Positions 1-64,000 of a stretch of 64,000 nucleotides of DNA are shown here, in pieces; the first letter of the stretch is position 1; the number at the start of each line of letters is the position of its first letter. A program made the position numbers and the translations under genes. Source of the stretch: Bacillus niameyensis. Its GTDB lineage: Bacteria; Bacillota; Bacilli; Bacillales; Bacillaceae_C. The notes beneath the pieces are model-generated. The model did not search any database and was not told the origin of the DNA. It saw only the letters and a list, made by a program, of their open reading frames with translations. The stretch lies in the NCBI RefSeq assembly GCF_001375535.1, contig NZ_LN831197.1, positions 2,534,805 through 2,598,804 on the forward strand, in the 5' to 3' direction.

Positions 1-2124
1 AGCCCTTCGTCTAAAAGCTGCAGTAAAGGATCCCCTAATGGATAACACCTTCGTATCAATATTATGACTGTTAAAGAAAGTACGAAGAGACATAGAAAAG
101 CTCCGCATTGCGTACTGTGTATCTACTAGATTTCGATTAATAAATTCTTTTTGTAATTCCTCATTATGAGCAATATCTCGTATTTCAAGCAAGTAATCCT
201 TTTTCTTGTTATTGATTTTCCTACTCTTATATAAGTTCAAAACTTCTACCTTAAACTGGTCAAACGAACGTGATGCTTGTCCAGTTGAAAAATATTGAAA
301 AGGTGTTTTTTGTCCCTTTTTCTGATTTTCTCTGTGATAACAAAGAACTTTATTTGCTTGGCTATCATCAAAGGATAGTGAAACAGGTAATATATGGTCA
401 ATTTCAAATTTTGAGGGATCCTGTACAATATCATTAATTGAGATACTTCTACCAGAATAAATGCATTTTCTATCCTGAGACACCCAAAGTTTTAATGCGA
501 GATGTTGTTTGCTATTAAGCCGAAGATCTTTTAATGATTTCACTCCTAAAAGTTTGGCCATTTCTTTTTCATGCTTACCGATCTCTCTTTGAAAATCGGA
601 ATATTGTTTTCTTTTTTCCTCACTATTTTTCTCTCGTGCTGTTTCTATTACAATGGCATCCATTTCGCCGTATCTTTTACGCACTTCATTGACTATTTTA
701 ATTGCCTCACGATGCGCCCTTTTTGCAACAGTGCTAAGAATAGCATCACCATCAAACATAACTTTTGTTTGAGTCTTCAAGTCAGAAAGGCGTTTTTCCT
801 CTAGTTTTCTTTCCGCAAACAATTCCATTTGATTTTTGTTTGTGTACCATAGATCCTCTAAAATTAGTTCAATTGCTTTTTTTGATAGGGCGTGGTAACC
901 CTTAAAGGAGGTACTTTCCTTAAAAGCATTAACTATTCTATCAATAGTTTCTTGATCATATTCCGAAAACAATGGCTTTAATTGCTCTTCTCGCCTGTAA
1001 TAAGATTTTTCTGCCGTTAATATTTCAATAATGTCGTCAATTAAATCTATGTCCTCTAGGATGGATGAAGGCAAATCATTTTTGTCTACGATCTTTTTAA
1101 GTTCTTTGAATCCTGTAAATTCCGTAAAAATTGGTTTGTCGGTTTTCAAATCAATACGATATCCACTCACATCTGAATCATCCGAAATACCTTTATACTT
1201 TAGAATTTGTGTAAGGGTAATATTTTTGCCCTTTTTGATAAAATGATCAATCAAGTAAAGTTTGTCTTCATAAGTGAGATATTCACCATTGATCAATAAT
1301 TTGTTTAAATCGCCACTTAAAAGATTATATAAGTCGGCTGTATATGACATTTTTGCAATGCGAAGATGGTCAGGAAAATATGTACATATTCCACGCATCT
1401 TGTTAATCATGGATGTATAGGCTAATTTCCCGTCTTTATCTAAATAATACTGCCCATAGGGGGTTGGTGACTTTTCAGATCCAGGACCATCGAAATATTC
1501 ACGTTTTGATTTTAAGATATTGATAAAATCCTCAATAAATTCATCCGTAATTTCCGAATATCTTTGTTGTTGTCTTATCAATATCGCACGTGCTTCTTTC
1601 ACATAGTCCTCTGTGCGAAACCTATTTTCATGATTTCTAATTTTTTCATGACCATTTGAAAGACGTTCCAATTGGACTTCACAGATATAACGGTTTTCTA
1701 GAAATTTCCTATTCCTTGATAATTGTTCTTTAGTCGATAGTTCATTGCCGCTCGATTTTTCATCTTCGGGTGAGTCAAGCGTTGTTCCTCTTCTTTTTAC
1801 TAAGTGGTATAACCCTGCAACTAATTCTTCTTTAGATACCTCTCCAAAAATAGCGTTATACCTAGCTTGGTATGGATCCATTTTCCCAATTGATTCAGAA
1901 GGTAATCCATTGTACTCGAAAAGACTTTTTGCTCTTTCCAAACGGTGTGTCCTCCGCCTCTTCAATCTGCGCGAACTACGAAAACTTCGCCGATCCTCAT
2001 TAGCATTACGTGCAGCCTCTTCAAACAGTCTTACCCCAGCGTCAATGACATCTCCACTGTCTTGGTCAATGATCCCCCATCCGACGGAAGAAACACCAAT
2101 ATCAAGCCCCAACACCCTTCTCAA
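1..2124 (-). CDS. cas9: Cas9 endonuclease (compact, SaCas9-like), 3' part cut by window edge
   Basis: RNA-guided DNA endonuclease of a type II CRISPR-Cas system. I read 708 codons without a stop up to the left edge. The RuvC-I motif VLGLDIGVSSVGWGIID gives Asp8. The arginine-rich bridge helix RRSFRSSRRLKRRRTHRLER follows at about residues 45-64. RuvC-II is IVIETAREKN (Glu494). The HNH centre is FEIDHILPVS (Asp576, His577) with the third residue Asn600 in HRENQKKG. Blocks such as ELSTKEQLSRN, FRTEDYVKEA and FINRNLVDT match the layout of S. aureus Cas9, a protein of about 1050 residues, so roughly a third (RuvC-III and the PAM-interacting part) lies outside. The TTG at 2124 is preferred: AGGGGAG lies 10 bases upstream, whereas GTG 2133 is only one base from it. 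An in-frame TAG at 2142-2140 bounds the start. The catalytic residues visible are intact. Cas1, Cas2 and array are not seen and would have to lie to the left. Confidence 0.96.
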   Translation of the reverse strand, partial: MRRVLGLDIGVSSVGWGIIDQDSGDVIDAGVRLFEEAARNANEDRRSFRSSRRLKRRRTHRLERAKSLFEYNGLPSESIGKMDPYQARYNAIFGEVSKEELVAGLYHLVKRRGTTLDSPEDEKSSGNELSTKEQLSRNRKFLENRYICEVQLERLSNGHEKIRNHENRFRTEDYVKEARAILIRQQQRYSEITDEFIEDFINILKSKREYFDGPGSEKSPTPYGQYYLDKDGKLAYTSMINKMRGICTYFPDHLRIAKMSYTADLYNLLSGDLNKLLINGEYLTYEDKLYLIDHFIKKGKNITLTQILKYKGISDDSDVSGYRIDLKTDKPIFTEFTGFKELKKIVDKNDLPSSILEDIDLIDDIIEILTAEKSYYRREEQLKPLFSEYDQETIDRIVNAFKESTSFKGYHALSKKAIELILEDLWYTNKNQMELFAERKLEEKRLSDLKTQTKVMFDGDAILSTVAKRAHREAIKIVNEVRKRYGEMDAIVIETAREKNSEEKRKQYSDFQREIGKHEKEMAKLLGVKSLKDLRLNSKQHLALKLWVSQDRKCIYSGRSISINDIVQDPSKFEIDHILPVSLSFDDSQANKVLCYHRENQKKGQKTPFQYFSTGQASRSFDQFKVEVLNLYKSRKINNKKKDYLLEIRDIAHNEELQKEFINRNLVDTQYAMRSFSMSLRTFFNSHNIDTKVLSIRGSFTAAFRRRA

Positions 2125-2243
2125 TTTTTCCACACTCCCCTAAGAAATATCTCTTTAGGACTATAATACCAAATATCCTTTGATAGATATATCTGATTTT
2201 TCATTCAATCAATATTTCATCACCTTTTCTCCTACACCTTTTA

Positions 2244-2303
2244 ATATCCAAATGGATATATCCTGTTTATTCATTCGACATATTTCGGGGCGTGCCAGGC
2301 ACG
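2244..2303. repeat. Palindromes between cas9 and the DUF3231 gene
   Basis: The 267-bp gap between two divergent genes holds an inverted repeat ATATCC-AAAT-GGATAT (2244-2259), an overlapping perfect palindrome GGATATATCC (2254-2263) and CGTGCCAGGCACG (2291-2303). They could be operators or transcript hairpins; nothing ties them to a known regulator. I see no repeat/antirepeat or tracrRNA-like hairpin set here. Confidence 0.5.
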
Positions 2304-2391
2304 TCTTTAACAGCTTCCCTACATCCCTCCACATACCTTTCCGATTTTGGGGAATGCTATCATTACTTTCATTATAGGAGGGTAATAATTA

Positions 2392-3396
2392 GTGAGTTCC
2401 CATGAGCATATCAAATTAACTACAAGTGAATTGGCTACGTTTTATATGGCTTATTCTAACGATTCGATGTCTATTTGTGTTTTAAGCTATTTCTTGGAAC
2501 ATGTGGAGGATCCTGACATTAAGTCATGTGTTGAATATGCGTTAGATTTATCGAAGATGCACATCGATTTAGACAGAGAGTTATTTAGAGGCGAAGGTCT
2601 CCCAATACCAATGGGTTTCACAGATCAGGATGTTTATACTAAAGCACCTCGACTCTTTAGTGATGAAGTCATTCTTCATTATGTCCAAAATATTGGAATA
2701 ATGGGAATGGGCGCATATAGCCACGCCTTGACCGTTTCAGCTCGTAATGATGTCCGCGAACATTTTACTGCTTGTCTCCGATCATCTGCCGAGTTATTTA
2801 ATCGTGCAACAAATGTTTCAATTCAAAAAGGATTATATATCCGTCCTCCACAGATTCCTTATCCTACTCAAATAGAATTTGTCAATAAGGATCACTTTTT
2901 GGCTGGATGGATTGGCGATCAGCGCCCTTTAACAAGCGCGGAGATTTCATTCTTATTTATGAATCTTTATCGAAATACACTCGGTGGAGCGCTAGCGACG
3001 GGATTTTCCCAAATAGCGCAAACAAAAGAAGTTCGCAAATTTAGCGTTAGATGTTCTGAAATTGCCAAACATCATAGCTCTGTGTTTGGCAAATTTCTCT
3101 CTGAATGTAATTTACCGACACCAGTTTCATCAAATTTAACTGTTACAACCGCAAAGGATCCAGTATTTTCCGATAAATTAATCATGTTTCATCTATCAGC
3201 CTTAATGGATGCTGGCATGGTCTTTTATGGGCAAAGTTTGGCAGGAAGTCCAAGAAGGGATTTAGGCACTGCTTATAGCCGTTTAATGATTGAAGTTGGG
3301 GAACTAGTACAAGATGGGACAAATATTATGATTGCACATAGTTGGATGGAGAAACCTCCCTCCGCTCCTAATCGAAAAGATTTAGCGAAAGGCTAA
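2392..3396 (+). CDS. DUF3231 family protein
   Basis: A 334-residue soluble, mostly helical protein that I recognise as the DUF3231 family found in spore-forming Bacilli. The family is usually built as two related helical-bundle halves. Here the first half (residues about 8-165) and second half (about 175-325) begin with similar segments, LTTSELATFYMAY and LTSAEISFLFMNLY, which supports an internal duplication. No signal peptide or membrane segment is seen. The GTG start is set by AGGAGGGT eight bases upstream; there is no nearby ATG in frame with a better site. It is divergent from cas9 and is followed six bases later by a membrane-protein gene, probably co-transcribed. The biochemical role is not known to me. 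Confidence 0.8.
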   Translation: MSSHEHIKLTTSELATFYMAYSNDSMSICVLSYFLEHVEDPDIKSCVEYALDLSKMHIDLDRELFRGEGLPIPMGFTDQDVYTKAPRLFSDEVILHYVQNIGIMGMGAYSHALTVSARNDVREHFTACLRSSAELFNRATNVSIQKGLYIRPPQIPYPTQIEFVNKDHFLAGWIGDQRPLTSAEISFLFMNLYRNTLGGALATGFSQIAQTKEVRKFSVRCSEIAKHHSSVFGKFLSECNLPTPVSSNLTVTTAKDPVFSDKLIMFHLSALMDAGMVFYGQSLAGSPRRDLGTAYSRLMIEVGELVQDGTNIMIAHSWMEKPPSAPNRKDLAKG

Positions 3397-3402
3397 GCGA
3401 GT

Positions 3403-3870
3403 GTGAACCCTAAAGAAAAACTTTTTTGGAGTATCGCCTTCCCTGGCTTTGGGCAATTTTTAAACGGCAAATTTTTAAAAGGTATTGTCTTACTTGCTTT
3501 GGAAATCATTATTAATAATCGCTCCAAATTTAATGAAATTATTATATTGAGTTTTCATGGAAAAATTGAAGAAGCGATTAATCGCGTTGATTATCAATGG
3601 TTAATGTTCTATCCGTGTATCTATTTTTTCGCAATTTGGGACGCCTATCGAGATGCGGGAGGTGGGAAAGATCCCTATTCCTTTTTACCCTTCGTTTTTT
3701 GTGCCTATTTTGTAACGGTAGGAACCATTTTTTCTTCAAGTTTTTCTATTTTCGGAATTCTACCAGGGCCAATTTGGCTACCTATGATATGTGTAATTCC
3801 AGGAATTTTTAGTGGGAATATAATAAAACACCTCCTCGTAAAAAGGCAGTATGTGAAAAAAGGCAATTAA
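3403..3870 (+). CDS. Small multi-pass membrane protein of unknown role
   Basis: A 155-residue protein with about four hydrophobic segments (roughly residues 8-35, 62-80, 90-112 and 118-138). The opening SIAFPGFGQFLNGKFLKG, followed by a hydrophobic stretch, resembles the glycine-rich start of TM2-like proteins, though I cannot assign a family. It begins with GTG six bases after the DUF3231 stop and has only a weak ribosome site (AAAGG inside the upstream gene), which suggests translational coupling. Its TAA stop lies inside the stem of the following terminator hairpin. No function is claimed. Confidence 0.7.
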   Translation: MNPKEKLFWSIAFPGFGQFLNGKFLKGIVLLALEIIINNRSKFNEIIILSFHGKIEEAINRVDYQWLMFYPCIYFFAIWDAYRDAGGGKDPYSFLPFVFCAYFVTVGTIFSSSFSIFGILPGPIWLPMICVIPGIFSGNIIKHLLVKRQYVKKGN

Positions 3871-3893
3871 AAGTTATACATCTTTTAATTGCC
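3862..3893 (+). terminator. Terminator shared by convergent genes
   Basis: A perfect 12-bp stem GGCAATTAAAAG / CTTTTAATTGCC with an 8-base loop, followed on the plus strand by CATTTTATTT. It closes the DUF3231 pair and faces the end of the small minus-strand gene at 3920. Confidence 0.8.
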
Positions 3894-3919
3894 CATTTTA
3901 TTTAGAAAACGAATCATAA

Positions 3920-4147
3920 CTAATTTTTAGATTTCCTCCTTTTTTGAATAAAAAAATATATAAGTTGACTAACAATCACAATTGGATAAAGAACAAAGAT
4001 CACTTTTTCTGCAGGCACCATAAACGAAAAAGGAAGAATATTCCCCCAAATGGATGCTTTCAAGCCAATCCCCAAGATTAGATCTACACCAACGGAAAGC
4101 AATAATAGCGTAATAGTAATTAAAAAAATAATCCCGATTATTTTCAA
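3920..4147 (-). CDS. Small two-helix membrane protein, possible germination receptor D subunit
   Basis: About 75 residues with two hydrophobic segments (roughly 2-22 and 43-63) and a basic tail QKRRKSKN. Small two-helix D proteins of about this size are encoded beside many gerA-type loci in Bacilli and modulate germination; size, topology and position next to the gerB-type gene fit that role. This is an inference from context, as the family has little sequence conservation. A longer GTG start at 4156 lies inside the ribosome site AGGAAGTGA, so I prefer the TTG at 4147. It is divergent from the B subunit gene, with 127 bases between the starts. Confidence 0.6.
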   Translation of the reverse strand: MKIIGIIFLITITLLLLSVGVDLILGIGLKASIWGNILPFSFMVPAEKVIFVLYPIVIVSQLIYFFIQKRRKSKN

Positions 4148-4274
4148 TAATATCACTTCCTAATTTTTTTGCTCATCTATCAGTAGATCTGCCGCTTTTT
4201 GTATAAAAGTGACCCATTGTGGATAAACCAAACATTATGAACTCCTTATCGCTAGTCAAGGGGAGGATGAGTCG

Positions 4275-5393
4275 ATGGAAAAAGCAAAAATTAGTTCTTA
4301 TCAATTGTTTGTTTTAATCATTTTGTTTGAACTTGGTAGTGCCTTGTTACTCCCCCTAGGTGTAGATGCTAGACAGGATGCCTGGCTAGCTATATTACTA
4401 GGAATGGTTGGTGGATCTTTTATTTTTTTATTGCATTCCCAACTTTTTCACTATTATCCTGATATGCTTCCTACTACATATATGCAAAAAATAATCGGTA
4501 AGTTTTTCGGAAGAATTATTGCCTTTTTATATATAGTCTATTTTTTATATCTTGCCTCAAGGATCTTACGGGAATTCGGGGAAATGCTGGCAATCACTGG
4601 TTATCCTGAAACACCGCTAATCTTCAATCACTTGCTCATGCTTCTAGTCATTATCTATGCTGCACGAAAGGGAATAGAGGTAATTGCTAGGACTGGAGAA
4701 TTACTATTTGTTTTCATCTACATCCTCGCAATCGGTGGATTTATTTTAATTATTATGTCTGGCTTAATCGACCTGAAGAATCTAAAACCATTCTTAGAAG
4801 ATGGATTTAAAAATGTAGCAAAGGTTGCCTTTTCTCAAGTAGTGTTTTTCCCCTTTGGTGAAATCATTGCATTTTCTATGATCTTTCCTTATTTAAATAA
4901 TCCAAAGAAATTGCGGATAACAGGATTATTAGGCTTATGGCTAGCTGGAGCCAATTTGGCAATTAGTATGGGTATTAGTATTAGTGTTTTAGGTATTGAT
5001 AAAGTTATACGATCTTATTTCCCGTTATTAGGTACGATCCAATCCATTCAAATTGCTCAATTCCTTGAGAGGCTAGATATCTTCTTTATGTTAAGTTTAG
5101 TCATTCTTGGTTTCTTTAAAATTTGCATTTTATTTTATGCCGCAATGGTTGGAACAGCCGATTTGTTTAAAATTGATCGACCTGGTCATTTAGCTTTTCC
5201 AATTGGGTTTATTGTCTTATTTTTTTCAATCGCGCTTGCGCAAAATATAGTAGAGCATATGAAGGAAGGATTACAAATCGTCCCCTTATTTATCCAATTA
5301 CCTTTTCAAGTAATCTTCCCTTTACTATTATTTATTATTGCTTTTTACAAAAATAAAAAGAAAAGGAATAAAAAGCAGAGAAAAAATATGTAA
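4275..5393 (+). CDS. Spore germination receptor B subunit (GerAB/GerKB family permease)
   Basis: A 372-residue integral membrane protein of the spore germination branch of the amino acid/polyamine transporter superfamily. It has about ten membrane segments from the start (SYQLFVLIILFELGSALLLP) to near residue 360, then a lysine-rich tail. In GerA-type receptors the B subunit is the main germinant-binding component in the spore inner membrane, working with an A subunit and a lipoprotein C subunit. GGGGAGGATG precedes the ATG. Unlike the usual A-B-C operon, this gene runs toward the C and A genes on the opposite strand. The protein looks full length. Spore-specific transcription is expected, but I could not identify a convincing sigma-G promoter. 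Confidence 0.92.
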   Translation: MEKAKISSYQLFVLIILFELGSALLLPLGVDARQDAWLAILLGMVGGSFIFLLHSQLFHYYPDMLPTTYMQKIIGKFFGRIIAFLYIVYFLYLASRILREFGEMLAITGYPETPLIFNHLLMLLVIIYAARKGIEVIARTGELLFVFIYILAIGGFILIIMSGLIDLKNLKPFLEDGFKNVAKVAFSQVVFFPFGEIIAFSMIFPYLNNPKKLRITGLLGLWLAGANLAISMGISISVLGIDKVIRSYFPLLGTIQSIQIAQFLERLDIFFMLSLVILGFFKICILFYAAMVGTADLFKIDRPGHLAFPIGFIVLFFSIALAQNIVEHMKEGLQIVPLFIQLPFQVIFPLLLFIIAFYKNKKKRNKKQRKNM

Positions 5394-5419
5394 CCCATGT
5401 TCATTCTTATCTTTCTAAT

Positions 5420-5452
5420 AAAGGCAAACGATTGTTCATCGTTTGCCTTTTA
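5420..5452. terminator. Bidirectional terminator between gerB- and gerC-type genes
   Basis: AAAGGCAAACGAT-tgttc-ATCGTTTGCCTTT, a 13-bp perfect stem with T-rich flank on the plus side and A-rich on the other, placed between two convergent stops. Confidence 0.85.
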
Positions 5453-5458
5453 CCAATA

Positions 5459-6688
5459 TTACTTATTATTTTCCTGCAATTGGAGCCAGAATGGGTTGCC
5501 ACGTAATCCTGTTCTGACGACATCCGCATTCACAACAACTTTTATATCTAGTTCCGGAAAGTAATCGTTATTCCAATTTTTTTTCACTTTTTTCCATTCT
5601 TCAGGATGTGAATAATGCAACTCCGAACCTAATCCAAATATATCCGTTTTCTTTTCTTGCGCATCTTCTATTACATTGTTGATTATCTGTTCAACTTTAT
5701 TTTCCACTTTCTTTTCAATCTTATTCACAACCTCTTGCTCTGTAATATCGAGAGGAATCTCTACCTCTCCTATGCTTCCTCTAAAGTTTACTTTTATGAT
5801 GAATTGAGGTTGCCCATTCACCATTTCTAACTTTATCTTTGACTGAGATTTATCAACCTGGAAGGATATTACGCTATTCTCTTCCTCCCAATCAATTTCA
5901 ATATTTGTTGCGTTAATTTTATCTAATACCCACAAAGCACCTTTAGCCTTATCACCTTGCAACCAACTTATCATTTTCCCTTCTTTAAAAATTGCCAATC
6001 CGTTTGCAACAATGATTGTTTTTGGTATAGAACTTTGAATATTTCCCGATTCCTTACCTTCCTGCGCTGAACCATCTATTTTAAATACAGGCAGCATCAA
6101 TTCTTTTCCGGGATTGATCAGCGTACTAATAGCTTCCTGAAGATTCACTTCCATTTGCTCGCCCCATCGCTCTTCAGAAGCTTCCATCGTCTTTACAATT
6201 TTCTCGGCGGGTATTTTGTCTATTGGGGTTAAGACTTTTAATAAATCTTCTGCACTGCCCTCGTGTGCGAGAACAATCTTAGATGTATCTCGAAATTCCA
6301 CATCCCGATCCAACGCATCCATAATACGAAGAATTCCTTCTTCTTCAGCTAATTCTGAACCAATTACAACTAAACTTGCATGAGAGTAATAGACGCTTCT
6401 AGAAAGCTTATTTGAAATACGCCGGCTGACATCAACTAAAGAATCACCTTCTGTTGTATAAACTTGAACAGATGTTCCTTCACCAGCATTTCCTCCTTGT
6501 AGCCCACCTGCAGTATTTACTGGGTTAAAGATTTGAAAGGTACCTTTAAATTCCTTATTCTCCCCTTTATCAATCCCTATAGCAGCTACAATTGCCAAGT
6601 CAATTAATTCCTTTTTGCTCCAACACGAAGAAAGCAAAACAGATGAGACAAATAATAATAGGCAAAAAACCATAACGTTCCATTTCAT
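5459..6688 (-). CDS. Spore germination receptor C subunit, Ger(x)C lipoprotein
   Basis: A 409-residue Ger(x)C-family lipoprotein. The N-terminus has a hydrophobic signal and lipobox LSSC with the lipidated cysteine at residue 22, then the family opening SKKELIDLAIVAAIGIDKG. In GerA-type receptors the C subunit is anchored outside the spore inner membrane and is needed for function of the A and B subunits. It follows the A subunit gene with a one-base overlap (TAATG), which indicates tight translational coupling. Length is normal for the family. The missing neighbour in this operon is the B subunit, which sits convergent at 4275-5393. Confidence 0.92.
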   Translation of the reverse strand: MKWNVMVFCLLLFVSSVLLSSCWSKKELIDLAIVAAIGIDKGENKEFKGTFQIFNPVNTAGGLQGGNAGEGTSVQVYTTEGDSLVDVSRRISNKLSRSVYYSHASLVVIGSELAEEEGILRIMDALDRDVEFRDTSKIVLAHEGSAEDLLKVLTPIDKIPAEKIVKTMEASEERWGEQMEVNLQEAISTLINPGKELMLPVFKIDGSAQEGKESGNIQSSIPKTIIVANGLAIFKEGKMISWLQGDKAKGALWVLDKINATNIEIDWEEENSVISFQVDKSQSKIKLEMVNGQPQFIIKVNFRGSIGEVEIPLDITEQEVVNKIEKKVENKVEQIINNVIEDAQEKKTDIFGLGSELHYSHPEEWKKVKKNWNNDYFPELDIKVVVNADVVRTGLRGNPFWLQLQENNK

Positions 6689-8289
6689 TAGGAATTACCA
6701 CCTTGCGAATTCTTTTTGTAAATCCTTCTTGGTTTTGGTGGCTTAGGTTCTGGTTGTTCTTCCCCGCTAAGGTCTCTTTGCTTAATCAAATTGGCTCGTC
6801 TTCTAGTAATCCATAGTGGAGTCCGAATAAACGTGTCCTGTAAATTACTTGGAGATACAGGCGCTAATGGAGTCATATACGGTACACCAAATGAGCGTAG
6901 ACTACATAAATGGAGAGTTAAGAAAATAATTCCTAATATAACCCCATAGAAACCGATAACTGCAGCTAATACCATAAATAAAAAGCGAATCAAGCGCGCA
7001 GAAATAGCCATAGCAAAAGACGGAGAAGCAAAATTGGCAATAGCTGTAATGGAAACGATAATAACCATAGCGGGAGAAACAATCCCTGCTTGAACAGCTG
7101 CTTGGCCAATTACTAATGCACCTACGATAGAAATAGCATTCCCGACAGGTCTAGGCATACGTATACCTGCTTCCCTAAGAATTTCAAAAGTGATTTCCAT
7201 CATTAAGGCCTCTATAAACGCTGGAAAAGGGACATTTTCTCGTTGTGCAGCAATGACAATTAACAGTTGAGTCGGAATCATCTCTTGATGAAAGGTTGTC
7301 GCTGCAATATAAACTGAAGGAGTAATAACTGATAAAAGAAATGTTAAAATTCGCAAGAACCGTACAGCAGTGGCAATATCAAAGCGAGAATAATAATCAT
7401 CAACAGCCTGAAAAAATTGGATAAACACAGCTGGGACTAATAATACATATGGTGTACCATCAACAAAAATGGCAATTCTTCCTTCAAGTATATTCGCAGC
7501 AACTGTATCAGGACGCTCTGTATGATACATCGTCGGAAAAGACGTGTATGTCTGATCTTCTATCAAATGCTCTATATAACCCGACTCTAAAATTTCACTA
7601 ATGTTAATTTTTTTTAGTCTCCGTCGAACTTCCTCAACAACTTTTTCATTTGCAATCCCATTTAAAAACATAATAGATACATCTGTCTGCGTTTGTTTTC
7701 CAATTTGCATAGATTCGATCCATAAGTTTGGATTTTTAATTCTTCGCCGAACTAAAGTTATATTCGTTTGAATGGATTCTACGAAACCGTCCCGTGGTCC
7801 ACGAACTGTAACCTGATTATTCGGCTCTTCTATAGACCTTGTTTCTCCGCCTCTTGTACCGGCGATGATTATTTCGCTTACTCCATCAACAAGAATAATG
7901 GTATCTCCGCCCATTAAGGACAAAAATAGATCTTCCCACTTATCTGTGATTTTGATATTTCCAAGGGTAATTCCATTTTTCCTCAGACTTTCAATAGTAC
8001 TTTTTGGGTTTTCGAATACAGGAATCTTCCCTTTTATAATCGATTCTGTTATAAACTCGTTGACAGTTTGAATATCGACAAGCCCCTCAATATAAACAAT
8101 AGCTAAGGGTATACCTGGACTTTCGCCAATTACATGGTGCCGAATAATAATATCAGTGCTGTTTCCTGTCCTACTTTTTATGTATTCTAGATTAGCGATA
8201 AGTGACGTATCTAGAATGCCATCCATCTCTATCTTAGGTTGGTTTAATTTATTGAAACTTTTTTTCAAACGCTTAAAAAAAGAGGGCAT
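6688..8289 (-). CDS. Spore germination receptor A subunit (GerA/SpoVAF family)
   Basis: A 533-residue A subunit of a GerA-type nutrient germinant receptor. A hydrophilic N-terminal domain of about 280 residues contains family motifs such as GESPGIPLAIVYIEGLVD and RGPRDGFVE. Then come about five membrane segments (residues about 290-470) with conserved ARLIRFLFMVLAA, and a basic proline-rich cytoplasmic tail. A subunits oligomerise in the spore inner membrane and were shown for GerA to form a ligand-gated ion channel. The start is ATG with GAAAGG upstream. It heads a two-gene A-C operon that lacks an internal B gene. Confidence 0.92.
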   Translation of the reverse strand: MPSFFKRLKKSFNKLNQPKIEMDGILDTSLIANLEYIKSRTGNSTDIIIRHHVIGESPGIPLAIVYIEGLVDIQTVNEFITESIIKGKIPVFENPKSTIESLRKNGITLGNIKITDKWEDLFLSLMGGDTIILVDGVSEIIIAGTRGGETRSIEEPNNQVTVRGPRDGFVESIQTNITLVRRRIKNPNLWIESMQIGKQTQTDVSIMFLNGIANEKVVEEVRRRLKKINISEILESGYIEHLIEDQTYTSFPTMYHTERPDTVAANILEGRIAIFVDGTPYVLLVPAVFIQFFQAVDDYYSRFDIATAVRFLRILTFLLSVITPSVYIAATTFHQEMIPTQLLIVIAAQRENVPFPAFIEALMMEITFEILREAGIRMPRPVGNAISIVGALVIGQAAVQAGIVSPAMVIIVSITAIANFASPSFAMAISARLIRFLFMVLAAVIGFYGVILGIIFLTLHLCSLRSFGVPYMTPLAPVSPSNLQDTFIRTPLWITRRRANLIKQRDLSGEEQPEPKPPKPRRIYKKNSQGGNS

Positions 8290-8431
8290 GAAATAGGTTA
8301 CCTTTCTTTACTTTTATTCCTTCTTTTTTCCATACTTAGCTCTTTCTATACATAAAAGGGGGAAGGCTTTATTTTAACGGTGCCAGTTCAACAATGAGGG
8401 GGCAATGCTCGCTGGAGGATTTACGATTACG

Positions 8432-8472
8432 AAAAAAAAGGAACTTTTGGAATTGTAATTCCGCAAGTTCCT
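8432..8472 (-). terminator. Terminator of the PrsA-like gene
   Basis: On the minus strand AGGAACTT ... AAGTTCCT followed by eight T residues; an inner GGAATT/AATTCC pairing extends the hairpin. It lies just after the foldase stop. Confidence 0.85.
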
Positions 8473-8485
8473 CTTCTCTGCTATA

Positions 8486-9391
8486 TCATTGCTCTAATGT
8501 TTTCTTAATATCATATTCCGCCTTCTTCTCATTCAACCACACGGAATATTCTTGATTAATTTTTTGATCATGCAATGTGTCCTTAATTTCTTCCTGATGA
8601 TCTTCAAATTTAGCTTCTTTTGCATCCTTGTGATCTGTTACTTTAATGACGTGATAGCCAAAAGAAGTTTTAACTGGATCACTAATTTCTCCAACCTTCA
8701 TAGAAAAGGCTTTATCCTCAAACTCTTGAGCCATTTTCCCTTTAGGGAAGTAACCAAGTTCTCCACCATTATCTTTATTGGAGTCATCTGTAGAATACTC
8801 TTTTGCTAGTTCTGCAAAGTCTGCACCTTCATCTAGCTTTTTCTTTACTTCTTTTGCTGTTTTTTCATCTTCAACTAAAATATGACTTGCTTCAACTTGC
8901 TCAGCCTCATCAAAAGAAGCTTTATTCTTATCGAAGTATTCTTTAACTTCGTCATCAGTCAATTCGATCCGTGGTTCAAGGATTTTATTAATAGATAAAT
9001 ATTGCTCAACATTCTTTTTGAAATCATTCTTAGACATACCTTGTTGCTGCAACGCAGTATTGAAAGCTTCCTCGCCACCAGACTGTTCGATAAACTTGTC
9101 CATTTCTTCATTAATTTCTTTTTCAGGGATAGTTATCTTAGCCTTCTTTACTTCGAGTTCCACAACCATATCATCGATCATTTGGTCTAGAGTAGAGCTA
9201 CCATATGTCTCTACAAGTTTTTCTTGCAATGCAGCTTTTGTAATTTTTTCACCATCAATATTAGCTACAATCTCTCTTTTCACAAAAGCGGTAGTAAAAA
9301 TAGCAGCTACCCCAATGATAATGAGTACGATTACAGATATAGTAAACTTTTTGTTTGATGGTTTTTGATTTGGATGATTTTTATGACTCAT
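8486..9391 (-). CDS. Membrane-anchored parvulin-type peptidyl-prolyl isomerase (PrsA-like)
   Basis: A 301-residue extracytoplasmic folding factor. Residues about 16-36 form an uncleaved membrane anchor; there is no lipobox cysteine, unlike classical PrsA lipoproteins. A SurA-like N-domain is followed by one parvulin domain at about residues 160-255, with the typical [27 protein letters not shown] and [11 protein letters not shown] blocks. It should help fold exported proteins at the outer face of the membrane. GAGGAGGAACAG precedes the ATG. It is transcribed in the same direction as the kinase, response regulator and HtrA genes just upstream, which together suggest an envelope protein quality-control cluster. 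The B. subtilis protein YacD is a comparable alternative name. Confidence 0.85.
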
Positions 9392-9506
9392 ACCATCTGT
9401 TCCTCCTCTATTTGCTCGTCTTTATTCATAGTTTACCATGTAAATATGAATAAACTATTACTATTTTAAATGAATTTGAAAAAAGTTTCGATAGTAATTA
9501 TTTTCC

Positions 9507-10922
9507 CTATCCCCCTAATCCTTCTTTAGATGGAAATGACAAAGTAAAAATCGTTCCATTCCCTTTTTCACTTGTCACGTTGATTTGTCCATTGTGTAAA
9601 GTAACAAGCTGTTTAACAATGGAAAGACCGAGTCCGAATTCTCCATATGGATTTGCTGTTCGGGAAACTCCTGCTTTGTAAAAGCGCCGCCAAATTTTCT
9701 CAATTTCATCTGGGTCTATTCCAATTCCATTATCTTCAATTTCAATGGTAGTTTCATTCTGCCTTTTCATACCTCTAAGCGTAATGATACCATCCTGAGT
9801 GAATTGGATACTGTTTTTAGTAATGTTAATTAAAATTTGCATGAGTCGATCATAGTCTGCATAGATCATCACATTTTCATCAACGTCAACAATAATCTGA
9901 TTCTTTTTCTCCTCGGCCTGAATATCTAATTGATCTTTAATAATCTCGAGCACTTCGGAAAGCTGGATCTCCTCTTTATTGAGCTTCACTTGATTAGAGC
10001 GGATTTTTTCATAATCAAGGTTTTCATTCACAAGTCTAATTAACCGTTTCGTTTCTTTACTAGCAAGTAGCATTCCCCGCTCCTTTTCGGATTCAGGGAT
10101 CATGTCATTTCGAATTCCTTCAATGACCCCACTGATCGTCGTGAGAGGGGTTCGCATTTCATGTGAGACATCAGCTATAAATTGACGGCGCCGATTTTCA
10201 AGGCCTTCGATTTCCTCCATGGATGTTTGCAACTTTTGAACCATAAGATTAAAGTCTTTTGAAAGTTCACCGATTTCATCGAAGTCAGAAGTAGGAGTCC
10301 GCACAGAATAATCACCACTCGAAATTCGCGAAGTTGCGGCTTGCAATCTTTTAAGTCTTTTTACGTGAAAGGCTGATAGAATCCAGCTTAATAATAGAGC
10401 AACCGCCGAAGCAATGAGCACTGTATATAATAAATATTGATTAATTTGCGAAATGATATCCCTTGAACCTTTAATTGGGGACGCTAGTAAAATTCCACCA
10501 ACGAACTGGCCCTGATGAATATAAGGAAGTAAAACGTAAGTAACTCCTTCCTCTTGCCGTTTAAAATCCTTTTTGACAACAACGGTGTAACCTTTTTGGA
10601 TTTTTTGCCATTCCTTCTCCTGAATTTTTGTAATAGCACCGCTTCCAGTTGAATAAATGATCGCAGAATTAGTATCGAACAAGCTATATTGGATGTCCCG
10701 TCCTAAAAGGACATTGCCATATTGTTGTAAAACAGCTCTTGAGCTTTGGCTTTGCTCGATATCAGTAAGTATATTTTTTCCATAAGAAGTTAACTCATCA
10801 GCTTTATTTTCATAAACAAGATTCTCTATAAAATGAGTGAAAAGTAAGCTTAAAACTAATAGAGCCGAAATAATAACCCCTATATGACTACCTAATTGTT
10901 GGTAGAAGTATTTAAATTTCAT
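9507..10922 (-). CDS. Sensor histidine kinase, HAMP-HisKA-HATPase
   Basis: A 471-residue membrane sensor kinase. TM1 is at about residues 15-32 and TM2 at about 163-185; between them is an extracellular sensing domain of about 130 residues. HAMP follows (about 186-238), then the HisKA box DVSHEMRTPL with phospho-acceptor His254. The ATPase part has NITKNSIQF (N box), EDNGIGIDP (G1) and GEFGLGLSIVKQL (G2). Its ATG overlaps the response regulator stop by four bases (ATGA), so the two form one signalling unit. Position between HtrA and PrsA-like genes suggests envelope or secretion stress sensing, as for CssS of B. subtilis, but the sensing domain does not visibly match CssS. The partner assignment is firm; the signal is inferred. 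Confidence 0.9.
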   Translation of the reverse strand: MKFKYFYQQLGSHIGVIISALLVLSLLFTHFIENLVYENKADELTSYGKNILTDIEQSQSSRAVLQQYGNVLLGRDIQYSLFDTNSAIIYSTGSGAITKIQEKEWQKIQKGYTVVVKKDFKRQEEGVTYVLLPYIHQGQFVGGILLASPIKGSRDIISQINQYLLYTVLIASAVALLLSWILSAFHVKRLKRLQAATSRISSGDYSVRTPTSDFDEIGELSKDFNLMVQKLQTSMEEIEGLENRRRQFIADVSHEMRTPLTTISGVIEGIRNDMIPESEKERGMLLASKETKRLIRLVNENLDYEKIRSNQVKLNKEEIQLSEVLEIIKDQLDIQAEEKKNQIIVDVDENVMIYADYDRLMQILINITKNSIQFTQDGIITLRGMKRQNETTIEIEDNGIGIDPDEIEKIWRRFYKAGVSRTANPYGEFGLGLSIVKQLVTLHNGQINVTSEKGNGTIFTLSFPSKEGLGG

Positions 10923-11632
10923 TTATTTTGACCTTTGTGGCTGGATTCTTCTGATTCCTCTTCAAATTTGTAACCTACCCCCCATACAGTTTTGAAAAAG
11001 GGCTCTTCTGGAGTTCCTACTTTGTTTCGCAAACGTTTAATATGAACATCCACTGTGCGATCCTCTCCATAAAAGTCATAGCCCCATACTTTTTCTAACA
11101 ATTGATCACGGGAAAAGACTTGTTTCGGATGTTGGGCGAAGTGACAAAGCAGATCGAATTCCTTTGGGGTTAAGTTTGTAATTGGTTGCCCGTCAAGCAT
11201 TACATCCCGGGTCGTTTTATTTATTTTAAACCGATTTGTTTCGATAAAATTAGTGGGAGTAGCTTCCCGAGAATGGTAACGGCGTGTGACCGCTTTTATA
11301 CGAGCCATTAAGGTTAATGGGCTAAATGGCTTTGTTACATAATCATCTGCACCCATTTCCAATCCAAGCACTTGATCAGATTCTGTATCTTTCGCTGTTA
11401 GCATAATGATCGGGACAGCCTTATTTTTCTCACGGATTTTCCGACATATTGTGATTCCATCCATTCCAGGTAACATCCAGTCAAGAATTAGACAATCCCA
11501 GCCATCTTCCTGAGCTCGTTCAAACCCTTTGATTCCATCGGTAATAAATTCACCTTGAATTCCTTCCTTGGAAAAAAACATTTCAATCATCGTTGCCACA
11601 TTTTCATTATCCTCTACTACTAATATTTTCAA
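10919..11632 (-). CDS. OmpR-family response regulator
   Basis: A 237-residue regulator with a receiver domain (acidic pocket VVEDNE, phospho-acceptor Asp51 in LILDWMLPG, conserved Lys in VTKPFSP) and a C-terminal winged helix (LTPKEFDLL ... RTVDVHIKRLRNKVG). It starts with TTG preceded by AGGGGGTG. The downstream kinase overlaps by four bases. OmpR-family regulators bind direct repeats with a period near 11 bp. Such a repeat is present at the promoter of the upstream htrA-type gene (13069-13090), which makes that gene a likely target. It is separated from htrA by a terminator hairpin, so it may also have its own promoter, which I could not identify. Confidence 0.92.
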   Translation of the reverse strand: MKILVVEDNENVATMIEMFFSKEGIQGEFITDGIKGFERAQEDGWDCLILDWMLPGMDGITICRKIREKNKAVPIIMLTAKDTESDQVLGLEMGADDYVTKPFSPLTLMARIKAVTRRYHSREATPTNFIETNRFKINKTTRDVMLDGQPITNLTPKEFDLLCHFAQHPKQVFSRDQLLEKVWGYDFYGEDRTVDVHIKRLRNKVGTPEEPFFKTVWGVGYKFEEESEESSHKGQNK

Positions 11633-11740
11633 GTTGAAGCACCCCCTATAACTAATTTATTGAAGATCGCTCATAACCGCAAGAAAAAAAGCAATGCGCT
11701 CGAATAACGCCTACAAACTTCTTAGGTTGCATAGCGCTAC

Positions 11741-11777
11741 ACTTAAAATAAACCTCCCACATCGGCAGGAGGTTTAT
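11741..11777 (-). terminator. Terminator after htrA
   Basis: Perfect 10-bp stem ATAAACCTCC / GGAGGTTTAT with a 10-base loop; on the minus strand it continues TTTTAAG. It sits between the protease stop and the response regulator start. Confidence 0.75.
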
Positions 11778-11803
11778 GCAAAAGGGGGATATAAGATTCC
11801 AAC

Positions 11804-13021
11804 TTAATTTTCTGGGTAGCCTGTTAGTTCAATGAAGAAGGTTTCCGTTTTTCCATTTCGATAAACTTGCAATGATGCTTTATCCCCAACTTTTAGCTCT
11901 GTATACAACATTTTTCTTAAGTCAGTGGAATTTTTAATATCATGTCCATTAATACTAACCAAAATATCTTCTATTTTTAGACCAGCCTTCGCAGCCGCAG
12001 ATTCAGGGTCAACAGATGTAATGATCACTCCACCTTCAATACCTTTTGGTAATTGTTGCAAATACTGCGGGGACACTTGTTCTAAATCAACCATCCCAAT
12101 CCCCATGTAAGGACGCGCAACTTTTCCATTTTTAATCATTTCTTCAATAAGCGGCTTAGCATCATTAGCTGGAATCGCAAATCCAAGTCCTTCTACGCCG
12201 TTTTCGGCAATCTTCAAGCTATTAATACCTACTAGCTCACCAGCCATGTTTACGAGGGCGCCACCGCTGTTTCCTGGATTGATTGCAGCATCTGTTTGGA
12301 TTACATTTAAATCCCAATTTCCTGCTGAAGTATCCACGCTGATTGTTCGATTCACTGCGCTAACAATTCCCTGTGTGACCGTACGGGAAAATTCAAGTCC
12401 AAGCGGGTTTCCAATCGCCACGACAGAATCTCCAGCTCTAAGTGTATCGGAATCGCCAAATTCCATAACTGTTTCCACGTCTTTAGCATTAATTTTTAAA
12501 ACCGCTAAATCTGTTAGTGCATCGGCTCCAACTAGCTCTGCTTCAGTTTTTGTACCATTTTCAAGGGAGATTTCAACGCTATCTGCCCCTTCGATAACAT
12601 GATTATTCGTTACAATATAAGCTTCCTTATCATCTTTTCTGAAAATAACACCCGATCCAGATGACGTTCCACTACTTTGATTATTTGGGAAAAAACCCGT
12701 TTGTTGATTTTTGCTGCTGACGATCCCAACGACTGCTTTTGAAGCTTTTTCAACCATATCTGCTAGTGATGTTGTTGTTGAAAGTTTTTCAACATTATAA
12801 GATTGGTCTGTTTCCGCTTTTGCTGTCGTTACAGCTTGTGGTTGATTCTGCGGTTCTTCTTTCAAAATCGATGTATTTGCTGCTAGAGCCAATGTTAAAA
12901 CAGATCCGATGACACCAGCACCGACAGTTGAAACAACCTTCTTCACAACCCTCTTTCCCTTTTTCCAACGACTCTTAGGTTGTTCTGAAATATTCATAAT
13001 CTCTTGGTCATTTCTTTCCAT
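11804..13021 (-). CDS. HtrA/DegP-family serine protease, membrane anchored
   Basis: A 405-residue quality-control protease. The basic cytoplasmic N-terminus is followed by one membrane helix at about residues 31-50, a low-complexity linker, a trypsin-like domain and one PDZ domain (about 300-395). The catalytic triad reads His141 (NNHVIEG), Asp171 (LTDLAVLKI) and Ser252 (NPGNSGGALVN). It should degrade or refold misfolded exported proteins on the outer surface of the membrane. AAGGAGGACG precedes the ATG. Upstream there is a direct repeat with 11-bp period overlapping the -35 region of a TATCAT promoter, consistent with control by the neighbouring OmpR-type regulator. It is an HtrA/HtrB/HtrC-type paralog; which one cannot be settled here. 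Confidence 0.93.
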   Translation of the reverse strand: MERNDQEIMNISEQPKSRWKKGKRVVKKVVSTVGAGVIGSVLTLALAANTSILKEEPQNQPQAVTTAKAETDQSYNVEKLSTTTSLADMVEKASKAVVGIVSSKNQQTGFFPNNQSSGTSSGSGVIFRKDDKEAYIVTNNHVIEGADSVEISLENGTKTEAELVGADALTDLAVLKINAKDVETVMEFGDSDTLRAGDSVVAIGNPLGLEFSRTVTQGIVSAVNRTISVDTSAGNWDLNVIQTDAAINPGNSGGALVNMAGELVGINSLKIAENGVEGLGFAIPANDAKPLIEEMIKNGKVARPYMGIGMVDLEQVSPQYLQQLPKGIEGGVIITSVDPESAAAKAGLKIEDILVSINGHDIKNSTDLRKMLYTELKVGDKASLQVYRNGKTETFFIELTGYPEN

Positions 13022-13053
13022 CTCGTTCGTCCTCCTTGTTTTTATCTATTTCC

Positions 13054-13090
13054 ATGATAAAGCGGAGTTATGAACAAATTATTAACAAAT
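13054..13090 (-). promoter_or_regulatory. htrA promoter with OmpR-type direct repeat
   Basis: Two 11-base units TATGAACAAAT (13069-13079) and TATTAACAAAT (13080-13090) are directly adjacent and differ at one base. On the minus strand they end nine bases upstream of a -10-like TATCAT (13059-13054), so they replace the -35 element. Period-11 tandem half-sites are the usual binding architecture of OmpR/PhoB regulators. Confidence 0.65.
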
Positions 13091-13127
13091 ATTGAAGGGA
13101 TTGGGAAGATTGAGCAGATGCAATGTT

Positions 13128-13158
13128 GGGGGATCTTCGGTGCATAGAGGAATCCCCC
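13128..13158. other. Isolated hairpin in the htrA-uxaC gap
   Basis: GGGGGAT and ATCCCCC form a perfect 7-bp stem with a 17-base loop. It has no T tract on either side. The rest of the 333-bp gap holds the htrA promoter, the uxaC terminator and otherwise AT-rich sequence in which I see no gene. Confidence 0.4.
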
Positions 13159-13305
13159 CTACTTAAAAAATTGTGAGCTTATCTCGATAAATTCCAACGC
13201 TTATTCATATGAATTTCACCAAAACTCAAAAGAATCCTATGCAATTTCGAAAAATAAACATATGGAGTCGGAAGTTTACAATAGAAAGTACAGAATTTCA
13301 CACAG

Positions 13306-13337
13306 AAAAAACCGCTCATGAGAATCTCACGAGCGGT
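13306..13337 (-). terminator. uxaC terminator
   Basis: On the minus strand ACCGCTC ... GAGCGGT followed by six T residues, immediately after the uxaC stop. Confidence 0.85.
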
Positions 13338-13353
13338 ACCATTTCAGTCAATT

Positions 13354-14757
13354 TCAAACAAATTGAAAATACTCTTGCGCATTTTTATAGCATATTCCCT
13401 CGACAATCTCACCGAGCGTATCCATATCTCGTGGATATTCGCCGTTTTCCACCCACTCACCAATTAAATTGCAAAGAATACGGCGGAAATATTCATGCCT
13501 TGTATAAGATAGAAAGCTTCTGGAATCTGTTAACATTCCAATAAATTGACCAAATAGGCCGACATTAGCAAGTGTTCTCATTTGGTCTCTCATCCCATCG
13601 ATTTGATCGTTATACCACCAGGCGGTTCCAAACTGGATTTTACCCGGAATCCCGCCACCTTGAAAATTGCCAATCATAGTACCAATAATAAAGTTGTCGT
13701 TAGGATTTAATGAATATAGTACGGTTTTCGGAAGGGCATCTTCCTGATCCAATGTATCTAATAATTGCTTTAACGGATTAGCCAATAAACCATCGTTCAT
13801 ACTGTCAAAACCGGCATCTTTGCCAATTTTTTCAAACATTCTCGTATTCGTATTTCGAAGGACATTCATGTGGTATTGCATAGCCCAGTTACGCTTAGCA
13901 TACTGTTTCCCTAGAAATACCAATGTATATGATTTGTATTTTTTCTCTTCTTCCAATGAAACTCTCTCACCATGTAACGCCTTTTCAAAAATGGCTTCAG
14001 CCTCCTCTTTCGTTGCCGATTCAAAAAGGAGTGTATTGATTCCATGATCTGACACTCGCCCGCCAAGTGAGTGGAAAAATTCAATCCGTTGTTCCAAGGC
14101 CGCTAAAAAGTGATCAAAATTTGTGATTGATATACCTGATACATCTCCAAGCCTTTCTACCCAACTTAAAAATCCCTCTGCGTTGATTTCCAGTCCTTGA
14201 TCGGGACGAAAACTTGGTAATACTTTTACAGAAAAGCTTTCATCATCTCTAATCAATTGATGATATTCTAAAGTGTCTGTTGGATCATCCGTCGTGCAAA
14301 CTACTTTCACATTTGATTTTATTATAAAATCTCTTGCTCCAAACCCTTCTCCTTGCAGCCCGGCATTCGCCTTTTCCCAAATAAGAGGAGCATTTTTTTC
14401 ATTGAAAATATCTGTGATACCAAAGAAGCGTTGTAGCTCCAAATGGGTCCAATGATAAAGCGGATTCCCAATCGCTTTTGGAACAGTTCTAGACCAAGCA
14501 AGAAACTTTTCATAATCATCAGCATTACCTGTAATCAAATCCTCATCGACGCCATTAGCGCGTAATAGTCGCCATTTGTAGTGATCTCCCTCTAACCACG
14601 CTTCTGTCAGGTTTGCAAACTTCTTATTTTCATAGATTTCTTTGGGACTCAAGTGACAATGGTAATCGATGATTGGCATGTCCTTCGCAAATTGTTCATA
14701 CAAGTTTAAAGCGGTTTCATTTGTTAAAAGAAATGTTTCATCCATAAACTTTTTCAT
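13354..14757 (-). CDS. uxaC: Uronate (glucuronate/galacturonate) isomerase
   Basis: A 467-residue enzyme interconverting D-glucuronate and D-fructuronate, or D-galacturonate and D-tagaturonate, in the cytoplasm: the first step of hexuronate breakdown. The amidohydrolase-like N-terminus PIIDYHCHLSPKEIYENK holds the two histidines of the metal site. GNPLYHWTHLELQRFFGI and CTTDDPTDTLEYH are further family signatures, and the length is normal. GGAAGGTGATAAA precedes the ATG. It stands alone between its own terminator and an unrelated acetyltransferase: no uxuA, uxaB, kdgK or exuT gene is present, so the rest of the pathway must be elsewhere. Confidence 0.96.
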   Translation of the reverse strand: MKKFMDETFLLTNETALNLYEQFAKDMPIIDYHCHLSPKEIYENKKFANLTEAWLEGDHYKWRLLRANGVDEDLITGNADDYEKFLAWSRTVPKAIGNPLYHWTHLELQRFFGITDIFNEKNAPLIWEKANAGLQGEGFGARDFIIKSNVKVVCTTDDPTDTLEYHQLIRDDESFSVKVLPSFRPDQGLEINAEGFLSWVERLGDVSGISITNFDHFLAALEQRIEFFHSLGGRVSDHGINTLLFESATKEEAEAIFEKALHGERVSLEEEKKYKSYTLVFLGKQYAKRNWAMQYHMNVLRNTNTRMFEKIGKDAGFDSMNDGLLANPLKQLLDTLDQEDALPKTVLYSLNPNDNFIIGTMIGNFQGGGIPGKIQFGTAWWYNDQIDGMRDQMRTLANVGLFGQFIGMLTDSRSFLSYTRHEYFRRILCNLIGEWVENGEYPRDMDTLGEIVEGICYKNAQEYFQFV

Positions 14758-14810
14758 TTTATCACCTTCCGATTTTTATATAAAGGGGGAGTTTAATACT
14801 CCCTCTACTT

Positions 14811-15350
14811 TCATTTCCAATCCTTTGCCAACATTCCATAGACAATATGATCAACATAATGGTCATAAAGCCATTCTGCTTCGCGGATCCTTCCTTCCTC
14901 AGTATACCCTAGTCGTTCCGGGATCGCTCTGCTCTTTCTATTTTCCACTGCTGCCCTAATATCTACCCGATTAAAATTTAGCGTTTGAATCGCGTAGTCT
15001 GTCAGGGAACCTGCTACTCTAGTCATAATGCCTTTCCCTTGAAACTCTTCTGCAAGCCAATAGCCGATGTACGCAACCCTATTCGACCACTCAAATTCAT
15101 TAAAACCAGCCACTCCAACCATTTGCTCTTTATATAGAATGACCGTATTTAGTGATTTATGTTCGGCGTATCCTTTCAAACTTTCTTCAATAAATCGAGT
15201 TGTATCCTCTACTCTTCTAGTCGTGTCAAGCCAAGGCAGCCATTCTCTTAAATATTCACGAGATTGATTGGTTAGTTGATACAGCGCTTCTGCATCTTGA
15301 AGCTCAACCAACTTCAAATAGAGCTCTTCATCAACTTTATGTACGAACAT
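14811..15350 (-). CDS. GNAT acetyltransferase, RimJ/RimL type (YdaF-like)
   Basis: A 179-residue GCN5-related N-acetyltransferase. The acetyl-CoA binding region is EEFQGKGIMTRV (a Q/RxxGxG/A-type loop), and the late block NRVDIRAAVENRKSRAIPERLGYTEEG is typical of the RimJ/RimL/YdaF group, which acetylates protein N-termini or other amines. The substrate is unknown. The reading frame opens at 15365, but GGAGGTG lies six bases before the ATG at 15350, giving the family-like start FVHKVDEELYLKLVE. It is followed by uxaC in the same direction, 53 bases on. Confidence 0.88.
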   Translation of the reverse strand: MFVHKVDEELYLKLVELQDAEALYQLTNQSREYLREWLPWLDTTRRVEDTTRFIEESLKGYAEHKSLNTVILYKEQMVGVAGFNEFEWSNRVAYIGYWLAEEFQGKGIMTRVAGSLTDYAIQTLNFNRVDIRAAVENRKSRAIPERLGYTEEGRIREAEWLYDHYVDHIVYGMLAKDWK

Positions 15351-15365
15351 GAACGCCACCTCCAT

Positions 15366-16148
15366 TTAAATAAGATAGTTTATCATATTATAAATATTAA
15401 GAATTAACACGACTAGCAATAGAATGTGGAAAAGCTTAACTACGTGGGCATCGTCCATTTTCCGAGAAATCATTCTTCCAATCCATCCTCCAAGTGCTCC
15501 ACCGACAATCATTACCCAAAGCATTTCAAGATTAAATGGTGAAAATCCTGTAGTTGTTGCTGTTAAAAGTAAAGAAGATACTTGGGAAAAGAAAATAATA
15601 AAAATAGAATTAAGTGCTGCTTCCTTTGCGGTCATAGAAAACGCGAGCATTAGAATGGGAATATTTAACGGACCACCGCCAATTCCGAGAAAGGATGCGA
15701 TTCCGCCTAAACCGATACCTGCCATAAAAATAAGGAAAATGTTTTCTAAGTTAGCTGTACGCATATTCTTTCTTTTATGATCAAGGATAAATATGGAAGT
15801 CATTAAAATCGCTAAAATTCCAGCCTGGATCACCGTAACAAAATCTTTGTTCTTCATAGAGTCTATTAATATTTCAAAGATAAAATTACCAATTAGCCCT
15901 CCAACAATGGATCCAACCGCTAGTGTGATCCCAATTTTCAATTTAACCTTTGAACCTGATCGAAACGCGTTTATTAACGATACAATGGCCATTGATAAAA
16001 CTGTTGAGGAGGACAAAACACCGATTGTTGTAACATCATAATGACCTAGAAAATCAAGTACAGGCTTGATGATAATGCCGCCGCCAAGCCCAGCGATTGC
16101 TCCAATAATCGATGCAACCAACCCTACTAAGAAGTATAGAATCGTCAT
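15366..16148 (-). CDS. TSUP (TauE/SafE) family membrane permease
   Basis: A 260-residue permease with about eight hydrophobic segments in two homologous halves. The halves begin with glycine-rich loops, AGLGGGIIIKPVLDFLG near residue 20 and LGIGGGPLNIPILMLAF near residue 155; these are the signature of the TSUP family of anion (sulfite, sulfoacetate and similar) transporters. The substrate cannot be told from sequence. GGAGGCAGGAAC precedes the ATG. The acetyltransferase reading frame begins right after its stop, so co-transcription is possible. Confidence 0.88.
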   Translation of the reverse strand: MTILYFLVGLVASIIGAIAGLGGGIIIKPVLDFLGHYDVTTIGVLSSSTVLSMAIVSLINAFRSGSKVKLKIGITLAVGSIVGGLIGNFIFEILIDSMKNKDFVTVIQAGILAILMTSIFILDHKRKNMRTANLENIFLIFMAGIGLGGIASFLGIGGGPLNIPILMLAFSMTAKEAALNSIFIIFFSQVSSLLLTATTTGFSPFNLEMLWVMIVGGALGGWIGRMISRKMDDAHVVKLFHILLLVVLILNIYNMINYLI

Positions 16149-16199
16149 TGTTCCTGCCTCCTATGATGTCTACTTCTTTAATCGTAAATGGTGCATCAC

Positions 16200-17543
16200 T
16201 TATTCATTTTTTGTTTCAAATAATTCCTTTTTACTCCATTTTCCAAAGCGATAATATGAAAAGGCAAATACACTGCTAATTACAAAGCTAATACCCATTC
16301 CAAGCGCTATTCCCTTTTCACCAAGTTGATGTGCAAAAAGCCATGTCAATGGAAAGCGTAATAACCAAAAGGAAATAACATTTAACATAAGAACTTGAAA
16401 AGCTGCACCTGAAGCTCTAACCACTCCATTCCAAACGAAATTAAAGCCTAAAAATGGGAAGAAAAAAGCAACAATTTTAATGTAAGTTGTTCCAAACCCG
16501 ACAGCCCCAGCATCCGCAATAAACATCCTGATTCCCCAACCACCAACAGTAAATACGATGAGTGCGATGATCAGCATAGCGGTCAGATTCATGAACGTTG
16601 CATACATAGTAATCCTGTGGACACGTCGCCATTTGCCCGCAGCAATGTTTTGCCCAGCCATACTGTTTACGGCTGTTCCAAGTGCATGGGCTGGAAGCAT
16701 AATCAGGCTTTCCAAACGTTGCGCCGCTCCAAATCCGGAAACTGTATCACTTCCGAACGTTGTTACAACACTCATAATGGCAGCAGATCCAGCCGAAATA
16801 ACCGTCATTTGCAGTCCAGATGGGATTCCCTGCCCTAATATAAGTGTGATCTCTTCCTTTTTGGGAAGAGCAGGGCGAGAAAAAGGAATAAGTTTATGAT
16901 GGAGGCTAATCCATAATCCATATAAGAATGCGACTCCTTGTGCGAGAATGGTAGCCCAAGCTGCACCTTGAATTCCCCATTTAAACACGTAAATAAAAAG
17001 TGGGTCTAATACGGTATTGAGAACAACGGCAATGAGGACAAATCTAAGTGGTGTTTTACTATTGCCAAGTGCTCGAAAGACCGTTCCGATAAAATTGTAA
17101 CCAAAAAGAAAAAGGATTCCTAAAAAGTTAATTTGTAAATAGCTTGCCGCATCTTTGATCATCTCGTCTGGAGTTCCTAGTATTTTGAGAATAGTTTCAG
17201 AAAAGAGGAAACCAAAAATACCAAGGAGAATTGCGATACTTCCTAAAATCACTATAAAAGCATTCGTGTAACTTTTTAACCCAGCATCATCATTCTTACC
17301 TTTTAGCTGGGATAAAATTGTCAAGGTAGCATTATTCACTCCAATGATAAAGGACAGAACCGTAAAAATAACTGTACTCGAAACAGAAATCGCTCCGAGC
17401 GCCGTATCTCCAAGTAAATTTCCAACCCAAAGACTATCAATGAATTGATAGGAGGTTTGCAGTAAGTTAGTCATTAAGATCGGAATAGAAAAGACAAGCA
17501 GCTGTTTTCCAATAGGGCCACTTGTAAAATTGTCTTGCCTCAT
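16200..17543 (-). CDS. MATE family multidrug/Na+ antiporter
   Basis: A 447-residue protein with about twelve membrane segments and the two-fold MATE repeat (FSIPILMTNLLQTSYQFIDSL near the start and a second copy after about residue 235, GIPSGLQMTVISAGSAAIM). The block FRALGNSKTPLRFVL is typical of the DinF/YisQ-like NorM branch. It should export cationic drugs or metabolites using an ion gradient. AAGGATATCATCTGC precedes the ATG. It stands alone, with no adjacent regulator. Confidence 0.92.
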   Translation of the reverse strand: MRQDNFTSGPIGKQLLVFSIPILMTNLLQTSYQFIDSLWVGNLLGDTALGAISVSSTVIFTVLSFIIGVNNATLTILSQLKGKNDDAGLKSYTNAFIVILGSIAILLGIFGFLFSETILKILGTPDEMIKDAASYLQINFLGILFLFGYNFIGTVFRALGNSKTPLRFVLIAVVLNTVLDPLFIYVFKWGIQGAAWATILAQGVAFLYGLWISLHHKLIPFSRPALPKKEEITLILGQGIPSGLQMTVISAGSAAIMSVVTTFGSDTVSGFGAAQRLESLIMLPAHALGTAVNSMAGQNIAAGKWRRVHRITMYATFMNLTAMLIIALIVFTVGGWGIRMFIADAGAVGFGTTYIKIVAFFFPFLGFNFVWNGVVRASGAAFQVLMLNVISFWLLRFPLTWLFAHQLGEKGIALGMGISFVISSVFAFSYYRFGKWSKKELFETKNE

Positions 17544-17643
17544 GCAGATGATATCCTTTCTAATTCTAACTATCTATAATTATAACATTTTGACTATTGG
17601 AAAGGTGATATCTTGAATCCTTTTTGAAAAAGTATTTAAAATA

Positions 17644-17683
17644 GCCCAAGTAGTGGATATTTCAATTTATCCATTACTCAGGC
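17644..17683 (-). terminator. Terminator after the first aldo/keto reductase
   Basis: A long imperfect stem, 15 of 16 pairs counting G-T, between GCCTGAGTAATGGATA and TATCCACTACTTGGGC on the minus strand, followed by TATTTTAAATACTTTTT. Confidence 0.8.
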
Positions 17684-17695
17684 TTATCTTGAAAG

Positions 17696-18640
17696 TTAGG
17701 CCAAAATTCCTTCAATTTCTTCAAGTACTTCAGCAGACAAAATTAATTCGCTGCCTTTGACATTCGCTTCAATTTGGTCTGGACGACTTGCTCCAACAAG
17801 GGCACTTGCCACATTTGGTTGACGTAAAATCCAAGCGATCGCAAGCGCTGGTAAAGTGGTGCCTAGCTCTTTTGCTAGTTGGTCTAACTGGGCAACCTTG
17901 TTATTCACCTCATCTGTGAGCATTCCTTGAATAAAGTTATTGATTTCAGAATTAGCAGCTCGGCTTTGGTCAGGTACGCGGCCTCCCAAATATTTACCAG
18001 TTAACACGCCTTGGGCAAGCGGTGAGAAAACAACTTGAGCAATTCCATACTTACTTGATACAGGAATGACTTCCTTTTCAATATAACGATTGAGCATATT
18101 ATAAACGGGCTGATTGACAACAATTCGATCTAATAAATATTTATCTGCAATTCCTACCGCTTCCTCAATTTGAGCAGCTGTCCATTCACTGACGCCTGCG
18201 TAAAGGATCTTGCCTTGACGAATTAAATCATCAATTACCCTTAAAGTTTCGTCAACTGGAGTTTCTGGGTCGTAACGATGGCAATAAAATATATCTACAT
18301 AGTCTAAGTCCATCCGCTTCAAGCTATTGTGAACTTGTTCAAAAACATGCTTACGGGACAAGCCTCTGTCATTCGGGCCTTCACCAATTGGCCAAAAGGC
18401 TTTCGTCGTAATCACATACGATTCACGCGGAAATTCTTTTAGCGCTTTAGCCATTACTTTTTCGCCTTCCCCGCGTTCGTAAACGTTTGCAGAGTCAAAA
18501 AAGTTAATACCTAACTCATAAGCTTTATGTATCGTCTTCGTTGCGATATCATCTTCTACTGATTTGCCGTAAGTGAGCCAGCTCCCTAAACTAATTTCAC
18601 TCACTTTCAAGCCAGTGCGTCCCAGTCTGCGGTACTTCAT
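17696..18640 (-). CDS. Aldo/keto reductase, KCNAB-like group (copy 1)
   Basis: A 314-residue NAD(P)H-dependent oxidoreductase with the AKR barrel. The tetrad can be placed as Asp and Tyr in FFDSANVYERGEGE, Lys in VITTKAFW and His in DIFYCHRYDPETPVDE. Late SALVGASRPDQIEANV is the cofactor-binding loop typical of the voltage-gated K+ channel beta-subunit-like group. The substrate is unknown. ATG 18640 is preferred over 18646, since AAAGGGGA is seven bases upstream of it. It is a tandem paralog of the next gene, with blocks such as the N-terminus nearly identical. Confidence 0.9.
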   Translation of the reverse strand: MKYRRLGRTGLKVSEISLGSWLTYGKSVEDDIATKTIHKAYELGINFFDSANVYERGEGEKVMAKALKEFPRESYVITTKAFWPIGEGPNDRGLSRKHVFEQVHNSLKRMDLDYVDIFYCHRYDPETPVDETLRVIDDLIRQGKILYAGVSEWTAAQIEEAVGIADKYLLDRIVVNQPVYNMLNRYIEKEVIPVSSKYGIAQVVFSPLAQGVLTGKYLGGRVPDQSRAANSEINNFIQGMLTDEVNNKVAQLDQLAKELGTTLPALAIAWILRQPNVASALVGASRPDQIEANVKGSELILSAEVLEEIEGILA

Positions 18641-18717
18641 TGCCATTTCCCCTTTACAATAAATTCATACTACTCTTATATGATTAGATATTTTCTCAGC
18701 CGTGTCAAGAAATCAAC

Positions 18718-19662
18718 TCAGGCTAAAATTTCTTCAATTTTTTCGAGTACCTCTGCCGTTAGTTCCAGATCACTACCTTTAACATTCATCTCAATTTGTT
18801 CAGGACGACTTGCCCCAACGAGCGCACTTGCCACATTTTTTTGCCGTAAAATCCAAGCAATTGCTAGCGCAGGTAATGTTGTATTTAATTCTTTAGCTAG
18901 ATGATCTAATTGAGTGACTTTGTTCAATACATCTTCATTTAAAAAGTTCTTTACACCTAAATTAATTTCATCATTCCCAGCACGACTGTTTTCGGGAATT
19001 TTACCACTCGAATACTTCCCTGTTAACACTCCTTGAGCAAGCGGAGAATATACGACTTGACCAATCCCATACTTTTCCGAAACAGGAATGACTTCTTTTT
19101 CAATATAGCGATGAAACATATTATAATGCGGTTGATTAACGACAATACGATCTAGTAACTTCTGGTCGGCCATTCCCACTGCTTCTTCAATTTGCGCAGC
19201 TGTCCATTCACTGACACCAACATAGAGAATTTTCCCTTGCCGAACTAAATCATCAATAACACGAAGAGTCTCATCAACTGGTGTGTCCGTGTCATAACGG
19301 TGGCAATAAAAGATATCGACATAATCCAATTCCATTCGTTTTAAACTATTATGCACCTGCTCATAAACATGTTTGCGCGACAATCCGCGATCATTCGGGC
19401 CATCCCCCATTTTTCCCCATGCCTTCGTTGTGATCACATAGGATTCACGCGGAAATGACTTTAAGGCTTTGGCCATAACTTTTTCGGCTTCACCGCGTTC
19501 ATAAATATTGGCAGAATCAAAGAAATTGATCCCTAGCTCATAGGCTTTATGAATAATTTTTGTTGCGGTATTGTCTTCCACTGTTTTCCCATACGTAAGC
19601 CAACTGCCTAAACTAATTTCACTAACTTTTAAACCTGTGCGTCCAAGTCTCCGATACTTCAA
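18718..19662 (-). CDS. Aldo/keto reductase, KCNAB-like group (copy 2)
   Basis: A 314-residue paralog of the preceding gene, same length and with most blocks shared (KYRRLGRTGLKVSEISLGSW, DIFYCHRYDTDTPVDETLR, SALVGASRPEQIEMNV). Active-site residues are conserved. The frame opens at 19731, but AAAGGAGGAATCCAA directs initiation at TTG 19662, which makes the start match copy 1 exactly. Divergence is concentrated in the region around residues 215-250, so a different substrate preference is possible. The 77-bp gap between the copies has no obvious terminator, so both may be on one transcript, with this copy first. Confidence 0.9.
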   Translation of the reverse strand: MKYRRLGRTGLKVSEISLGSWLTYGKTVEDNTATKIIHKAYELGINFFDSANIYERGEAEKVMAKALKSFPRESYVITTKAWGKMGDGPNDRGLSRKHVYEQVHNSLKRMELDYVDIFYCHRYDTDTPVDETLRVIDDLVRQGKILYVGVSEWTAAQIEEAVGMADQKLLDRIVVNQPHYNMFHRYIEKEVIPVSEKYGIGQVVYSPLAQGVLTGKYSSGKIPENSRAGNDEINLGVKNFLNEDVLNKVTQLDHLAKELNTTLPALAIAWILRQKNVASALVGASRPEQIEMNVKGSDLELTAEVLEKIEEILA

Positions 19663-19783
19663 TTGGATTCCTCCTTTTTTGAAAAAACAGCCTACTCTCT
19701 TAAGCATTATCGATTTCTTATTCCCTGTCAATTAAGAAGTATGGTAAACTATCTAAAAAATCAAAAGATACGGAGAGATTATT

Positions 19784-20572
19784 TTGTCCCATTATCAAGC
19801 TTTATTTTTAGATATTGACGGAACGATTATTAAACCTGATCATACATATGATTCCTCTACAAAAGAGGCGATTTTTCAAGTCCAAGAAAAAGGGATTGAA
19901 GTATTCCTTGCAACTGGCAGACCTCTTCATGAAATTAGAGAATTAGGACGTGAGCTAAATGTTCATTCCTTCATTGGGTACAACGGAGCTTTTGCTCTTT
20001 ATCAGGACAGAGTGGTTGTACAAGAACCAATGGAAGTGGGGGCTGTAACGCACTTTTTAGAGATTGCTAAAGAACATAATCATGATCTCGTCTTATATAC
20101 GAGCGAAAAAAATTATCTAACGTCTTTGGACAAACCAGTCGTTCAAGATGTCATCGAAATATTCCAATTAAGGCAAAATGAATTATATACAGATAAAGTC
20201 GCTGATCAGATTTTAGGGGGAACGCTGATCAATTTGGCAGAAGAAGAACAGGCACTTTACCAATTTGATCAATCATACAGACTATCACAAGTTAATGTTG
20301 AGGCATTGCTTCACTGTTATGACATCATTCGAGAGAGTGTTAATAAAGGAAGCGCCGTCCAAAAAGTTATAGAAGTTATGGGCATTACACTGGAAAATGT
20401 GATAGCCTTTGGCGATGGACTGAATGATAAAGAAATGCTCAGCATCGCAGGTGAAAGTTTTGCGATGGGCAATGCGAATCCGCAAGTTTTTACTTATGCA
20501 AAACATAAGACTACGAGCGTTCAGGATTCAGGGATTTTTAATGGATTAAAATCACTTGGGTTAGTTAAATAA
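19784..20572 (+). CDS. HAD superfamily hydrolase, Cof/YidA type
   Basis: A 262-residue Cof-type sugar-phosphate or nucleotide phosphatase. Motif I is LFLDIDGTI (nucleophile Asp), motif II FLATGRP, and motif IV FGDGLNDKEMLSIAGES. The long insert between motifs II and III is the C2 cap. This group dephosphorylates small phosphorylated metabolites such as sugar phosphates, FMN or PLP; the substrate is not predictable. TTG start with GGAGAGA upstream. Divergent from the aldo/keto reductases, and closed by its own terminator. Confidence 0.88.
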   Translation: MSHYQALFLDIDGTIIKPDHTYDSSTKEAIFQVQEKGIEVFLATGRPLHEIRELGRELNVHSFIGYNGAFALYQDRVVVQEPMEVGAVTHFLEIAKEHNHDLVLYTSEKNYLTSLDKPVVQDVIEIFQLRQNELYTDKVADQILGGTLINLAEEEQALYQFDQSYRLSQVNVEALLHCYDIIRESVNKGSAVQKVIEVMGITLENVIAFGDGLNDKEMLSIAGESFAMGNANPQVFTYAKHKTTSVQDSGIFNGLKSLGLVK

Positions 20573-20580
20573 AATTTTCA

Positions 20581-20615
20581 AAGGAAGTCAAGTTCATGCT
20601 GACTTCCCTTTTTTT
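20581..20615 (+). terminator. Terminator of the HAD hydrolase gene
   Basis: AAGGAAGTCA-agttcatgc-TGACTTCCCTT followed by a T tract, starting eight bases after the stop. Confidence 0.88.
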
Positions 20616-20734
20616 ATTTATTTTAAACATAACTTTAGTAGCATCTTCCCAAACCCTCCAATTCTACCATTTTAAGAATATTCCCCCTACTAACCTAATA
20701 GCCTTAGACATAGCTGTAAAAAAATACTCGAGGG

Positions 20735-21526
20735 GTGTCCATTATTTTTAAGAAAAGCTGGTTGTTTTTGATTGTCATACTGTCATTGCTGACTTTACTC
20801 GTAGCATGTGGAAGTAAAACAGGTGGATCCGGTAAAACATACACGGTTGCAACAGACTCCAATTTTAAACCATTTGAATATTTAAACCCTGAAACAGGTG
20901 AATTAGAAGGCTTTGATATTGAATTGATGAAGGAGGTCGCCAAAAGGGCTGGATTTGATGTGAAGTTTGAAACGATGGAATTCGAGGGATTATTAACGGG
21001 TATGCAATCGGGACGTTATCCAATTGGCATTGCCGGGATGTCAATTACACCTGACCGAGCAGAGACACTTGATTTTTCTGACCCATACTATGATTCTGGG
21101 ATGATATTAATGGTGCCGGTTGATAGTGATATTCAGTCGATTGATGATGTCGACGGTAAAAAGATCGGGACTAGACAAGGTTCTACAAGTCAATCTTATC
21201 TCAAAGAACATACTGATGCGAAAATTGAAGCTTTCCCGGAAATTGTCACAGCCTATATGAATTTACAAGAAGGCCGACTGGATGGGGCTCTTTACGATCT
21301 TCCAAATGTCCAATATTTTATTGCTCAAGAAGGCAAAGGTGAACTAAAAACTACTGGTGATATCCTTCAAGGTGAATCCTACGGGATTGCTTTTAAAAAG
21401 GACTCAGAATTAGTAGATGATGTCAATGAAGCACTGGCAAGCATGATTAAAGACGGAACTTATGCTGAAATTTATGAAAAATACTTTGGAGAACGACCGG
21501 CTGAAAAGTGGCTTGGGGATGAGTAA
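20735..21526 (+). CDS. Amino-acid ABC transporter substrate-binding lipoprotein
   Basis: A 263-residue family 3 solute-binding protein of a polar amino acid importer. The signal peptide ends in lipobox LVAC (lipidated Cys25). TDSNFKPFEYLNPETGELEG and ISITPDRAETLDFSDPY are hallmark ligand-pocket blocks. It delivers a polar amino acid, such as glutamine or arginine, to the permease and ATPase encoded downstream. The start is uncertain: GTG 20735 overlaps the only purine-rich site GAGGGG, while an ATT at 20741 has proper spacing to it; either leaves the signal peptide intact. The 210-bp gap to the permease contains three hairpin-forming repeats, which may adjust the ratio of binding protein to membrane parts. 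Confidence 0.92.
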   Translation: MSIIFKKSWLFLIVILSLLTLLVACGSKTGGSGKTYTVATDSNFKPFEYLNPETGELEGFDIELMKEVAKRAGFDVKFETMEFEGLLTGMQSGRYPIGIAGMSITPDRAETLDFSDPYYDSGMILMVPVDSDIQSIDDVDGKKIGTRQGSTSQSYLKEHTDAKIEAFPEIVTAYMNLQEGRLDGALYDLPNVQYFIAQEGKGELKTTGDILQGESYGIAFKKDSELVDDVNEALASMIKDGTYAEIYEKYFGERPAEKWLGDE

Positions 21527-21533
21527 GGGTGGT

Positions 21534-21690
21534 CGTGGCGTATTCACAATGTAAAACGCTGATAAGTGCCATGAGAGCACTTCTCGTGGCGCTTACACCA
21601 TATAAAATGCTAGACAAGTGGCATGAGAACTCTTCTCGTGGCGCTTTCGCCATATAAAATGCCATACAACTGTCATGGGAATGCCCCCTT
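21534..21690 (+). repeat. Three 51-52-bp tandem repeats forming hairpins
   Basis: Units start at CGTGGCG (21534, 21585, 21637). The junctions fold: AAGTGCCATGAGA pairs with TCTCGTGGCGCTT (13 pairs with G-T) at the first junction and 12 of 13 at the second. The array lies between the binding-protein and permease genes of one transporter, so in the transcript it would be an internal stem-loop block, a position where hairpins often stabilise the upstream mRNA or cause partial termination. Confidence 0.75.
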
Positions 21691-21736
21691 TATGGCACGC
21701 TTTTCTAAAACAAATAACCAAGGAGAGAATAAATGA

Positions 21737-22399
21737 ATGATAGATACCATTGTCAATAGTCACTATATTCAAAGTCTACCCTTCCTTCTCCAAGGTTTAG
21801 TCTGGACACTAGCCATCACGATCATTGGCTTAATTCTTGGATTTATCCTCGGTGCACTAACTGGTCTCGGCCGTTTATCTAAAAGTAAAATCATTCGCGG
21901 AATTTGCGCCATCTACGTAGATGTTGTACGTGGTACACCCATTCTCGTTCAAGTTTTGTTTATTTACAATGGGTTAACGGAAGATATTATCGGTTTTAAC
22001 ATTGATAAATTTAGTGCCTCTATTATCGCGATTACTATTAATGCCGGCGCTTATATTTCCGAAATTGTCCGCGGGGCCGTAAAATCCATCGATAAAGGCC
22101 AGCATGAAGCAGGACGGTCGATCGGACTAACTGAAAAACAAACAATGCGCTATATTATTTGGCCACAGGCATTTAAACGAATGATTCCGCCTTTAGGAAA
22201 TCAATTTATTATTAGTTTAAAGGACACCTCACTCTTCTCTGTCATCGCTGTTGGAGAACTTCTTTATCGAGGAAAGGAATATTACAACACGACCTTTTCT
22301 GCTTTCCAAACTTTAATTATGGTCTGTATCCTTTATCTCATCATTACGATCCCTACTTCGTATTACTTACAGAGATTGGAAAGGAAGTTAGATGTCTAA
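21737..22399 (+). CDS. Amino-acid ABC transporter permease (HisM/GlnP type)
   Basis: A 220-residue permease with about five membrane segments, and the EAA coupling loop EAGRSIGLTEKQTMRYIIWPQ that contacts the ATPase. The N-terminal LPFLLQGLVWTLAITIIGLI is typical of the HisM/GlnP family. It forms the membrane channel of the importer with the binding protein at 20735 and the ATPase at 22400. AAGGAGAG stands 11 bases before the ATG; the ATG four bases earlier is out of frame. Its TAA stop directly precedes the ATPase ATG. Confidence 0.93.
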   Translation: MIDTIVNSHYIQSLPFLLQGLVWTLAITIIGLILGFILGALTGLGRLSKSKIIRGICAIYVDVVRGTPILVQVLFIYNGLTEDIIGFNIDKFSASIIAITINAGAYISEIVRGAVKSIDKGQHEAGRSIGLTEKQTMRYIIWPQAFKRMIPPLGNQFIISLKDTSLFSVIAVGELLYRGKEYYNTTFSAFQTLIMVCILYLIITIPTSYYLQRLERKLDV

Positions 22400-23122
22400 A
22401 TGATTACTGTTGAAAATTTATATAAATCATTCGGCGACTTAGAAGTTTTAAAAGGTATTAATGCGGAAATTGCGGAACGCGAGGTTGTCTGTGTAATCGG
22501 GCCATCCGGTTCTGGAAAAAGTACGTTTTTACGCTGTTTAAATTTACTAGAAGAGATTACTTCAGGAGATGTAGTTATGGATGGTGTTCATCTAATTGAT
22601 GCTAGCGTTGACATTAACAAACTACGCTCACGAGTTGGTATGGTATTCCAGCATTTTAACCTTTTCCCCCATATGACTGTGTTGGAAAATGTAACACTTG
22701 GACCTATAAAAGTGAAGGATATCGCTCGAGAAGAGGCAGAAACAACGGCTTTACCTCTATTGGAAAAGGTGGGACTCTCCGATAAAGCCTATATCTATCC
22801 CGACAGCCTCTCAGGTGGTCAGAAACAACGAGTCGCCATCGCGCGCGCACTTGCGATGAACCCCAAAGTCATGCTCTTTGACGAACCAACATCAGCACTA
22901 GATCCAGAACTTGTTGGGGATGTTCTTCAAGTTATGAAAGATCTTGCTGATGACGGGATGACTATGGTCGTCGTCACACATGAGATGGGCTTCGCACGCG
23001 AGGTTGGCGATCGGGTTATTTTTATGGATGAAGGAATTGTGATGGAAGAAGGAAGCCCAGAACAAATATTTGATCACCCACAAAACCCGCGTACGCAAGA
23101 GTTTTTAAGTAAAATATTGTAG
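22400..23122 (+). CDS. Amino-acid ABC transporter ATP-binding protein (GlnQ type)
   Basis: A 240-residue ATPase with Walker [11 protein letters not shown]-loop [15 protein letters not shown], signature LSGGQKQR, Walker [14 protein letters not shown] and switch His in VVVTHEMGF. The sequence [12 protein letters not shown] and its length are typical of polar amino acid importers such as GlnQ/ArtM. It begins immediately after the permease stop, so it is translationally coupled. Gene order binding protein-permease-ATPase matches the artPQM and glnHPQ-type operons of Bacilli; the specific substrate is not determined. Confidence 0.94.
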
Positions 23123-23162
23123 ACTATTCCTGTTGGAAATTTTCTTAATAAGGGGAGAACAA

Positions 23163-23337
23163 ATAAAGATTCTAAGTTGTTTATACACAAGGGACAATGG
23201 ATTATTTCGAATTATCCGTGACACAGAAACGAATGTACAAGATGCGGAGAATATGCTTGGCAATGGTGGCGGCATGACCGTACTAGGTCGATGAAAATGG
23301 GAAGCCAGTTCTATACAAGGAAGAGGAAGATCACTAG
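23163..23337 (+). pseudogene. Decayed small gene, DUF6440-like
   Basis: In the 315-bp gap after the ABC operon, one frame reads LFRIIRDTETNVQ, then GNGGGMTVLGR and a stop. Removing one G at about 23286 restores TVLVDENGKPVLYKEEEDH before a TAG at 23335-23337. The blocks RDTETNV, GGGMTVL and VDENGKP are those I associate with the short DUF6440 family (D-TGV-YL, GG-TPLLD-DGKP). AGGGGAG (23151-23157) is correctly spaced from an ATA codon at 23163, suggesting a lost ATG as well. I read this as a pseudogene with a start mutation and a single-base frameshift. Confidence 0.6.
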
Positions 23338-23437
23338 TCCATTCTATTCAATTTACTTTCCAGCCGATTTTAGGAAAAAGTGACCACCCTCTTACTGTTA
23401 TAATAAATACATCATATATGAAAGCGGGGTCATTTAA

Positions 23438-23650
23438 ATGAATCCATTTTTAAAACCAGGAAGTAATGCACCTGTAGCTGGTACTTATGTAGAGGTTGGA
23501 CATGGTGGCGGGAAGGTGAAAAATCCGGAACGTGTAGAATTGCAACAAGGTGGCACCCTTCCAGACCTGAAGTCGTATACGGTGAAAATTGAACACAAGG
23601 GAGAAGAAAAAACAAGAAATCGTCAACATAAATGGATTTTAGAAGTATAA
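23438..23650 (+). CDS. YjzC-like small protein
   Basis: A 70-residue hydrophilic protein. The start FLKPGSNAPVAGTYVEVG and the block GGKVKNPERVELQQG match the pattern of B. subtilis YjzC (FKPG-KAP--G-Y-E-G--GG-V-NP), a small protein of unknown function. The C-terminal half (after about residue 45) is longer than in YjzC and rich in lysine and arginine. GCGGGG is the only nearby purine stretch before the ATG. Single gene with its own terminator. Confidence 0.75.
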   Translation: MNPFLKPGSNAPVAGTYVEVGHGGGKVKNPERVELQQGGTLPDLKSYTVKIEHKGEEKTRNRQHKWILEV

Positions 23651-23655
23651 GATAG

Positions 23656-23687
23656 AGCTGCCGGGTTTATTACTTGGCAGCTTTTTA
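23656..23687 (+). terminator. Terminator of the YjzC-like gene
   Basis: AGCTGCC-gggtttattactt-GGCAGCT followed by TTTTATT, six bases after the stop. Confidence 0.85.
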
Positions 23688-23807
23688 TTGACTACAAACT
23701 ATTTCAAACATTGGTTCTGCTACTTTTAGTGCTAGTGGCATATTCGACTTCCATTATGCTACTATGGAAAGAAAAAAGACATCGTACTATAAGGGAGCGT
23801 TGAAACG

Positions 23808-24344
23808 GTGAGGATTGGCATCATAGCCTTTGGATTCATTTACCTTCTCTGGATGGTAAGTAGACGAAAAAAATATCGGCTGCAGCCATTGAAGGAGTTC
23901 CTATTAAATGGATTCGTTTTTTATCTGTTGTCTGTCGTGTTTTTAACGATGCAACCATTTCAATGGAATCTCCCTTTTGGCATTTCGGGTGGAAAAAGTG
24001 GATATCATTTCGATTATCGGCTTTTTTATGAACTAAGTCATATGTCTGACCTGCAGCTTCAAACTCTCTATTCAGTAGGGAATATCGCTTTATTCTTTCC
24101 GTTAGGGATTTTCTTGCCGATTTTGTTTAGATCGTGCAGACGCTTTGGAGTTTTACTCTTCATTAGCTTTTGCGGGTCCTTAACAATCGAACTAACCCAA
24201 ACCTTTTTCACAATGACTAGGCGTGGTACATTGGATGATCTCGTTTTTAATACGGCGGGAGCAGTGCTTGGATATAGTTTGTACGCCCTATTCCATTGGT
24301 TCGGGAAAAAGGTTTCCCTTTTTTTGGTTGCAAATAATCGTTAA
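23808..24344 (+). CDS. VanZ-like family membrane protein
   Basis: A 178-residue membrane protein with four to five hydrophobic segments. The features IALFFPLGIFLPILFR, SCRRFGVLLFISFCGSLTIELTQ and RRGTLDDLVFNTAGAVLGY are diagnostic of the VanZ fold: the acidic IELTQ segment and the D-D-N-GA loop. VanZ proteins give low-level teicoplanin resistance in enterococci; most bacterial homologues are uncharacterised membrane proteins. GTG start with AAGGGAG upstream. Nothing nearby suggests a glycopeptide resistance cluster. Confidence 0.88.
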   Translation: MRIGIIAFGFIYLLWMVSRRKKYRLQPLKEFLLNGFVFYLLSVVFLTMQPFQWNLPFGISGGKSGYHFDYRLFYELSHMSDLQLQTLYSVGNIALFFPLGIFLPILFRSCRRFGVLLFISFCGSLTIELTQTFFTMTRRGTLDDLVFNTAGAVLGYSLYALFHWFGKKVSLFLVANNR

Positions 24345-24448
24345 AAGTGTGCATTTCGCATGCTTTTTTCTCTTTTTAAATGTCTTTCGCCTCCTTTGTA
24401 AACGCTTACTGTATCTGTGCATATAATAAGATGAAGGGAGGCGAAAAT

Positions 24449-24742
24449 ATGGACCGCTTTTCCACCTTTGGCTGTCTTATTGCCTTAATAGGCATTATGA
24501 TTGGTGCAGTGGCCAATGATTGGTTCTTGGCAACCCGGATTACAGGATTAACAGCCATCGTTTCCATTTTGCTAGCTGGCATCTTAGCTGGGGTGTCGTT
24601 GAGAGAATATCCAACTAAAAAGAAATCAGATGCCGACAGCGAAGCAGAGCGAAATAGTTGGGCCAAAAACTTTTTGTTGATTGCTATTCCTAATTTTATA
24701 GTTTCATTTGTTTTAATTGTCTTTGATGCTATAATACATTAA
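24449..24742 (+). CDS. Small membrane protein, DUF5316-like
   Basis: A 97-residue protein with two N-terminal hydrophobic segments (about 7-22 and 34-50), a charged linker (REYPTKKKSDADSEAERN) and a C-terminal hydrophobic segment. The layout and FLLIAIPNFIVSFVLIVFD end resemble DUF5316 proteins of Bacilli; this is a family-level guess. The open frame extends upstream to 24380, but GAAGGGAGG lies just before the ATG at 24449, which fixes the start. Confidence 0.7.
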   Translation: MDRFSTFGCLIALIGIMIGAVANDWFLATRITGLTAIVSILLAGILAGVSLREYPTKKKSDADSEAERNSWAKNFLLIAIPNFIVSFVLIVFDAIIH

Positions 24743-24768
24743 TCCTCTGACAATAATCTCCAGTCAAA

Positions 24769-24800
24769 GGCGCTCCCGTTTGGACATTCGCGGGAGTGCC
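24769..24800 (+). terminator. Terminator of the DUF5316-like gene
   Basis: GGCGCTCCCG / CGGGAGTGCC, ten pairs with one G-T, loop 12 bases, followed by TTCAATAATTCT. Confidence 0.7.
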
Positions 24801-24819
24801 TTCAATAATTCTATTTAAA

Positions 24820-24857
24820 ACTGTATTAGCCGTTGAGAGCACTTTATTAGCCGTTGA
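24820..24857. repeat. Two-copy 21-bp tandem repeat
   Basis: ACTGTATTAGCCGTTGA (from 24820) and ACTTTATTAGCCGTTGA (from 24841) differ at one base and are spaced 21 bp. The pair lies between the terminator at 24769-24800 and the stop of the minus-strand gene at 24865, like the other short-period repeats of this window. Confidence 0.7.
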
Positions 24858-24864
24858 CCCTTTT

Positions 24865-25053
24865 TTATAGAAAACTCACCAAGTGTTCCAAAGGTAATTC
24901 ATATTTTCGACTTTTGCGTTCCCCGATTGTTGGTAACTTTAAGGAGCTAAGCATCTTAGAGGCAATATGAATGGAGCTCACCCCAAAAAACTCACGAAAC
25001 TCTCTATTCGTAATTGTTTTTCCATTTAACAGCCGAAGCCGATAGTCGATCAA
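24865..25053 (-). CDS. Small hypothetical protein, possible N-terminal damage
   Basis: At most 62 residues from a TTG at 25053: basic, with a helix-turn-helix-like pattern (TITNREFREFFGVSSIHIASKML). The reading frame is open further up as DDEKAFIQALIDYRLRLL, which looks like genuine protein, but no standard start is present there. The strong ribosome site AAAGGAGAGG instead leads to GTG-ATG-ATG in another frame that stops after ten codons. A one-base frameshift near 25075 would join them, so this may be a slightly broken gene for a small DNA-binding protein. Function unknown. Confidence 0.5.
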   Translation of the reverse strand: MIDYRLRLLNGKTITNREFREFFGVSSIHIASKMLSSLKLPTIGERKSRKYELPLEHLVSFL

Positions 25054-25109
25054 TGCTTGAATAAAGGCTTTTTCATCATCACCTCTCCTTTGGATATTCT
25101 ACTTTCATT

Positions 25110-25143
25110 AAAAAAAATCCTTCTCTCTTTAAGGGGGAGAAGG
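25110..25143 (-). terminator. Terminator of the DUF2089 operon
   Basis: On the minus strand CCTTCTC ... GAGAAGG followed by A and eight T residues, directly after the last stop of the operon. Confidence 0.85.
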
Positions 25144-25428
25144 CTAAAGCGTAATTTTAACGACTTGACCTTTATCGTCTTCCAGATCAACAATCGTTAA
25201 TCCTTTATATTTCTTCATTTCCTTTAACAACGGCTGGATCTCTTGCCAGTTAATTTGTCTTAGTTGAACATAGCGCTCTTCGTTGATTTTAGATTTCACT
25301 AATTTCCAAAAAAGCTTCGATGTTGCGATCCGCCCTCCTGCACTTACGAATAAATAGGGCAAGTGAATCGTTCGTGGCCTTTGGTTTTCCTGATTAAGGG
25401 TTATTTTAATCATTGGCTTCTCACTCAA
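25144..25428 (-). CDS. Small protein related to the C-terminal half of its upstream neighbour
   Basis: A 94-residue protein, last gene of the DUF2089 operon, with an eight-base overlap to the gene before it. Residues about 20-50 (IHLPYLFVSAGGRIATSKLFWKL) echo the block NLPLRLIKVALEAGINIASKI of the upstream protein. Both end in the same kind of segment, GLTIVDLEDDKGQVVKITL here and GPIVDITGENGEKVSIVIE there, so the two appear to share a domain. No signal peptide or membrane segment. Function unknown; the conserved partnership suggests an oligomeric or regulatory partner. Confidence 0.75.
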   Translation of the reverse strand: MSEKPMIKITLNQENQRPRTIHLPYLFVSAGGRIATSKLFWKLVKSKINEERYVQLRQINWQEIQPLLKEMKKYKGLTIVDLEDDKGQVVKITL

Positions 25429-25831
25429 TCACAATAGACACTTTTTCTCCATTCTCACCGGTAATGTCAACGATTGGTCCTTCTATCTGATTTTCAATTG
25501 CGTCCATGATAAGATTAATATCTACCAAATCAATCGCTTCTGTATATTTGGCTGATTCCGGAATTTTTGAAGCAATATTTATCCCTGCTTCCAAAGCAAC
25601 TTTAATTAAACGCAATGGTAAATTAACATTAACTTTATTCCCTTTCTCTTCGGCCTGGATTTTTAAGATCTTATCCATGTAATCGCGTTGTTGGATTACT
25701 TGATTAGGCGCTTGTTTCTCTTGCAAAGCTTGGATTAGGTCAGTAGCTTCTTCCGTTCCAAGTTTCCCTTCTTCCATCATCGCTAATACTTTTGCAATCT
25801 CTTCCCTCATTCCAATCAGCTCCTTACTCAT
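25421..25831 (-). CDS. SHOCT-like domain protein of the DUF2089 operon
   Basis: A 136-residue cytoplasmic protein. The N-terminus EEIAKVLAMMEEGKLGTEEATDLIQAL has the short helical SHOCT-like pattern (hydrophobic-K-L-E-G-I-T-E-E). The C-terminal part, VNVNLPLRLIKVALEAG and INLIMDAIENQIEGPIVDI, is often attached to such domains in Firmicute proteins encoded beside DUF2089 or DUF4097 genes. It overlaps both neighbours by eight bases, so the three proteins are probably made in fixed proportion. The role is unknown; likely a partner of the DNA-binding first gene. Confidence 0.75.
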   Translation of the reverse strand: MSKELIGMREEIAKVLAMMEEGKLGTEEATDLIQALQEKQAPNQVIQQRDYMDKILKIQAEEKGNKVNVNLPLRLIKVALEAGINIASKIPESAKYTEAIDLVDINLIMDAIENQIEGPIVDITGENGEKVSIVIE

Positions 25832-26201
25832 TTTTTAATAGACGTAAAGCTTCATCCGCTGAGATTTCTCCACTTTCGAGCATGGAAATAATCTTACTTT
25901 TATCTACGGTTTCCTTCTCATCGTTACTTTTCTTGTCCGCATACCCAAGTGCACCAATAATATCATTTAATTTTCCACGAACAGTTGGATAAGAAATACC
26001 TAACTCTTTTTCAACTTCTTTGATATTACCGCGAGTTTTTAAAAATACTTCAATAAAAAATAGTTGCTCAGTAGACAGCGATGCCCATCTTGCTAATTCA
26101 AATTCATTTTCAATAGTCGTATGACAATGACTGCAATGTAATTTTGTAATTTTCAATTGTTCCGAGCAAACTGGACAATTTGTTATGATTGGATAACTCA
26201 T
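25824..26201 (-). CDS. DUF2089 family protein, zinc ribbon plus HTH
   Basis: A 125-residue protein of the DUF2089 family. The N-terminal CPVC ... CSHC pairs form a likely zinc ribbon. The middle block RGNIKEVEKELGISYPTVRGKLNDII is a helix-turn-helix that follows the DUF2089 pattern, and the C-terminus ISMLESGEISADEALRLLKNE repeats the SHOCT-like motif of the next gene. A DNA-binding regulator is likely, possibly of its own operon, because AT-rich repeats surround the promoter just upstream. First gene of a three-gene operon with eight-base overlaps. Confidence 0.85.
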   Translation of the reverse strand: MSYPIITNCPVCSEQLKITKLHCSHCHTTIENEFELARWASLSTEQLFFIEVFLKTRGNIKEVEKELGISYPTVRGKLNDIIGALGYADKKSNDEKETVDKSKIISMLESGEISADEALRLLKNE

Positions 26202-26233
26202 AACCTCCTCCTCACCTTCAATAATTTAATATA

Positions 26234-26294
26234 ATTATAAACATAATTAATTTTTTATTCAATATTAATTTAGTAAATTAATTATAAAATTAAT
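26234..26294 (-). promoter_or_regulatory. DUF2089 operon promoter with repeated ATTAAT boxes
   Basis: On the minus strand TTGAAT (26262-26257) and TATAAT (26239-26234) are spaced 17 bp. ATTAAT occurs at 26246-26251, 26264-26269, 26277-26282 and 26289-26294: once in the spacer and three times just upstream of the -35 box, a layout suggesting an operator or an UP-like element. Confidence 0.7.
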
Positions 26295-26315
26295 ATTTAT
26301 TATAAACCACAAAAA

Positions 26316-26345
26316 AATAACCCCCTTTACCAAAAGAGGGTTATT
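26316..26345 (-). terminator. Terminator of the sugar dehydrogenase operon
   Basis: AATAACCCCCTTT / AAAGAGGGTTATT, one mismatch, followed on the minus strand by TTTTT. Confidence 0.85.
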
Positions 26346-26349
26346 TTTT

Positions 26350-27420
26350 CTATTCCAATCTTACTGCTTGCTGTTGAGCTAATAAACAAAGCTCCGCTGC
26401 TTTAAAAATATGTGCTTGGGTCATCGCGTTTTCAGTTCGGTTTATACAATCTAAAATCATTTCTCCGAAAAAAGGAAAACCGATTTTACCTTTAACTGAG
26501 TAATGATACTTACCGTTTTGATTGACAAGATAGACTTGGTCTCCTTCGTCATCACGGACTATATCAATATATTTTCGAAGTTCAATATATCCTTCTGTAC
26601 CAAGTATCACTGTCCGGCCATCTCCCCAGACACCGAGTCCTTCTGGTGTAAGCCAATCTACTCGAAAGTATTGTGTTGCACCATTTTCACCAACTAGCAT
26701 GCAATCACCGAAGTCTTCCAGTTCTGGATATTCCTTATTGGCGTAGTTCGCTACCTGACTCCTGACAATTTTCGCATCCGCATTCCCAGTATAATATAAA
26801 AACTGTTCGATTTGATGACTGCCGATATCACAGAGAATACCGCCGTATTTTTCCTTTTCAAAAAACCAGTCAGGACGGGATGGAGCATTTAAACGATGTG
26901 GGGCAAGATTTGTTACTTGAATAACCCTCCCGATTGCTCCTTCTTCAATTAAATAACCAGCAAAAACTGTACTTTCAACATGCAAGCGTTCTGAATAATA
27001 TACTAAATATTTCTGTTTAGTTTTTTCAACCGCCTTCTTCGCCTCTTCCAGTTGTTCGAGCGTTGTAAATGGCGTTTTGTCAGTAAAATAATCTTTTCCA
27101 CTCTCCATCACTCGAACACCAAGTGGCCCTCTTTCACAAGGAACAGCTGCTGCTGCAACCAATTTTACTTCCGGATCTTGTAATATTTGCTCAGCGCTTT
27201 CGGCTACCTCTACATTAGGATATGACACTAAAAATTGTTCTACTTTCACAGGATCTGGATCATATACCCACTTTAATGTTGCCCCTGCTTCCACAAGGCC
27301 ATTGCACATCCCATAAATATGGCCGTGATCCAAAGCCATGGCTGCAATGACAAATTCACCTTTTGCCACAACTCGGTTCGTCTTACCTTTTGGAGCGTAA
27401 TTCATCCCGTCTTTTCCCAA
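26350..27420 (-). CDS. Gfo/Idh/MocA family oxidoreductase (1)
   Basis: A 356-residue NAD(P)-dependent sugar or polyol dehydrogenase. The N-terminal Rossmann part runs to about residue 145 (DHGHIYGMCNGLVEAGATL and KDYFTDKTPFTTLEQLEEA; the TDKP-like block is the conserved dinucleotide/substrate motif). The C-terminal alpha/beta domain includes CDIGSHQIEQFLYYTG, where His is the usual catalytic residue. The last gene of an operon with a second dehydrogenase and a sugar isomerase. The start is ambiguous: TTG 27420 after GGTGAG, or ATG 27405. Substrate unknown; the set resembles inositol- or keto-sugar-type pathways. Confidence 0.87.
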   Translation of the reverse strand: MGKDGMNYAPKGKTNRVVAKGEFVIAAMALDHGHIYGMCNGLVEAGATLKWVYDPDPVKVEQFLVSYPNVEVAESAEQILQDPEVKLVAAAAVPCERGPLGVRVMESGKDYFTDKTPFTTLEQLEEAKKAVEKTKQKYLVYYSERLHVESTVFAGYLIEEGAIGRVIQVTNLAPHRLNAPSRPDWFFEKEKYGGILCDIGSHQIEQFLYYTGNADAKIVRSQVANYANKEYPELEDFGDCMLVGENGATQYFRVDWLTPEGLGVWGDGRTVILGTEGYIELRKYIDIVRDDEGDQVYLVNQNGKYHYSVKGKIGFPFFGEMILDCINRTENAMTQAHIFKAAELCLLAQQQAVRLE

Positions 27421-27441
27421 ATGATCTCACCACTTTATAGT

Positions 27442-28605
27442 TTAATGCGTGCCACTGACATCCATCGTTATATCTTGCTCCGTTACCTTTTTATAAGTAG
27501 ATTGATTAATCTTTTCTTGTAATTTCTCATAAAACAAGTCTTCATCAATTGGCAGCTCAACCCAGTCATCAAGCCAGCTTGATAAATAAACCGCATTGGA
27601 TATCGCCAAACTCTTAATCCCCTCTGGTCCTGGAGCGAGTAACTCTTCATCATGTAAAATAGCATTTGTCCAGTTTTTCAAAATGCCGACATGATGTTCA
27701 GACTGCCCTCGGACAGGGATGTCAATCTTCCAACATTCAGGTTGACCGAAGCCGCCTTTGTATTCTTGGTTAAATGCACGTTCTGATTGACGTAAGCGCC
27801 AAAACGTTAATTGACCATTTTCTACAACGAGTTTACCGCGATCCCCGACTACCTCGAAACGATTCGTACCTGGTGCTTCGCCTGTTGATGTCACAAATAG
27901 ACCGGTTGCTCCGTTTTCGTATTCAACATAAGCGGTTACATCGTCTTCCACTTCGATGTCATGATATTTCCCGAATCCGCAAAATGCCCTAACACGCGTT
28001 GGCATCATCCCAGTAATCCATTGCCATAGATCCAACTGATGCGGGGATTGGTTTAGCATGACACCGCCACCTTCTCCAGCCCAAGTTGCGCGCCAGCCGC
28101 CGGAATCATAATAGCTTTGTGGGCGATACCAATCTGTGATAATCCAATTTGTCCGTTTAATTTCTCCTAGCTCTCCTGAGTGAATCAGTTCGCGCATTTT
28201 TTTATAAAGCGGGTTTGTTCGTTGATTAAACATCATACTAAATACTTTCCCGCTTTTTAAGCCTGCTTCATTCATTAAGCGTACGTTTTTCGTGTAAACA
28301 CCAGCAGGTTTTTCACATAGGACATGCAGATCTTTCTCAAAGGCACGGATAGCTAAGTCTGGATGGTCATAATGAGGAGTCGCGATCGTTACTCCGTCAA
28401 TATCCGCTTTCTCGAAAAATTCATCCACTGATTCAAAACATTGTACCTGACTGCCAAACTCCTCGCGTATCCAGTCCAAGCGATCTGTACGCGGGTCACA
28501 AACAGCCGCTAATCTAGCTCCTTTGACTTTACCGCCTTTAAGTGCGGTAGCATGGGCAGTTCCCATATTCCCTAGACCGATAATGCCTACCTTTACTTCT
28601 GCCAT
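27442..28605 (-). CDS. Gfo/Idh/MocA family oxidoreductase (2)
   Basis: A 387-residue dehydrogenase with a clear NAD-binding start VGIIGLGNMGTAHATALKGG, the LHVLCEKPAGVYTKNVRLM block (Lys of the EKP motif) and the GGGVMLNQSPHQLDLWQWITG active-site region. It should oxidise or reduce a sugar or cyclitol; together with the second family member and the isomerase it probably forms an interconversion pathway with a keto intermediate. TAGGAGGTCC precedes the ATG. The intergenic gaps of about 20 bases on both sides indicate one operon. Confidence 0.9.
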   Translation of the reverse strand: MAEVKVGIIGLGNMGTAHATALKGGKVKGARLAAVCDPRTDRLDWIREEFGSQVQCFESVDEFFEKADIDGVTIATPHYDHPDLAIRAFEKDLHVLCEKPAGVYTKNVRLMNEAGLKSGKVFSMMFNQRTNPLYKKMRELIHSGELGEIKRTNWIITDWYRPQSYYDSGGWRATWAGEGGGVMLNQSPHQLDLWQWITGMMPTRVRAFCGFGKYHDIEVEDDVTAYVEYENGATGLFVTSTGEAPGTNRFEVVGDRGKLVVENGQLTFWRLRQSERAFNQEYKGGFGQPECWKIDIPVRGQSEHHVGILKNWTNAILHDEELLAPGPEGIKSLAISNAVYLSSWLDDWVELPIDEDLFYEKLQEKINQSTYKKVTEQDITMDVSGTH

Positions 28606-28626
28606 TAAGATGGACCTCCTATAAGG

Positions 28627-29397
28627 TTATTGACTCACTTTTACTTGCTCTTGTAATTTCCTTAGATTGTTTAAACTGATTTGCAAACTATCAAATGGGT
28701 TTCCAGGGCAATGATCTTGCTCAACGGCATACCATTCAACACCTGACTTTTCACACCATTCCAGGATTGGAACAAAATCAATCTTTCCAGTACCAACTTC
28801 AGCAAAAGTCTCTTGCTCATCATTTGTCATATCTTTTAGATGGATAATTGGCATTCTGTTTACGTATGGAGTAATAAACTTGACTGGGTCTTTTCCGCCT
28901 TTTTTCACCCAATAGACATCAACCTCAGCCAATACAAGATTATCTTCAACAGGCTCTAATAAATACTCAAGTGCTGAAACCCCATTAATGGTTGTATCAA
29001 ATTCAAAAGCATGATTATGGTAGCTTATGCGGTAATTAGGCACTTTCTTAGCGATATCGTTTAGAATCGATCTTACTTTCTGGTAACCTTCAACACTATG
29101 ATATTGTGGCGGTAAATAAGGGCAGACGATATCTTTCGTACCGTATAAATCGGCTTCTTTAATAACATTGTCAAGATCATTTTCAAGACGATCAAGTGAA
29201 ATATGCATACCTGCTGTTCCAAGTCCTGTCTCCTTCAAGGCATCGGCAACTTCTTGCGGATCATGACCTTGCGGTAGTCCCGAGATTTGAACACCAGCCC
29301 AGCCCATTTTTTTCAACTCACGAAAAACAGGTGCAATCCCCATGCTAGCTACTTCCTCACGAAGCGTAAATAGTTGTGCAGCAAATTTTTTCTCCAT
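28627..29397 (-). CDS. Sugar phosphate isomerase/epimerase (xylose isomerase-like TIM barrel)
   Basis: A 256-residue AP-endonuclease-2/xylose-isomerase-like barrel. Metal-site signatures: YHNHAFEFDT, LAEVDVYWVKKGGKDP, PIIHLKDM and WYAVEQDHCPG (Glu, Asp, His and Glu positions of the usual metal cluster). Proteins of this type in dehydrogenase operons include IolE-like dehydratases and keto-sugar isomerases. GGGAGATATG precedes the ATG. First structural gene behind the AraC regulator, in a tightly spaced operon. Confidence 0.88.
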   Translation of the reverse strand: MEKKFAAQLFTLREEVASMGIAPVFRELKKMGWAGVQISGLPQGHDPQEVADALKETGLGTAGMHISLDRLENDLDNVIKEADLYGTKDIVCPYLPPQYHSVEGYQKVRSILNDIAKKVPNYRISYHNHAFEFDTTINGVSALEYLLEPVEDNLVLAEVDVYWVKKGGKDPVKFITPYVNRMPIIHLKDMTNDEQETFAEVGTGKIDFVPILEWCEKSGVEWYAVEQDHCPGNPFDSLQISLNNLRKLQEQVKVSQ

Positions 29398-29418
29398 TTT
29401 TCATATCTCCCATTCTAT

Positions 29419-30282
29419 TTATTGTTGTTTGCTTTTACGATATTCTGAAGGTGTCATACCTAAACTCTTTTTAAAAAAGCGACTAAAGTGGGCTGGACTC
29501 TCAAACCCACAATCTACTGCTACTTCATGTAGCGTTTTATCCAAATTCATTTCCAAATCATATTTCACTTGGTTTAACCGACAAGCCATTACATAATCCA
29601 TTACAGTTGTTCCTGTTACTTCTTTAAAAATACGAGATAAGTAGAATTTGCTTAAATTCAATTTCGATGAGATATCATCTAACGATATTTTTTCTTTAAA
29701 ATTCCCCTGAATAAACGTGGCAATATTCTCGACATGTACAACTTTTTCACTTTTTTGTTTAGCTAGTTGCTCATTTTCCTTCTTACTTAATTTAAAGATT
29801 TGGACAAGCATTGTAAGCAGTAAAACTTTTAACTCTGCCTCCACTTCCGGTTTTTGTGAAGACTGATCTTGCATGTGGAACGATTCATCCGTCAGTAGTT
29901 GAGCCATATCCTTCATGCAATTTAATATGATCATTCTTTCTCCATCGTCTTGCCCTCTTAAAAGGCAATTATTCATTTCCTTGAAGGGAGCTAGCAATTC
30001 TGAAAACGGAAGTGCTTCAATAACTGGATCAATCCAACTTGATGAAAAATGAACGACGCTCCTCACGTAAGGTTCAAATTTAGATGGATTTGCCCTGTGT
30101 GCGGTTAAGCCATCCATAATAATGATATCCTCTGGCTGCAATTCATAAATTGTATTATGAATTAAGTATTTGCAGTCACCCCTATGAAAATAGTAAATTT
30201 CATAATGAGCATGGGAATGAAAATCATATGGATGGTCACCTAATGTCTTCATTCGATAGTTAGAAGTTAGCCATTTTTCCAT
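29419..30282 (-). CDS. AraC family transcriptional regulator with cupin sensor
   Basis: A 287-residue regulator. The N-terminal cupin-like ligand domain (about 1-150) opens with HPYDFHSHAHYEIYYFHRG and LQPEDIIIMDGLTAHR. The C-terminal pair of helix-turn-helix motifs (about 185-283) has KISLDDISSKLNLSKFYLSRIFKE and CGFESPAHFSRFFKKSLGMTPSEYR. It probably activates the three downstream sugar genes in response to their substrate. Located 21 bases upstream of them on the same strand, so it is likely co-transcribed and self-regulated. No operator could be assigned in the 200-bp upstream gap. Confidence 0.9.
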   Translation of the reverse strand: MEKWLTSNYRMKTLGDHPYDFHSHAHYEIYYFHRGDCKYLIHNTIYELQPEDIIIMDGLTAHRANPSKFEPYVRSVVHFSSSWIDPVIEALPFSELLAPFKEMNNCLLRGQDDGERMIILNCMKDMAQLLTDESFHMQDQSSQKPEVEAELKVLLLTMLVQIFKLSKKENEQLAKQKSEKVVHVENIATFIQGNFKEKISLDDISSKLNLSKFYLSRIFKEVTGTTVMDYVMACRLNQVKYDLEMNLDKTLHEVAVDCGFESPAHFSRFFKKSLGMTPSEYRKSKQQ

Positions 30283-30485
30283 ATATACACCTCAGGTACC
30301 CAATCGGCATGAAAGGGCTTACTTATAATATTAAACGGATTCTCCTTCTTTTACATTATCTAAACATGCTCTTTTCTGTAAAATATTTGACTCAAATTGC
30401 TCTCAATAGGGCAACTTCTATTAAGAATATATGAAACCTTATTTATTGCCTATTCGTATTTTATCTTAAAAGGACGGTGTTTATA

Positions 30486-31280
30486 TTGAATAATCATGAA
30501 ATAGATTATGAAATTTTCGGAGATGATATGCAATTTGTTCAAGTTGAGCTAGACCCAAGTGAAACGGTTGTTGCGGAAGCAGGCAGTCTGATGATGATGG
30601 ATGATACTATTCGAATGGAAACTATTTTCGGCGATGGGTCAGGACAAGGTAGCGGTGGCCTCATGGGCAAGCTGATGGGTGCCGGAAAACGATTGATTAC
30701 TGGAGAAAGTCTATTTATGACAACATTTACAAATGAAGGTTCAGGAAAGAAACATGTTTCCTTTGCTGCTCCTTATCCTGGAAAAATTATACCTCTCGAT
30801 TTGAGTGAATTAGGTGGTAAGATCATTTGTCAAAAGGATGCCTTTCTTGCCGCAGCGAAAGGCGTATCAGTCGGAATAGAATTCCAGCGAAAGTTAGGGA
30901 CAGGCTTTTTCGGCGGGGAAGGCTTTATTATGCAAAAGCTTGAAGGTGATGGAATGGCCTTCGTACACGCCGGCGGCACCCTCTATCAAAAAAAACTCCA
31001 AGCTGGAGAAGTTGTCAAAATCGATACTGGTTGTCTCGTTGCGATGACATCCAATATTGATTACAATATCGAGATGGTCAAAGGAATAAAGACTGCTTTG
31101 TTTGGTGGGGAAGGTCTCTTTTTTGCAACTTTACGCGGACCGGGAACTGTTTGGATTCAGTCATTGCCATTCTCTAGACTTGCCAGCCGTGTCTTTGCAG
31201 CAGCTCCACAAGGTGGCGGAGAATCCCGTGGTGAAGGTGGAATTGGCGGGCTGTTCAATATTCTTGGTGGAGATCGATAA
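30486..31280 (+). CDS. TIGR00266/AIM24 family protein
   Basis: A 264-residue protein of the TIGR00266 (AIM24-like) family, rich in beta strands and glycine. Signatures are [17 protein letters not shown] near the start, then [32 protein letters not shown] and [20 protein letters not shown]. The fold is a tandem beta-barrel; the bacterial role is not established. AAAGGACGG favours TTG 30486 over GTG 30477, which would overlap the site. Monocistronic. Confidence 0.85.
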
Positions 31281-31299
31281 TAGAATGCTACAATCTACT

Positions 31300-31330
31300 A
31301 AAAGGGAGCCGTTTCAAAAAGCGGCTCCCT
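31300..31330. terminator. Shared terminator between AIM24-like gene and sodC
   Basis: GGGAGCCG-tttcaaaaag-CGGCTCCC, eight perfect pairs; on the minus strand it is followed by TTTTAG and on the plus strand by TCTTCCATTT. Sits between convergent genes. Confidence 0.85.
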
Positions 31331-31337
31331 CTTCCAT

Positions 31338-31919
31338 TTACTTTTTCATTTTTTCACCAATGACACCGCAGGCAATCCGCTCCCCAGCATTTCCAGCAGG
31401 ATCTGTCTTATAATCATCGGCTTTTTCGTGAATGACAAGGGCACTGCCATCAGCATCAAGCAACGAGTTTTTTTCACCCTTTTTCATCGTTACATTAGAA
31501 GCGATAATTTCGACATTCACCGTGCCATCCTCTGCTACTTTGATATTTGGAAGATCTCCGGCATGAAAGCCTTTCGGGTTTTGAAATCCGTGCTGTTTGC
31601 CTCCTGGATTGAAGTGGGCACCTGCTGACGTAAATTCTGGTGCTTCACATACTCCAGTTTCGTGAATATGTATCGCTTTTGTTCCGGTTTCCAATCCTTT
31701 AGCTTGCAAATGGATTTTAACTCCTTCAGATGTTTCAGTTAATGTAGCTGTACCAATTTTTTCGCCCTTTGTATTAATCATCTCTGTTTCTAGTGGAGTT
31801 TGCCCTGCTACTTCTACAGCTTCAACTTGATCAACATCGGGCGTCGATTCTTCTTGCAAATTGCAAGCACCTAAAATCATTGCCCCCGCTAGTAAGATCA
31901 TCGCTATTTTTTTCATCAC
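31338..31919 (-). CDS. sodC: Cu-Zn superoxide dismutase lipoprotein
   Basis: A 193-residue secreted superoxide dismutase of the Cu-Zn family. Signal peptide with lipobox LGAC (Cys19). Metal-ligand blocks: KAIHIHETGVC, GAHFNPGGKQHGF, GFHAGDLPNI and SALVIHEKADDYKTDP; the C-terminal AGERIACGVIG carries the second disulfide cysteine. It should detoxify superoxide outside the membrane. In B. subtilis the homologue YojM is reported to be short of copper ligands; here the His pairs HIH and HF plus the late VIH appear present, so activity is plausible. AGGAGGTTTTGTG precedes the ATG. Confidence 0.9.
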   Translation of the reverse strand: MMKKIAMILLAGAMILGACNLQEESTPDVDQVEAVEVAGQTPLETEMINTKGEKIGTATLTETSEGVKIHLQAKGLETGTKAIHIHETGVCEAPEFTSAGAHFNPGGKQHGFQNPKGFHAGDLPNIKVAEDGTVNVEIIASNVTMKKGEKNSLLDADGSALVIHEKADDYKTDPAGNAGERIACGVIGEKMKK

Positions 31920-31993
31920 AAAACCTCCTAATGTTTAAAATCCTTAGCATGATTGCCAATTGGATTTGTTTTAAACATAGGAGGCTAATTTCT

Positions 31994-32695
31994 TTATTCT
32001 TCTACCGTCACTTCACCAGTATAATTTAGAAAAAGATCATCATTTCCCTCAATCTCGACATCTTGAGGAATGCGCAAATAAAGAGAGCGGATATGGAAAT
32101 GATCATTCTCAAACATTGATCCTCTTTTTTCACTAAATTGAGAGAGAACAAACTCTTTTTGATACGTAGCCGCTTTAATTGAAACGTAAGTTCCTGCTCC
32201 CATAACGTGCAACCGATCTCCATTCAAAACGACTTCCACAGGATTGATCCTTTCCGTAAAATCGAGCCCGTTATACTGAAAACTAACAATAAACTTACCT
32301 TCAATCACTCCATCGTTTTCTGGCTTTCTTTCGACTATAATAGGAAAATAATAATCACCATTGCTATCGACTGTGATCGTAAGTTTCTTTCCTTGATAGT
32401 CCTTTTTCCATTCGTCACGAATCATCATTGGATCTACCACTTCGAGTCGTCCATCGAAAATAGCTTGCTCTAGTTCATGTGTCTTTCGTTCGTCACGGAC
32501 GCGAGGAATCCCTTCCTCTTTCAGTGGAAGTAATTCAAAGATAAAGACAGATAGAATTAAGATGGCTGCATATAAGATAAGCAGAGTTTTTACTACTTTT
32601 TTATTTCCAAAGGAGCCTGCTTTTCTTTTGGATAAGAATATAATTGGAATAGCTATTAACAAAATAAGTGGCAATAATCCCATAAGGATATTCAT
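31994..32695 (-). CDS. Membrane-associated protein of the YtrA-like ABC operon
   Basis: A 233-residue protein with two N-terminal hydrophobic segments (about 4-20 and 36-55) followed by an extracytoplasmic beta-rich domain. I do not recognise a named family. Its ATG overlaps the stop of the permease gene by four bases, so it belongs to the ABC operon, where such last genes may act as an accessory sensor or substrate-capturing component. That role is inference from position only. Confidence 0.7.
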   Translation of the reverse strand: MNILMGLLPLILLIAIPIIFLSKRKAGSFGNKKVVKTLLILYAAILILSVFIFELLPLKEEGIPRVRDERKTHELEQAIFDGRLEVVDPMMIRDEWKKDYQGKKLTITVDSNGDYYFPIIVERKPENDGVIEGKFIVSFQYNGLDFTERINPVEVVLNGDRLHVMGAGTYVSIKAATYQKEFVLSQFSEKRGSMFENDHFHIRSLYLRIPQDVEIEGNDDLFLNYTGEVTVEE

Positions 32696-33441
32696 TTCCT
32701 CACCTCCAGCTTATTTGAAAGCGTAAAGGCTACTAAGAAAAATAGACTGGAAAGCACGATTGTTTTTATAAAAAATAACCCAAAATTGGACTCCATGAAA
32801 ATAAAGTCAAATACAGCTTTTACTTGGCTTTCGTATCCACTCATAACCCCTGCCATCATTGCTCCAATCAGAGCTGCAGGTAATAGAACAATAAAAATCC
32901 GACTAATCTGCACGAGCATCCCTACTAAATAGCCTAAAGCTCCAAAGAGGAGGACATATAGCGTGACAGCCCCGATAGCTAGAAAAAACTCGGCTGGTAC
33001 ATCCATGATCGTTGGACCTAATTTCATATCATAAATAAAAAATCCAATCACTCTTAAAATATACCCGCAAAGAATCGCGGAAACTCCACCGATGAGGCTT
33101 GCAGTTGCAATATATAACAGGTTCGCGATATTACTACTTAATCGATTCGTCACGAAGGAGAAATCATCATAACGAGCTGCTCTAGTTGTAATATTAATAG
33201 CTGTTACAAATGCCCATAATATCGTAAAAAAGATTACTGTATTTCCTGATAGATAGGATATTTCAATTTCAATATTTCCACCGAAAAATCCAGCTGACCC
33301 CATGCTGCCGCCCAATGAGAAAAGCAATCCCAATAATTGTAAAATTGCTAGCGATCCTAGTGCGCCAAGGAAGGCTTTTAATTTAAATGAATATTGCTTT
33401 TGAACGACATCAGATAAGCTCACTTCGTTGAAAGACATCAT
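32692..33441 (-). CDS. ABC transporter membrane subunit of YtrA-like operon
   Basis: A 249-residue protein with about six membrane segments and an N-terminal amphipathic stretch. The pattern resembles permeases encoded next to YtrB-like ATPases in GntR-controlled operons of Firmicutes. AAAGGGGGA precedes a double ATG inside the end of the ATPase gene, giving a 32-base overlap. Such transporters are usually induced by cell-wall antibiotics; no direct evidence of the substrate is visible. Confidence 0.8.
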   Translation of the reverse strand: MMSFNEVSLSDVVQKQYSFKLKAFLGALGSLAILQLLGLLFSLGGSMGSAGFFGGNIEIEISYLSGNTVIFFTILWAFVTAINITTRAARYDDFSFVTNRLSSNIANLLYIATASLIGGVSAILCGYILRVIGFFIYDMKLGPTIMDVPAEFFLAIGAVTLYVLLFGALGYLVGMLVQISRIFIVLLPAALIGAMMAGVMSGYESQVKAVFDFIFMESNFGLFFIKTIVLSSLFFLVAFTLSNKLEVRK

Positions 33442-34321
33442 CGATTCCCCCTTTACGACGATTGGTCAAATAAATGCAGAGATCATTTGCAGATACGGGG
33501 GCTACTTGTAAGCCATCCTGCCTCATCCGCTGAATTTCATCCTTATTACATATATTCCTGAACGCCACATATTCAAGACCAGGCCCGACCTCTTTTTCAT
33601 GAATCAATTCCTTGTCCTCAGTCCAACGTTTCAGTACTGACTTTTTACCTTGGACACTAATTGCCCATTCCTTTAAATCAGAAATTGGTAGATGCAAGCG
33701 GACCTTTCCTTCATGAATAAGTAAAACATCTTCTAGTAAGTCTTCAATCTCATCTAAGTGATGACTTGAAAGAATTATCGACCGTGGATGAGCAACATAA
33801 TCCTTTAATAACGCCCGGTAAAAGTCCTTCCTAACAGCAGCATCCATTCCAGTTGTCGGTTCATCGTAAATGGTCAGAGCACATCGCGACGAAAGCCCAA
33901 AGATCATATTAAACGTACTTTTCATTCCTTTTGATAATTGATGATGCCCTCGATATGCAGGAAGTGAAAAATACTCTAGCAACCCTTTAGCTAACTCTGG
34001 ATCAAAATTAGGATAAAACTTTTCAGCTTGATCAAAAATCTCCATAAGATTCAAAGTTGGAGGGAATGTCATCTGATCATCAATCATGACACTGTTAGCT
34101 GAAACAAATAGACTATTAAACGGCTTTTTCCCAAAAACATTTACATCACCTGCTGTCTCATGGATAAAACCAGCGATAATTTTTAGCAACGTTGTTTTCC
34201 CAACACCGTTTCGTCCAATTAGACCTGTAATTTTCTTTTCTCCGATCGCAAACGTTAATTGGTCCAATACATGATGACGTCCATAATCTTTTACTAATTG
34301 ATTACAAGCAATCACATTCAT
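33410..34321 (-). CDS. ABC transporter ATP-binding protein of YtrA-like operon
   Basis: A 303-residue ATPase, Walker A GRNGVGKTT, a degenerate signature LSKGMKSTF in place of LSGGQ, Walker B LTIYDEPTTGMD and switch His in ILSSHHLDEIE. The LSKGM-type signature and C-terminal extension are typical of YtrB and related exporters. It begins with an ATGA overlap to the GntR gene. Works with the membrane subunit that overlaps its 3' end. Confidence 0.9.
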   Translation of the reverse strand: MNVIACNQLVKDYGRHHVLDQLTFAIGEKKITGLIGRNGVGKTTLLKIIAGFIHETAGDVNVFGKKPFNSLFVSANSVMIDDQMTFPPTLNLMEIFDQAEKFYPNFDPELAKGLLEYFSLPAYRGHHQLSKGMKSTFNMIFGLSSRCALTIYDEPTTGMDAAVRKDFYRALLKDYVAHPRSIILSSHHLDEIEDLLEDVLLIHEGKVRLHLPISDLKEWAISVQGKKSVLKRWTEDKELIHEKEVGPGLEYVAFRNICNKDEIQRMRQDGLQVAPVSANDLCIYLTNRRKGGIDDVFQRSELI

Positions 34322-34704
34322 TTATCTTCACTCCCTTTCTCCCTAATGGATGCTTGGATCATTGTAATTAAGTCTGACTCCGAAATCCCTAACCGCGCCG
34401 CCTCCAAGACTAACTCCTCTACTAAGCTTCTCAATGTCTCACTCTTCCTTTTGCTTAGAATTTTTTCTTTTGCTCCACTTGCAACGAACATACCAAGACC
34501 ACGTTTTTTATATAAAATTCCTTGATCAACTAATATATTTAATCCCTTTGCAGCAGTAGCTGGATTGATATTAAACATTTCCGCCAATTGATATTGCGAA
34601 TAAACCTTTTCATCACTTTTAAATGTGTCAGCAATTATTTCATTTTCCAACCAATCAGCAATTTGAACGTAAATAGGTTTGGAACCATCTTGACCAGCAA
34701 TCAT
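34318..34704 (-). CDS. GntR family regulator, YtrA subfamily
   Basis: A 128-residue repressor: a winged helix (about 10-78) with QLAEMFNINPATAAKGLNILVDQGILYKKRGLGMFV, followed by a short helical dimerisation tail, as in the YtrA subfamily, which lacks a ligand domain. YtrA-type genes repress the ABC genes that follow and respond to cell-wall stress. First gene of this four-gene operon. Upstream, around 34718-34745, TAGTGCATTAC and GTAACGTAGTA form an imperfect inverted repeat that could be its operator. Confidence 0.9.
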   Translation of the reverse strand: MIAGQDGSKPIYVQIADWLENEIIADTFKSDEKVYSQYQLAEMFNINPATAAKGLNILVDQGILYKKRGLGMFVASGAKEKILSKRKSETLRSLVEELVLEAARLGISESDLITMIQASIREKGSEDK

Positions 34705-34858
34705 TAGGAACCCCCTCTCAAATGTAGTGCATTACTGTTGTAACGTAGTATATATTAAATATTATTCCAAAACAAGCAAAAAATGCTTGTACTAAAAAAC
34801 AAAGATGAATTGTGATAAACTTAAAGGGTTATAGAAATGCCAGAAAGGAAGATCCTTA

Positions 34859-35626
34859 ATGGACTTAAATAAAGTTTTCGACATGCAACAATTAAAAGAT
34901 ATGAAAGTGGAACTTACCCGCTTTATGATGGCCTATCAATTTGCTTGTGATGAAATGAATACAAAAATCAATATATTATCAGATGAGTTTAATTATCTTC
35001 ATGACTATAATCCTATTGAACATGTGAAATCTCGTGTTAAATCTCCCGAAAGTATTTTCAACAAAATTTTAAGAAAAGGGTATGAGTTTTCACTCGAATC
35101 CATTAAAGAAAATATTAGAGATATCGCGGGAGTAAGGATTACTTGTTCCTTTATTTCTGACATTTACGTATTGGCTGAGATGCTTGGGAAGCAAAAGGAC
35201 ATTACTGTTGTCGAATATAAAGATTACATTGAGAACCCAAAACCAAATGGCTATCAAAGTTTGCATTTGATTGTTCAAATCCCGATTTTTATGACGGATC
35301 GTACAATAAACACTTACGTAGAAATTCAAATTCGCACAATTGCCATGGACTTTTGGGCAAGTTTAGAACATAAAATTTATTATAAGTACGACAAAGAAAT
35401 CCCGAAACATATGCAAGAAGAATTACAAAAGACTGCCTTTGTAGCAGCTGAACTAGACAGAAAGATGGAGTGGCTTCATAAGGAAGTATCCTCGATTAAA
35501 AAGGAAAATGAAGACAATGATATTTTGTCATTTTTAAATTCAGATACCTTTTCTAATATCTTGCCAAAAGCAGTAGAACAATATAAACAGAATTTTCTAG
35601 AATTTAAGGAGAAGAAGGTAGACTAG
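34859..35626 (+). CDS. ywaC: Small alarmone synthetase (RelP/SasA type)
   Basis: A 255-residue (p)ppGpp synthetase without a hydrolase domain. Conserved blocks: HNPIEH-like YNPIEHVKSRVKSPESI (ATP-binding arginines), IAGVRITCSFISDIY, PKPNGYQSLHLIVQIP and EIQIRTIAMDFWASLEHKIYYK (catalytic Glu in EIQIRT). These follow B. subtilis YwaC more closely than YjbM. YwaC-type enzymes are induced by cell-wall stress and alkaline shock. The protein is about 45 residues longer at the C-terminus than YwaC, with a charged helical tail. GGAAG precedes the ATG. A tRNA gene follows at once. Confidence 0.9.
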   Translation: MDLNKVFDMQQLKDMKVELTRFMMAYQFACDEMNTKINILSDEFNYLHDYNPIEHVKSRVKSPESIFNKILRKGYEFSLESIKENIRDIAGVRITCSFISDIYVLAEMLGKQKDITVVEYKDYIENPKPNGYQSLHLIVQIPIFMTDRTINTYVEIQIRTIAMDFWASLEHKIYYKYDKEIPKHMQEELQKTAFVAAELDRKMEWLHKEVSSIKKENEDNDILSFLNSDTFSNILPKAVEQYKQNFLEFKEKKVD

Positions 35627-35629
35627 AGA

Positions 35630-35658
35630 TTGTCATTCCAAAGTGCATCTACTATAAT
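35630..35658 (+). promoter_or_regulatory. Promoter of the tRNA-Pro gene
   Basis: TTGTCA (35630-35635), 17-bp spacer, TATAAT (35653-35658); the tRNA starts nine bases after the -10 element. Confidence 0.85.
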
Positions 35659-35666
35659 GAGTGTAT

Positions 35667-35740
35667 CGGGATGTAGCTCAGCTTGGTAGAGCACTAGCAT
35701 GGGGTGCTAGGGGTCGCAGGTTCGATTCCTGTCATCCCGA
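35667..35740 (+). tRNA. tRNA-Pro(GGG)
   Basis: Full cloverleaf: acceptor CGGGATG/CATCCCG, D arm with AGCTCAG and GGTAGAGC, anticodon stem CTAGC/GCTAG with loop ATGGGGT (U33, anticodon GGG), T arm CGCAG-GTTCGAT-CCTG, discriminator A at 35740. The 3' CCA is not encoded. It stands alone, not in a tRNA cluster. Confidence 0.93.
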
Positions 35741-35869
35741 TTATCAAAATTGTACTTTTCCTTTGTCATTTGTTACCATATTTTTTAGAGCCCATATAAT
35801 GTATTTAACCTCATGTGCTGCTGTGAAAAAGTATGGTCGCTATGAATATTGCCACTTTTCATACAACCA

Positions 35870-35900
35870 AACTGCGCTCTATGAGGGTGCAGTTTTTTTA
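35870..35900 (+). terminator. Terminator downstream of tRNA-Pro
   Basis: AACTGCGCTC-tatga-GGGTGCAGTT followed by seven T residues, 130 bases after the tRNA end. Confidence 0.8.
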
Positions 35901-35926
35901 TTTGTCTAACCGAGGAGTTGAACTAA

Positions 35927-36760
35927 ATGAGAGACACTTGGGGATTATTACATACAGGTCATCAAGACGCTGCTGTCAATATGGCTCTAGATGAGTGCCT
36001 GCTTCTTTGGCATAGTGCTAGGAAAATTCCTCCCGTACTCCGTTTCTACGGCTGGTCCAAGCCAACTTTATCTATCGGCCATTTCCAGAAGGAAAGAACA
36101 ATTGATTTCGAAGGTATCGAGCGTCATAACTGCCAATTTGTCAGACGGCTTACTGGAGGAAGTGCTGTACTGCATGATGATGAACTAACGTACAGTCTTG
36201 TTGTTTCAGAGGAAAAGCCATATATAGATGATTCAATCCGCAAAGCATATCATACTCTTGCCCAAGGCATTTTTGCTGGATTTAAAGAGTTGGGAATCGA
36301 TGCGCAATTTTCGATGCCTGAGGAGCACTTTACAAAAGAGCGTTCTGCAGTTTGTTTTGAAAGACCATCTGATTATGAGATGCTTATCGACGGGAAAAAG
36401 ATTTCGGGACATGCACAAACGAGGAAAATGGGTGTTCTCCTTCAACACGGCTCCCTACCGTTTACAATCGACAAGCATATGCTCTTTGATTTATTTGCCT
36501 TTTCCAGTGAAGAGTTACGGACACGAAAACGCGAGGCCTTTTCAAGCAAAGCTATCTCTATGAACGAGGCAGCTGGGCGAACTATTTGCTACGATGAGGC
36601 AGTAGCAGCTTTTACAAAGGGATTTCAAATGGGATTAGATCTTGAGTTTACACCATTTGAATTAACAGAGGAACAGTGGGAAGAAGTACATGCCCTTGCG
36701 GAATCGAAATATCGCTCAGATGAATGGAATTTAAAATTTCAAAAGAAGGTGCATTCATAA
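35927..36760 (+). CDS. lipM: Octanoyl-[GcvH]:protein transferase LipM
   Basis: A 277-residue member of the biotin/lipoate ligase fold. LipM transfers octanoate from acyl carrier protein to the glycine cleavage protein GcvH, the first step of lipoate synthesis in Bacilli. Seen: [18 protein letters not shown] (the usual RRxTGGxAVxH), acyl-acceptor Cys143 in [11 protein letters not shown] and the lysine of [16 protein letters not shown] precedes the ATG. The stop overlaps the next start by one base (TAATG), tying it to lipA; LipA then adds sulfur to the octanoyl group. In B. subtilis these two genes lie apart, so this pairing is a local rearrangement. Confidence 0.93.
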
Positions 36761-37707
36761 TGGCAGTTGATAAAAACGAGTACATAAGAAAACCCGAATG
36801 GCTGAAAACGAAAATTAACACGAATGAATCCTATATGGGATTAAAGAAACTAATGCGTGGTCAACGGTTAAATACGGTCTGTGAGGAAGCTCGTTGTCCG
36901 AATATTCACGAATGCTGGAGTGAAAGGAAAACAGCCACATTCATGATTCTTGGAGATATTTGTACACGAGGATGCCGCTTTTGCGCCGTTAAAACCGGCC
37001 TTCCAACCGAACTTGATTGGGGCGAACCTGAAAGAGTTGCTGATTCCGTTCAAATTATGGGTCTTAAACATGTGGTTGTCACTGCAGTTGCCCGTGATGA
37101 TTTAAATGATGGCGGGGCCGCTGTTTTCGCGGAAACTGTAAAAGCTATTCGTCGCAAAAATCCTGGTTGTACAATTGAGATTTTGCCTTCTGATATGAAA
37201 GGCGATTATGAAAGTTTAAAAATGCTGATGGCTAGTGGACCTGATATTTTTAACCATAATATCGAAACCGTTGAACGCTTGACACCAAGAGTTCGTGCGA
37301 AAGCGACATACCGCCGGTCATTACAACTTCTACAAAGGGTTAAGGAAGTTGCACCAAATACACCGACAAAATCTAGTATTATGGTTGGGCTTGGAGAAAC
37401 GAAAGAGGAAATTATTCAAGCTATGGATGACTTGTTAGCCCACAATGTTGATATTATGACAATTGGCCAATATTTACAGCCAACAAAGAAACATTTGAAA
37501 GTTGTCCGTTATTATCACCCTGATGAATTTTTGGAATTAAAGGAAATTGCTATATCCAAAGGCTTTAGCCATTGTGAGTCTGGACCGCTTGTCCGTTCTT
37601 CTTACCATGCTGATGAACAAGTCAGTCAGGCAGCTGCTCAGCGCCGAATCAACTATATGAAAGGCGTTGAAGAGCAGGAGCAGAAGCAGGTTGATTTTAA
37701 TTTTTAA
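36760..37707 (+). CDS. lipA: Lipoyl synthase
   Basis: A 315-residue radical SAM enzyme that inserts two sulfurs into protein-bound octanoyl groups. The auxiliary cluster cysteines are Cys41, Cys46 and Cys52 ([12 protein letters not shown]), the SAM cluster is Cys68-Cys72-Cys75 (CTRGCRFC), and the RSSYHADE block near the C-terminus bears the serine ligand of the auxiliary cluster. The frame opens at 36724, but AGAAGGTG leads to the ATG at 36760, which overlaps the lipM stop and gives the normal [16 protein letters not shown] start. Terminator directly follows. Confidence 0.97.
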
Positions 37708-37716
37708 TCCAATGAG

Positions 37717-37745
37717 AAAATCCGCTGAAATGAGCGGATTTTTTA
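37717..37745 (+). terminator. lipM-lipA operon terminator
   Basis: AAAATCCGCT-gaaatg-AGCGGATTTT, then further T residues. It also faces the end of the convergent DUF3221 gene. Confidence 0.9.
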
Positions 37746-38276
37746 TTAATCATTCGGTTGATCAGGAATTTCCATTTCAGATTTTTCTTCCCCTAATTTA
37801 ACACTAACGATCCACCTGTCATTCGTTAGATCATATTTAACATCCGAGATTGCCGGCCATTCTCCAGACTGTTCTATAGTTTCCAGCGCCATTCGGACGA
37901 CCTGAAATTCATTTAAGTCGGCTTGATCAGGTTGATAAGCAGGAAGGATCTTAACTTGCTTCGCCTTTGCCTGATAGGGAAAGGATTCCATAACCGGACC
38001 ATCTGGTTCAATCATCACTCTTTGGCCAATTTCCAAAGAGTCTGGTACATCTGAATAAGTATATAAGTCATAAAATTCACTTGAACCTCCAGTAGCACTG
38101 AGATTCTCTGCTTTTGCCGCTACGATTGTTACGGAATGCTCTCCGTGTTTTCTAATCACGTAAAACCCTTCTTTGGATGGTTCATTTATTATGCTATTAC
38201 TTTCTTTAGATGTACAACTTATAAGCAATATTAGTAACAGTGAGACTGACACAACTACTAGCATTGTTCTTTTCAA
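37746..38276 (-). CDS. DUF3221 domain lipoprotein
   Basis: A secreted lipoprotein of about 176 residues. The signal peptide begins KRTMLVVVSVSLLLILL and ends in lipobox LISC. The mature part follows the DUF3221 pattern (GFYVIRKHGEHSVTIV, a central YDLYTYSDVPDSLEIGQRV, and KQVKILPAY), a small beta domain. The frame opens at 38297, but AAGGGGGA is seven bases upstream of TTG 38276, which I take as the start. B. subtilis YobA is a family member; the function is unknown. A 20-bp near-perfect palindrome sits 60 bases upstream. Confidence 0.82.
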   Translation of the reverse strand: MKRTMLVVVSVSLLLILLISCTSKESNSIINEPSKEGFYVIRKHGEHSVTIVAAKAENLSATGGSSEFYDLYTYSDVPDSLEIGQRVMIEPDGPVMESFPYQAKAKQVKILPAYQPDQADLNEFQVVRMALETIEQSGEWPAISDVKYDLTNDRWIVSVKLGEEKSEMEIPDQPND

Positions 38277-38335
38277 GTACTTTTCCCCCTTTTCCAAATA
38301 GACGAAAACGGCAAGAAAAAGTTACTTGATCATTA

Positions 38336-38355
38336 TTAAACAAACGTTTGATTAA
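38336..38355. promoter_or_regulatory. 20-bp palindrome upstream of the DUF3221 gene
   Basis: TTAAACAAACGTTTGATTAA is symmetric except at one base pair, with perfect core CAAACGTTTG. TetR-family and similar dimeric repressors bind sites of this form. No TetR-type regulator gene is adjacent. Confidence 0.55.
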
Positions 38356-38359
38356 TAGG

Positions 38360-38387
38360 AAAGACACCTAGAATCCCAGGTGTCTTT
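38360..38387. terminator. Hairpin after the DUF368 gene
   Basis: AAAGACACCT-agaatccc-AGGTGTCTTT, ten perfect pairs, directly after the stop at 38394 on the minus strand. T-run is short (TTTCC), so termination may be modest. Confidence 0.7.
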
Positions 38388-38393
38388 GTCGTT

Positions 38394-39215
38394 CTAATGA
38401 TCGGTTGGCTTTTTTATTAAGCTAATGGAATAAGAAAGAATTAATCCAATTAAGAATGTAATGAGGCTTAGAATAATTCCCCTTCCACTCGGTATCCCAG
38501 GATAAATCACAAATATAGAACCAATAATCAAGCCAATAATCAAAGCATAAGTTAGGTGTTGAAAGTGTGATAACAAATATTGGATCGCTTTACTACTTAC
38601 AACAAATCCAACGATAACACCGGCACCAATCGTTAAAATCACCGGTATATTCATAGTTGATAATGCATTAATCGCTGTCGAATACACACCAAGCAATAAC
38701 AATACAAAGGAACCACTAATTCCTGGCAGAAGCATCGCCATACTTGCTAACCAACCGGAGAAAAATAATCCGATGATTGTTGCGATGTTTAGTGTAGTAA
38801 TCGGGTCAGCATTCTCATTCGTTTGTAGAAAACCTAATGAAGCTAGTAAAATAGCAATGATGATTAAGGCTATGTAATGTCTAGCAGAGAAGTTTCTTTT
38901 GACATCAGCCTGTTTCATAATAAAAGGAAGTACTCCGATCACTAACCCCATGAAAAAAAACTGTGTTGGCTTCTCATGATATTCAAGTAAGTAATCGATC
39001 CCTTTACTTAGGAGAACCAAAGCTACTCCCATTCCAAGAGCAAGTGGGAATAAAAAGCCAATATGCTTTTTCCAATCACGACTAAAAAATCCACTAATCG
39101 ATGCTAATAATCTATCATAAATGCCAAGAACAAACGCGACTGTTCCACCACTGACACCCGGAATTAAATCGGTTGTCCCCATGATAAAACCACGCAGTAG
39201 ATTTTTCCATTCCAT
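38394..39215 (-). CDS. DUF368 family membrane protein, likely undecaprenyl-phosphate translocase
   Basis: A 273-residue protein with about eight hydrophobic segments. The family start RGFIMGTTDLIPGVSGGTVAFVLGIYDRLLASI and the internal repeat-like MLLPGISGSFVLLLLGVY are the twin re-entrant motifs of DUF368. Members of this family (PopT in S. aureus and Vibrio) were shown to recycle the cell-wall lipid carrier undecaprenyl phosphate across the membrane. The assignment here is by family. The gene is monocistronic, AGGAGATTTAAAACG upstream of the ATG. Confidence 0.9.
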   Translation of the reverse strand: MEWKNLLRGFIMGTTDLIPGVSGGTVAFVLGIYDRLLASISGFFSRDWKKHIGFLFPLALGMGVALVLLSKGIDYLLEYHEKPTQFFFMGLVIGVLPFIMKQADVKRNFSARHYIALIIIAILLASLGFLQTNENADPITTLNIATIIGLFFSGWLASMAMLLPGISGSFVLLLLGVYSTAINALSTMNIPVILTIGAGVIVGFVVSSKAIQYLLSHFQHLTYALIIGLIIGSIFVIYPGIPSGRGIILSLITFLIGLILSYSISLIKKPTDH

Positions 39216-39330
39216 ACGTTTTAAATCTCCTCTTTTAAATTCATAAATATCATTATAGCATATACTAGGTTTATAAATGGCTGTATTTAAGAGTTAAAAA
39301 TGTGATTTTCTTAAAAGAGGGGGTCCTATT

Positions 39331-39490
39331 CATAGAGTATTTCACGCTATGTGAGAGTATTTTTCTCTATACGAGAGTATTTCACTCTATACGAGAGTAT
39401 CTCACGCTATGCGAGAGTATTTCACTCTATGCGAGAGTATTTCACGCTATGCGAGAGTATTTCACGCTATACGAGAGTATTTTCTTCTAA
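39331..39490 (+). repeat. Tandem array, eight 20-bp units (family A, array 1)
   Basis: Eight contiguous 20-base units of form RYGAGAGTATTTCACKCTAT (R=A/G, Y=C/T, K=G/T), in exact register from 39331 to 39490 with no spacer. Neighbouring units differ at a few bases in the second half. The array ends nine bases from the ykoC stop. A second array of the same family lies at 43661-43800. An open frame of 62 codons crosses it only because 20-bp repeats happen to lack stops; I do not consider it a gene. Confidence 0.9.
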
Positions 39491-39498
39491 GCAGATTC

Positions 39499-40293
39499 TT
39501 ATTGTTCGCTTAGTCTCTTATACGGAATGACTTCCCCCAACCAAAACGCCCCTGCAAACGAGATTACAATGACAATGATAAACACGATATCCATTTTTGT
39601 ATAATAGGTTTGGTAATAGTACGTTCTTTTAGCATTCATCTGAAACCTTTTGGCTTCCATTGCAACGGCAACCCTTTGTGCTCTTCGAATACTTTGAGCA
39701 AAAAGGGGAACGGTAAAAAGCTGCAATCGTTCATAGAAACCTTTTATCCCTTTTTTAAAATGAATCCCTCGTACTTTGAGCGCATCTGAGCGTGTTCGTA
39801 ATTCCTCGACAATTAGTGGTAGCAAACGAATGGAAGCGATAAAACTATAAGCGTATTTAGGTGACAATTTGAATTGCTGCATTAACGCATAAAAGAGTAA
39901 AATGGGACGTGTCGTTAACAAAATGCTTAAACTAATTAAGCCAAAAGTTAGAGTTTTACAACCTAATAATAATCCATAATAGAAGCTTTCTTCTGAGATT
40001 TTAATCAGTCCCCACGACCACCAAACATGAACCCCTTTTCCAAATAGAATCATCGTTACCGCTGAGGATATAAAAGAAAGCAGCATTGGAATTGAAAAGA
40101 GCAATAATTTCCGCCATGGGTAACCACTAAAACCATACAATACTATTCCATATAATATAGTCAGATGAAAGATGAAAGCTAGATTACGGCTAAATAGTAC
40201 AATGAGCAATAAAGTGAAAAAGAGGGCAAATTTTAAAGCAGGATTGACACGATATAGCCAAGTCTCTCTAAGTGGAGTGAATAGTTCCTGCAT
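39499..40293 (-). CDS. ykoC: ECF transporter transmembrane subunit YkoC (EcfT)
   Basis: A 264-residue T component of an energy-coupling factor transporter with about five membrane segments. The coupling signature ALKVRGIHF, the SIRRAQRVAVAMEAKRFQ helix (A-R-G motif region) and the length fit EcfT. With YkoD and YkoE it imports a thiamine precursor, expected to be hydroxymethylpyrimidine. Start at ATG 40293 with AAGGAG seven bases upstream, overlapping the ykoD end by 26 bases; a GTG at 40299 would be too close to the site. Confidence 0.9.
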   Translation of the reverse strand: MQELFTPLRETWLYRVNPALKFALFFTLLLIVLFSRNLAFIFHLTILYGIVLYGFSGYPWRKLLLFSIPMLLSFISSAVTMILFGKGVHVWWSWGLIKISEESFYYGLLLGCKTLTFGLISLSILLTTRPILLFYALMQQFKLSPKYAYSFIASIRLLPLIVEELRTRSDALKVRGIHFKKGIKGFYERLQLFTVPLFAQSIRRAQRVAVAMEAKRFQMNAKRTYYYQTYYTKMDIVFIIVIVISFAGAFWLGEVIPYKRLSEQ

Positions 40294-41734
40294 AGGCACT
40301 CTCCTTTTCCCTCATCTCTACTAAATTTCCGTTGTCAATCGTCCACACTTCTGTTGCGAAATTTTCTGCGATTTTCAGATCATGCGTCACCATAACAATG
40401 GCTATTCCTTCTTTTCGCAAATGCTCTAATTGCTCCAGCATCATGAATGTATTTCGCGCATCTTGTCCAAAAGTCGGTTCATCCAATAATAGTATTTTTG
40501 CACCAGTCGTAAAAGCTGTTGCTACACTTAATCGACGTTTCTGTCCAATCGATAATTGGTAAGGATGGCGCATTTCATTCATTGGAAGTTGAAATATTTG
40601 CAACCATCTTCTAACATCAATATCTGTTTTCCCTTTTAATTTTGGGGAAAAGGCCAATTCATCATGAATAGAATTCGCTACAAATTGAAGTTCGGGATTT
40701 TGGAAAACGAGAGTGAGCTCTTTCGGAAGTGTATGATTACGTTTTTTCCACTCTATCATTTTCCCTTCGACCTTAAATTGACCCGTTGTACGTAATAATT
40801 GCATTAAGGACAATAGAAACGTGCTCTTACCTGCCCCATTTTCCCCAAGAATGGAAATCCAACTTCCTGGTTTGATATGTGCTTTTGGAATATGAATTTT
40901 TTCCACCCTTCCCCGATATCCGCTAAATTGTTCGAGATAAAGCAGAGGCTCATGCTGTTTGACTTTCTCTGCTCTCCCATAAACAATTTTTGCATAATCT
41001 GTTGAAGCTAAGTAGTCATCCCAAACATGGGGATACCAAATTCCATATTCAATTAATGCTTGTCGATGTCGAAGAAAAATCACTTCTGGTACATCATCCG
41101 CGATGACCTCCCCTTCATGATTGAAGAGTACGACACGGTCAACCCAGTCAACAATATAATCAATTTTATGTTCAACAATGATGACCGTTTTATTAGCTGC
41201 AATCTCCTTAACAGCCTTCCAGATTTGGAAAACACCATCAGGATCAAGCAAAGCAGAAGGCTCATCTAAAAATAAAAAGTCTGGTTGAAGCAATAAGATT
41301 GAAGCTAACGCTAGTCTCTGTTTCATACCTTGCGATAAATCATGGATCGGTGTACGAATAGGAAGTCCTTGCAAACCAACAGTAGCAAGGACCTCCTTAA
41401 TACGCACATCCATTTCATTTCTCGGCACACTCAAGTTTTCCAATACAAAAGCTAGTTCTTCATCTACATATGGCATACAAAATTGTGTATCAGGGTCTTG
41501 GAAAACAAATCCCCATGAATCTGGCCGCCGAATAGCATCATATTTGAGCGGTACTTCAATAGAATCAGGAATGATACCACTCAAAACCTGAAGCAAAGTT
41601 GACTTTCCACAGCCGCTTGGTCCCAGAAATAACACTTTTTCACCTGGTAAAACTGAAAAGGAAAAGTCCTTAAAAATAAAGGCTGATTCCTTTGGAAATT
41701 TCAAACGGAGATTCGTTACCTCAATTGGTTTCAC
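40268..41734 (-). CDS. ykoD: ECF transporter fused duplicated ATPase YkoD
   Basis: A 488-residue protein made of two ABC ATPase domains. The first has Walker A GPSGCGKST, signature DLSQGMKQRL and Walker B FLFLDEPSALLDP; the second, after about residue 265, has GENGAGKST, LSIGQKRRLS and ILLLDEPTFGQDA. Fused ATPases of this type power the YkoEDC transporter. It lies between the S and T component genes in one operon preceded by a TPP riboswitch, so expression should fall when thiamine pyrophosphate is plentiful. Confidence 0.93.
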   Translation of the reverse strand: MKPIEVTNLRLKFPKESAFIFKDFSFSVLPGEKVLFLGPSGCGKSTLLQVLSGIIPDSIEVPLKYDAIRRPDSWGFVFQDPDTQFCMPYVDEELAFVLENLSVPRNEMDVRIKEVLATVGLQGLPIRTPIHDLSQGMKQRLALASILLLQPDFLFLDEPSALLDPDGVFQIWKAVKEIAANKTVIIVEHKIDYIVDWVDRVVLFNHEGEVIADDVPEVIFLRHRQALIEYGIWYPHVWDDYLASTDYAKIVYGRAEKVKQHEPLLYLEQFSGYRGRVEKIHIPKAHIKPGSWISILGENGAGKSTFLLSLMQLLRTTGQFKVEGKMIEWKKRNHTLPKELTLVFQNPELQFVANSIHDELAFSPKLKGKTDIDVRRWLQIFQLPMNEMRHPYQLSIGQKRRLSVATAFTTGAKILLLDEPTFGQDARNTFMMLEQLEHLRKEGIAIVMVTHDLKIAENFATEVWTIDNGNLVEMREKESAYAGTIHST

Positions 41735-41749
41735 TGGGCACCCTCCCTC

Positions 41750-42319
41750 CTATTGATCTAGAGATTTGTAATCTTCACTGGAAACGGGACGTATTAAATT
41801 GGTTACACCAGTAGCTTCTAAAGCACGCACAATATAATAAGCGAAAACACCCGTAAACACGAAAGCACTAATGACACGCAAGCTGTATTTTACTATGAGG
41901 GCCCACACTTCTAACTCTGCATATCCGTAGAACAAATCTAGAAAAAAGCCAGCTGCACAGGACATAATACCTGCTAAGCCTGCTACAATAATGCCAAAAC
42001 GCTTGTAACGAAACGCCGCAAACAACAATTCCGCCCCTAGTCCTTGGACAAAACCATAAATTAACACTTCAATACCATGCCCAATAAACGCTGAAAGGCC
42101 TGCTGCTGCAACACTTGATAGCAGAGCCACACCAGGCTTGCGAATAAGTAAAAAAGCAAATGGCCCGACCATGAACCACATTCCATAAATTAATTGACGT
42201 GCAACTGGAAGCATCGGTTTAATCACCGTATATAAATCATCCCAGAATTTCATCGTTATCCCAAATACTACACCAACCATCACCGTAATAAGCAAATCCG
42301 TAAATTTCAAACTTTTCAT
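41750..42319 (-). CDS. ykoE: ECF transporter substrate-binding subunit YkoE
   Basis: A 189-residue S component with about five to six membrane segments, member of the YkoE family that binds a thiamine precursor (HMP). Signatures: TVMVGVVFGITMKFWDDLY, AAAGLSAFIGHGIEVLIYGFVQGLGAELLFAAFRY. The start is set at ATG 42319 (MKSLKFTDLL), with AAGGGATGTGG upstream; a TTG frame extension to 42346 is unlikely. First gene after the riboswitch. Confidence 0.92.
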   Translation of the reverse strand: MKSLKFTDLLITVMVGVVFGITMKFWDDLYTVIKPMLPVARQLIYGMWFMVGPFAFLLIRKPGVALLSSVAAAGLSAFIGHGIEVLIYGFVQGLGAELLFAAFRYKRFGIIVAGLAGIMSCAAGFFLDLFYGYAELEVWALIVKYSLRVISAFVFTGVFAYYIVRALEATGVTNLIRPVSSEDYKSLDQ

Positions 42320-42351
42320 CTGTCCACATCCCTTTATTTTTTGCAAAACAC

Positions 42352-42380
42352 AAAAAGCCGCCTCAAAATGCGCAGACGAC
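42352..42380 (-). terminator. Riboswitch-controlled terminator
   Basis: On the minus strand GTCGTCT / AGGCGGC (seven pairs including G-T) followed by five T residues, placed between the TPP aptamer and ykoE. Fits the expression platform of a transcription-terminating switch. Confidence 0.7.
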
Positions 42381-42404
42381 GAGAAGGGCCCCTATGATAA
42401 GTCG

Positions 42405-42503
42405 TTACTCATCACTCTCTACGCTGGCATTACCCAGATCAGATTAACGGTCAGTAGCGGATAATAGCTACAATCTCAGCCTGATTCCTCAAGCACCCGG
42501 ACG
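42405..42503 (-). promoter_or_regulatory. TPP (THI-box) riboswitch
   Basis: Minus-strand leader with the conserved GGGTGC...CAGGCTGAGAT half and the CTGATCTGGGTAATGCCAGCG half of the thiamine pyrophosphate aptamer, joined by a variable P3-like arm. It precedes ykoE by about 85 bases, with a terminator hairpin between. It represses the ykoEDC transporter when TPP is bound. Confidence 0.95.
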
Positions 42504-42667
42504 GACATTTATGTGATTGGCATTAATATACAATAGATTGGAAGATTATGCAAATTTTGTTTTAGAACTATTAAAATAGACCGCCAAATATCGTTATAAA
42601 CTAAAGTCGAAATGTTCTGGATAACATTCGTTCGTTATGTTAGACTAATATAAGGAGGTGTTTTAAA

Positions 42668-43633
42668 ATTAATGTAAAATTTCCGTCAGAGTCACTTATT
42701 CTAAAAGCACTGGATGCTGCTCTTTATCGGCTTGCAATCAACCATTCTATGTATCCTACTATTCTAAGTAAACATCAATCTAAGGCAGCAGGAATAGCAG
42801 GTGAAAAAAGAGTAGAAACTATTTTTCGCAACCATTCATTCCCTACTGAAAACCGTATTTTCCATGACTTGTCCCTCAAAACGAGCACAACCTTTCAATT
42901 AGATCATGTTTTCTTCTCCCAAGCCTTTTCTCTCGTCTTTGAAACTAAAAACATATCCGGGGTCTTGACTTTTAAAGAAAATCCTCCTCAGTTAATTCGT
43001 GAAAAGTTCACTGGTGAAATCGAAAGTTTTAATTGCCCAGCTGCCCAGGTCGAACAGAACGTAGAGCTGATGAAAGATTGGCTCCATCAACGGAATATAC
43101 ATATCCCAGTCATCGGAATCGTTGTGATAGCGTATCCAAAACAGATTATCAAGGTTCCCCCGAAAAACATCAAAGTTTTGTTCCCCAATATGATACCGCT
43201 TTATATTAGAGGCCTTTTACATCTTCCAAATAAAATCGATATTCATACACTTAATTTATTGACAGACGAACTTTTAAATAGTCATCAGGAATATATTCCT
43301 AAACCCATTAGTGAAAGTTTTTCCATTTCGAAGGAAGATTTCAAAACAGGAGTCATTTGTCCCACGTGTGGTTATATAGGTATGATAAAAATACCACGAA
43401 CTTGGCACTGTCCTAAGTGTAAGAACAACGACCCTTTAGCATATAAACAAGCTGTACTGGATTGGTTTTTACTAATGGGGAGGGAAATGAGTAATCAAGA
43501 TTGTCGAGAGTTTCTCCATATTGATGATAGGAACGTCGCTACACGTATATTTAAAAGTATGAACCTTAAAAGCACCGGCACATTTAAGGATCGGAGATAT
43601 CAGATTGACTTTTCGAAGCATATAAAGGATTAA
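42668..43633 (+). CDS. NERD-domain protein with zinc ribbon (paralog 1), apparent ATT start
   Basis: About 321 residues. The NERD (nuclease-related) domain, residues about 40-160, has the PD-(D/E)xK-like residues Asp in FQLDHVFF and Glu/Lys in LVFETKN, then a CPTCGYIG ... CPKC zinc ribbon at about 245-270 and a C-terminal helical domain (DWFLLMGREMSNQDCREFL). The first ATG is 42749, but coding similarity to the paralog at 51321 starts 27 codons earlier: AAGGAGGTG is seven bases before an ATT at 42668, where the paralog has ATG (INVKFPSESLILKA against MNERSPALSLIGVKA). The frame is open through. NERD proteins are thought to process nucleic acids; the precise role is unknown. Confidence 0.8.
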   Translation: MNVKFPSESLILKALDAALYRLAINHSMYPTILSKHQSKAAGIAGEKRVETIFRNHSFPTENRIFHDLSLKTSTTFQLDHVFFSQAFSLVFETKNISGVLTFKENPPQLIREKFTGEIESFNCPAAQVEQNVELMKDWLHQRNIHIPVIGIVVIAYPKQIIKVPPKNIKVLFPNMIPLYIRGLLHLPNKIDIHTLNLLTDELLNSHQEYIPKPISESFSISKEDFKTGVICPTCGYIGMIKIPRTWHCPKCKNNDPLAYKQAVLDWFLLMGREMSNQDCREFLHIDDRNVATRIFKSMNLKSTGTFKDRRYQIDFSKHIKD

Positions 43634-43660
43634 ATGTAGCTACGCAGAAGTTTTTTCTTC

Positions 43661-43800
43661 ATACGAGAGTATTTCCTGCTATGTGAGAGTATTTTTCTCT
43701 ATACGAGAGTATTTCTTGCCATGTGAGAGTATTTTTCTCTATACGAGAGTATTTCACGCTATGTGAGAGTATTTTCCTCCATATGAGAGTATTCCGCGAC
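43661..43800 (+). repeat. Tandem array, seven 20-bp units (family A, array 2)
   Basis: Seven 20-base units ATRYGAGAGTATTTYNYKCY-like, starting with ATACGAGAGTATTTCCTGCT at 43661. Alternate units are closer to each other, giving a 40-bp higher period. Same family and orientation as 39331-39490. It lies between the NERD gene and the natB terminator. Confidence 0.9.
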
Positions 43801-43820
43801 ATCACACTATTCAAGATCAG

Positions 43821-43852
43821 AAAAAGAGCTCCCAGCCATTCCAGCTGGGAGC
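43821..43852 (-). terminator. Terminator of the NatAB-like pair
   Basis: Minus strand GCTCCCAGC-tggaatg-GCTGGGAGC followed by TCTTTTTC. Confidence 0.88.
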
Positions 43853-43860
43853 CCCCTTGA

Positions 43861-45090
43861 TTATGTCCATAACCATTTCCAAATTTCTTTCGGTGTCGCA
43901 TTTTTACCGTACATGAGAATACCAACTTTAAAGATTTTTCCAGCTGCCTTCATAGCTAACCAAATGGCAACAAATAAAACGGCAAGTGCGATGATGATTT
44001 CAACCCACGGCCACTCTTCTAGCATCGAGAGACGAATTAACAAAACACCTGGAGCTGTAAAAGGTATAAAGGTCATGACTTTTGCGATGATACCACTCGG
44101 ATCCATGATGATAGGTCCCATAAACATAAATGGTATAAAGGGAAGCATCATGACAATCCCTTGAAAATTACTAGTCGATGACATATCTTCGACCGTTGCA
44201 CCCATGCCGACGAAAATAGCCGAAAACAGAAGGTATCCAGCTAAGGCAATGACAATCATAACAGCTAATTCCGGTACAAATAGATATTCCAATATTGGGA
44301 AATCAATTTTCCATAAAGCAATCGGTACGAGAAATGCTAGCCAAACCGCGACCTGAGTGATTCCAAGGACAAAATATCCAATGATTTTTCCTTGCATTAA
44401 ATCAGTTGGCGTGATCGAAGAAAGGATAATTTCTGCTACTTTCTCCTTCTTTTCCTGTGAGGCAGAAGTAAATATCATCATTCCTGTAATGACGATCGAG
44501 AAAAGGATAATCCCTGCAGCAACTCCAGGAATAAGATGCCTAAAGATGTCATCCGTTGCTTCTTCGCTTTCACTTGCTGGCCCTTCTGAAGAATCTTCCG
44601 AAGTTTCGATCGCTTTCAAGGAAACCCCCTTGCCGATTTGCTCCATTTGCTGATCTGTTAAATCCATGCGTGTCAACTGAATTTGCCGGACTGGATGTTC
44701 TAATACAGATGCTTCAAAGACAAATTCATCACTAACTTCCTCATTTAGATAGACTGGGATTTCTCCTTCCTCTATCCCTTTTTCAGTTAACGCAATATAA
44801 GCCGAATTTTCATTTTCAACCGCTTCTTTCGCCATTGTCGCTTCATCTAAATCGGTTTGATGCAATTCCCAATTCAATTCGGACGCAGTAACAATTTCCT
44901 CGACTTGTTGATAGACATTAAGTTCATCTAAAATAAAAACTTGCGTTGCGTCTTTATCAGAATCAAAAAGTGTTGGAATAAATGCAAACAGCATAAAAAT
45001 AATCGGTGTAATGACTAATGAAATAATAAAGGACTTATTTTTCATATTGCGCTTAATTTCCCATTTCGCGACTTTCCAACTATTTCGCAT
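43861..45090 (-). CDS. ABC-2 type permease, NatB-like
   Basis: A 409-residue ABC-2 permease: one N-terminal helix (SFIISLVITPIIFMLFAFIP), a large extracytoplasmic domain (about 45-185), and five to six C-terminal helices from about residue 195. This is the layout of NatB, the sodium-extruding permease of B. subtilis; the substrate is not established here. The frame opens at 45168, but GAAGGAGGCGAAG before ATG 45090 fixes the start MRNSWKVAKWEIKRN, overlapping the ATPase gene by 11 bases. Confidence 0.9.
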   Translation of the reverse strand: MRNSWKVAKWEIKRNMKNKSFIISLVITPIIFMLFAFIPTLFDSDKDATQVFILDELNVYQQVEEIVTASELNWELHQTDLDEATMAKEAVENENSAYIALTEKGIEEGEIPVYLNEEVSDEFVFEASVLEHPVRQIQLTRMDLTDQQMEQIGKGVSLKAIETSEDSSEGPASESEEATDDIFRHLIPGVAAGIILFSIVITGMMIFTSASQEKKEKVAEIILSSITPTDLMQGKIIGYFVLGITQVAVWLAFLVPIALWKIDFPILEYLFVPELAVMIVIALAGYLLFSAIFVGMGATVEDMSSTSNFQGIVMMLPFIPFMFMGPIIMDPSGIIAKVMTFIPFTAPGVLLIRLSMLEEWPWVEIIIALAVLFVAIWLAMKAAGKIFKVGILMYGKNATPKEIWKWLWT

Positions 45091-46015
45091 GAACTTCGCC
45101 TCCTTCTTGCCCTGAATGGCGACCTGTTGCCACATCGATAAAGATTTCATGAAGTGAAATTCGGTCAATAGATAGTTCCTGAATATTCAACTCTTCAGGA
45201 AGTTGTCTTAACCATTGTGGAACCACTACATCCTGCGCTAAATAAACGACAGATACATCTCCATTTTGCTCAACGCGCTGTACGTTAGAGAGACGTTCTA
45301 ACAAGCCAATATCATTTTTACCACGAATCGTGCATTTGAAATTGGCATATTGATTTTTTACATTTTCTAACGGGCCATAAATAACTTTTTGGCCGCGGTT
45401 AATCATGAACAATCGATCACAAATCTCTTCAACCATATTCATTTGGTGAGAGGATAGTAGAATAGCAGTCCCTGCATTCGCCAATTCTTGAATTTCCTTT
45501 TTAAAAACTTCTTGGCTCACAGGATCTAAGCCTGAAAAGGGCTCATCTAAAATAAGTAATTCCGGCTCATGAATAATCGAACCAATAAACTGGACTTTTT
45601 GTCCCATTCCTTTGGATAATTCCTCAACAGAGACATTTTCCTTCCCTTCTAATCCAAGCTTAGCCAAATATTCAAGAGCCCGCTTTTTCGCCTTTTTTAA
45701 CGGGTAATCTTTCAATTCTGCCAAATACAAAATCATATCCATCACTTTAACGTTTTTATATAATCCACGTTCTTCTGGCAAATAGCCAATCTTATGACGA
45801 GGAATTTCACCAGTTGGATGATTGTGAAATTGAACAGTTCCCTCATCCGGATACATGATTCCCATAATATTACGGATCGTTGTCGACTTTCCGGCACCAT
45901 TCGGCCCAAGAATGGCCATTATTTCTCCTTTACGCACTTCAAAGGTAATATTTTTAAGTATTCGAGTCTGCTTAAACGACTTTCCTAAACCCTCTATCGT
46001 TAAAATTGGTTCCAT
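45080..46015 (-). CDS. ABC transporter ATP-binding protein, NatA-like
   Basis: A 311-residue ATPase: Walker A GPNGAGKST, signature ELSKGMGQKVQ, Walker B LLILDEPFSGLDP, switch His in LLSSHQMNMVEE, and a C-terminal regulatory part of about 85 residues as in NatA-type exporters. Partner of the permease at 43861-45090. The open frame extends to 46123, but GGAAAGGGGTT directs initiation at ATG 46015 (MEPILTIEGLGKSF). Its start lies after the terminator of the bceB gene, so it is a separate unit. Confidence 0.92.
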   Translation of the reverse strand: MEPILTIEGLGKSFKQTRILKNITFEVRKGEIMAILGPNGAGKSTTIRNIMGIMYPDEGTVQFHNHPTGEIPRHKIGYLPEERGLYKNVKVMDMILYLAELKDYPLKKAKKRALEYLAKLGLEGKENVSVEELSKGMGQKVQFIGSIIHEPELLILDEPFSGLDPVSQEVFKKEIQELANAGTAILLSSHQMNMVEEICDRLFMINRGQKVIYGPLENVKNQYANFKCTIRGKNDIGLLERLSNVQRVEQNGDVSVVYLAQDVVVPQWLRQLPEELNIQELSIDRISLHEIFIDVATGRHSGQEGGEVHAK

Positions 46016-46070
46016 TCCATAACCCCTTTCCCCACTCATAGTTAATACGTTGAAGGTAATGAAAAGTTTC

Positions 46071-46109
46071 AAAAAAAAAAGACGCACTTCTAAAAGAAAT
46101 GCGTCTTTT
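46071..46109 (-). terminator. Terminator of the BceAB-like pair
   Basis: AAAAGACGCA / TGCGTCTTTT with ten perfect pairs and, on the minus strand, ten T residues. Confidence 0.92.
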
Positions 46110-46112
46110 CTG

Positions 46113-48017
46113 CTACATAGCACTTTTGATTTTGCGAATATAATTAAATCGAATAAATAGGAAGTAAACTAGTTGGATGGCGGTGAATGTCCCGAGTACC
46201 AATGCAGAGCTCTTAAACAAATTAAAGTCAAACATATGTTGTAAAGCAGTTAGAGCTACTGCCCCATGAATCAGCGCTACAATAATGGGTACAAAGAACA
46301 ACAGACCCAATTGTACCGTTAAAATTTTCGATAGTTCCTTATCTGTTAACCCCAACTTATTAATCGCGGAAAACTTTCGTGTCTCATCTTCTAAATCAGC
46401 ATAAAGACGAAAATATAGAAAGCTTCCAGCCGCAACAAAGAAGACTGCACCGATAAAGAGGCCGATAAAAAGAACGGCTCCAAACCCTTGATTCGTCCCA
46501 TTCCAATCGTATCCAAGGGTAGAAAAGTGAAAGTTCTTACTATACCCTCCTGTTTGACTTACTCCCATTTCTTTTAAAAGACCTTCTCCAATCTTCGCGG
46601 TATCTTTCCAATTTTGAATTTGAAAACCGTAATAAGTCTCTGGTTCAAACTCTTTTATACCATCATAAAATGTGTCACTAACCACAAGATAATTATCATA
46701 CGTACCCATTATGTTAGATCCTAAAGTGGCGATTTGGTTTAGTTTTCCTCCAGCAAATTCAAGGGTCCTTTTCTCTACAAGGTCACGTTCAGTCCCACCT
46801 CCTACCGAGCTTTGGAAGTAAAGATAAACCGTTTCATTATCTTTAAGTTTAACTTGTTTATCCAATTCCCCAGCAACTTTCGCTAACTGATTAAATTCGG
46901 ATTCAGAAATGAGACCAATTAACGGAATATGCTTTGTAGCTAAGCTAGGAATAGATATTTTCTTTACATGGACTTCTCCTTTTTCATAAGTAAACGAGTC
47001 TAGTTTGCTTTCAATTAATTGAATATGCTTTTGTTCGTTCTCATTCCCAGCGTTCGACGCATATTCAAACGCAAATGGCCTATCTGCTGCTATAGCAGTT
47101 GTAAACATATAGCGAAATCCGACAAGCGAGCCAATCGCAGAAAAGGCTACAGTTGAAACGATCGCCACGAAGAAAAAGGCACGGGCATTGTCTTTCATTC
47201 GATAGGCAAGGTCTGAGAATAGAACAAGATTCGTTTTCTTCCAGAACAATTTCTTTTGCCCTTTCAAGTGATTGATCGTAAACACACTTAATTGTGTGAA
47301 AAGGAAGTAGGTACCGATGATCACGAGAATCGTAACAGGAATCATCGCCACCACCACTTGCATTTCTCGAACGACTAAAGCAATCACATATCCAGCTGCT
47401 AATAAAAGAGCTGCTAATATAGAAAGGACGATCGATGCCTTTGGTTCCTTTTTCGGTGCTGTACTCCCTTTTATTAAATCGATTAGCTTATTTCCTTTAA
47501 GGATAGAAACTGTAAAGAAAGAAATAACAATAAATAAAAGTAAAAAAGCGCTAAATGTTAAAATGATCGCTTGCCATGGCAAGTAAAAGGGCAATGATTC
47601 CTCTAAGCTTAGGATACTTTTAGCTGCCATTAATATGAGTTTGGCAAAGACTAGGCCGACTGCTATTCCAGAAACTGTCGCAAAAAAGCCAATTAGAACA
47701 TTTTCAATGAAAACCATTCGTCTCAGTTGTTTATTCGTCATCCCAAGCATAACCATTAAGCCAAACTCTTTTTTGCGTGACTTTAAGAAGGCACTCATGG
47801 AAACGAGGACGAAAATAAACGAAAACACGTAAATAATGCCTTCAGCAAAATGTAATCCAACAGCTACATTCGGATTTACTTTTGACAAGTTAGGATGAAA
47901 AGCAAAAATAGCATAAACAAAAAATACTAAGACAGAAAAAAGGCTACTAAGGAAATAAGCTGCGTAGATTCGCTTATTCCTAAAAACATTATTAAACGCG
48001 AATTGACGAAAGGTCAT
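46113..48017 (-). CDS. BceB-type ABC permease (antimicrobial peptide resistance/sensing)
   Basis: A 634-residue permease: ten membrane segments with FtsX-like repeats, and the large extracellular domain of about 200 residues between segments 7 and 8 that binds peptide antibiotics in this family. Blocks FVLVSMSAFLKSRKKEFGLMVMLGM and DLEDETRKFSAINKLGLTDKELSKIL are typical. BceB-type permeases also activate the partner kinase, which itself has no extracellular sensor. The frame extends to 48161, but GGGAGGGG leads to ATG 48017, giving the family start MTFRQFAFNNVFRNKR and a 26-base overlap with the ATPase gene. Confidence 0.93.
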   Translation of the reverse strand: MTFRQFAFNNVFRNKRIYAAYFLSSLFSVLVFFVYAIFAFHPNLSKVNPNVAVGLHFAEGIIYVFSFIFVLVSMSAFLKSRKKEFGLMVMLGMTNKQLRRMVFIENVLIGFFATVSGIAVGLVFAKLILMAAKSILSLEESLPFYLPWQAIILTFSAFLLLFIVISFFTVSILKGNKLIDLIKGSTAPKKEPKASIVLSILAALLLAAGYVIALVVREMQVVVAMIPVTILVIIGTYFLFTQLSVFTINHLKGQKKLFWKKTNLVLFSDLAYRMKDNARAFFFVAIVSTVAFSAIGSLVGFRYMFTTAIAADRPFAFEYASNAGNENEQKHIQLIESKLDSFTYEKGEVHVKKISIPSLATKHIPLIGLISESEFNQLAKVAGELDKQVKLKDNETVYLYFQSSVGGGTERDLVEKRTLEFAGGKLNQIATLGSNIMGTYDNYLVVSDTFYDGIKEFEPETYYGFQIQNWKDTAKIGEGLLKEMGVSQTGGYSKNFHFSTLGYDWNGTNQGFGAVLFIGLFIGAVFFVAAGSFLYFRLYADLEDETRKFSAINKLGLTDKELSKILTVQLGLLFFVPIIVALIHGAVALTALQHMFDFNLFKSSALVLGTFTAIQLVYFLFIRFNYIRKIKSAM

Positions 48018-48762
48018 TTGAGTCCCCTCCCAACAGCGAAAGCACATCGATGATTTTCTGGAAAAACGCTTGACGATTGTCACCACGATGGATTTCATTA
48101 AACAATGTTCCGTCTTTAATAAAGACAACCCGTTCCGTATAACTTGCAGCGATTGGGTCATGTGTGACCATCATCATCGTTGTCTGATCTTCTTTATTCA
48201 CCTTTTCCATCATTTCCATTGCAGCCTTAGATGCTTTCGAATCTAAGTTTCCTGTCGGCTCATCAGCCAAAACCATTTTCGGATTATGAATAATCGCGCG
48301 AGCAATCGCTGTTCTTTGCGCCTGTCCACCGGATATTTCATAGATCCGTTTTTTAAGAATCGCAGTGATTCCCAACTTTTCAGCAACATCCGCAACGCGT
48401 TTATCCATCTCTTTTACACTTACACCGTCCAATGTCAACGGAAGTACGATATTTTCCTCAACTGTTAACGTTGGAAGTAAGTTAAAGTCTTGGAAAATAA
48501 AGCCTAATTGCCGGCGTCTAAATAAAGCCAATTCATTATGTTTCATCCTTAATGGATCCTTGCCATCGACCATGATCGACCCGGATGTCGGTTGATCGAT
48601 TGTAGCAACCATATTTAAAAGAGTTGATTTACCACTCCCTGATGGTCCCATAATACCAACGAATTCACCCTCTTCAATCGTTAAATCTATATCAGCTAAT
48701 GCTTTATAAGCGACTTTTCCCCCGTATACTTTACTTAGATTTTTAATTTTTAAAATTTCCAC
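47992..48762 (-). CDS. BceA-type ABC transporter ATPase
   Basis: A 256-residue MacB/LolD-type ATPase: Walker [11 protein letters not shown]-loop FIFQDFNLLPTLTV, signature ISGGQAQRTAIARA, Walker B MVLADEPTGNLDS and switch His in MMMVTHDPIA. Partner of the BceB-type permease. The frame opens at 48789, but the ribosome site GAAAGGGG lies nine to ten bases before GTG 48762, giving MEILKIKNLSKVYGG. Controlled by the upstream TTACA-N4-TGTAA box. Confidence 0.93.
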   Translation of the reverse strand: MEILKIKNLSKVYGGKVAYKALADIDLTIEEGEFVGIMGPSGSGKSTLLNMVATIDQPTSGSIMVDGKDPLRMKHNELALFRRRQLGFIFQDFNLLPTLTVEENIVLPLTLDGVSVKEMDKRVADVAEKLGITAILKKRIYEISGGQAQRTAIARAIIHNPKMVLADEPTGNLDSKASKAAMEMMEKVNKEDQTTMMMVTHDPIAASYTERVVFIKDGTLFNEIHRGDNRQAFFQKIIDVLSLLGGDSNDLSSIRV

Positions 48763-48790
48763 TGAAAAAACCCCTTTCTCAACTATCATT

Positions 48791-48855
48791 ATTGTAGGTG
48801 AAAAGGGGTGTTTTTAACCATTTGTTCAGCTTTCAATTACCTTACATATTTGTAA
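48791..48855 (-). promoter_or_regulatory. BceR-type operator and promoter of the bceAB-like genes
   Basis: TTACATATTTGTAA (48842-48855) fits the TNACA-N4-TGTAA binding motif described for BceR-type regulators. On the minus strand a -10-like TACAAT (48796-48791) lies about 46 bases downstream, so the site sits upstream of the polymerase contacts as expected for an activator. Confidence 0.8.
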
Positions 48856-48862
48856 GGTTTCA

Positions 48863-49840
48863 TCACGCTTGGTGAAAGAGTAATTTTACAATAGTTCCTT
48901 CTCCTTCGGTCGATTCAATTTCAATTTGGTGTCCTAGCTTCTCGCAAACCTCTTTCACTAAATATAATCCCATTCCCGTCGATTCGCGATAGAGTCTGCC
49001 ATTGTCTCCCGTATAAAAGGGATTAAAAACACGCTTTACATCCGTTTTCGGGATGCCAATTCCAAAGTCTTGGACAATAAGTGTAATGTCATGCTCCGTT
49101 TTCGTTTCTGTGATGATAACTTTACGGGATTTTCCCGCCGAATATTTTACAGCATTCGTCACTAATTGATTAATTATAAAGATGAGCCATTTTTCGTCTG
49201 ACTCCACGATTGTTTCTTGAATCTTCACTTCTGGATATACTTCATTTTTTATAAAAAGGCGCTTATTTTCTCGAATCGCTTGTTCCGCAACTTTTCGAAG
49301 AGAGACAGGTTGTACATGGAAGTCATGTTCGAAAGTTTCAAGCCTTGCCGCATACAAAACCATTTCCAAACCTTTTTCCAGCTTATCTGTTTCCTCTCGA
49401 ATACTAAGCATATGTTCATCATCATCTTCTTGAGTAATCAATTCAATCACCGACAATGGTGTTTTCATTTGATGTACCCATTGATTAATAAAAGTTAAGT
49501 GATCGTTACGACGCTTTTCTTGATAATGAAGTTCGTTAAGATAAAGAGTATGCTGGGATTTAAGAGTTTTAGAAAGGGCAACAGATAGCGGTACTGCATC
49601 TAATGTTGCGATTGCCTCATCTAAGTTTCCGATAGAATCTGTCAATCTTTTATAGTAATTTTTATGTGTTTGATAACGAAAAACTAAATACGCCGTAAGC
49701 AATAAACTACCTAGAAAAAGTCCATAAAATACTAATGATGTTTTACGATATCCATCCAACCAAAAGACGAGGATCATTATAACCATTTGCAACCCATTTA
49801 TAATGATCAATGGGATATGTTCGCGAAAAAATAACTTCAT
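48863..49840 (-). CDS. Intramembrane-sensing histidine kinase, BceS-like
   Basis: A 325-residue kinase with two N-terminal helices (about 10-28 and 37-54) joined by only a few residues, so there is no extracellular sensor; this is the defining layout of BceS kinases, which are driven by the partner ABC permease. Phospho-acceptor His123 in WVHQMKTPLSVIE, ATPase blocks NQLVTNAVKYS, DFGIGIPKTD and GMGLYLVKEV. ATG 49840 overlaps the regulator stop (ATGA) with GGGAG eight bases upstream; a start at 49855 is less likely. Confidence 0.93.
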   Translation of the reverse strand: MKLFFREHIPLIIINGLQMVIMILVFWLDGYRKTSLVFYGLFLGSLLLTAYLVFRYQTHKNYYKRLTDSIGNLDEAIATLDAVPLSVALSKTLKSQHTLYLNELHYQEKRRNDHLTFINQWVHQMKTPLSVIELITQEDDDEHMLSIREETDKLEKGLEMVLYAARLETFEHDFHVQPVSLRKVAEQAIRENKRLFIKNEVYPEVKIQETIVESDEKWLIFIINQLVTNAVKYSAGKSRKVIITETKTEHDITLIVQDFGIGIPKTDVKRVFNPFYTGDNGRLYRESTGMGLYLVKEVCEKLGHQIEIESTEGEGTIVKLLFHQA

Positions 49841-50538
49841 ACATGAGGCTCCCAATTGGGAATGAGACGGTATCCCGCTCCTCGTACCGTTTCAATCGCA
49901 TTTCTGATACCTAATTCTTGAAGCTTTTTTCGAACTCGTGTGACATTGACATTCAGCGTATTTTCATCGACAAACGATTGATCATCCCACAACTTCTCAA
50001 GAATAACTTCACGTGCAGCTAGTTTTGGGGACCGGGTCATTAATATTTCCAGCAATACCGCCTCTTTTTGAGTCAATGAAATAATTTGTTGATCTCTATG
50101 TAATTCCATCCGCTCTAAGTATAAACAGAGTCCTGCTAATTCAACGATTCGTTCTTCCATTTTCGGAGCATATTCTCCATATGCCCTTCGAAGGCTGCTC
50201 CGTATTTTTGCAAGTACAACTTCGTAATCGAATGGCTTTGTAATAAAGTCATCCCCGCCATTTTCAAGGGCCATCACTTGATCCATTTTCCCTGCACGTG
50301 CGGAAATAAACAGAATCGGGCATGTGGAAATGGCCCGAATCTGTCTGCACCAATAAAAGCCGTCATAACTTGGTAAATTAATATCAAGTAATACAAGATC
50401 AGGACTTTCCTTTTTAAAATGGCCGATGATATGATCAAAGTCTTCAACCAATGTCACCTGAAACCCGTATTTTCCAATATTATTATGTAAAAGTTCAGCG
50501 ATTTTTGGATCATCTTCAACAATCATAATTTTGGCCAT
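49837..50538 (-). CDS. OmpR-family response regulator, BceR-like
   Basis: A 233-residue regulator: acidic pocket IVEDDPKIAE, Asp52 in LVLLDINLPSYDG, Lys in FITKPFDYEV, and a winged-helix C-terminus (SLTQKEAVLLEILM, NTLNVNVTRVRKKLQ). First gene of the RSAB set: regulator, kinase, ATPase, permease, in the same direction. It should activate bceAB through the TTACA-N4-TGTAA box. Overlaps the kinase by four bases. Confidence 0.93.
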   Translation of the reverse strand: MAKIMIVEDDPKIAELLHNNIGKYGFQVTLVEDFDHIIGHFKKESPDLVLLDINLPSYDGFYWCRQIRAISTCPILFISARAGKMDQVMALENGGDDFITKPFDYEVVLAKIRSSLRRAYGEYAPKMEERIVELAGLCLYLERMELHRDQQIISLTQKEAVLLEILMTRSPKLAAREVILEKLWDDQSFVDENTLNVNVTRVRKKLQELGIRNAIETVRGAGYRLIPNWEPHV

Positions 50539-50557
50539 ATTGTCTCTTCCTTCTTTA

Positions 50558-50872
50558 TTACTCTTTTGCTAACACTACATAAATACTTAATCGTTCTTTA
50601 CCATTGTTCTCAATGCTTACTATTTGTTCATTTTCGGCATGAATAACATCATTTGGCCCGATTGGTTGTACTTCATCATCAATTTTACAAATCCCTGTCC
50701 CCTCAAGAACATACAAGTAAACATGAGCATTAGGATGTGGATGTGCGGGAAGGGTTTGCCCAGGTAAAAAGTTAAGCAGAAACGCGGTACTTTTCCCTTT
50801 TTGAAAAAGATTGATTTTCGTAAAGCGATTTTCATCGAACTGTTGTTGGTCCTTAGCATTGATTAGTTCCAA
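50558..50872 (-). CDS. Small cupin-fold protein
   Basis: A 104-residue single-domain cupin. LPAHPHPNAHVYLYVLEGTGIC is the first cupin motif with several histidines for a metal, and GPNDVIHAENEQIVSIEN the second. Such proteins bind small molecules or act as simple isomerases or dioxygenases; the substrate is unknown. Start TTG with GAGGGATGA upstream. Located just upstream of the BceR-like gene on the same strand; the 19-base gap means it could be co-transcribed with the resistance module. Confidence 0.8.
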   Translation of the reverse strand: MELINAKDQQQFDENRFTKINLFQKGKSTAFLLNFLPGQTLPAHPHPNAHVYLYVLEGTGICKIDDEVQPIGPNDVIHAENEQIVSIENNGKERLSIYVVLAKE

Positions 50873-50945
50873 TTGTCATCCCTCTTTCTTTCAATCATCT
50901 TTGTAACCCATTATACTTGTTATTATAGGATTGGAGGCAAATAAG

Positions 50946-51281
50946 ATGCACCTTTTTACAGAAAAAGTAGTAGAAGTGATTCGCTCTATCCCAGATGGCC
51001 GTGTCGCTACTTATGGACAAATCGCACGTCTTGCCGGGAACTCCAGAGGAGCAAGGCAAGTGTCAAGAATTCTTCATTCCATGAGCCGAAAATATCAGTT
51101 GCCATGGCATCGTGTCGTCAATGCAAAAGGAGAAATTGTGATCGCAGCCCCGGACATTGCCGAGGAGCAGAAGTTTTTGCTTGAAGAGGAAGGAGTGGAA
51201 TTAGTGCGAGATGGAAAAGTTGATCTTGCCACTTATCAATGGCATCCTGCTGATGTTGATTGGGAGTGGATGGAAGGCTGA
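50946..51281 (+). CDS. Alkyltransferase-like protein (ATL), MGMT DNA-binding fold
   Basis: A 111-residue DNA-repair accessory protein with the methylguanine methyltransferase DNA-binding domain: IPDGRVATYGQIARLAG, RGARQVSRILHS and the active-site loop reading PWHRVV instead of PCHRVV. Trp54 replaces the alkyl-accepting cysteine, the mark of ATL proteins, which bind O6-alkylguanine without repair and recruit nucleotide excision repair. GGAGG directs the ATG at 50946; a TTG at 50931 would overlap it. Followed 39 bases later by the second NERD gene in the same direction. Confidence 0.9.
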   Translation: MHLFTEKVVEVIRSIPDGRVATYGQIARLAGNSRGARQVSRILHSMSRKYQLPWHRVVNAKGEIVIAAPDIAEEQKFLLEEEGVELVRDGKVDLATYQWHPADVDWEWMEG

Positions 51282-51320
51282 GATTTTTATAGAAAAAAAT
51301 CGGAGGTGTGTTAAATCGTT

Positions 51321-52430
51321 ATGAATGAAAGAAGTCCAGCATTATCATTGATCGGGGTGAAGGCCTCAGCATCTCGATTAAAATCCCATCACTATGCCCA
51401 GCCAATTTTAGCCTCTAAAAGTTTGAGCCTTGAAGCCGGAATTTCAGGAGAACAAAAGGTTGAGTCTGTACTTAATCGTCATGCGTTTCCAATGAACTAC
51501 CGAGTACTCCACGATCTAACCCTCAAAACCTCACAAACTTTTCAAATGGATCATATTTTTTCAACTTTGTCTTATTCATTAGTTTTGGAGACAAAAAATA
51601 TTAGTGGGAAGTTGCGATTTCAGGAAAACCCAGATCAGTTGGTTCGGATAAGGGAGAACGGTCAAATCGATGCGTTCGAATGTCCCGCTGCTCAAGTTAG
51701 GCGAAATTGCGAATTATTGCAAGAATGGTACGCAAGCAAAAATATTTATCTTCCTGTATACGGAGTCGTCGTTTTGGCCTATCCAAAACAGATTGTCGAA
51801 CTTGCTCCAAAGAAAACGAAAGTACTATTCCCCAGCCAGATTTCTTCTTTTATTCGGAAGCTTCCCCAAAAGCCGATTTTATCCGAAGAGAGTCTTCATC
51901 AACTTGCACTTGAACTAAGAGATAGCAATGAACCCTATATTCCCCGGCCAATTTGTCTGGCCTACGATATTCCGAAAAGTGACATTATGACAGGGGTAAG
52001 ATGTAGCTCATGCGATTTTCTTGGTATGGAGAAAGTATTGAGAGGCTGGCATTGCTTAAAATGCGAACATCGTGATCGATTCGCTCATATTCAAACAATG
52101 ATGGAGTGGTTTTTAATCATGGGAGATACGATGACAAATAAAGATTGTCGCGAATTCTTGCATGTCGACATGAAAACGGCCACTCGTATTTTACAAAGTA
52201 TAGATCTCATAGGGAGTGGCGGCAAACGAAACCGAACCTATCAAATCAATTTTAGCAAGCTATTAAAGGACGGCTTTTTCATCGCGAACGGGTTTAATTC
52301 ATCGCGAACGGGTTTAGGAGCGCAGGCCTTTCAACGGCCAGCTGCGCTCCTCTTTCCTTTGATAATAAGGCCCGCAATCATAAGTACGAACAGAAGAATG
52401 AAGGAGCCTGCGCTAAGAATGATGAGTTGA
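51321..52430 (+). CDS. NERD-domain protein with zinc ribbon (paralog 2), apparent stop loss
   Basis: 369 codons, of which about 317 correspond to the paralog at 42668. NERD core: Asp in FQMDHIFS, Glu/Lys in LVLETKN; then a zinc ribbon CSSCDFLG ... CLKC, and the C-terminal block EWFLIMGDTMTNKDCREFLHVD. The paralog ends at FSKHIKD plus stop. Here FSKLLKD runs on for 52 more codons through a 20-bp direct repeat, through the terminator stem at 52317-52350 and 100 bases into the 3' end of the convergent HAAS gene. I infer loss of the original stop, the tail being non-native. CGGAGGTG precedes the ATG at a long 12-base spacing. Confidence 0.82.
   Translation: MNERSPALSLIGVKASASRLKSHHYAQPILASKSLSLEAGISGEQKVESVLNRHAFPMNYRVLHDLTLKTSQTFQMDHIFSTLSYSLVLETKNISGKLRFQENPDQLVRIRENGQIDAFECPAAQVRRNCELLQEWYASKNIYLPVYGVVVLAYPKQIVELAPKKTKVLFPSQISSFIRKLPQKPILSEESLHQLALELRDSNEPYIPRPICLAYDIPKSDIMTGVRCSSCDFLGMEKVLRGWHCLKCEHRDRFAHIQTMMEWFLIMGDTMTNKDCREFLHVDMKTATRILQSIDLIGSGGKRNRTYQINFSKLLKDGFFIANGFNSSRTGLGAQAFQRPAALLFPLIIRPAIISTNRRMKEPALRMMS
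52278..52316 (+). repeat. Two-copy 20-bp repeat inside the NERD-2 tail
   Basis: TTCATCGCGAACGGGTTTA occurs at 52278-52296 and 52298-52316 (19-base unit, period 20). The 14-base core CGCGAACGGGTTTA recurs inverted at 59290-59303, which marks a dispersed repeat family (B). Confidence 0.85.
52317..52350. terminator. Terminator hairpin between NERD-2 and the HAAS gene
   Basis: GGAGCGCAGgcc-tttcaac-ggccaGCTGCGCTCC, nine outer pairs plus an inner GGCC/GGCC stem; plus strand continues TCTTTCCTTT. It lies within the present readthrough of NERD-2 and at the stop of the HAAS gene. Confidence 0.75.
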
Positions 52431-53086
52431 ATGGCGTCCATATTGGAAAAGCGTAAGACAATATCAGGTATAAATAATATGCCTGGAATCCAAATGGAAA
52501 ACCATGTTTTGCTCCAAAGGGCCAATCCGATAAAAATTAATGCACAAGCCACAATCATCAATCCGTTTACGAAAGGGCTCGCCTGAAAAAACGGATCAAC
52601 GAGCAGAGTACTTCCTAATAGGACAACGATGAATAAAGTCGTTGTTGTAATAGATGCGACCATTGCGAAGATGAAGAGCTTCTTTAAAGAATATTGTTTC
52701 TTTCCGGCGCGACGTAACCCAACAATATAGACTATTAAACCAAGGAAGACGGCGATCGGGAACCCAATGATTTGGAGCACATTCAACTCGAATTCCCCGC
52801 GAATCGCCGGTCCCATGAAGAGATAGGCCATCGTTCCGAGAAGAAAAATAGGAATCATTTTCATCCACTTTCGATAGTCAGTTGTCATTTCTGCACGTAA
52901 GGATTCCATATATTCTTCTGGACTGCCGTGAATAATGTGGTCGATGCTTTTTCCACTCTTTTCAGCTTCCAACAAATGTACGGTTAATTCTTCCGTCAGT
53001 TCCTTTACTTCCTGTTCGTTTTTCCCGGAAGTCATTAAGTACATACGAAGATTCTCTATGAAACTTTCACTTTTTTTAGATAACAT
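52331..53086 (-). CDS. HAAS-domain membrane protein controlled by PadR
   Basis: A 251-residue protein. The cytoplasmic HAAS/DUF1700-like N-domain (about 1-70) includes FIENLRMYLMTSGKNEQEVKEL, EAEKSGKSIDHIIHGSPEEYM. Then there are about six membrane helices to the C-terminus. Such genes typically follow a PadR regulator, and the pair is thought to sense or remodel the membrane. The frame opens at 53143 but GAAGGAGGATATT precedes ATG 53086. The last 20 codons overlap the terminator hairpin and the NERD-2 tail. Confidence 0.78.
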   Translation of the reverse strand: MLSKKSESFIENLRMYLMTSGKNEQEVKELTEELTVHLLEAEKSGKSIDHIIHGSPEEYMESLRAEMTTDYRKWMKMIPIFLLGTMAYLFMGPAIRGEFELNVLQIIGFPIAVFLGLIVYIVGLRRAGKKQYSLKKLFIFAMVASITTTTLFIVVLLGSTLLVDPFFQASPFVNGLMIVACALIFIGLALWSKTWFSIWIPGILFIPDIVLRFSNMDAIQLIILSAGSFILLFVLMIAGLIIKGKRSAAGR

Positions 53087-53172
53087 AATATCCTCCTTCA
53101 CATGAATTTCCTTTTTACAATAAAAGCAATTAACCCCCTGCACCTATAACAGCTGAAGCCCACCAAGTAAAT

Positions 53173-53310
53173 TCAAAGGAAGGTCCAAAGGATGGATTGA
53201 ACTCGAATATATAACATCAAATCACTATAGTATTTTTCATTTTCTTCCGTTAGCAGTTCCCTTTTCCGATTATTTTCTTCGATTAGCTTTTTAGCATCAA
53301 TTACCTCCAC
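53173..53310 (-). pseudogene. Fragment of a second HAAS/DUF1129-type gene
   Basis: Starting inside the end of the PadR gene, the frame reads AKKLIEENNRKRELLTEENE and KYYSDLMLYIRVQ, typical of the N-terminus of HAAS/DUF1129 proteins next to PadR genes, then stops after 45 codons at 53173. From there to the next gene, another frame gives TWWASAVIGAGG and, after a one-base shift, LIAFIVKRKF and a stop, like the end of a membrane helix. I interpret this as remains of an internally deleted gene. Confidence 0.55.
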
Positions 53311-53632
53311 TCCCTCCTTTTAAAAGTTTGTTAACAGGCTCAGAAATCTGTTCCCATTCTTCTGCAACTGTGGCGAGTGCTTCTTCTCCTTCGACCGTTA
53401 AAAAATAATACTTTCGATTTGGTCCCACATCAGATGGCCTCATTTCGCCTCGAATCAAACCATTTTTCTGAAGCCTCAATAAAACTGGATAAATTGTTCC
53501 TTCACTTACATCGTGGAGGCCAATATCTTGGAGCTTTTTAGAAAGTTCGTATCCATAAACAGGTTCCTTTTCAATCACAGCCATTACACACCCATCTAAA
53601 ATCCCCTTTAATAATTGGCTTCTAATCGACAT
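53297..53632 (-). CDS. PadR family transcriptional regulator (1)
   Basis: A 111-residue repressor with the PadR winged helix: LKGILDGCVMAVIEKEPVYGYELSKKLQDIGL, SEGTIYPVLLRLQKNGLIRGEMRPS and GPNRKYYFLTVEGEE, then a dimerisation helix. It regulates the HAAS-type gene downstream (and itself). Two inverted repeats with long arms lie upstream at 53660-53753, probable operators. PadR proteins often respond to lipophilic compounds or drugs. Confidence 0.92.
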   Translation of the reverse strand: MSIRSQLLKGILDGCVMAVIEKEPVYGYELSKKLQDIGLHDVSEGTIYPVLLRLQKNGLIRGEMRPSDVGPNRKYYFLTVEGEEALATVAEEWEQISEPVNKLLKGGSGGN

Positions 53633-53659
53633 ATACTTTTCCCTCGCTTAAAAACTAAC

Positions 53660-53753
53660 TTGCTTTGCAAGATAGCATTTTTAAAAAAGGCTACCTTGCA
53701 AAGCAAAATAGCTAACGAATAATTAACTACCTGACAATGCCAAGTAGTTAATT
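53660..53753 (-). promoter_or_regulatory. Inverted repeats upstream of PadR-1
   Basis: TTGCTTTGCAAGATAGC (53660-53676) and GCTACCTTGCAAAGCAA (53690-53706) pair over 16 of 17 positions. AATTAACTAC (53721-53730) and GTAGTTAATT (53744-53753) pair perfectly over ten. The remainder of the 306-bp gap up to the MFS start holds no gene that I can see. Confidence 0.7.
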
Positions 53754-53938
53754 ACAATATATTGTGTTTGTTTTTACTTGTCAAGAATAAATTTAGTTTG
53801 TACCATATTCCTCTAAAAATATTCATAACTATAAGATATAAGATGTTTCACTCTGTGAAATTAAGCACATTCACTTGCGGATTTTGAGAGAAAAAGAGAT
53901 GATAGGGTTAGCCTATTGTATGGAGGTATTGATTCTTT

Positions 53939-55090
53939 ATGAGAGCTTTTGTCTATATGATTGTATTTTTTTCCTTCTTTGATTTGTTTACACAACTTCC
54001 AATCATGACCCCCTTTGCCACATCATTGGGTGCAGCTCCCTTTTTAACCGGACTTGTAGTAGGAATGTACTCTTTTTCGAATACAATCGGGAATGTCGCA
54101 TCTGGATTTTTGACTGACAAAAAAGGGCCCTTTTATATCTTGGTGACAGGACTTTTATTAACAGGTGCCATGCTTCTCTGTTATTATTTTGCCTTTGATG
54201 CATGGATATTATTATTTATACGTTTCTTTCATGGATTAGCGGGAGGATTAATCGTACCAGCAGCCTTTACTTACTTAGCCAACTCTACGACTAATGAAAA
54301 GAAAGGAAAAGGAGCTGCACTTTCAGGAGCATTTGTCGGGTTAGCTGCTGTAATCGGACCAGCCTTTAGCGGAATTATTGCTAGTAAAACAAATGAAGTG
54401 ACAGTATTGATGGTTACAGCTATTTTCATGTTTCTTCTTGGAATCTGTTCATTTATTTTTCTCCGAACAAAAATCGTCCTCTCGAAAACAAAAGAGAAAA
54501 AAGAGCCTGTTTCTGTTCGGATGTTCTTTCAAAATCCTTTAACATTAAAAGCTTTTATAGGAGCTTTATTCTTAATGTTTTCCCAAGGCGTTGTTGCTTA
54601 TATGCTTCCGCTCAAAGTAACTGATCTTGGAGGGGATACGCAAACAAGTGGATTATTATTAAGTACGTTCGGCATAGTGGCGATTCTCGTATTTGTACTG
54701 CCAACTAATAATTTATTTGATAAAATTCAGCCATTAAAAACAGCCATTTTCGGTTTATGTATAATGGGGCTCAGTTTACTCCTAATTAGTATAGGACAAA
54801 ATATACCTCAACTCTATTTCGTTATGGGGCTGTACGGAATTGGCTTTGCCTTTTTATTCCCATCCCTTAACTCACTACTGATTGAAGCGACAGATCAATC
54901 TTATCGTGGAAAAGCCTATGGATATTTTTACGCATTCTTCTCAATTGGCGTTGTTTTAGGCTCAGGGGTAACTGGATTACTAAACTTAACTGCCAATGGC
55001 GGCTTTTTATTCACAGGTGTATTACTCGTCTTAGTGTCTTTAGCCATGTTTTTAAAAAAGAATATCATTCGGACGCCACTTTCCTCGTAA
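53939..55090 (+). CDS. MFS transporter
   Basis: A 383-residue major facilitator with twelve membrane segments. Signatures: GFLTDKKGPFYILVTGLLL (the loop 2-3 G-x-x-x-D-R/K-x-G motif), FHGLAGGLIVPAAFTYLA and GKAYGYFYAFFSIGVVLGSGV. This layout fits drug-type exporters of the YfiS/YwoG kind; the substrate is unknown. ATGGAGGT lies upstream of the ATG at a slightly long spacing. Divergent from the PadR-1 unit; its promoter would share that gap. Confidence 0.88.
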   Translation: MRAFVYMIVFFSFFDLFTQLPIMTPFATSLGAAPFLTGLVVGMYSFSNTIGNVASGFLTDKKGPFYILVTGLLLTGAMLLCYYFAFDAWILLFIRFFHGLAGGLIVPAAFTYLANSTTNEKKGKGAALSGAFVGLAAVIGPAFSGIIASKTNEVTVLMVTAIFMFLLGICSFIFLRTKIVLSKTKEKKEPVSVRMFFQNPLTLKAFIGALFLMFSQGVVAYMLPLKVTDLGGDTQTSGLLLSTFGIVAILVFVLPTNNLFDKIQPLKTAIFGLCIMGLSLLLISIGQNIPQLYFVMGLYGIGFAFLFPSLNSLLIEATDQSYRGKAYGYFYAFFSIGVVLGSGVTGLLNLTANGGFLFTGVLLVLVSLAMFLKKNIIRTPLSS

Positions 55091-55120
55091 TAAGATGCTG
55101 GATAATCCCAGCATCTTATT
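55089..55120. terminator. Bidirectional terminator between MFS and APH-like genes
   Basis: AATAAGATGCTGG / CCAGCATCTTATT, 13 perfect pairs with a six-base loop; plus strand continues AAATTTTTTC. Confidence 0.88.
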
Positions 55121-56033
55121 AAATTTTTTCAACCAAGCTATTCATATAAGCGTCTAACCGCATTTCCATTAATTGGTTCGTTAATCCAGTCATGCCTAGA
55201 TCCGTCCATCCCGTGTATACTTGGGGCTGTCCAAAAAGAATATCTACAAGTGAAATAACATCCCAATATGGATCATACTGGAAATTTACTCCAGCAAACT
55301 TTTGATAAGCGGATAGGAATGCATCTGCAGCTTCCAATCCGTAAAGTTGAGCCAAATCAACTCGACAATGGCCTACGTCAATGCCTGCTGGCCCTCGACA
55401 TGCATTTACCCAGTCTACAACACCACTGACAGAATCTCCTGACCATAAAACATTAGCAGCATGGTAATCTCGGTGAATAAAACGGTCCTTCACTGTGGGT
55501 CGAGGTCCGCTTGCTATTTCGTTTATTATCCGCCACTTCCCCGGATAGGCAGACCAGTTAGGAATATCCAGACTATCCACATTTTTGTATGTGTAGTAAG
55601 ACCAAGGAAACCCCGCAGGCTCAACTTCATGAATCACCGCTAACGTTCTCGCTAATCCTTCAATCCATTTTTCATGATTTGTTGGCTGCAGGACGACGGA
55701 GCCTTCGAGCTTAGACATTAACACAGTCGGAATACCACACTCCTCTCCTTTTATATCAAAATTGATTATTTCAGGAGTTGGAATTCTAATTTTTTGAGTG
55801 TGCTGAAGACTTTCCGCTTCATGAGCCGCAAGATCTGGCTCCTCAGCTAACCATTCCTCATTATGAACTTGTCTTAAAACTACTTCCCTTTCGTGCCCAG
55901 CAATATCTAATTTGACCAGTTGAATGACAGAGGACATCCCCCCTTTTAGCCGCTGAGTCGATTTAATTTTTGCTTGGGGATGAATCGATTGTTCCACCCA
56001 TCTCTGCACTTGATCAGATAATTGATTACTCAC
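55119..56033 (-). CDS. Aminoglycoside phosphotransferase (APH) family kinase
   Basis: A 304-residue kinase-like protein. Brenner motif FIHRDYHAANVLW (catalytic Asp), metal loop VVDWVNACRGPAGIDVGH, and N-lobe with VVLRQVHNEEWL. The family phosphorylates diverse small molecules (aminoglycosides, homoserine, choline, fructosamine); there is no evidence of drug resistance. Start GTG with GAAGGTG upstream. Its last bases lie in the shared terminator stem. Confidence 0.88.
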   Translation of the reverse strand: MSNQLSDQVQRWVEQSIHPQAKIKSTQRLKGGMSSVIQLVKLDIAGHEREVVLRQVHNEEWLAEEPDLAAHEAESLQHTQKIRIPTPEIINFDIKGEECGIPTVLMSKLEGSVVLQPTNHEKWIEGLARTLAVIHEVEPAGFPWSYYTYKNVDSLDIPNWSAYPGKWRIINEIASGPRPTVKDRFIHRDYHAANVLWSGDSVSGVVDWVNACRGPAGIDVGHCRVDLAQLYGLEAADAFLSAYQKFAGVNFQYDPYWDVISLVDILFGQPQVYTGWTDLGMTGLTNQLMEMRLDAYMNSLVEKI

Positions 56034-56110
56034 GCATTCACCTTCTCATTCCTTTTTCTTAATAGTATAGCAAGCAAATGATCGCACCGTAAAAAAAGTT
56101 TTTTAGTACC

Positions 56111-56163
56111 TTGCAATGAACAGTACTTGATGTTATATTATATTACAACAGGTACTGTTCATT
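56111..56163 (+). promoter_or_regulatory. Promoter and operator of PadR-2 operon
   Basis: TTGCAA (56111-56116), 17-bp spacer, TATATT (56134-56139). The perfect inverted repeat AATGAACAGTAC (56115-56126) / GTACTGTTCATT (56152-56163), 12-bp arms, flanks the -10 region and the probable start point, so a dimer or tetramer of PadR could block polymerase. Confidence 0.8.
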
Positions 56164-56201
56164 AAACAGTAGTGATTATAATATAAATGGGGTGACGACA
56201 T

Positions 56202-56525
56202 TTGAATGTTCAATTTAAAAAAGGTGTGTTGGAGCTTTGTGTTCTTGTATTACTCGACAAGCAAGATCGCTATGGCTATGAACTTGTTCAAAATATTTCT
56301 AATCAAATTGAGATATCGGAGGGCTCTGTCTATCCTCTACTGAGACGATTGACGAAAGAAGGATATTTTACAACATATTTACGTGAATCAACTGAAGGTC
56401 CATCAAGGAAATATTATAAGTTAACAGATCTAGGTCGAGAGTATTTATACAAACTTGTACAAGAATGGAAACAATTTACTAAAGGAGTCGATCAGATTAT
56501 CGAGGAGGGGATGGCTCATGACTAA
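56202..56525 (+). CDS. PadR family transcriptional regulator (2)
   Basis: A 107-residue repressor with the PadR winged helix: FKKGVLELCVLVLLDKQDRYGYELVQNI, SEGSVYPLLRRLTKEGYFTTYLRES and GPSRKYYKLTDLGREYL. First gene of a three-gene operon; its stop overlaps the next ATG (CTCATGACT). GGGGTGACGAC before a TTG start. It most likely represses its own operon through the 12-bp inverted repeat at 56115-56163. Confidence 0.93.
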   Translation: MNVQFKKGVLELCVLVLLDKQDRYGYELVQNISNQIEISEGSVYPLLRRLTKEGYFTTYLRESTEGPSRKYYKLTDLGREYLYKLVQEWKQFTKGVDQIIEEGMAHD

Positions 56526-57069
56526 AGAACAGTTTTTATTAGAATTCAGTCGCCATTTACGGCCATTAACTGCTATTGAAAAAGGCGATATTATGCAAGA
56601 TTATGAAGATCACTTTGATTTTGGAATGGAAGAAGGCAAATCAGAAGATGAAATCGCCGCTTCGTTAGGCTCACCAAAACAATTAGCTAAAGAAATATTA
56701 GCGGATTATCATATCGATAAAATGGAAACATCCAAATCTACAGGTAGTATTTTTCGCGCCGTATGGTCTGTTATTGGGCTAGGTTTTGTCAATTTAGTCC
56801 TTGTTCTTGGTCCATTTCTTGCCTTGATTGGTCTTTTATTCGGAGGCTGGGCGATTGGAGTTTCTTTTACTTTTAGTCCGTTACTCGTATTCGTTAATGC
56901 CATATTTAATCCTGGAACATTCGAATGGTTTGACTTATTTATGTCACTTGCTCTTTGCGGGCTTGGTTTTTTCATCTCAATTGGGATGTACTACGTCACA
57001 ATTAACTTTAAAAATCTAACGTTTCGTTATTTAAAATATAATGTCTCTGTTGTGAAAGGCGGGAAATGA
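56518..57069 (+). CDS. DUF1700 (HAAS) membrane protein
   Basis: A 183-residue protein. N-terminal HAAS/DUF1700 domain (about 1-70) with MTKEQFLLEFSRHLRPL, DIMQDYEDHFDFGMEEGKSEDEIAASLGSPKQLAKEIL, then three membrane segments. It couples PadR and DUF4097 genes in many Firmicutes; the trio probably senses membrane condition. GAGGGGATGG leads to ATG 56518. The stop overlaps the start of the DUF4097 gene (about 4 bases). Confidence 0.9.
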   Translation: MTKEQFLLEFSRHLRPLTAIEKGDIMQDYEDHFDFGMEEGKSEDEIAASLGSPKQLAKEILADYHIDKMETSKSTGSIFRAVWSVIGLGFVNLVLVLGPFLALIGLLFGGWAIGVSFTFSPLLVFVNAIFNPGTFEWFDLFMSLALCGLGFFISIGMYYVTINFKNLTFRYLKYNVSVVKGGK

Positions 57070-57974
57070 GCATGATTAAAAAGATCTCGATTGTCGCACT
57101 ATTACTAATCGTGATCGGAGTGATCGGAAGTATTGCAACTTTTGCAACTACGACTAAAAAGTCGGCAGCGATTACAACTGAAATAGACGATATTTCGTTT
57201 ACTTCTATCCAAATCGATGTGACCAATACAGATATCGAACTTATTCCAGTTCAGGAACAAGCTAAGATTGAGGTAGTTGGACGTAACGCTGAAAAGACAA
57301 ATGAACAGATTACGATCGACCGTCAAGGTGAGACTTTAACCATTAAGGCTGACAAGCAGAAAAGAAAATGGATTTCCTTCGGATTTAATCCCTCTCCGAA
57401 AATAAAAGTATTCATTCCAGAAAAAGAGTACGAATCGATTCATGTTACTGCAACTACAGCGGATACTTATGTTCAAAAATTGGCTGGAAAAAACATTAAA
57501 CTAACGACAACGACGGGGGATATTGTCGCAAAAAACATTACATCTAACGAGCTCGCTGTAAAAGTTACGACTGGAGATATCCTTTTAGATGAAGTAAAAG
57601 GAGACACATCAGCAGAAGCACGCACAGGTGACGTCGTCCTAACCAATATAGATGGTTCAATGGTTAATGCCAAAACAACAACAGGCGATATTCTGTTGAG
57701 AAAGGTTTTAGGGGATATTCAAGCGAAAACACGGACTGGGGATCTCACTCTCCAGAATGATGAGATTAAAGGTTCAATGACTGGCGAAACAACAACGGGA
57801 GATATTTTTGTTCAAGCAAAGAATTTCCCCGAAGACATTCAGTTCAATACAGCTACTCGCAATGGTGATATTTTAATCTTTGGTCAAAAGAAACAATTCA
57901 TCAATAATAGTGATTCTGGCATTCTTTTTCAGCTTGAAACGACTACTGGGGATATTATTGTGAAGAAAAAATAA
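57066..57974 (+). CDS. DUF4097 (beta-helix) extracytoplasmic protein
   Basis: A 302-residue protein with one N-terminal membrane anchor (about 7-27) and an exposed DUF4097 beta-helix. The rungs carry a recurrent TTGDI motif (for example TTTTGDIVAKN, VTTGDILLDEV, TTTGDILLRKV, TTTGDIFVQAK, TTTGDIIVKKK) spaced about 17-25 residues apart. Such proteins follow PadR-DUF1700 genes and are related to LiaG/YvlB-type adhesin-like proteins. The exact function is not known. Last gene of the operon. Confidence 0.88.
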   Translation: MSMIKKISIVALLLIVIGVIGSIATFATTTKKSAAITTEIDDISFTSIQIDVTNTDIELIPVQEQAKIEVVGRNAEKTNEQITIDRQGETLTIKADKQKRKWISFGFNPSPKIKVFIPEKEYESIHVTATTADTYVQKLAGKNIKLTTTTGDIVAKNITSNELAVKVTTGDILLDEVKGDTSAEARTGDVVLTNIDGSMVNAKTTTGDILLRKVLGDIQAKTRTGDLTLQNDEIKGSMTGETTTGDIFVQAKNFPEDIQFNTATRNGDILIFGQKKQFINNSDSGILFQLETTTGDIIVKKK

Positions 57975-57986
57975 TGGTTAATGGAA

Positions 57987-58015
57987 ACCGAAGAACAAGT
58001 CATTTGTTCTTCGGT
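57987..58015. terminator. Hairpin between DUF4097 and TetR genes
   Basis: ACCGAAGAACAA-gtcat-TTGTTCTTCGGT, 12 perfect pairs, overlapping the last codons of the TetR gene. T tracts are short on both sides. Confidence 0.7.
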
Positions 58016-58611
58016 TCATTTAATTCCCTCACACAAATCATTTTTAAATGGTATTCGATTAAATTCACGATCCGCTCCTTGCTCATTCTTTGTGGTTCTA
58101 AAAGTGCATGTAAGGCAAGTCCATCAATAAGTGCATACAATCGCTCAGCTTCCAACACTTTGTCAAGGCTGGGTCGCAAGATCTGATGTTGATCCAAATA
58201 TTCGATAAGCTTTTCCATCCCTCTAAAAAGCTCATTCTTCTTGGCATCAAATACATCTTCCTTATGTCTCGTATAAAAAACGTAGGCGAACCAAACTTCC
58301 ATTTCCGCCATTGTTTCCTTATTAATCGGAACAATTTCCAATAGGATATTAAATACTTTTTCATATGGAGGCACATCACTTAGAGCAATCTCATTGATGC
58401 GAGCTGTTGCATTTTCCTTTACCAACTTCATCGCATAAACAAACAACTCATCTTGAGTGGAAAAGTAATAACGCAAGGCTCCTAATGACAAGCCCGCTTT
58501 TTTGGCGATATTTCGTACAGTTGCTCCTTCCATGCCTTGCTCTAGAATGACTCTCCAAGTCGCTTCTGCTATATTTTGCTTTCTTTTTTCATGATCAACA
58601 ATTTTAGGCAT
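58000..58611 (-). CDS. TetR family regulator
   Basis: A 203-residue repressor. The N-terminal helix-turn-helix reads EGATVRNIAKKAGLSLGALRYYFSTQDELF, with BetI-like features (ATWRVILEQGMEGATVRNIAKKAG; TARINEIALSD). The C-terminal ligand domain runs about 60-195. Divergent from the membrane protein gene at 58732, with two matching 18-base boxes in the gap (58655-58672 and 58703-58720), so it most likely represses that gene and itself. Confidence 0.9.
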   Translation of the reverse strand: MPKIVDHEKRKQNIAEATWRVILEQGMEGATVRNIAKKAGLSLGALRYYFSTQDELFVYAMKLVKENATARINEIALSDVPPYEKVFNILLEIVPINKETMAEMEVWFAYVFYTRHKEDVFDAKKNELFRGMEKLIEYLDQHQILRPSLDKVLEAERLYALIDGLALHALLEPQRMSKERIVNLIEYHLKMICVRELNEPKNK

Positions 58612-58654
58612 AGTCCTATTTTATCAAGAAAAATAGGCTGAGACAATTTTAAAA

Positions 58655-58720
58655 ATACAGTTGTATTAAAATAAAAATCATGTTATATTTTAACCCTAAT
58701 TAGTACAGGTGTATTGAAAT
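58655..58720. promoter_or_regulatory. Two TetR-type operator boxes
   Basis: ATACAGTTGTATTAAAAT (58655-58672) and GTACAGGTGTATTGAAAT (58703-58720) match at 15 of 18 positions. Each has an inner TACA-N2-TGTA dyad and they are 48 bp apart, in the gap between divergent TetR and membrane genes. Confidence 0.75.
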
Positions 58721-58731
58721 GGGGCTGGAAA

Positions 58732-59271
58732 ATGAATTTTGTTGCTTGGATGATTATTGCGGCTGAGATTGGATTTTGGATTGTCATTTTATTAGGATTT
58801 GTCACTAGGTATCTATTAAAAAGGGAAAAACTCGGCTTTTTCTTTCTCACTTTAACCCCAGTGATTGACTTAATTTTACTAGCTACGACAAGTATTGATT
58901 TATACAATGGGGCTACTGCAACCTCAGCACATGGAATTGCAGCGATTTATATTGGTGTATCATTGGCATTTGGAAAAAGTATGATTCGATGGGCAGATGA
59001 ACGATTTCGCTATTATATCGTCAAGCAAGGACCCAAACCGCTTAAACTATACGGGATGGACTATGCAAGGCACTATTTTAAAAGCTGGGGACAGCATGTA
59101 CTGGCCTATGTGATTGGAAGCTTTTTTTTACTTGGACTTATTTTCTTAATCAAGGATGCTCCTCGAACTGAAGTATTAGATGGATTTTGGAAATTATGGT
59201 CGCTTATTTTAGGAATTGACTTCCTGATTGCTCTTTCTAATTTTATTTGGCCGAAGCGAGCGAAGGCGTAG
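58732..59271 (+). CDS. Integral membrane protein, YmcC-like
   Basis: A 179-residue protein with five hydrophobic segments (about 5-25, 36-58, 70-90, 120-145 and 155-172). The pattern KREKLGFFFLTLTPVIDLILLATTSIDL and HGIAAIYIGVSLAFGKSMIRWADERF resembles B. subtilis YmcC, a membrane protein of unknown role. The frame starts at TTG 58714, but ATG 58732 fits the family length better. Under probable control of the divergent TetR regulator. Confidence 0.78.
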   Translation: MNFVAWMIIAAEIGFWIVILLGFVTRYLLKREKLGFFFLTLTPVIDLILLATTSIDLYNGATATSAHGIAAIYIGVSLAFGKSMIRWADERFRYYIVKQGPKPLKLYGMDYARHYFKSWGQHVLAYVIGSFFLLGLIFLIKDAPRTEVLDGFWKLWSLILGIDFLIALSNFIWPKRAKA

Positions 59272-59296
59272 TTTATAGGAGCGATGTTTTAAACCC

Positions 59297-59331
59297 GTTC
59301 GCGCCGATCACCACGGGCGATCGGCGCGAAC
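59297..59331. terminator. Hairpin element between convergent genes
   Basis: GTTCGCGCCGATC / GATCGGCGCGAAC, 13 perfect pairs, nine-base loop, GC-rich unlike its surroundings, without T tracts. The left flank TAAACCCGTTCGCG is the inverse of the repeat core at 52283-52296. Confidence 0.75.
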
Positions 59332-59335
59332 TACG

Positions 59336-60658
59336 CTACTCAGAAGCTTCCAGTAATAAATCGACAATATGCACAGCGCGAACATGGTCTCCTAGACCCT
59401 CCCGCTCGATACCTAACTTCATCTGCAATAAACAACCAGGATTGGCTGTGACGATCGTATGAGCGTCTGTTGCAACTACCTTTTCCATTTTATGATCCAA
59501 TATTTTCATAGACATTTCCGGTTGAACGATATTATAAATACCAGCAGAGCCGCAGCAGCTATCGGCTTTTTCCATCTCTCGGTATTCTGCTCCTTCGATC
59601 GCCTGCATTAATACACGCGGGGCTGAAGCAGTTTTCATCACATTCCGTAGATGACAAGAATCTTGGTACGTAATAATTTGCGGATCTACCTTAAGAGGAA
59701 TTTGCTTATGAAAATCTAACTCATATAAAATTTGTGTAATATCTTTCATTTTAGCGCTAAACACCCTTGCTCTTTCCGCATACTCAGGGTCATCCTTCAA
59801 CAAGTGTCCGTAATCTACTAAAAATGCACCACAACCACCAGCATTGACAATAATATAGTCAGCTTCCGACTGATCAAATGCTTCAATGTTTCTTTTTGCT
59901 AACGCCTTTGCCTTTTCTTTTTCACCACTATGTCCGTGTAACGCTCCGCAACATCCTTGTTCCTTTGGTATAACGATCTCACAGCCAGCGCGTTGTAACA
60001 ATTTAATCGTTGCATTATTTGTTTCTAAAAACATTGTATCCATGAGACAGCCTGAAAAAAAGGCGACTTTTGCTTTTACTTTTCCAACTGCCGGGGCACT
60101 CGTTGGACGATTCTTCATTGAACGGCGGTTAGGCACCTCTGGCAAAGCCCGTTCCATCTCACGTAAATTTTCCGGAAAGAGTTTCATAAACCCGATTGTA
60201 CGAGCGACTTTTTGCAAGCCGCTCTTTTGATAAAACCGCAGCATTCCTACTGTATTAACCATGCGATTATGATGTGGAAAAAGGTCATCGAATACGGTCT
60301 TACGGACAGCTTTCACGGGCATTGAATGATGAGTATGCTCATTAAATATATCTCGCGCTTCTTCTAGTAAATGCCCATACTGAACTCCTGCAGGACAAAC
60401 AGGTTCACAGGCCCTGCAACCAAGGCAGACATTCAATGAATTTTCCACTTCGTCATCAGGAGAAATTAACCCATCATGAACGGCCTTCATTAAAGCAATC
60501 CGACCCCGGGGAGAATGGGTTTCATCAAATCCTGTCTCGATATAGGTCGGACAAGCAGGCAAACAAAAACCGCAGCGCATACAGTTAAGTAGCTCAGACT
60601 CATCCATTCTTTCGCTAAAGTCCTTTTGAATTGCTCGTTCCCGTGCTGTCATCTCCAT
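59336..60658 (-). CDS. glcF: Glycolate oxidase iron-sulfur subunit GlcF
   Basis: A 440-residue Fe-S protein that passes electrons from the GlcD flavoprotein to the respiratory chain. Two 4Fe-4S motifs at the N-terminus, CMRCGFCLPACP and CLGCRACEPVCP, then two cysteine-rich CCG domains, QGCCGALHGHSGE and DSCCGSAGIYN. Its ATG overlaps the glcD stop by one base (TAATG). Same order and orientation as ysfC-ysfD of B. subtilis; lactate dehydrogenase (LutA/LldE type) would lack the two N-terminal clusters, so glycolate oxidase is preferred. Confidence 0.92.
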   Translation of the reverse strand: MEMTARERAIQKDFSERMDESELLNCMRCGFCLPACPTYIETGFDETHSPRGRIALMKAVHDGLISPDDEVENSLNVCLGCRACEPVCPAGVQYGHLLEEARDIFNEHTHHSMPVKAVRKTVFDDLFPHHNRMVNTVGMLRFYQKSGLQKVARTIGFMKLFPENLREMERALPEVPNRRSMKNRPTSAPAVGKVKAKVAFFSGCLMDTMFLETNNATIKLLQRAGCEIVIPKEQGCCGALHGHSGEKEKAKALAKRNIEAFDQSEADYIIVNAGGCGAFLVDYGHLLKDDPEYAERARVFSAKMKDITQILYELDFHKQIPLKVDPQIITYQDSCHLRNVMKTASAPRVLMQAIEGAEYREMEKADSCCGSAGIYNIVQPEMSMKILDHKMEKVVATDAHTIVTANPGCLLQMKLGIEREGLGDHVRAVHIVDLLLEASE

Positions 60659-62070
60659 TATTTTGCCACCACCAGTCGTTTACGAACATTCTCCGTAAAA
60701 ACCTTACCAGGGTTCAAAATACTATCGGGATCGAAGGCATGCTTAATTCCTTTCATAACAGCCATCCCCTGCGCTCCAATTTTCCATTCTAAGTATGGTG
60801 CTTTCACCATACCTATTCCATGTTCACCCGTGATCGTTCCACCAAGCTCGATCGCTTTATCAAAAATATCAGCAAATGCTGCTTCTACTCTTTCCATTTC
60901 ATCTGCATCACGTACATCTGTTGGACATGTTGGATGAAGATTCCCATCGCCTGCATGACCAAATGTACAAATATCTACTTGATGGCGTTCGGCGATTTCG
61001 TTGATCGCTTTCACCATATTAGCAATTTCCGACCTCGGTACTGTTGCATCTTCTAAAATTGTCGTCGGTTTCAGCCTCGCTAAAGCGGATAAAGCCGCTC
61101 TGCGTGCAGTTGTTAAAGCCTCTGCTTCCTGTTGCGATGCAGCAATTTGAACAGACACCGCTCCTTCTTCTTTACAAATTGTAGCCATTTTTTCAATATC
61201 ACGTACTACCACTTCTGCTGGTCCATCCTGTTCAATCAGGAGAACGGCCTCAACATCGGTTGGCAGTCCGATTTGTGAAAAATCCTCAACTGCTTTTAAT
61301 GTTGGCTGATCTAAAAATTCCAATGTCGCTGGAATGATCTTATTAGCAATTATTTTTGATACAGAACGGGCTGCGGCATCAATATTTTGATATAAAGCTA
61401 GCATCGTCTTTTTTGTTTCTGGCATCGGAATAAGTTTGAGTGTCGCTTCTGTCACAATCGCCAGTGTACCTTCTGATCCGACCAACAACTGGGTTAAATT
61501 ATAACCTGCAACATCCTTCGCAAGCTTTCCGCCTGTGCGGATTACCTCGCCATTGGCTAAAACCGCCTCCAACCCCATCACATAATCTGCGGTCACCCCA
61601 TACTTTAATCCGCGTAATCCTCCAGAATTCTCACTAATATTTCCACCAATCGTTGAGATTTTCATAGAGCTCGGGTCAGGCGGATAAAATAATCCCTGTT
61701 TTTCAACAGCTTGAATTAAGTCCTGAGTAATCAATCCCGGCTGAACAGTGACCGTTAAATTTTCCTCATCCACTTCAAGTATCTCGTTCATATGTTTAAA
61801 TAAAAGTACAATGCCTCCCTGAACAGGGACAGTTCCCGCACATAAGTTAGATCCTGAACCACGTGGAACAATGGGAATCTTGTTTTCTCGGCAAACGTTT
61901 ACAATTTCCACAACTTCTTGTGTCGATCTTGGTGCAAGGACTATATCTGGCATGGACTGATAATTCGGCGTCGCATCGTATGAATATACAAGTCTTCCAG
62001 CCTGCGAATCAATTACATTTTCTTGACCGACAATGGAGGAAAATGCTTCTTTTAACATATCTGAAATCAT
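60658..62070 (-). CDS. glcD: Glycolate oxidase FAD subunit GlcD
   Basis: A 470-residue FAD-linked oxidase with the PCMH FAD-binding domain: PIVPRGSGSNLCAGTVPVQGG, GLFYPPDPSSMKISTIGGNISENSGG, then GVTADYVMGLEAVLANG and the C-terminal metal/substrate region HAGDGNLHPTCPTD and TGEHGIGMVKAPYLEWKIG. It oxidises glycolate (or D-lactate) to the keto acid. Forms an operon with glcF. ATG with AAAGGTTG upstream. Confidence 0.93.
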   Translation of the reverse strand: MISDMLKEAFSSIVGQENVIDSQAGRLVYSYDATPNYQSMPDIVLAPRSTQEVVEIVNVCRENKIPIVPRGSGSNLCAGTVPVQGGIVLLFKHMNEILEVDEENLTVTVQPGLITQDLIQAVEKQGLFYPPDPSSMKISTIGGNISENSGGLRGLKYGVTADYVMGLEAVLANGEVIRTGGKLAKDVAGYNLTQLLVGSEGTLAIVTEATLKLIPMPETKKTMLALYQNIDAAARSVSKIIANKIIPATLEFLDQPTLKAVEDFSQIGLPTDVEAVLLIEQDGPAEVVVRDIEKMATICKEEGAVSVQIAASQQEAEALTTARRAALSALARLKPTTILEDATVPRSEIANMVKAINEIAERHQVDICTFGHAGDGNLHPTCPTDVRDADEMERVEAAFADIFDKAIELGGTITGEHGIGMVKAPYLEWKIGAQGMAVMKGIKHAFDPDSILNPGKVFTENVRKRLVVAK

Positions 62071-62169
62071 TTATAACAACCTTTCAATTAAGCTATATTC
62101 TCTCCCTTTCATCATAAAAAAATGGCGGGGTTATTACTATAGATTTACATATAAAATCAGTCTGCCTTT

Positions 62170-63285
62170 TTAATCATCCTTTGTATATTCATCCAAAAAT
62201 TGCAGAGCTAAATAAAGATTAAATAGATCATCGACAACTTTTAAATCAAGTTGAGTATTTTCTTCAATTTTCTTGATACGATAATGCAGTGTATTAATAT
62301 GTATATGCAAAAATGCTGCTGTTTTCTTAATAGAGAGTTCATTTGCAAAATAAGCTTTCAGCGTTATAAGCAATTCCTCTTGATCAAGCAGTTTTTGTAT
62401 GACTCTTTTAATAAACTCGTCCTTAGTTGAGTTCCTTACCTCTTGTAAACAAATTTCCCAACGTAAATCCTCCTCAAATACGATGCTATTGGATTTTTTA
62501 GAAACTAATAATGCCTTTTCAGCAAGGGAGACTCCTTTTCCCAACTCTTTGCCTTCAACAATTTGTCCCACTCCGATGAGGACAGATAGATCCCATCTTT
62601 GTTTCAAATAAGATTTAACCTGTTTTAGTTTTTGATAAAGTTCCGTCTTTTCCACACTCTGATATTCAGGCAGGAGTAAAAAACGACCATCTCCCCATTG
62701 AACTATCATATCCTTCTCCGATGATTGTCCCCAAACAAGTTCTAATTGGCGAAGGCTATCAAAAAGCATAGCTGGCTGTTGATTCACTTTTATAAAAATT
62801 GGCCAACGCTTTACGGTTAAATCAATTTTTAACACGTGAGCACGTTCCAAAAACTCGGCCGTCCACTCGTTCCCTTGAATCCAGTCCAACACAAAGGATT
62901 CAACCATCCTCATTCGTAATTGGATCTGTTCAGAGAAGTAACTTTCGCTAATTAATAACTCTGTCATTTTCCTCAATAGCTCTCCAAAAGGCAATATTTG
63001 ATTAGGTTCCCCTGTGATACCAATTACACCGATAACTTTGCCGTGGAACATGATCGGTAAATTAATTCCTGCCCTTACACCTTCTAATGTCAAAGCGTCC
63101 TCATCTGTAATGATGATTTTACTTTCTTCTTGTACACAAATCTTCGCGCCCTCATGGAAATTCCCCATTCGACTTTCTTCTGAACTGGCAATGATTTTAC
63201 CATCCGTTTTCACAATAATGAGGTCTTTATCGATTAATTTTTTCGCCTCATCTATTATTTTATGAGCAAGAATCGTGGATAACAT
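62170..63285 (-). CDS. CdaR-type sugar diacid/glycolate regulator
   Basis: A 371-residue activator. N-terminal diacid-binding region MLSTILAHKIIDEAKKLIDKD, DGKIIASSEESRMGNFHEGA and LPIMFHGKVIGVIGITGEP; a central GGDEF-like region; C-terminal PucR-type helix-turn-helix (ANELSIKKTAAFLHIHINTLHYRIKKIEENTQLDL). B. subtilis YsfB sits at the same place upstream of ysfCD. It should activate glcDF in the presence of glycolate or similar acids. The frame opens at 63351, but AAAGGGGGG before ATG 63285 sets the start. Confidence 0.9.
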   Translation of the reverse strand: MLSTILAHKIIDEAKKLIDKDLIIVKTDGKIIASSEESRMGNFHEGAKICVQEESKIIITDEDALTLEGVRAGINLPIMFHGKVIGVIGITGEPNQILPFGELLRKMTELLISESYFSEQIQLRMRMVESFVLDWIQGNEWTAEFLERAHVLKIDLTVKRWPIFIKVNQQPAMLFDSLRQLELVWGQSSEKDMIVQWGDGRFLLLPEYQSVEKTELYQKLKQVKSYLKQRWDLSVLIGVGQIVEGKELGKGVSLAEKALLVSKKSNSIVFEEDLRWEICLQEVRNSTKDEFIKRVIQKLLDQEELLITLKAYFANELSIKKTAAFLHIHINTLHYRIKKIEENTQLDLKVVDDLFNLYLALQFLDEYTKDD

Positions 63286-63318
63286 GTGGAACATCCCCCC
63301 TTTTCTCCAGTCGATAAA

Positions 63319-63470
63319 GAAAAGCGCAAGCGCCTGTCCATCGACGTACAAATATCGAAGCTTCTGACCGAGATAAAGGAATCACGATGAGCCTTCAGGC
63401 GAATCGATGATGACTTATCGACGGAAGAAGCGTAGATATTTGCTAGTCGATAGGCGCTGGAGCTGGACAA
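63319..63470. repeat. Structured interspersed repeat element (about 150 bp)
   Basis: An element whose ends pair: AGCGCC (63329-63334) and ATCGAC (63340-63345) with GTCGAT (63446-63451) and GGCGCT (63453-63458). An inner GCTTCT (63360-63365) / AGAAGC (63426-63431) and GATAA (63372-63376) / TTATC (63415-63419) extend the fold. The termini AAAGCGCAAGCGCC and GGCGCTGGAGCTGGACA are, from memory, those of a repeat scattered through many Bacillus genomes. It lies between the mscS-type terminator and the cdaR start. No coding content. Confidence 0.75.
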
Positions 63471-63496
63471 AAAAAGCGTGGCGACTAACCACACTT
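63469..63496 (-). terminator. Terminator of the MscS-type gene
   Basis: Minus strand AAGTGTGG-ttagtcg-CCACGCTT (eight pairs with one G-T) followed by TTTTT. Confidence 0.85.
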
Positions 63497-63499
63497 CTT

Positions 63500-64000
63500 C
63501 TAATTCCCTGCCGATTCTTCGGTTTGTTGTTTTGCTTCTTCAATTTGAAGAATATTTAAAGTCTGTAAATTAATATCTTCCTTCACCTTTAAGTATTCTT
63601 CCCATTCTGTTGTTTTCGTGAAAAAGTCCAACTTTACATCCAAATCGTTTTCTTTAAATTGATCAAAAATGACATAGATTTTTTCGTGGTGAACTCCTGG
63701 ATGGTTCTGGAGCATTTCTTTAATCTGACCGATAACAAATTGAACCTTATCTACATCGGTATCGTGAGGTAAACGTACATTAAAGGATACTCTACGTTTC
63801 CCCATTTTACTCCAATTTGTGATAGGATTATTAGCTAAAGTTGAGTTAGGTACTGTTACAAGACCTTGATCAAAGGTGCGGACTTTCGTACTCCGGAACG
63901 TTATATCTTCCACTGTTCCTTCGACTACAGTTGTTGAAATCCAATCACCAATCGTAAACGGCTTTTCAGTAATGATGACAACTCCACCTAATAAATTTGT
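63500..64000 (-). CDS. MscS family mechanosensitive channel, 5' part cut by window edge
   Basis: The last 166 codons, open to the right edge. The visible part begins in the pore-lining and beta-domain region: LGGVVIITEKPFTIGDWI, GTVEDITFRSTKVRTFDQ and VTVPNSTLANNPITNWSKMGKRRV are strong MscS signatures. The alpha/beta end domain follows (VDKVQFVIGQIKEML, VHHEKIYVIFDQF). The channel releases solutes under osmotic downshock. The membrane helices lie outside the window; the first ATG inside (63913) is internal. Confidence 0.92.
   Translation of the reverse strand, partial: TNLLGGVVIITEKPFTIGDWISTTVVEGTVEDITFRSTKVRTFDQGLVTVPNSTLANNPITNWSKMGKRRVSFNVRLPHDTDVDKVQFVIGQIKEMLQNHPGVHHEKIYVIFDQFKENDLDVKLDFFTKTTEWEEYLKVKEDINLQTLNILQIEEAKQQTEESAGN

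Follow-up and report, generated by a model that had tools for sequence, protein, structure and literature searches.

The Bacillus niameyensis chromosome very probably carries a complete type II-A CRISPR-Cas locus, with presumed cutting, acquisition and expression, around a compact Cas9. The system is of a known kind, and its Cas9 is related to but distinct from SaCas9, the Staphylococcus aureus protein employed in gene therapy. The window, the whole 64,000-nucleotide stretch of DNA that was analysed (G000:C6:2534805-2598804, on a contig of 4.67 Mb; the genome's 6 contigs total 4.68 Mb), holds the 5' two thirds of cas9. The remainder was read in an overlapping stretch, L003 (G000:C6:2522000-2541000; an L003 position minus 12805 gives the window position). 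Each feature of type II-A membership that can be tested from sequence was found: cas1, cas2, csn2, an array, and a tracrRNA with an anti-repeat.

The minus-strand frame over window positions 1-2124 contains 708 open codons from a TTG, or 711 from a GTG at 2133. The whole gene comprises 1061 codons from TTG (1064 from GTG) with no internal stop, its own stop being reached beyond the window edge. TTG is the likelier start because the in-register codons of five clade members are TTG (B. niameyensis), GTG, GTG, TTG and ATG. The features of the gene are as follows.

Window 1..2124, minus strand: 5' two thirds of cas9, TTG start at 2124-2122
L003 11744-14929, minus strand: whole cas9 gene, the part past the window edge read in L003
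Window 2135..2140, minus strand: candidate ribosome-binding site GGGGAG, 10 nt upstream of the TTG, predicted from the sequence
Window 2077..2115, minus strand: RuvC-I motif VLGLDIGVSSVGW, catalytic Asp8 at 2103-2101
Window 1951..1992, minus strand: arginine-rich bridge helix RRSFRSSRRLKRRR, residues 45-58 counted from TTG
Window 628..654, minus strand: RuvC-II motif IVIETAREK with Glu494
Window 298..465, minus strand: HNH domain, residues 554-609 from TTG (Pfam HNH_4), with Asp576, His577 and Asn600
Window 1..159, minus strand: start of RuvC_III (Pfam), the HHAID motif with His721 and Asp724 lying past the window edge in L003

The full protein matches the Cas9 profile TIGR01865 at E 1.1e-193 and six Pfam models above their cut-offs (HNH_4, RuvC_III, WED, REC, Cas9_RuvC and PI2), so its identity as a Cas9 is not a product of chance. 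RuvC-I, RuvC-II, RuvC-III and HNH are present with their catalytic residues, together with the bridge helix, REC, WED and PI. An earlier note had described an edge-truncated minus-strand gene of 708 open codons with a TTG start, and had placed Asp8, the bridge helix, Glu494, Asp576-His577 and Asn600. Counted from TTG, all of these placements are correct; the start gains support from the clade's in-register codons, and the frame goes on uninterrupted outside the window. The same note held that a stop or frameshift just beyond the edge, or a missing RuvC-III, would make the gene a remnant. No such interruption occurs in L003, and Pfam RuvC_III is recognised in the part beyond the edge.

Downstream of cas9, and entirely outside the window, the same strand carries in order the tracrRNA, cas1, cas2, csn2 and the array.

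L003 about 11724-11623, minus strand: tracrRNA region, between cas9 and cas1
L003 11724-11700, minus strand: hairpin with a GACG loop, outside the window, found at the same place in L004, L005, L057 and L058
L003 11586-10687, minus strand: cas1, 299 aa, TIGR03639 (type II model), E 5.8e-90
L003 10703-10374, minus strand: cas2, 109 aa, TIGR01573 (general Cas2 model), E 3.4e-23
L003 10377-9418, minus strand: csn2, 319 aa, PADLOC PDLC02145, E 1.3e-144
L003 9385 to about 8163, minus strand: CRISPR array, 19 repeats and 18 spacers

Against the PADLOC Csn2 models the csn2 product scores E 1.3e-144 and 1.6e-128; no Pfam or NCBIfam model matches it at E 0.001. Eighteen of the array repeats are identical 36-nt units and the terminal one is degenerate, while the 18 spacers measure 29-30 nt. 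An 89-aa frame past the array has no Pfam or NCBIfam family match and weak PADLOC matches (best 0.0012). Leftward extension, which the earlier note had proposed as a search for cas1-cas2, a tracrRNA and an array, thus recovered all of them and csn2 as well; the array and tracrRNA, whose absence from the genome would have marked cas9 as a remnant, stand behind it on the same strand.

A scan of genome contigs identified two Cas9 loci at 76% identity, in Bacillus massilionigeriensis (L004) and Bacillaceae bacterium UBA7792 (L005). With G012 (80%) and G095 (70%), they form a set of four relatives of the same clade at 70-80% identity, in all of which cas9 is open. These loci share the same hairpins and, as far as the stretches reach, the order cas9-tracrRNA-cas1-cas2-csn2-array. 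They differ in their spacers and in csn2 (L003 9418-10377), which is only 41-52% identical among the four close relatives versus 76-89% for cas1 and cas2. In the B. massilionigeriensis array (L004 13080-15186), a block duplication repeats spacers 15-19 as 20-24, with a slight change in the last. A Cas9 tree of 19 rows (of 22, with L012, L013 and L255 left out, and with St1Cas9, the CRISPR1 Cas9 of Streptococcus thermophilus, absent) unites the own clade of five at 100/100 and joins it with two rows at 61-62% identity into one side, also at 100/100. Four SaCas9-type orthologs, 38-39% identical to the B. niameyensis protein, form a separate clade at 100/100, and the own Cas9 falls outside it. 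One of these rows, L244, matches SaCas9 chains with 1894 bits, and the other three are labelled SaCas9-type by the tree. Structure 8ywh is named SaCas9 in the PDB match listing; 5axw and its like we take to be SaCas9. Among the matches listed from a literature largely without subscription articles, there was no paper on this Cas9 clade.

The gap between cas9 and cas1 contains an anti-repeat, a nexus-like hairpin at GGGTTTATCCCGAACTC and a terminator. When the repeats of four loci are compared, the predicted repeat:anti-repeat duplex has 30 pairs: 18 are invariant, four change on both sides and remain paired, five change on one side and remain paired, and at three the pairing is lost in one locus or more. 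The repeat of the array and the anti-repeat some 2 kb distant change together, and this covariation is good evidence that the two pair. Directly 5' of the anti-repeat, the inner seven pairs of the GACG-loop hairpin are kept in all five loci, unlike the outermost three. This hairpin is probably the 5' end of the tracrRNA precursor, the RNA presumably starting near it. A predicted sigma-70-like promoter, TTTACA-17-TATCCT, overlaps the 3' end of cas9; its -35 is the same in all five loci, the spacing to a -10-like hexamer being 17 in four loci and 18 in one. The tracrRNA stretch holds two promoter-like sites, versus 0.3 expected from shuffles. In the array leader, TATAAT lies 9 nt upstream of the first repeat, and TGAG forms the leader's end in all five loci; type II-A leaders generally end in ATTTGAG. 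Rfam gave six matches to L003, all below the gathering score. Two hairpins follow the duplex, a scaffold feature of the SaCas9 subfamily, and SaCas9-like scaffolds carry two hairpins according to the available text of one report (PMC7606464).

The search for targets rests on ungapped scans of 232 spacers, taken from eight stretches that cover seven loci: 18 own, 30 from B. massilionigeriensis, 76 from G095, 11 from G012 and 97 from three relatives at 41-44% identity. Those of B. massilionigeriensis (five of them in the duplicated block) and G095 come from the fetched part of the array, and those of G012 lie on two contigs. They were compared with the G334 contig (also an IMG/VR entry), 90 viral loci (1.22 Mb), 14 viral loci and 60 prophage stretches (1.16 Mb) from genomes of the family; the 135 spacers of the 70-80% clade were also scanned against 81 more viral loci. 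Against the 90 viral loci there were 12 matches with at most five mismatches, overlapping loci of one phage being counted separately, whereas three shuffles gave none and reversed and complemented spacers one each.

Credible phage targets were obtained for three of the 18 own spacers, with best mismatch counts of 2, 4 and 5. Spacer 17 matches a tail-protein-like gene (sites ATGTACCT in G334, 2 mismatches, and ATGTTCCA in L174, 3). Spacer 16 matches a terminase-like gene (TAGTCATT in L074, 4 mismatches; TAGTAATT in L075, 5; TGGTCATT in L105, 6; TAGTAATC in G334, 7), the last two being kept because the same gene of related phages matches better. Spacer 1 matches a prophage holin gene (CAGTAATA in L216, 5 mismatches, the last ten bases perfect). 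The gene names follow Pfam, with holin above the cut-off and tail and terminase just under it. A search of the own array against 397 order genomes matched 35 at E 0.01, the own genome and carriers included; among the places listed, only spacer 17 in G334 was kept. Phage and plasmid records returned matches of E 1 or worse, none of which was counted, and no own spacer found a perfect match in the phage, plasmid, order-genome, viral and prophage sequences searched. Adjacent spacers matching one phage family were seen both here (16 and 17) and in G095 (66, 67 and 68, in the L058 array), which suggests repeated acquisition from one kind of invader.

Several further matches of own spacers were dropped, and among those listed their flanks vary and are not all NNGT. 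They comprise spacer 9 in L039 and L045 (4 mismatches; GTGAGGAA and GTAAAGTA; NNGA and NNAA) and in L187 (6; AAATTCTA; NNAT), spacer 6 in L044 (6; TCGAAAGC; NNGA), spacer 16 in the non-phage locus L018 (6; ATGGTAAG; NNGG) and in L275 (8), spacer 4 (8; GACGGACT), spacer 18 in L299 (8), and spacer 1 in L318 (7 mismatches at CTGTTGCT, 8 at AATCAGCA). Spacer 1 in L344 (6 mismatches; TAGTCCAG) was rejected because no holin gene is present there, the search pattern forced G at position 3, and the same 17-mer occurs in 27 viral stretches, most of which look chance-like.

Among the relatives, spacer 8 of G012 matches a primase-like gene, with NNGT at six of seven distinct sites. These are TGGTAAAA (L170, 1 mismatch), TAGTGAAG (L182, 3), TCGTAAAA (L189, 5) and, more distantly, TGGTGAAG (G334 and L163, 6) and TTGTAAAG (L161, 8); the matches in G334, L163 and L161 were kept because the same gene of related phages matches better. 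The exception is TGCAGAAT (L167, 5 mismatches). Spacer 2 of G012, on the second contig, speaks against NNGT with CAACAAAT (L326, 2 mismatches), which reads NNAC. The G095 sites read NNA(A/G): CGAAAACA for spacer 67 (1 mismatch), CAAGAATG for spacer 66 (1) and TGAAAGGC for spacer 68 (2), with more distant variants that include CGAATGCT, TAAATACG and AAGATAAG. The 30 B. massilionigeriensis spacers gave nothing worth keeping among the matches listed; this array and that of G095 had no match to phages at E 0.5 and 1, and the former, compared with 358 genomes, matched nothing beyond a lone repeat and the repeats of arrays already known.

All seven kept own sites carry NNGT. Since all sites of a given spacer fall in a single gene of related phages, they are not independent, and the sample is three. 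When flanks are drawn at random from such phage DNA, all three sites read NNGT with a frequency of 0.00016, and three sites agree in some adjacent pair within positions 1-8 with a frequency of 0.035; the latter is the fair figure because the motif was seen after the fact. NNGT may be the own PAM, as a lead and not a result, its chances standing a shade below even; they were lowered from even when one of the eight sites was discarded. The earlier view that neither guide scaffold nor PAM could be predicted from the visible part no longer holds for the scaffold, which is readable from DNA and covariation, and has been only partly overtaken for the PAM, where phage matches are few. Matching spacers to phages, which the note had suggested as a route to the PAM, did provide credible targets, and the PAM stays a guess. 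A literature mostly lacking subscription articles returned no paper on an 'NNGT PAM' with Cas9. The NNGTGA reported for Streptococcus pasteurianus Cas9, in the portions available of PMC6960281 and PMC7461778, resembles the NNGT lead at the level of the PAM.

The main competitor is a looser PAM, about NNRNA, common to the whole clade, with NNGT a chance product of small samples. It accommodates the G012 site CAACAAAT and the G095 sites CGAAAACA, CAAGAATG and TGAAAGGC, the PI ends within the clade are very similar, and chance alone makes 3.5% of site triplets agree in some adjacent pair. Against it, NNGT recurs at every kept own site and at six of the seven G012 spacer 8 sites, and this looser PAM is possible but on balance doubtful.

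The label given by the earlier note, a Cas9 of the S. aureus type, holds in three respects. B. niameyensis Cas9 resembles SaCas9 and its orthologs in size (about 1053-1061 aa), in domain order, and in a short scaffold with nexus-like and terminator hairpins; SaCas9 is its best full-length match among solved structures, with 658 bits, and St1Cas9 scores lower, with 534. The label needs qualifying in that the tree places the protein apart from the SaCas9-type clade and a number of PAM-reading positions carry other residues. In the available text of two reports, SaCas9 reads its PAM with N985, N986, R991, E993 and R1015 (PMC8811835, PMC9710800). The first four align to Ala, Met, Lys and Glu, hence three are changed and E993 is kept. 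The R1015 position falls on Arg1023 in the 19-row alignment, on a gap in four 11-row alignments and on Gly in another, a placement that is unsafe, and the SaCas9-type rows are themselves variable at all five positions. Residues 925-1030 score better against 8hud (5.4e-7) and St1Cas9 (3.4e-6) than against a SaCas9-type chain (0.09), and the 15 matches of the last 105 residues at E up to 10 include no SaCas9 chain. Taken as a whole, the C-terminal part of 285 aa slightly favours SaCas9 (5e-30 versus 4e-28 and 7e-28).

It is quite improbable that the protein is a narrow-sense SaCas9 ortholog reading an NNGRR(T)-like PAM: the structural match, the C-terminal part as a whole, the size and scaffold, the retained E993 and the one alignment with Arg at R1015 favour this, but the 38-39% identity, the separate clade, the replacement of N985, N986 and R991, the affinities of residues 925-1030, and the T that all seven kept own sites have at position 4 oppose it. 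As far as the available text goes, 16 orthologs with 53.4-91.6% identity to SaCas9 were tested in one study, and the PAMs of the 12 active ones were NNGRRT, NNGRRR, NNGRC, NNGA or NNGR (PMC8811835); the NNGT guess differs from these NNGR-type PAMs.

Taken together, the protein may belong to a separate compact II-A clade that joins a PI end of its own to a body like that of SaCas9, recognises T where a purine would otherwise stand at PAM position 4 (NNGT), and changes its PAM rapidly among members 70-80% identical; this composite is tentative and rather unlikely to hold in full. In such a clade, the tracrRNA would begin with the conserved 5' hairpin. Position 1023, ungapped within the clade, is Arg in B. 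niameyensis and G012 and Gln in G095, B. massilionigeriensis and UBA7792. It may carry a switch for PAM base 3, with Arg giving mostly NNG and Gln (G095) NNA, an idea seen after the fact that draws on three proteins only and is contradicted by one G012 site. If true, it predicts an NNA PAM for B. massilionigeriensis and UBA7792.

Whole-genome searches gave Cas9 matches in 2 of the 16 genus genomes, 4 of the 34 family genomes (two of these only 30-32% identical), 27 of 397 in the order sample (three at 70% or above, the own genome counted, and four at 41-44%) and 22 of 250 in the class sample (two full-length at 61-62% and one 520-codon frame at 62%). The system is patchy, because 14 of the 16 genus genomes lack a Cas9 match at E 0.001. 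The window also holds what are presumably spore-germination-like genes, which together with the two named relatives of the Cas9 point to a Bacillaceae host, the family given in the earlier note. In both carriers of the genus, cas9 lies near the same cluster, whose genes we take to be DUF3231 and gerAB, adjoining it in B. niameyensis and about 7 kb off in G012. Five further genomes of the genus have the DUF3231 gene and the next membrane gene (5/5) and the gerAB gene (3/5), and no cas gene match was found in the 14 kb taken at their DUF3231 cluster. A lone repeat-like element of this CRISPR type (L065 600-631; G316:C23) occurs in a genome without a Cas9 match in the order-sample search; it may be a remnant or a solitary repeat of the anti-CRISPR RNA kind. 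That the B. niameyensis locus is itself a decaying or silent remnant, its genes open and its acquisition and cutting lost, is very improbable, since the lack of perfect spacer matches in the sequences searched and the missing Cas9 in most genus genomes are outweighed by open cas9, cas1, cas2 and csn2, repeats identical save the terminal one, tracrRNA pairing preserved by compensatory changes, and a cas9 that stays open in four relatives at 70-80% identity.

Most likely, the locus would work as a normal type II-A immune system, its expression, cutting, acquisition and PAM being predicted from sequence. By analogy with the family, Cas1, Cas2 and Csn2 with Cas9 would insert 30-nt pieces of phage DNA at the leader end of the array. 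Transcription from the predicted promoter at the leader-repeat border would yield the pre-crRNA, and from the one overlapping the 3' end of cas9 the tracrRNA, whose anti-repeat would pair with the repeats. The crRNA and tracrRNA would then guide the 1061-aa Cas9, which, given its intact catalytic residues, may cut phage DNA beside a 3' PAM. Cas9s small enough for a single delivery vector and differing in PAM are in demand. B. niameyensis Cas9 has its whole locus, guide RNAs that can be read from covariation, and a PAM guess that can be tested. Its close relatives, with seemingly different PAMs and an Arg/Gln difference, could serve to map the PAM-reading residues of the clade.
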